Below, in pieces: positions 1-25,061 of a stretch of DNA of 25,061 nucleotides. Where the stretch lies: positions 3,122,237 through 3,147,297 of the forward strand of contig FN649738.1 of NCBI GenBank assembly GCA_000310025.1, in the 5' to 3' direction. This DNA is from Ectocarpus siliculosus (taxonomy: Eukaryota > Sar > Phaeophyceae > Ectocarpales > Ectocarpaceae). The translations under genes were made by a program, and so were the position numbers. Every line of letters begins with the position of its first letter. The stretch's first letter is position 1. The notes below the pieces were generated by a model. That model was not told the origin of the DNA. It worked only from the letters and a program-made list of their open reading frames with translations, and did not search any database.

Positions 1-845
1 TTGGGCGGCGGGGGGCAGGCTCCACAAGTGATTAAAATTTTTGGCCCAAACCGGGGGGGGGGGGGGGGGTGTACTCATAGTCGTGCATGCCGTAGTCGTT
101 AGACCATTGACCTCGCATCCCTACAAAGCCGGGACGGAGCACGCCGGGTTCTCACCGGGCCAGGCTCTCACATCACCAAGCGCGAAGCGCCGTGAGATAT
201 TGGGCGAGTCGCATGACGAAGGGTGCGCTGCATCCTGCTAAGGGTGTTCGGCATCTTGTGCTTACTTCCTTGCGTACGGATGACAGCTGCGTATGACTTA
301 GTTTATTTTCTGGTACTTTCACTCCAGAGGCAGCTGTAAGCACTGTGTAACTGCCTCGAGGGTGCTTGACCAATTTTAACACAACGTGGTGCAATTATCC
401 CCCTTGCGCGAAGTGAGGGTTCTCGACCCCGCACAACATAATCTACTCGACCACCATTCATGGTTACCGCAAAAAAAAAACAAAGGCAAAAAAAAACCGG
501 TAACCTGGTTGCCGAGCTCACGAAGTGATCGGCTTGTTTTACAACATCGCTGCCAAGCGACGAAAACCCAACCCCGATGGTAAACACCGGGGGGGGGCGG
601 CTTGTTTTACAACCTCGTTGCCAAGCGACGAAAACCCAAACCCCGATGGCAAACACCGGGGCGTACTCATTTGTTGCTTGCCTGAGTCATTTGACCATTG
701 ACCACGCGTCCCTTTCGAGACGGAGCACCGTTCCTACCCCTCTACTAAAGACACCACCAACATTTGGGAGCTCTTTATGTTTCTGCCACAAGCTACATAA
801 AAATTTCTTGCACATCTTATCCCCGTCCTCTAGGGCCTCTTGTGC
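1..845. repeat. Repeat-rich flank of the LINE (3' side)
   Basis: I see no gene here. An 18-base G run lies at about 53-70. The segment at about 68-148 resembles the segment at about 658-731: both read GGG(T/C)GTACTCAT, then GACCATTGACC, then CC(C)T..., then GACGGAGCAC, so this is a diverged direct repeat about 590 bp apart. At about 530-597 and 598-663 a second unit is tandemly duplicated (CGGCTTGTTTTACAAC, then CCAAGCGACGAAAACCC, then AACACCGGGG). These copies sit beyond the stop codon of the minus-strand LINE fragment. They could be LINE 3' untranslated sequence or older insertions; I cannot tell which. Confidence 0.55.
462..505. repeat. Foldback: GGTTACCG ... CGGTAACC around two A-runs
   Basis: GGTTACCG at 462-469 is the exact reverse complement of CGGTAACC at 498-505. 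The spacer is mostly two adenine tracts (10 and 9 A) separated by CAAAGGC. It could form a short hairpin, or it could be two A-tailed insertion scars placed together. Only the inverted arms are certain. Confidence 0.45.
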
Positions 846-1985
846 TCACCATCTATCCCCAATTATCGCGATCGTTTTTTCGCTGTTGCCTAATTTACCA
901 AACTTGTCCATGTCACACCCTCTCTGTCTCATTTCCTCCTCGAGATCCTCTCTTTCCTTCCTGTACAACTCACACTCCCCAACTATGTGGGGTCTACTCT
1001 CCTCCGATTTGCCACATGGACATGTGTGTCTATCCTCCTCTTCCTCTCTCCCACGGCTGGTATACCTCTTCCTCCGTTCTGGCAAGTCCAGATCGCCTAC
1101 TCGAAATTGCAATTTCAGTTTTTTCGCGTAGTCCATGGGGCAGTCCAAGCATATCTTCATCCCTATCCCTTCTTTCAACTTCCCGTATATCTCCAAGTGG
1201 TCTTCGCTTCGTACCTTCTTCCGAAGGGTTGCCTCCTCCCTACTTTCTAGCATCTCCTTGACTTTCGTCTTGAACCCCCCGAACCCTTCCGTGTCCAACG
1301 TCTCCTCCTCGTCTCCTTTCTCCTTCCAAACCTTCTCTACCACCTTGTCCCATCTGATTCCCTTCTTCCCTGGAGTCGCTTTTCCCCAAGCTGCCTTGTC
1401 AACCATGGCTGGTAGTCTATCGTCCGACATTCTACTTACCTTGTACTGCCAATTCAACTTCTGCATGTCTCTCTTTGTTTTAAGAGAGTACATTCCCAAT
1501 TCTGCTCTCAATACAGTGTTGCTCGTTGTACTTGAACATCCTAGTATTTTCTTGGCCGCTGCCATCTGCACCGTTTCCAGCTGCTTGACGGCCTTTTCGT
1601 TACCTTCCCACACTTCTCCTGCATACTCTAGCTTAGGTACAATCACATTCAAGAGAATACACCTCTTAATCCTAGTGTCTAGGTGTGGGTCCGTAAGGAT
1701 CTCGTCCATCTTGCCTATCTGAGCTTTACCCTTCCCAATCAACTTTGCTATGTGTGCGTCCCATGAGCACTCCTTCGAATTCTCTACTCCCAGGTACGTA
1801 TACTTGTCTACTACCGGTAGTTCTTCCTCCCCCCATTTCCATTTGAATTCTACGGGATTTTTCTTGTCTTCGTTACAGACCACTACTGCGCATTTTCTAC
1901 GTTCGCCGACGGTCTCCATTTTCGGGTGTATCCTACCGCCGCATCTATTGGTTCTTGCAACCCTTCTGGGGGGGGGGGAGAACAA
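846..1985 (-). mobile_element. 5'-truncated LINE (non-LTR retrotransposon) ORF2 C-terminal fragment
   Basis: An uninterrupted minus-strand reading frame of about 379 codons runs to a TGA at 848-846. It matches the part of a LINE polyprotein downstream of reverse transcriptase. A KYTYLGV motif (about residues 61-67) is followed by the RIKRCILLNVIVPKLEYAGE block (about 105-124), then LRAELGMYSLKTKRD (about 159-173). Near the C-terminus is a small Cys/His cluster, CPCG...H...C (C322, C324, H333, C338), of the type found at LINE C-termini. The reverse transcriptase core with its YADD box and any endonuclease are absent. The reading frame loses LINE similarity around the 11-G run at 1968-1978, so the first ~20 residues are probably not LINE. 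The body has no stop or frameshift, which suggests a fairly recent insertion or conserved remnant. The clade was not determined. Confidence 0.85.
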
Positions 1986-2733
1986 ACACAGTTCGGAAAC
2001 TACCCCTACTTTTACACGGCCTACACGTATACTTCGTGCAGAAAAACCAAAATCTATCTACACACACGGTCATCGGTACTAAACATGCGGTGCTGTTCCG
2101 GGTCGACTAATCCTCGCAGCATTCACGTTTGTTTGCTTGTTCCTTCAAACATACAGTCACACCTACTTTCCGAACTGGGGGCCGTCCCTCCTACTGACTA
2201 TGTAGAGTAAGTAGACAGGCTCGACTGGAGTACAATATTCAAGGTTGACTCTGTGTGAGCACTAGAGCGAGGAATCCCCGTACACGACGCCCGCCCCCAA
2301 CAAAAAAGCCACCACCATAGGTAGGCCGCAGGGAGGGGGCGGCTTGTTCTCACCGAACGACTATTATTGTTATTGTTCAAGACTGGAGAAGAACATGAAG
2401 AAACTCTTTGCTCTGTACAACGTGACAACAAGTGGAACAACGGAAAATGGGGCAAGAAACAACACAACGAGCTCTTTTAGCACCACTTCGAAATATCGCT
2501 ATGACGCTGCCTCCTCCGTACTTCCTGGAAGGCAGAGCCTCCGCCCGCCGGAAACGGTGTGCCGACAGCATGAAAAGCTGGCCTCAATCTCATGGGAAAC
2601 AAACGGATAGTTGGCAACGCAAGCTGACCTGTTTCGTTTTCGTACTATAAACAAGAGAGCGCGCTCGGTTTGGTTTCTACGCCGCCGCTTCAAGTTGAAA
2701 AGAAAGAAGGGCGAAAAAACACGGCACATATAT
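1986..2733. other. Spacer between the LINE fragment and the lyase-WSC gene 3' end
   Basis: No coding signal is convincing on either strand. The half nearest 2733 should contain the 3' untranslated region of the minus-strand lyase-WSC gene, whose TGA is at 2736-2734. I see no AATAAA on the minus strand in the first 100 bases after that stop. The part next to the LINE has no reverse transcriptase remnants. Confidence 0.5.
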
Positions 2734-4560
2734 TCAGTCGGACTTAATTCGGAACACGGTTTGCGCCAAGCTGCTGCCGCACACAGACCTGGAGTCGCCC
2801 GCGCACTCCGTGGAACATAAGGCGGGACCGTGTTCGTCGTAGTCGTCCTTCCATTTGCCGCAGAAGCACCTGGTCAGAGTTGTTTCATAGGAGGAGGCGT
2901 AGGAAAACACCAGAAGCCGAAAAAGAAAGAGTTGGTTACCAGCTGTCTGTCTGTGTGGAGCTGCTTCATACATGGGAGCGCACCCGCCACTACACTTACT
3001 GTACCTTCACAAAATTTAGCGTTGCGGGCATACCCTTGCCCTGGTTTTATCCCACTTTCCTCTGCCTGCACTGTCTGCCGAGTTATTTTTCTGCGGTAGA
3101 GATGTAAGGTTTCGCTCGTTCAGAAGGATGAGGAAAGAAAGTGCCAATAGCACGAGGAGGACGCTAGCAATCGACATTGATAGCAGGCTTGATAGCAGGC
3201 TTCCTAATCTTGACGAGTGCCGAAGAGGAGGTGTCGGAGAGACGCAAGCAATCGGAAGTATCGTTGTCAAGACTATCAACACACGACACCAAGCGCGAGA
3301 GAAAAGAAAAATAAAATCAAGTGCGACTCATATGACACAAGGAAAAAACAATTCAAGTCCCCGCTCGGTAACTATTTCTCAGTGAGCTATAATAGCTATT
3401 GGTACGGGAAGCAGCGAACACGGCAATACACGGCAATAGTTATATGGGTGGTAACTGGCCATCACGGTAATATTTGGAGAGGGTCTCCATTCGTTTGATC
3501 GAAGAGATAAAGGAGAGACGCAGAGCGAGCGTCGAACCCGTGACCTACCGCGCCTGGAGGTGACTTGTAGTCGTCTCAGCTGCTCTACGGTACTTGATTT
3601 AAATTACCGTACGGTGTTGGTAATTGAATATGTGCGCGATAAGTGCCTTTGGTTGGGTGGTAACCAAACGCCACGGGATTTCGGTATTTTGCACGGCAAT
3701 TGGTTGGGTGGGAACAACAGGATATGATATCTATCCTTGGTGACGATTTGGACGTTAATGGGAGAAGGCCATTTGCTTCGTAATGGTTTGGATGGGTAGG
3801 GTAACTGCAAATTTTCTCGGTAACGTCACCAATTACCATTCGCGTGGAAATCCCGCGGGAAAAGTACCGCGAGAAAATTCCCGAGAGTAGCCTCGAGAAT
3901 TTTGAGCATCTATTATGTGCTTTCATTCACGCTCGGCTTACTTTGTGCCAGATTGAAGCCCGAAGCACCTGGCGTTCGCCGCATCACAGAAGCTCTTACA
4001 CATCTGCACAAAAAGGAAAAGAAGAAAAACAAGCGGAAAGCAGTCAATCGCCGAAAAGAGTAGAAACGGGAACGGCGAGCGCAGTAGGAAGGTATGTTCT
4101 TGTGCAGGCCGTATTCCTTGCTCGGGACCCCTAAATAGGTAGTTCGTTGCAACGAGAGGCTTTCGGCTTTTTTTGCCACCTTCTGCCTTTGTTGTGTACA
4201 TCACATTTGTATCAAAAGTGCAGAGTACCATTGATCCGCTAATCCCTTAGTTGGTTGAGACCGTCTCGTTGAAGCAACAGGAGTAGTAGCAGTAGTCTTC
4301 GACAAGTCGCCAGCACCTGCCGATGATTCCCAAGACACCTTATGTACATCACAAGGGCAAACAAGAACAGCAGCGGTAGCGGGGGTATGAAACACTAACA
4401 ACGACCCTACCTAGTCGACACGGACTGCTCACATCGTAGTCCATCTTGGAGCTCTTCGTCTCCTTGAGCGTCAGCGCTCTGTTGTTGTGGATGTCGTCCG
4501 CGAAGCAACCCATGTACTTGGAGCCCCTCGGGACGTCCTCCGGCTCGCCCTCGAACTTGA
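2734..4560 (-). CDS. Second WSC domain and C-terminus (exons 4558-4433, 4003-3942, 2869-2734)
   Basis: After the frameshift the same exon continues in a new frame: KFEGEPEDVPRGS, then KYMGCFADDIHNNRALTLKE up to ...KMDYD at donor GAT|GTGAGC. The next exon (acceptor GTGCAG|ATG) gives MCKSFCDAANARCFGLQSGT plus AA, with donor GTAAGC. The last exon (acceptor GACCAG|G) completes Lys and gives CFCGKWKDDYDEHGPALC, then ECAGDSRSVCG, ending in QTVFRIKSD and TGA at 2736-2734. All eight WSC cysteines are present plus one extra (RCF). The last intron is 1072 bp and contains a foldback and a tRNA-like relic. Phase matches at every junction support the model strongly. Confidence 0.88.
3519..3592 (-). repeat. 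tRNA-like or SINE-head relic inside the last intron of the lyase-WSC gene
   Basis: On the minus strand TAGAGCAGCTGAG resembles an RNA polymerase III A box, and about 45 bases later CGGGTTCGACGCT resembles a B box, with spacing like that of a tRNA gene. The stems do not pair well, so it is not a functional tRNA. A tRNA-derived SINE head or a decayed tRNA copy is the simplest reading. Confidence 0.25.
3618..3838. repeat. Foldback element with 9-bp inverted ends
   Basis: TGGTAATTG at 3618-3626 is the exact reverse complement of CAATTACCA at 3830-3838, bounding 221 bp inside an intron. Inside are two similar blocks, GGTTGGGTGGTAAC near 3651 and GGTTGGGTGGGAAC near 3702. The size and ends recall a MITE, but I see no clear target-site duplication. 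Confidence 0.35.
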
Positions 4561-4563
4561 GAC
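4553..4563 (-). other. One-base deletion (frameshift) between WSC 1 and WSC 2
   Basis: Inside exon 4680-4433 the frame of WSC 1 ends ...CGGRSSLSV followed by TC, while the frame of WSC 2 begins AAG TTC GAG (KFEG). The exon has 248 bases (3n+2), although both ends require phase 0, so one base is missing. The usual ending of a WSC module, ...CGG...SVY, suggests the lost base belonged to a Tyr codon (TAC read as TC). Without it, translation would run into an unrelated frame and stop before the second domain. Confidence 0.8.
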
Positions 4564-5725
4564 GGACAACGAGCTACGCCCTCCGCACGTCTCGGTGCGA
4601 CTGGTGCCGGGACAGGCCTTGTTGCAGCTCTTCGACTTGCCGTGCTTGCGGGGCCTATCCTTCGAAGCGGAGCACCAGCACTGTATGTACATGTACAAAT
4701 AAGATGGCACACAGGCAAGCCCGAAATCAGAAAGAGGGGCAGCGAGAGCGGCACCAGCTTTCGGCTTGGTTCGGCGAGGTTCGTTTTCTCATTATTTGAC
4801 CATGGCGCGGTCACCACCGACCGGTTGATTGAGGAAACCCCTTTTCTTTAGCCACAAACACCCGCGATGAAATGCGCGTTTTACGGTGCCTAGTGCGGAG
4901 ACGAAGCCTATCATTTTGTTCTTCCAGGGAGAAATAGTGCTGTGGCCGACATCATCAGCCAAGCCCGAATACTGAAGAAACGGAACAAAGAGCAGTGGGC
5001 ACGTCGCGACGGCGGTGGTGGTGTTTGCTTTTGTGCTGCGTCTTCGCTAGACACAACCGAACTCTTCGAACCACTGTTGTGGCGCTTGTATTTTTCCCGC
5101 GCTAAACCTAACCCCTTTCAGGTTTGCTGCACAGCTCATCACCTCAGTGCCGCCTTGCGTCCCGAAGTACCTGGTGCCGTCGCACAGGTCGGCGCACATC
5201 TGACAAACACAGACAACGGCCATGTCAAAGACGGTGGCGTGGGCTGGCTGACATGGGGACGAGGGGACTACATATAACAAAAGTGACGCATCGACGATTG
5301 ATTACTGTTGCTCTTCAGAGTCTTCGAAACCAGGAACGTGACAATTGCGAGCACATAGGAGCAGAAGAAAAGAGGGAGCCGCGCTTTGCGGGGCACGGTG
5401 GTGTGCCCAAACTCTTCTGGAAAAGCATGTCATAACGAGTCGTGGTCCGCGGCAAACGAAATCCCCGCACGAGATGAAGGCCGTGGGGATGGAACTGCCT
5501 ACAAGGTGGAGCAACTTTTTTGCGGGGTTGGACGGGGAATCCTTCGCCGCCATGTCCCCGTATAAATCATCCCATGACGTTTGTATGCTGCTGTAGATAC
5601 CTCATTGGTCATGTGTGCGTCGACATATTTCTTTCCCGAGAACACGTGGTCGTCATCGTCGTCCGCGAAGCAACCAACGTAGAGGTGCCCCTCGTGGTCG
5701 GGTTCAGGGCTGGTGCGAATAATCC
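4561..5725 (-). CDS. First WSC domain (exons 5725-5601, 5199-5143, 4680-4561)
   Basis: WSC domains are ~80-90 residue extracellular carbohydrate-binding modules with eight cysteines. Exon one gives the linker and YVGCFADDDDDHVFSG...MTNE. Exon two gives MCADLCDGTRYFGTQGGTE. The start of exon three gives CWCS...SCNKACPG...TCGG. Counting cysteines: GCF, MC, LC, CWC (two), SC, AC and TC make all eight. The first exon takes one base from the lyase exon (G|GG), and both internal introns are in phase 0. The run of five Asp after GCFA is unusual. In brown algae WSC modules accompany wall-modifying enzymes such as mannuronan C5-epimerases, so a wall-targeting role is plausible. Confidence 0.9.
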
Positions 5726-6196
5726 CTGCTTTGCAGTAAGAAGAAGGAGTTGTTCGAGACGGCGCACAGGGCGCAGCAAGCAACGGCAGCAAGCAACGGT
5801 AGGTGGTTGGAAGACGGCGATGATAGGATTTGTTTTCCCTGGGCAGCAGCGCTGTAGCCACGGGAAGGCCATTCGGCAAGAAGCAGGGAGCCACCGCGCA
5901 AGTTCTTCGGTGCTTCCGCGAGGCACTACCAAGTCATGCTTGTTTCAGGGATAAATCTTATTGTTGGACACCCCCAGGGTGACGTCTTGATAGCGAAGTT
6001 CCGATTTTTTCGTCGTCAGCTTCTTCTGCTTTGCAGGACATCTTCGAAGACCTGAAACAAGAGCATCCTACACTACCATTCCTTTCCTTCGGCCGCCTCG
6101 TGCTGGAATTGTTCGCGGGGTTGCGGTGCACTTCAGGGTGGTTCGATCACTATCTCTCCTCGCACCCACCTAAAAGACTACTGCATGTGTACTTAC

Positions 6197-7908
6197 CGTT
6201 GGGTCCTTCGATAGAGATGTCTCGGTATTCCACCTGCCGTGTGTTGGAGAAAATAACGAAGGACGGGGTTCACACACGGAATAACAGCAGCAGCTGTCGA
6301 GGAACCTATCCAAGGAAACTACGTGCGGCGTGAGCCAGACAACGCGTTCTTCGAAGTATTTTACGTCTCCCCCGAAGCAGCAGCTCTAGCGATACTAGGC
6401 TCTAGGCGTATGTATGTACTGCTTGCCCGTATGCCGATGCGCTCGATTGATCTAGCCGTTGTGAATCCCATCGATCTGACGGCGAAGCTTTCAACAGTAG
6501 TAGTATCAATCTGACGAAAACAACATGGTGTTATTCGACCAACTACTGCTGCTGTGGAATTCATCGTAAACCCCCGAACCTGAACGCACCACGGACACCA
6601 GAGCGCGGAAGGTTTCTCGTACCGCACCGCACTCCTCACCACACACGATTGAGAGAGAATTCCGCGCGCCATCACACAACCTCGTACTACAGCAGTCGTG
6701 GCTCCGTTATAGAGGGAGCCTTATGAGAGGGGGCTCCGATAAGAGAGGGTCGAGGGCCTTTGTCACCACCCTCTACGGAGCCACGACGGTACTCGACACG
6801 CTCCTCACCTTCCCGTCGTAGACCTGGTCAGTCTTGTGGTAAAGCCCGAGCTTCATCCGCACCCGGTCAGCGTCCCTGTGCCAAGCCACAGGCTTCAGGT
6901 TGCTGGGCCAGACCGCCCGACCCTCGACAGCGCCGGAAAGCCTCACCTGGGCCACCGATGGGTTGAGATAATTGAGAGAGGGTCGAGCGTACAGCGTGCC
7001 GCCCTCTGCTACTGTTGCGGTGACGGGTTAGGTTTTGCGGAAGAATGGATGTAAGAGATGTGCCCCTGCCACAAAGGGAAGATGTCTATCGAATGTCGAG
7101 AGAGATGGAGAAAAAATTTTAGCTCCTATTGGTCAACATCGATGCCGCTGAATTCTGATTGGCTTGGTCAAACCGTATTCTTCCGCCCTCGGTTGTCCCT
7201 GCCAGGGTCGCCCGACCGTTGTAGACAGCATCAAGGGAAGGGCAGGCAGGGGTTCGGTGGTGCAGCAACAGGTATTAGTTCGATTGTTTTCAAGTCGAAG
7301 GGATGAATGCTTGCTTTTCGGGAAGCTCTCCCACGAGACGTACCACCATAGACTTCCCGAACGTGGTGACAATCTTCACGTGCACCTATTGTCCGGTCGA
7401 GTCCTTCCAGTTCAGGTGCTTGCTCAGGCCCTCGTGGAAGTTGTCGGGCATCTCTCGGTTGCTGAAGCGGACCATGAGGCCGTCCTTGTTCGCGGTTAGG
7501 CAGTAGATGGGGTCCTGCTTGATCATCGTGCCTTTTACCTTTCCCTTCCCGATGGTCCCCTTCTGCTCGTGCGCACCCCGGCATGTAAAGCGTGTGCGTG
7601 TTATGTGCGATAGGACGAGTCTTGAAATGGTCTACAAGGAAAAAGGAAACCCGAGAACGGACAAGAGGAGAGAGCCAGAGAGAGAGAGCATGTACACAAG
7701 GAAGGATAAAAAAAAGACAGTCGCTCGAGAAATACATAGCTCGAAAAAATACTCACAAGCTGTCCCAGGTGTGTGTACTTGGAGGACACACGCATTCCCT
7801 CTTCCGCTCGAAAGCTGTACTTGATTGTGTACTTCTCGCCCTTGTAATAGTCGAAGCCTTCGGGGCCTTCGTTGACCTTCGTTTCGGACCGCTCTTCGTC
7901 CTTTTTTA
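6197..7908 (-). CDS. Polysaccharide lyase-like jelly-roll domain (exons 7908-7757, 7562-7344, 6946-6809, 6233-6197)
   Basis: Four exons encode about 180 residues of a concanavalin-A-like jelly roll of the heparinase I/PL20/PL41 type. In order: KKDEERSE, GEKYTIKYSFRAEEGMRVSS and YTHLGQL (exon 1), then KGTM...QDPIYCLTANKDGL and HVKIVTTFGKSMV (exon 2), VRLSGAVEGRAVWPSN and VRMKLGLYHKTDQVYDGK (exon 3), and VEYRDISIEGPN (exon 4). The pattern of R-S-E near the start, an HLGQL strand, VKI-TFG with a following V-R-L-x-G, and K-L-G-L-Y-H then a short V-x-Y-R-D-I-S strand is what this fold shows. Exon phases run 2-base carry-in, 0, 0, 0, then one base out. Intron lengths are 194, 397 and 575 bp. Exon 2 contains the TAG at 7388-7386. 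Which lyase family this is needs a profile search. Confidence 0.8.
7386..7388 (-). other. In-frame TAG within the lyase domain
   Basis: The codon between ...DSTGQ and VHVKIVTTFG reads TAG on the minus strand. Both flanks are clearly in the same frame and in the same exon, so the stop cannot be spliced out without losing domain sequence. Changing the middle base to G gives TGG (Trp), a residue commonly found before the V-x-V-K-I strand of such lyases. A single G-to-A transition therefore explains it. Confidence 0.85.
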
Positions 7909-9368
7909 CTACAAACCTTGGACGCGCGCGCGGGGGATGGGGTTGAGGCCAGCGTTGTGAGTCCTGGTGTCTGAAGAGGGAACTAAGAGTATCCCCTTGT
8001 CATTGATGAATGAACGGCTGGATCCCGGTATTTTGATATTGGCGCTTTTGTGAGGTTTTTAACGATGAGCTTCGCCCGGAGGCGAAAAACACTATCATGT
8101 AGGTTCGGTACCCCTCTCACGTATGTCCCCATGCGTTATTCGGGGGTAGGGGAGAGGTGAGCAGGAGGCACGGGGGTAGGGGAAGATCAACACATGTATT
8201 CCTCTTCGAAGTATTTGCCGCCTTCCATTGCCGCAATAAACCTTTGCAGGAGAGAAGACGGGCAACCTAGTCTGTTTCTTTGCTATAAAATCCACCGTAC
8301 GGAGTTCTTCGAAGCATGTGGTCGTGAACAACAACTTGCGACAAATAGATATCATGTTGTGTCTGGTCGATTATTGCCGACGCATCATTACTTTCGATAG
8401 GCAGGTCAGAGCATTCTGTCCACCTCAAGCATAACACAGGAAGCTGCGTCCACCTTGGCAATGACTCTAGACGGGCATGCAAGCTGTATCCACTTACAAG
8501 GAGCACGGATAGTGACGTTTGCCGGAACACTTGGTCATGTACCCCCCCCTTCTGTTCACCTCGTCCAGCGAACCCGGTCCCTTGGTTCGAAGAATGCGGC
8601 GTTCGCAGGGACAGTGACCCGGCAATGGCCGAGGGGGGGGGAGGGGGGGGGGCGCACGTGCCGGGGTCATACGCTTATTGGTCTGGCGTCTCTACCAAGA
8701 CCAGGTATCATGTCATCGGCACCACGCGGCAGTGTGCTGCTTGTCTTATATGTGAGTGCTGTGGGCATTCTTGTGAAGCAGCCTTGTCTTACCAGAGTCA
8801 TGGATACGTGACGGCCTGTTAAGCTCAGCAAACCTCGCTGTCTCCGAGAACTACTACTTCTCCGCAACCATGCCTAACCCACGGTGTAGTACGACCCTTA
8901 TACCCGGTGAGATAGACCCGATGCCACCCTGTAGTTCAAACCAGGATGTACATTCCGTTTCATCTAAGAATGTAATTTCCACACAAAGCTGGGTACCTTC
9001 TGTTTGAGACCCGCGCTTTCGTGTCGCTCTTACTTCGCGACTGGGGTGCTGCACGTGTTTTGTACCAAGAACGACATCCTGGACACCAAGATGAGTCACA
9101 AGCACACCGTTTTCAGGAGATGTTGTCGTCTGTTGGAGTCAATCTCTCTCTATCTCCCCCTGTTGGCTGCTGGATTGAAACTACAGAGCATTGGACACCA
9201 TAATTCTGTTCGTGTGTTGCGGATGGCATTTACAACAGGATGCCCAGCCCATGCCAAAGATCCTACGCACGGAGCCTATCGCTCGATATTGGTGGTACCC
9301 GACCTAATTTCCCCACGTGTTGAAGAACCTAGCTCTTTCCGTAGTAAGGCAAGATATTTTCCACTCAC

Positions 9369-9435
9369 AAACACGCCATCCCAGTCGATGTGGTTGCCCT
9401 TCTCCGCATCGCAGGTGATATCGATGGCGCCATGC
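9369..9435 (-). CDS. Probable exon 2 of the lyase-WSC gene (start of lyase domain)
   Basis: This 67-base exon lies between CACAG| and |GTGAGTGG. In the frame set by the upstream exon it reads HGAIDITCDAEKGNHIDWDG and ends with VF. The spacing D-x-E-x-G-N...W-D resembles the opening strand of jelly-roll lyases, where an acidic D-x-E-x-G segment precedes a Trp-Asp. It ends in phase 0. The following exon must begin in phase 0 and end after one base to meet the exon at 7908, and none was placed with confidence. Confidence 0.5.
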
Positions 9436-10335
9436 CTGTGTTGTCACGCGAAAGCACAAGCACCACGGCAGAGAGAGCAAGCTCCAGGTGCATTGACGTT
9501 GTCCAGGCACGACGTTAAGTTCCAGACGTATTCGGGGATTAAATGAGACATCGAACGCACCGGGTTGAACGATTGAAGGAAGGTACAGCGGCCGTATGCA
9601 GCGATACCATGTGCGCCAAGCGCTCAAAAAACAATTGACATCCCAGCACTAAGCAACAATTGCCGTTATTTCCACACACGCCCTCCGGCGGTCGTAGACA
9701 TACTATGCTTACCACCTCGTGTTTCCAAACGTTCTCGTTCAACCCGGGAGAGGGTTGCATGGGTCAAAACGGGCTACGGCAGCCGACCAGGTCTCCATCC
9801 ACCCACAAGATGGACCCTTACAGTAAGGAGACCGCAACCCAGCCACAAGAGAGCGGGAGCGCGAGAAACAGCCAGACACGTATGAAAGGAATCTACGCAG
9901 CGATAGTAGCCGTGACTTCCTCAAAACACTCAAAACAGGCTTAAGCGTTGGATGCGCAGAAAACGCCGTGCCTTTCTTCAAGGTTTGAACTGCAGTAACA
10001 GTTTCCCTACCGGGAGAACGTAGTTCCTTTCCCCCCACACCAGCAGTCACGATCATCCTCCGAAGCAGCTCCACAAGATTTTTTCTTCGACTAATAATCG
10101 CAACCGTTGCTCCTCCGTCTAGCTCCGCCACTCATCGGTTGCTGCTTTGCACTGCCGCCGGAAGTGATTCTCAAGCAGACTCTTGCTTACTTGTGCGCCG
10201 TGAAAAGAAATGTGAATACTTTCTCGACACACAATCGGTAGTACCGAAACTTTCGTAGCGTAGTCATCGCGTCAACTCTCCAAAAACCGTATCCAACATA
10301 TCGTCGCTTTGCCGATCTCCGTACGCGTCACTCAC

Positions 10336-10424
10336 ACTAGTGTCCTTGTCCCAGCGAGACTACAGGCAAGCGTTATCATCAGCCCGAGCTCGCCCGTCAA
10401 GCTAAGACGATAAGGTAGCCTCAT
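10336..10424 (-). CDS. Probable first coding exon of the lyase-WSC gene (signal peptide)
   Basis: The ATG at 10424-10422 has a favourable context (GCCAGG before it). It begins a 29-codon exon with a short basic start and a hydrophobic stretch (LGLMITLACSLAG), as in a secretory signal peptide. It ends at a strong donor, GT|GTGAGT, leaving two bases of a codon. The next exon (9435-9369) supplies exactly one base, which fits. The residues alone do not prove the assignment: the hydrophobic core is short, and an overlapping frame just upstream encodes a more hydrophobic run that lacks an ATG. Confidence 0.4.
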
Positions 10425-11551
10425 CCTGGCGATGCCTTCGGCTGAACGAAAAACACTAGCAGAGGCAGCAGCAGTTGCACGCGTAGGTGCTTCCCAAGTG
10501 AGAAGCTTAGGAAGGAGTTACGGGTGGACTAGGGTGCGAGAGTGAAAAAAACTACAACATACCGGGGATGAAACGTTCCAATGTTCTTTTCTTCACAGTT
10601 CCGTAAAAAACAGAAGAACTTTATGGCGCATCTATTTTCAAGGGCGACCAGACCGTGGTAACCTGCAAAGCGTAGCAGCGGCAGCAGGACAGTAGAGTGG
10701 CACCAGCGGTGCTGTCGAACACAAACGCAAAAGGCGATGGACACAAAATAATGTAGGTAACTTAGGGTGTTCGTCTCGGCACCGTACAACACGGTACCCG
10801 ACGGAAAAGCGATCTCTGGGATGTACTACTTACGGTGTACTTACCTGCCGTTAGTCTGCAGCAAGCACTGGCACGCTCAGTTTTTACTGCCTTCTTCGCG
10901 CTTTGCGCTCGATTATGTTCCGGGTGCTGTCAAGTGTTCCGGCGAATTGACCTAACCAATCCGACCTTCAACGCCGCTGCGAACGACGCCACGACGCCCT
11001 TGTCGACATTGCGGTGAGACATAATATAGCAGCGGGGGCGGTGCACGTGTAACTTTATTTTGGGATCGTCCCCAGCGGCACTCACCTGAGAAGCGAATAA
11101 GGAGTTACCCAAGCTTATTTATTTTCCAGCTGGGCTATGAAGAACACAGGAGGAGAAAAGAAGAAAAGGGCGCCATGTGTACCCCCACTCTACCACGTGC
11201 AACCTTCATCTGCCGACCGCAGCACCTGCAGTAGTATCAGCCACTGGAAACGTCGTAATCGTGCGTCGGTCAGGACCTGCTGCTGAGCTGCTGACGTTGT
11301 TGAGAGGCGAGAAATGTTCAAACGTTCAACATTGCACCGAGAGAACCAAGCCAACGGTCAACAGTTCAACGCCAAATTCGGAACATTTCCGCTGCACCGA
11401 GCGGTGCATGTTCTCACATAGCTACGCCTTTCCAGTCTGGCGGACGAACGAACAGCCAATGACCTCTAAAGCATTAAGGCCCACCTCGCCACGATCAGGA
11501 GCCCTTGGGTGGTTAGCAGAGCTCAAGACGCCAAGTTGCGACTGCCTTCAC
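10425..11551. promoter_or_regulatory. Divergent intergenic region between the lyase-WSC gene and the receptor-like gene
   Basis: About 1.1 kb separates the probable ATG of the minus-strand lyase-WSC gene (10424) from the ATG of the plus-strand membrane protein gene (11552), so both promoters should lie here. No TATA box or named operator stands out. The plus-strand frame of the first exon stays open back to about 11177, but upstream of 11552 its residues look non-coding. A CAG|GTGAGT donor-like site on the minus strand near 11085 could belong to a 5' untranslated exon. Confidence 0.4.
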
Positions 11552-14500
11552 ATGATCCGGCGGACCGCGATGTCGTGGGCACTGCTGCTTCTGCTGCTGT
11601 TGCTGCCTCCTACCCCCACGGAGTCGCAAGCTGCAGGTTTACTGTGCGAGGTTTACTCCAGTCCGGGAAGAGCGGGTGGTCTCGATGCGCACCAAGACAC
11701 CGAGGCATATTTGTTCGAATGCGTGGACGGAGCCTTCCTGTCCGAGATGCGCGTCTGGGGGTGGGAGGATTGTGTCGGAGCTGTGCAGGTACGTGTATGT
11801 ACAGCATAGATGTGTAGATGCATCTCGCATGCTCATACTGCGTTTCTGATATCGACACACCCGCGGTAAGGTGTACCCCTTTGCGGGCAGTTGGCTTGCG
11901 ACCGCGGAAGGCGTCCGTGTCAGTTGGACCAGTACGGACATTAGAAGACAACTACAACAACAACAACAAGGTGCGCGTTTTGCAGACTCACTTCTCAGCA
12001 CGGGCCGGTATGTATGTCGTGTCTCTATTTTCTCCTCGGCTAATCAATGTACGGGAGGGACAGAGGGTTTGTGTGTGCGTGCACGGAGGAGGGCCGCGCG
12101 CTTTCAAAATGCTGCACGTTGTACCTCTCTTCTAAACCAAGGAAAGGAAACGCCAGGGCAGAGGTGTAGTCACCGCGGCAGCAAAGAACAACCGCGCGCA
12201 GGTAATTTCGCCCAGTATCTGGAGATGATTGATGATTGGCTTCACCATTCGATGTCAGAAGTGCCTTTAGTACGGAAAAGACCAGATAGATAGAAGCAAG
12301 ACACATGCAATAGTAAAGAAGCAGATGCAGAAATGCCGGAGCATCATCATCAGGTTGCTTGGAAAGTGGAGTATTGTCTCCTGCGGAGCACTTGCCGATC
12401 GCTGAGTGCTTTTGGGGTCGTTTTCGATTTCAAGTCAACGTCAACATCGTTTTTGTTTCATTGTTTTCATTGTTGGAAATAGTGTTTTCCTGTACCTGTA
12501 TGAATCAGAACAGCGCGGGAGGGTGGTCGAGTACGGACTGCTATTTATCAGATTCCGTCATCCCATCACGTCTTCACCGGACCACAACCTAACGACCACC
12601 TTTACCTCGAGGCGTGTACAAACTCATGTCTCCATTGAGGGTGACTGAGCAAACCTCTTAGAAGCTACATGGCGGCAATGCCAAAGAAGGGTAGGTGAAA
12701 GGGCGTGGGAACAGATGCCGAAATGGAAACAGCGTGACAAGAGCGTGGAGGCTTGCTGCTGCTTTCCCCAAAAGCACCAGGTGATTTGCCGCCTTACTAT
12801 TTATTTTGCGGTGTGAAGAAAGTTGGTTCCAACGCCATAGCTGTGCACGTCGTAAACCACCAGCATGGGTGTTCCTATGAGGAAGCTGCATGTCCTCAGA
12901 ACGCCCATCTTTCTCTGCCTACCTGCCTGTCTGACTGTCTGACTGTCTACCTTTCTTATGTTCCCCATCCCCCTTACGCGCCCCCCTCCAATCGATAAAC
13001 CTGGAAAACCATAGTGGCGGTGCACAAACGGGGAGGAGTCCCTCGTGTACCCTCGTGACCAGCCGGGTGACGCTATTAACTTGACCGCGTCTTTTAGCTT
13101 GGGGATTGCTGCTTTGCAGGGGACTTCGCGCGCCAAGTCCGGTCCGGGTCCACTGCAAGAGGTACGTTGACTAAGCCAAACCATTACAGCCGTCCAGTCT
13201 CACAAGTCCGAGTTCGCGTAGGCGTTGTTGCCTTGCAAACAATAAAAAAAAAACACTTGCCCTAGCAGCGTATTGCACTGACATCAACACCCCAACCTTT
13301 CTACCGGGCGTCTAAGCTGTTCATCGGAGGCTACGACTTCAGCGACGGCGGTTCTAGCAACTCCACCGCTTGGTTCGGCCCGTTTGGGTGAGTGCCGGGA
13401 TCGATTTTTCTTGCGTGGGTTTGGGACGAAACTCGCAACTAAGCAATGAATCCTCTCGCCCCCGCCATGTGAGAATGGCAGTTCTGCGCAGACCCGCGAT
13501 GACGCGAGGTAATTCATGATGAAAAGCTAACCATGGAAGGAAAACCAATCGCTTTCCCCTTGCGTCTTGGATATCTTGCTTTCTTCGTGATTGTCTTGAC
13601 ACAGCCATTGCCGGAACAAGAGTGGCGAGACCTTCTACACGACGGGCACCAGTTGTGGGGACGACGGGGCTCTGGCCACGGGCGCCGAAATCGTGTTTGC
13701 CGACGGGCTTGCCGGCGGTGGCGTCTTCGCCACGGCGACGAGGCTCCAGTGCGCCAAGATCACGCCAACCTGTCTCGCCCCTCACGCCGGTACGAGCAGC
13801 GTAGGCAAGCTACCGTACCGCCGGCATTCATCCGGGGTGACAGAGCAGAGAACAACAGGAAGCACCAGGCCCCCCACCCCCTCCTGTGCCCCATGTCCAG
13901 AGTGGTGTCTACCCGAAATCCGTGAGCGGGGCTGTACCACACGGCTGTTACCTTGTTGCATCCACGTGTCTCCCTCGTGTCGAGATTACCACACACCGAC
14001 TTTGGGTCCCACATATTGAACGTGATTGAATACGGGCTGTCTTCCCCACGTGCGACTTGTTATGCCCCCGCTCATGACCCGTTCCTCCTTCCAGGCTCCG
14101 AAGGTGGTAGTGCTGCGAGTAAAGCCTCTCCACCCTTGGTACAAGGCGCCGGGATCGCACTATCGTCGTCGTCGTCGTATTTGACTCGCCGGCTAGAGGA
14201 AGTGGACACGTCCGGACCTCCTTCTCCCACGTCTTCTCCCACTCCTTCTCCCACTCCTTCTCCCACCCCAGCTCCCGAGTGCATCAACCACAATGTGTGC
14301 GGAACCCCAGAGTATTGGGAGCGTCAGGACAGAATTGTCTACAGTTCGTTAATATCCGTGGCCTGTGTGCTATGCGCATGTTTCAGCGCGTGCGGATACT
14401 TGGACTGGAGGAACACGAGGGTAGAATCGCGAAACGTCATTGGACCGGACAATCTCACGGACTTCGCTCATATTAGACGAGCTTGGAGAGAAGGCGGCAA

Positions 14501-16683
14501 TGGCTGGACCAGGACTGATCGTGTCGGCTACTCGTCCGGAAATGGCTGGACGACTGATCCTGCCGGCTTCCCTGGACACACGCCAACACCAGGTACGGTA
14601 GTGAAAATTCGGTGCTTGGTTGCAGATTTCCAGGTCCTTGTAGCAGCTGTCGTTGTTCCCGGGGATACAAAGACAAGTCGTAGGGAAGTCAATGGATGAA
14701 GTGCCGTAGACGGATGGATTGTTGAAACAGCCCTTGGGAAAACCCCGGGCGAATCTGAATCCCGCGCTTTCTCCCCGCGAGAGAGTGGGTTTGCTCCAAG
14801 CTAGTGATCGAATATAGACAACTACCAAATAATAGCATGTAGCGCGCCCGAACACGCACCTAAACGTTGTCCATCATCAGGATAAAAAACGCAATGCAGT
14901 AGGTACGTCTGTCTCGACACCAGGACAGTCGCATGCCTCTTATCTTCGAGATCATTTCCGACAGAACCTATAGTGGACTTTGTGTGCTGTACGTTTTCTT
15001 GAAAACTTTCAATACTGCGTTTGGAAGAAAGAGCTGGACACCAACACGTTTGTCGCAGCCACACACCCCTCGCCTGCAGCACGCACACACAGAACTCTCT
15101 GAAGCCTCACCCAACACCCCCACTTGGTATACGGAGGCTCATACCATAGGAGTGGTTAAGTCTAGAGACCTAGAAACCAACGTGTCCCAGCTGACAGTTC
15201 TGGAGTTTCCAGGGGCTGCCCCATTTTGTGTTCCGACACTCTTGGTCTTGCTTGGGTTGTTAGATTTGTGAACTCTACTGCAAGAGAGGCTCGATTTTCT
15301 CACGATGAGGTTTGAAGATCGGCACCAAACTTTAGGAGGGGGCGAACCTAACCGCCAGCTACACCTCTGCGACCCTTACGTCGAAGTGGTGTAGGGAAAA
15401 CTCAAGAGCATGGCGGGCAAAACACATGACTTGCGTTCCCTGACAGAGGTTGGTGTTCGAACCGGCCGTGCTCTCCAGAGGTGGGGGAGGAGGCACCGGC
15501 AAGACGGCGAATAATAGTTGCAGCTTGTGTGGGCTATGAGATGTGGGGGTGGTGACAACACGGCTGCTGCATGTCTTGATTCGCACATGTAGAACCTGAA
15601 AGTATAACCAACAGAAACATTGGAACCTTGATTGGCGTCAGGATTGTATTCAGGCGCTCTTTGGTTCATCGTAAACACCCAAACATGCACTTAATGCCGC
15701 GCCCAAACCTGAAAGGGCTCGTCGTATTCCTCACGACGCTTTGTTCTGGGCGCGATGCCTTCCCAGTCGGCGAAACGGCGTACAGCACCCCGGCTTCTCG
15801 GGACACAACTACCTCCGAAATTCATGCTGCCGAAACAGCGTATCCGCACTTGTACGTTGGATGACGATAGCTGGCAGTAACCTAACCAATTTGGCGGGCA
15901 AAGTGTTGTCCATGTCGAGGAAGTTCTTGTAACGTCTGACGCGCTCTGACGGTCCCACACCACGGCTTGGTGTTATAACAGTTCATGCAACCCTTGCACA
16001 GCGTCCTAATAATCTCCGGTGGTGAGTGGGAGTATTTAGGGATAGGCTAGTGGTGTGAAACGCGAACAAACGGAGGACAAAAGAGGTTTTGACAGGAGAG
16101 CCTTGAACCAGTGAACAGCTGAGTGCTATGGTGTAGCGTTCTATTCACCAAGCCACCAGGTATTTACGTATTTACGCCCTCTCTCCCACCGCATCAGTTA
16201 CCCTCACCCAACGCGCCATCAGCCTCCCAACGTTTTTTTCAATCGTAAACGTTCCAAGCAAATATCCGTCGGCCAATTTTTGACAATAGCAGCGGGCACC
16301 CCTCTTTGCTGATCTCGCTCGTCCTCGTTCTTCACACCCACACAGCCAAACAACCGAAAACCCTCAGACTCTTTTAAGGCGGTAGAGATTTGTGCGCCCA
16401 TCCCACGCTTACACCCCCTTGCGCTTTCGCCCACCCCTATGCAGAACAAGAACAGCAACAGAGACCGACAACATCCCAATCTCGGACGCCGACATCACCG
16501 CAGCCTCAGTGTCCCCGACCTGCAGCACCGACAACGCCCGTGGCGACGGCGACAGGAGGCGGACCGACGGCGTACATAGTGGCAAGAGTGGTGGATTCGC
16601 AGTCTACCGCACAACTGCCCCGAGCGTATGGCTTCGCCGTGTCCGAAGATGAGGAGCAGAACGGCCCCGTGCATGTAGAATGA
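11552..16683 (+). CDS. Receptor-like single-pass membrane protein, six exons, family not recognised
   Basis: Exons 11552-11788, 13120-13161, 13266-13387, 13605-13789, 14095-14592 and 16445-16683 have GT..AG borders and join in phase (0, 0, 2, 1, 1) into 440 codons ending in TGA. Residues 1-27 are a signal peptide with eight consecutive leucines. The ATG at 11570 (residue 7) has a better start context and is equally possible. The ectodomain has paired cysteines and the motifs MRVWGWEDCVGAVQ, LFIGGYDFSDGGSSNSTAWF and CGDDGALATG..ATRLQC. A stalk of Ser-Pro-Thr repeats (about 236-256) precedes a membrane helix starting IVYSSLISVACVLCAC (about 276-298). The ~140-residue tail repeats NGWT and is rich in Gln, Pro and Thr, with an acidic end (SEDEEQN). 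No kinase or other catalytic domain is seen. A surface receptor or wall-contact protein is an inference from topology only. Confidence 0.85.
13120..13161 (+). CDS. 14-codon micro-exon of the receptor-like gene
   Basis: Forty-two bases lie between TTTGCAG| and |GTACGT and keep phase 0 on both sides, encoding GTSRAKSGPGPLQE. Both splice sites are strong. Because its length is a multiple of three, skipping it would keep the frame, so it could be an alternative exon. It has no cysteine and no clear fold of its own. Confidence 0.65.
13264..13269 (+). promoter_or_regulatory. Tandem TAGCAG splice acceptor (NAGNAG)
   Basis: The intron before the third exon ends CCCTAGCAG|CGT. Splicing at either AG keeps the frame and differs by one Gln codon, a standard NAGNAG arrangement. 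The upstream sequence contains AATAAAAAAAAAACACTTGC rather than a long pyrimidine tract, which weakens the certainty about which AG is used. Confidence 0.5.
14593..16444 (+). other. Last intron of the receptor-like gene (1852 bp)
   Basis: The donor is G|GTACGG and the acceptor is CCCTATGCAG|AA. I find no convincing exon or nested gene inside. A tRNA-like relic lies near 16086-16162 on the minus strand. Open frames between 15628 and 15864 lack supporting motifs. Confidence 0.6.
16086..16162 (-). repeat. tRNA-like or SINE-head relic in the last intron of the receptor-like gene
   Basis: The minus strand reads GGTGGCTTGGTGAATAGAAC (A-box-like) and, about 45 bases on, CACTGGTTCAAGGCTCTCC (B-box-like GGTTCAA). 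The expected stems pair poorly, so it is a relic rather than a working tRNA. Its layout is similar to the relic at 3519-3592, which suggests both could derive from the same class of tRNA-derived insert. Confidence 0.25.
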
Positions 16684-19600
16684 TGAAGCGGGGGCGATCA
16701 ACGTCTGGGTGCAGCTGTGGAATCCGCAAGCTTCATGCAGAAACGTGTTGGCAGCGCTGGGGACTTGTGTAGAGCGCCCCGGGCGCCGATGACGACGACA
16801 TGACGGCAGATGACAGGTGCGGCCGCAGGTTCGCACTGCCTACACGCCTCGGTTGAAATCAGCGATCATGGCACACTGACCGTATCCATTGTACCACCAT
16901 ACCGCTCACCGCTGGTGCGTTAGTGCTGCTGCCAGAGCCCGTTCAGTGAGAGTGCTCTGCCGAGGTCGATCGGGTGGCGAAAATACCACCGCATGAGATG
17001 AAAATATTTCGTTTTTCCCGTCGGTATCTCCCTTTCAATATTTTCGTGTCTCCTCTGCTTTCCCTCGCCTCTAGTTTGTTTGTTCCGCCGCCGCCGCCGT
17101 GTTTCGGGTGGATTGAATTTGCCTCGTTACGGTCTACATCCTGCTTTTCCAGCCAATCACTTCCGTTCAATACAAACGAGAAAAGGGGGAAACAGGAGTG
17201 GAAAGCTGCTGCTGCTGCTGTCGCTGCGAAAGAGAGGTGGGTACCGTAAGGGTCAACGACAACGCACGCCTGCTTGACTCATGTAGCCGCTAAATATTTT
17301 CTTCGTGTTTTTTGCGCCCTGCTCAAGTGCGACAACTCTGCCGCCACCACCGTCCGTTCCCGCCGTAAGCAGCGGCCACGTGGTCGGCATCTCCACCCAG
17401 CTCGATCAAGAAGGCCTTAGCCTAGGAGATGAAGAAAGTTCCTGCCGGTGTCAAGCATGCGCTTCTCACTCTTGGCCTCAGCGCGCCCCACTCCGGCGAC
17501 GGCGACAAGCCCGACCGGACCTACGGACGCCCACACTAATCGGTGGGCTGCTCGAAGACCGTCGCCAGGATCAGAGTCAAGAATCGCATCTGCTCTTTGT
17601 GTATGCATCGACAGAAGGGATTCATGGACGGTCATGGACTCGTCCGACGTCCAGACTTTGTCCGTGGACACGTGCACGGGGGTGCACGAAAGTCCCCGCA
17701 GAGCTGTTCATAGCCGATGGCGTGCTTGTTTCGAGGTTGGCCATCGACCTTTTCTCTGAGAGTTGAGTTACGCGCACTGTACTGCTGTGGACGGGTGTCG
17801 TCACCTTCCCTTCGGTGTCCACGGACGTGTCAGTCGACGTGTCCATGGATGGGCAAGGTCTATAGGGAAGGTCGGGACAAAGCAAGAGCCTGCCTGTGCG
17901 GGGGATTTGAAAGGCAACCTTGCTTGGCGAAGACGCGCATCTGCTGGGTGCTTTTTTTGGACCATTGCACGTTGGTGATGAGATTGCCGAGCTTGGACAA
18001 ACTCAACTGTGGACGTAGTTGTGGACATGTCACGCAAAAGGTCGTAACCTAGGGTTCCCTTCCAACTCACGCTGGCATATGTTCTTGAACGCCAGCCATT
18101 GGGATGCTTGTGGGTTTGCTGCGGCGGGGTGGAACCTAGCAGTTTCAAGTTACGTAGGATTATCGCGTGTGGATGCCCAACTTCTCACGAAGTAGAATGC
18201 CCCGGTCATGACTCTGTGGGACACATGATACTTCAGCCGATAGCTTCCACAATGTGGGTGTGTCAATTTTCCGGAATAAGCAGGGAGCGTGGGTGTAAAT
18301 AACGGAGATAGGTGCTAAATTGAGCTACCTCCTCCGCAGACAGTCTAACGTGGGACCCGTCAATCGTGTCGCTTACCGGAGGATGTCATGGGGAAATAGC
18401 CGCATTCGTGTGAGCACAGTGAAGAGATCGGAAATCATCCTTGACGGACGTTGGGGAGATTGATCCATATTCATGGTCACCTCCACATTACCCACCCACG
18501 CCAGGAAGGTACAGAGAGATTTCGAGGCATAGATGGAATAGCCAGGAAAAGACTGTAGCTGTACTGGGGCATAGGAAGTGGGCTGGACAGAATGGCGGGA
18601 AGTGATATCGATAGGATAGATAGATGGACTACTGTAGGGAAAGCATTTTTGAGCCATGTTTGGCAAAGTAAGAAGGAACGATCGGCCATCGGTGATCGGT
18701 CCTCCTGTGGGAACAATGCTCCGTCCTCTGGAAGACGCGTGGACAATGATCTAAACGCTAAGGCATGCAAAAGTACCCCCCCCCCCCTTCTAGGAACTTT
18801 GCAATTGGAACTATGCATATGTATTGTTTGGCAGACAAGGGTTTCATACGACAGGTATAATAACCGGAAGCCGACCGGTCGGCGGCGAGTCGTGTAGCTT
18901 GTCTCTTATACTTTGCATGTCGGGACTTGAAGCTGGTCTACCTTAAAGCTGGATCATCATCCGGCGAGATCAGACTCTCTTGGTCCATGCCAATCAAAGC
19001 GAACAGAGGGCGTCGTCCTTGACGGGCGTTGTTGCTGATCATTGGGGAGACGGGGCCCTTTTATAGGTCACGTCCACCCTGATTTTATGTGTCTTTGCAA
19101 GAAGAGCAGAAACAAACGTGGTGGCGGCTTGCTGTGCTCTCGATTGTCTTTCTAAAAAAACTGTGAGGTGTGCATGACACATCGAGTATTGCTGTGTAAC
19201 TGGCACGGTCGGGGTGCACATCATTCCCGGACAGTCAAGGTCAAAACCGTTTTCACGAGTCTGGCACGTCGTGACGAAATAAACCACACTACGTCGGGTT
19301 GTCTTCCAAAACAAGAGAATTCGTACCGACAACTAACGAACTTTGTTGTTGTTGTTGTGACGATTGTGCCAGATATCTCTATGAATGAATGGCGCCCTGA
19401 TTGGCCGTTTCCCGCCCATCATCGTATTGTAGTCTGGTAGTTGTTGCCGGCCCTCACGAAAATCATCCTTGCAACAATCGAGGCTCAGATTCTCGAATAA
19501 TACCACACACTAAAACCTACCGGATACTCCGGAGTTGATCTATATCATCGTAGCTTAGGGAGGGATAGTTAGGCTCCTCTGCCTCGATCAATGAAATGAA

Positions 19601-20622
19601 TATCTTTTCATGGCCTTGCTCAACGATACAGCATTAGACTATTAGGTTACGAGCGGGCCGCCATGCTGTACAACAAGTAGGTGAGTCGGGGTGTATGTAT
19701 GTATGTACAGCAGTAGTCCGTTTTTTTGTTTCTCATCTGATTCCATCGAATAACGCCGTGTCTCCTATCTACAGACTACTTTACCCGTTCAGTTCTCGCA
19801 TATCAACTTTCAATTGTTCGCATCATGCATGCATGCGTCGTCTCTACACCATGCAAAACCTTTTGGACATTCTTTCTTCTTCGAAGACTAGAATAGAGAG
19901 AGAAAAGTACTCTATAACGACAGTAGGAAGCGTCAAGATTTGTAGACACCGCAGCATCAAAGCTGCAGTTCATTCAGAGTAGTGCGTGGCGCTCAGAAAT
20001 AACAGGTTGTTGGTCTAGTCTATGGTATGTCAAAACCCTGTTTTTCTATTGCTAGTCTATCCCGGACTACAAGGAGTAATACATGGTCGTGGAAGAGGCG
20101 AGGTACTGCAGTATAGTACACCCTCAGTAACACACGTTCTTATATGCATATGAGAAAACAAAAACAGCTGGCAACAGCAGCCAGTCTGCAGTGTCACAAA
20201 GGATACGCATCCAAAGGATATTATGGTATCTTCCTAGACATCACAACTAACTTCATGAGCAGAGGAGGTCCGAATGGTTTGTGATGTGACAACAGCAGCA
20301 GCAGCGGCACAGCCGCAGCGGCAGCAGCAGCAGCAACGAACACAACCTACCCCGTGGCCGCCTGTGTACGGACGTAAGGGGTACTTGGGTGGGGTACGAG
20401 CACAGGGGAGCCAGCACCTCCAACGTCTCTGACATCACATGTACGGTTTGTTTTGTACTGCGATCTTCTGCTGCTGCTAAAATAGGATTCTCCATTAGTC
20501 CAACAGCTGGTGAGAGCCGGAACAATATTATTTCCGCCGAATTTTTCGGTTCGTGCGCGCGTGCCCCACTGCAACACCCGCCGCCCCCCCCACACAACCT
20601 CTCACTTTTCTCCTTCGTCACC
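16684..20622. other. Intergenic region, no supported gene
   Basis: About 3.9 kb with no frame I can support. It contains short simple repeats: a CCG tract near 17085, GCT repeats near 17204, a 12-C run near 18777, ATGT repeats near 19692 and CATG repeats near 19824. Two segments, about 18437-18490 and about 19013-19075, share CCTTGACGG(A/G)CGTTG, then TTGGGGAGA, then GGTCAC(C/G)TCCAC, and look like diverged copies of one repeat. Minus-strand frames at 17622-17885 contain an STDTSVDTEG-like stretch, but nothing confirms a gene. Confidence 0.55.
20290..20337 (+). repeat. CAG/CGG trinucleotide repeat
   Basis: An imperfect run of CAG and CGG triplets (AACAGCAGCAGCAGCGGCAC, then CAGCCGCAGCGGCAG repeats) lies about 430 bp before the start of the ferric reductase-like gene. 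No frame around it looks coding. Confidence 0.75.
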
Positions 20623-20746
20623 CAACACCACACCACACCTAGCCTCTCACAGGACACCTTCAAGCCCGTGGTCGTGATCGTCTTCCACACCACACCACAC
20701 CAAGCCTATCACAGGACACCTTCAAGCCCGTGATCGTGATCGTCTC
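20623..20746 (+). repeat. 62-bp tandem duplication just upstream of the ferric reductase-like start codon
   Basis: The unit at 20623-20684 is repeated at 20685-20746 with few differences. Both contain a CACCACACCACACC tract, AGCCT(C/A)TCACAGGACACC, and TTCAAGCCCGTG(G/A)TCGTG then ATCGTCT. The second copy ends eight bases before the ATG at 20755, so the repeat should fall in the core promoter or 5' untranslated region. Near-identity suggests a recent event. Confidence 0.85.
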
Positions 20747-20754
20747 GCCCCACC

Positions 20755-23700
20755 ATGGGAGGAGGCAAGATCGCGGCTGCCCTGGCGGGCACCAGGACGT
20801 TCTCCTACCTCCTGCTGGGGTACGCCCTCTTCCACCTCGCCATGCATTTCGGGAAGTGGTACGGGGAGCACTTCGAGGACACGGACGACGGCCTGCAGCA
20901 CCTGGAGTTCGTGATGCAAGGCGAGGGCACCGACGACGAGCTCAAGATCCGCACCTCCAGGGGCCAGCTGTTCCTGTTCCTGGCCTCGCCGATCATCCTT
21001 GCGGCGGCGCTGGGCGGCGTGTACGAAGCGCTGTGGCTGTCACGAGAGGCCAAAGCGGGCGACGCCGCTGAAGCATCCAAGGCAGGCGGCTTCCTCGCCA
21101 CCATACACAGCATCATGCACTGCCAGTTCAGGCCTCTGGGCTCGTCGTACTTCCCGTGAGTGCCTTTTGCAGAGTGAGAGTAGTGGTGGCAGCAGGGGCG
21201 CAAAAGCTGAGCGTGCGATCCAAACCTGCTGTGCCACAAACCTGCGTTTTTTTCTTGAGTTTTGCATGTGCGCGAAATTGCGCGAAAACCTTTTTTTTTT
21301 CAGGTTTGTTTGAGGATATCTCCTCTATTTTCAAGTGATTGAAAATTGCAGGTTTGGTGACGAGCGATCTTCTCTGTGGGTGCGCATGCGTAAGCCGGCA
21401 TACGGAGAAGAATTTAAATAACAAATTGTTGTATCGAGACCAGCTGGAACAAACCCACTGATGATGCGAGTGTTGAATAAGCCCCCCTCGACACAGCGAG
21501 AGGTCGGCAGCGGAATCTCCGGGGGGGATTGCCGGCCCTCTAGCACACGCGCGGCCAATCTTTCCCCCCTATCGGCTAGGTATAAGTAATACCACCGCCA
21601 TGCGTGGCAGGTAGGTGCATTTGCACCCACACAAGCGTTGAACCACACCGGCACTTGCGTGGCGGGGAGACACGTCGACAGGCGCATGATGTATGACCGA
21701 CGAACCCCGCGATTCCCCGTCCTAGGTGGCTGACGGTAGGAGAGGCCGCCGCCATGTTCCTGTGGATCTGCGTCATGGTATCGGAACTTACGCAAGGTGT
21801 GTGTAGTGCGTGTCCTTGACCTGCACTTTTTTCGGGGTAAAAAGTAAAGAGCGGTATTCACACATACATGTGATGTTCCTTAACTTTTTAGACTGCCCTT
21901 TTAGGCAAACTATCGCACACAACGCTCCTGCTCTCTAGAAGGACTCAGGTTTTCCCAGGCGGGCAGGGCAAAAGGGTATGTATGTATGCGTCCCCCAGTT
22001 ACATTCGGCGTAAGCAAGCATGAGAAAGTACAGGAAAACACACACCATACATGCATCCAAGGGGAATTTTTTCCCTCAGGGTCGTGTAAAGTTGTTGTGT
22101 TGCAATCAATCTCGTTCTCTTCCCTCTGGCCAGTGTAATGGAGAGCAAGTGCAGTGTATGAGCGTTGGCTGTATATTACTTTATTTGAGAGAGCTACATG
22201 TCTACTCTTCTTGTCTTCCTGTGGGAAATATGCCGTCGGTATTGAAGTAGTAGCAGTTGAAGGCGGGATAGGATGCCAGTCCCATCCTCGCGCTCCAGAG
22301 CGGATCTGATCAATACTATTTGTACACAGAGCAATGAAATAACAACTCTGCTCGAAGTAAAGCGGCGAACATGCTCCCTCCCCAGTTTCTCCACAACGCA
22401 GGACGTTAGAAGCTTGATTTCTGCCCGCCGTAAATGATACCCTTCTCGACATTTCACCGTCTCCTGTGCAACGTCAGCACCCACTTCAAAACATAATTTC
22501 TCATATATATGCATATATGGCATACAATAGATAAGTGTCTGCAGTAAGGTCTTACCTCTACCCCCGGTTTCTGTGCCGCCTCGTAGATGTCATGTACGAT
22601 CTTTTAGCGGCGTCAAGATCCTCAGTCTCTCCCCCCCAATTGCCACAACACGACTCTATTACTGGTCCATCGCAAGCCATGTCGACAATATCCATCCCCT
22701 CAACATCAGTTGCAACAGCCCCGCCCCCCCCTCCCCCCTTCATTTATTCTTCTTTCTCTTAGAAGGGAACTACGTGCGTCGTCGGAATTGCGCCAGCACG
22801 CCGTTTTTTCTCCTTCAAGAACAGCCGCCCAAAAAAGATGTGCTGGAAGTATTTCGGAAGCAACAGCATCTTGTAGACTATGCATATGCCCCCACACCCA
22901 TTCGGACCACAGGAAGGAGCGTGTTGCTTTACAACTTCTCAGATGCGTTCGTTCATGCTGGTCACACACACACACATTGAACCACAACGCAAATGCACAC
23001 ACGACAGCCATCACCGTCGGACCCCGGTTTTTCAACTCAAACGAGAGTTTGCCTCCCCATTAGTTTGGTTGGTTGTCTGCGCCTCGCCACGTCACGCGCG
23101 CCCCCCCCCCGCCCCCGCCCCCCCCCGTTCGTTCGGCATCATCGCGATCAGGTGTTTTGGCACGCGAACACGGCGAGAGCTACGTGGTTTGCGAGGACGA
23201 CCCGACAGACTGGTGCAGCTCGCGAGATGGCACGCCTGGGGGACCGACGCCCAACCAATGGATGTACGGCCCCGCCCGATGACCCTAAAAAAAATGCAAT
23301 AAATGACACCGATTACATCTCGACCGACGAGAGATCCAGAATATATTAGCAATGAATCCATGTAAACGTCAGCGGAAGCGCGCCTTTGCATCGGTTACAG
23401 TACCGTGTTGTGTGACTCTTGAAGAGCGTGTATCTCGGAATCATCCCCATGAGTTATCCATAGAAATCCAGACGAGCTTCCCCCGGACATTCACTCCCTA
23501 TCCAACGGCCCTCAAGTAGACAGCACAAGGTGGTGGTTGGCGCAACGACAGGAGCGTGACGACAAAGCGGAGGTCGAGTTTTTTCAGTCCACGGCAGCCC
23601 TATCGCCCGACTCCCGACAAGCTCACCTCTGTCCCACCACTTGAATTCAGATAAAGCCTGTAGTTGATTTTTGAAGACATGAGCGTGTGCGCCTATGGGA

Positions 23701-24557
23701 ATCCTCGTGTGGACGAGAAGCATAGTGTAGACTTCTTCTCATGGACAGCTCACCCTTCTCCAAAAGAATTACAAATTACCATATTTTTCGTTTCTCTTTT
23801 CCGATTAACTCTGCTTGCTCTATCTGTGGTCCCACTTCTTGCGCCGTCTTGTCGAGGCGTGAAGAACGTCTAGCAGCGCTTAGCCCTCTCTTGTGTTGGC
23901 TTCCGGTTGTGCAGGAACGAACGACTGTCCCCAACACATGCCGTGGCCCTTTTCCCGGTGCTCTCGGCATGCGTCTGTCGTCCGTCGCAAACCTAAATGT
24001 TCTGAAGCCCTGCGGCCAAGCCTGCAACCGCAGCAACCCCGGCTCCATACGTAAAATAATGGCACAAACAAGTCATAAGCACACGTCGAACGCACCGCTG
24101 TTAACAAACCCCCCCGCCTGTCTCTTCGCACGCGAGCAGGCTGTTCAGGGTGGCCACCTACTTCGGCTACATCTGCTCCTCGCACTTCGCGGTCATCCTC
24201 GTCCCCGTGGCCCGCGACAGCAAGATCTGGTCGTCCCTCGGCGTCCCCTACGAGCGGGCCGTGCTCTACCACACCTTCGCCGGCCACCTCGCCTTCACCA
24301 CCATGGCGGTTCACGCCTTCCTCTTCGTCGTCTACTGGGTGTGGTACGACGGGTGGGCGCACGCCATCCGCGAGTCGATCCACGCCCCGGCGGAGAAGCA
24401 CCACCACGGGCTCGACATCCCCATGGGGTGGATGGCCCTGCTGTGCGGGCTGCCGATGTGGATCACGTCGATCAACTTCGTTCGGAGGCGCTACTACAGC
24501 CTCTTCAAGCTCGCGCACTTCCTGTTCATCGGCGTTTTCGTCTTCGGCGCCATGCAC
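20755..24557 (+). CDS. Ferric reductase/NADPH oxidase-type transmembrane oxidoreductase, N-terminal two exons (gene continues past the window)
   Basis: Exon one, 20755-21155 (donor CC|GTGAGT), and exon two, 24140-24557 (acceptor GCGAGCAG|G, donor CAC|GTGAGA), join in phase into 273 residues. Membrane segments are visible at about 17-33, 72-95, 145-158, 183-200, 228-245 and 256-273. The heme-binding signatures of the ferric reductase domain are both present: H178-X13-H192 (YHTFAGHLAFTTMAVH) and H260-X12-H273 (AHFLFIGVFVFGAMH). Such proteins pass electrons from cytosolic NAD(P)H through FAD and two hemes to iron, copper or oxygen outside the cell. The FAD and NAD(P)H domains must lie in exons beyond the right edge, so metal reductase and superoxide-producing oxidase cannot be told apart. 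Codons are strongly G/C-ending, unlike the receptor-like gene, which suggests high expression. Confidence 0.9.
21156..24139 (+). other. First intron of the ferric reductase-like gene (2984 bp)
   Basis: A long intron bounded by CC|GTGAGT and GAGCAG|G. It holds simple sequence (CA repeats near 22968, C runs near 22720 and 23100-23126, an AT-rich ATATATGCATATAT palindrome near 22505) and one stretch at 23150-23281 that looks coding and is followed by AATAAA. Nothing else is supported. Confidence 0.7.
23150..23281 (+). CDS. Possible nested terminal exon or gene fragment within the reductase intron
   Basis: After a possible acceptor (GCGATCAG|GTG) a frame reads VLAREHGESYVVCEDDPTDW, then CSSRDGTPGGPTPNQWMYGP, then AR and TGA. 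The residue mix (two Cys, three Trp/Tyr-rich patches, no low complexity) is unusually protein-like for an intron. AATAAA occurs at about 23299-23304, shortly after the stop. Against it: the other two plus frames are also open here because the region is GC-rich, and I do not recognise the peptide. It could be the last exon of a nested gene or a fragment of a repeat. Confidence 0.25.
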
Positions 24558-25061
24558 GTGAGACTTTTTTTTTTTTTTTCTCGACGACCGCTTATCATCA
24601 TATCACGAAGAATGATGTCAGTTGCAGCCACCACGTGTTTCGGAAGAGTAGCAATCTGCTCTACAGCCGGTTTCCCTTTCCCTCCACTCACTGAAAAGAC
24701 TTCCACCACGTCCCTTTCGACTTATGGGGTTATATCTCGAACGGGTATTATAGTCTTTCTGTGAGATGATGTTTTAATCTTCAAAAAAGAAATCTGCTCT
24801 GAACAAAGTCACACCACCTTTACATCCATCCGCGCACGGTGTGGTGCTCCATCTCCCCCCGGAAGACCGTTCAGTATGCTGTCCACGGACTAATAGTCGC
24901 CCACCCGCGGTTACCTACGTATGACGCTGGCAACTCCTCCTGGTTTCGTCTCATTCTCCCCCCCCCCCCCCCGGGGGGAAATCTGGGCCCCCGGGTCCTT
25001 GGGTGGTGGTTTGGGTTCCCGGGGGTCCGGAAAACGCTCTAATACCCCGGCGGGGTGAACG
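24558..25061. other. Start of the second reductase intron and low-quality contig end
   Basis: The intron begins GTGAGACTT followed by 14 T. No further exon is visible. From about 24957 to the end the sequence becomes runs of C and G (16 C, then 6 G, then CCCGGG-type strings), like the G-rich first 70 bases of the window, and is probably unreliable base calling at a contig end. Confidence 0.6.

Follow-up and report, generated by a model that had tools for sequence, protein, structure and literature searches.

A candidate single-pass cell-surface protein encoded by a multi-exon gene model in Ectocarpus siliculosus

A 25,061-nucleotide stretch of Ectocarpus siliculosus DNA (the window) carries on its + strand a series of open stretches that can be joined into one long reading frame, which raises the question of whether they form a real gene and, if so, what kind of protein it encodes. 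The original prediction joined six exons in phase, and this joining holds: splicing gives 1,272 nt encoding 423 residues with no internal stop, the frame runs open to a stop codon at 16681–16683, all five introns have GT-AG borders, and each of the five donors reads GTACG or GTRAG. Our reading of the locus, to which we assign a probability of roughly 40%, is that of a type I single-pass cell-surface protein from a real multi-exon + strand gene, with a passive role in sensing or adhesion.

Exon 1 (11552–11788) is in frame, ends at a GT donor, and encodes a leucine-rich N terminus followed by the start of the head (residues 28–79). The hydrophobic run at its beginning resembles a signal peptide (11552 to about 11632, residues 1 to about 27), with a run of leucines at residues 11–18 whose DNA is CTG-rich and belongs to the direct-repeat family D2; cleavage is presumed to occur after SQA, a placement made by judgement from the −3/−1 rule. 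The proposed exon 2 (13120–13161) is a 14-codon (42 nt) segment of phase 0/0 that is in phase, optional, and doubtful. Exon 3 (13317–13387) is in phase behind an acceptor ending in AAG and contains GGYDFSDGGSSNSTA (13326–13370), and exon 4 (13605–13789), the best-supported exon, contains CGDDGALATGAEIV (13654–13695); both motifs, named when the locus was first described, are found in the joined translation. Exon 5 (14095–14592) is the longest of the chain and encodes a linker, a Ser/Pro/Thr stalk, a CxxxxxC motif, the membrane helix, and the start of the tail. The stalk (14218–14276) was detected by Tandem Repeats Finder and coincides with direct repeats D1, its underlying 12-bp tandem repeat spanning 14218–14266. 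The helix (14334–14402, residues 259–281) is the only one and lies at the Kyte-Doolittle maximum of the protein, residues 259–277 being its strongest hydrophobic segment with a mean of 2.13. The proposed exon 6 (16445–16683) supplies the final 79 codons of the tail and is in phase behind a good pyrimidine tract, its frame being doubtful. Counted on the translation, seven cysteines lie in the head and two next to the membrane, and about 142 residues follow the helix. The predicted order of leader, Ser/Pro/Thr stalk, membrane helix, and tail of ~140 residues is thereby borne out by the leucine run, the 12-bp repeat, the hydropathy peak, and the length of the segment after the helix.

Such an arrangement could arise by chance, and we weighed the explanation that there is no such protein, the model being a fortuitous join of open stretches, or what is left of a decaying gene, with one or two genuine exons at its center. 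When chains were built under simple splice rules, with pyrimidine-filtered acceptors and with donors limited to GTACG or GTRAG, a set picked after the model had been seen, chains of at least 423 aa arose in 5 of 40 dinucleotide-preserving shuffles of 11501–16700. They also arose in six of eight further region-strands of 5.2 kb taken from the window; these partly overlap and perhaps contain real genes. The longest chain reached up to 625 aa in the real region and 399 aa on its opposite strand. In-phase joining by itself is weak evidence, as chains of this length commonly arise by chance, and this speaks for the absence of a protein, as does the fact that the leader and stalk lie on low-complexity repeats. 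The layout is better evidence than the joining. Among chains of 300 aa or more, the combination of an N-terminal hydrophobic run with an internal helix occurred once in the real region and in none of 60 shuffles, of which 25 yielded a chain this long and three an N-terminal run; the hydropathy limits of this test were set post hoc, and the scored chain was the longest per ATG and may differ from the proposed model. The same test was positive in two of the eight other region-strands. The uniform donor sequences also argue against a chance join, to the extent that a set chosen after inspection can.

Coding statistics bear on the same question. The GC3 excess and the share of RNY codons were compared with a null of 4,000 segments drawn at random from local DNA assumed to be non-coding. 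Pooled exons 1, 3, and 4 reached 0.165 for GC3 excess and 0.354 for RNY share, above the 99% values of the null (0.119 and 0.311, respectively), and this result on two measures counts against the absence of a protein. Together with the open frame, the helix, and the stalk, these coding-like statistics of the pooled exons are established here. The signal is driven mainly by exon 4, which in frame has a GC3 excess of 0.197, an RNY share of 0.443 (an exon-length null was not computed for these values), and a GC3 of 0.80. Exon 1 alone lies inside the null, with a GC3 excess of 0.108 and RNY of 0.228 against 95% values of 0.133 and 0.316, and is, with the weak statistics of exon 6, a point in favor of a chance or decayed chain. 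Exon 5 passes one measure only, its RNY of 0.309 being just over the 99% value of 0.307 and its GC3 excess being −0.027; the probability that it is open by chance, estimated from the intron stop frequency, is about 0.002. A point for the gene is the G+C content, which is 0.57–0.69 in the exons versus 0.48–0.59 in the introns; the GC3 of the whole joined frame counts against it, at 0.63 compared with 0.96 for a ferric reductase exon found elsewhere in the window. Exons 3, 4, and 5 and, by its place in the layout, exon 1 form the core of the model and have more support than exons 2 and 6. The locus is probably a real gene for a surface protein of unrecognised type with one membrane pass, and we regard the absence of any such protein as unlikely.

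The description of the locus as a complete gene model does not stand, since exon 2 is dispensable for the frame, exon 3 could begin at any of three places, and exon 6 lacks a coding signal in the proposed frame. A real gene with another build, having no exon 2, an upstream start for exon 3, and either another frame in exon 6 or read-through of intron 5, has close to an even chance of being correct. It would still encode a single-pass surface protein, with a head loop and tail that differ, and it competes with the exact proposed model only. Skipping of exon 2 leaves the frame intact, and further open starts for this exon exist; in-phase starts for exon 3 are found at 13266, 13269, and 13317. 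From the same five donors, 2,304 in-phase models can be built, 1,920 of which keep the frame of the helix. The exon 4 motif is present in all 1,920, with 13605 as the sole exon 4 start, and the proposed stop is reached in 240. Retention of intron 5 in the model that skips exon 2 gives a 365-aa product.

Exon 6 supplies arguments on both sides. In the proposed frame its RNY share is 0.101, with a null median of 0.228, and another frame of the same DNA reaches 0.423. The difference is greatest in the first half (16445–16564), where the proposed frame has 0.026 versus 0.538 for the other, a frame that can be entered from acceptors at 16504 and 16510, which have 7 and 8 pyrimidines of 12, respectively. 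For the proposed frame speaks the acceptor at 16445, with pyrimidines at 9 of 12 positions as compared with 2 and 3 of 12 at 16456 and 16462, which also lead into the better-scoring frame. In the second half, RNY is 0.179 in the proposed frame versus 0.282 in the other, whereas GC3 is higher in the proposed frame (0.62 versus 0.44). Because RNY is in our judgement a blunt and unreliable measure in stretches rich in Ser, Pro, and Thr, the exon 6 values are taken as a warning and not as disproof of the proposed frame.

Taking the surface protein as proposed, the identity of its head was sought in family libraries, structures, and genomic collections. With the full protein and pieces of the head as queries, Pfam at E values up to 10 returned only low-complexity or sub-threshold matches. 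These were PARP (E 0.09 and 0.015), which falls on the low-complexity tail, DUF6264 (E 2.4), and an At5g54830-like family (E 0.14), all below the curated cut-off and rejected. No kinase or other catalytic family was reported for the full protein at E values up to 10, and no LRR or integrin family was reported for the protein. The head alone had no match in NCBIfam or PHROGs, and no PDB sequence matched better than E 0.24, the matches at E 0.24 and 0.64 being dismissed. The claim that the ectodomain has no nameable domain therefore holds within Pfam, NCBIfam, PHROGs, and PDB sequences. Scans seeded by exact short peptides, which detect close relatives only, confirmed no relative of the head in viral contigs (28 pattern matches) or prokaryotic contigs (34 pattern matches) and none of the tail in viral contigs; phage records gave one match to the head at E 10, taken as chance. 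Within the 25-kb window, the protein query returned its own exons and two chance-level matches (E 3.9 and E 8), and no second copy was found; membership of a lineage-specific surface family, as first suggested, would call for paralogues in the same genome or orthologues in related species. As the search for relatives covered viral and prokaryotic contigs, phage records, family libraries, and the PDB, it says little about brown algae and oomycetes, and "orphan" is used here for a protein matchless in the libraries searched and not in its strict sense. Open-licence literature, queried with general terms rather than the sequence, contained nothing that we recognised as this protein. A structure prediction for the 61 residues of exon 4, made with no alignment, reached a mean pLDDT of 45.2, too low to be informative on the fold.

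Elsewhere in the window, Pfam places the ferric reductase membrane domain at about 24165–24548 of the + strand (E 2.1e-16); its exon had no match among PDB sequences at E 0.01, and neither it nor a LINE-like ORF had relatives in the viral contigs. The window contains no tRNA and no Rfam family at the gathering score.

One specific identity for the head was suggested by inspection. Read by eye only, a C-G-A-x-G pattern together with the closing TRLQC resembles the repeats of VMO-I, and a W-x-GPFG stretch resembles jacalins, so the head might be a strongly diverged carbohydrate-binding domain with the beta-prism fold of either type and the protein a membrane-anchored lectin. The patterns were then set against the sequences of 1VMO and 1JAC. 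Ten alignment tests, each with 1,000 shuffles, gave z values from −1.1 to 1.63. The highest of these, 1.63, was obtained against single 1VMO repeats, and the conserved sequence of the three VMO-I repeats was not found in the head; alignment to 1JAC gave a z of 0.27 at best, and Pfam reported neither the VMO-I nor the jacalin family. A small HMM built from the three 1VMO repeats was run on 1,000 sequences, made up of two forms of the head and 998 shuffles; it reported 225 of them, the head not included. With the best alignment at this level and no such domain reported in the head by either the VMO-I HMM or Pfam, a lectin of this kind is highly improbable.

In its layout the protein comes nearest to the yeast wall sensors of the Wsc and Mid2 types, which signal wall stress by way of a Rho GTPase and have a leader, a cysteine-containing head, a Ser/Thr-rich stalk, one helix, and a tail with no kinase. 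Hydropathy and repeat content give the leader, the Ser/Thr-rich stalk, and the single helix in common with Wsc1-3 and Mid2/Mtl2, which passages of PMC8307928 describe as transmembrane sensors of wall stress. This order of leader, stalk, and helix is, however, common to many unrelated proteins, and the stalk of the present protein is a short proline-rich repeat with no sequence shown to be shared with the yeast sensors. No WSC domain was reported by Pfam in the protein or the pieces of its head at E values up to 10, a search in which the HMMER filters may lose weak matches. The same library did report WSC fragments elsewhere in the window, on the − strand at 5499–5933 (profile positions 1–44, E 0.073) and 4474–4788 (profile positions 48–82, E 0.00011), both under the curated score. 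Since no WSC domain was found, the protein is not classed with the Wsc/Mid2 sensors. Alpha-integrin-like proteins and LRR receptor kinases of brown algae, treated in the same passages of PMC8307928, resemble the predicted protein as membrane proteins with possible wall contact and differ from it in that Pfam finds no LRR, kinase, or integrin domain here; a cytoplasmic kinase domain, the mark of receptor kinases, was likewise not reported at E values up to 10. The term "receptor-like" describes the layout of the protein only. In brown algae, PMC6374913 puts orphans at up to 18% of the generation-biased genes, and an unrecognised protein is therefore unsurprising. Like those genes, this one has no recognisable relatives, here in the libraries searched, whereas orphan status in PMC6374913 is defined against other stramenopile proteomes.

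A wall-contact sensor or adhesion protein is perhaps the best fit. From the layout we infer the following course. The leader would direct the protein into the secretory pathway, placing the head of about 150 residues outside the cell; the stalk would act as a spacer and is probably O-glycosylated; the one helix would pass through the plasma membrane, leaving inside a tail that is probably disordered. The head may touch a wall polysaccharide or a neighboring surface, and the tail may relay this contact by way of bound cytosolic proteins, since a tail with no recognised enzyme domain would have to pass on any signal through such partners. A bolder version, in which the head adopts a novel extracellular fold, recognises wall polysaccharides, and is shared by a surface-sensor family of one algal lineage whose paralogues differ in their tails, is in our view very unlikely.

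For the present the locus is an ordinary orphan gene model, the tail and second exon of which are best left unused until transcript evidence is at hand. If it is real and expressed, the protein would be an additional candidate surface protein in an organism group whose sensing of wall and contact is, by the account in passages of PMC8307928, uncharacterised.

Within proposed exon 6 of the probable six-exon single-pass surface protein (16445–16683, + strand), the segment 16445–16564 has an RNY codon share of 0.538 in a frame other than the one originally claimed for this exon, and the G+C content in that same frame rises over the three codon positions (0.49/0.67/0.77). This second frame is possibly the true frame of the proposed exon, or else an exon of another gene or element.

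An exon at 24105–24764 on the + strand encodes a Ferric_reduct membrane domain (PF01794, Pfam E = 2.1e-16), with a G+C content at third codon positions of 0.96 across its first 150 codons. Judged by eye, 20755–21159 may be the N-terminal exon of this ferric reductase gene; it has no family match in the Pfam search. Directly upstream of this possible start is a tandem duplication at 20625–20745 (period 62 bp, 94% matching). A second tandem duplication is positioned at 530–661 (period 68 bp, 93% matching). The 403-residue open frame at 846–2057 on the − strand resembles, by eye, the terminal part of a reverse transcriptase of LINE type, and its C-terminus is zinc-finger-like; it has no Pfam match, and a search for relatives in viral contigs found none.

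WSC is a putative carbohydrate-binding domain. Two fragments of it are present on the − strand, the first half of the profile at 5499–5933 (Pfam E = 0.073) and the second half at 4474–4788 (E = 0.00011), both below Pfam's curated cut-off for the family. They follow one another as the exons of a gene on the − strand should. An additional WSC-like start was noted by eye at 4349–4573 on the − strand, where Pfam reports none. Many brown algal PR-1 proteins are reported to carry WSC domains (PMC12879055).
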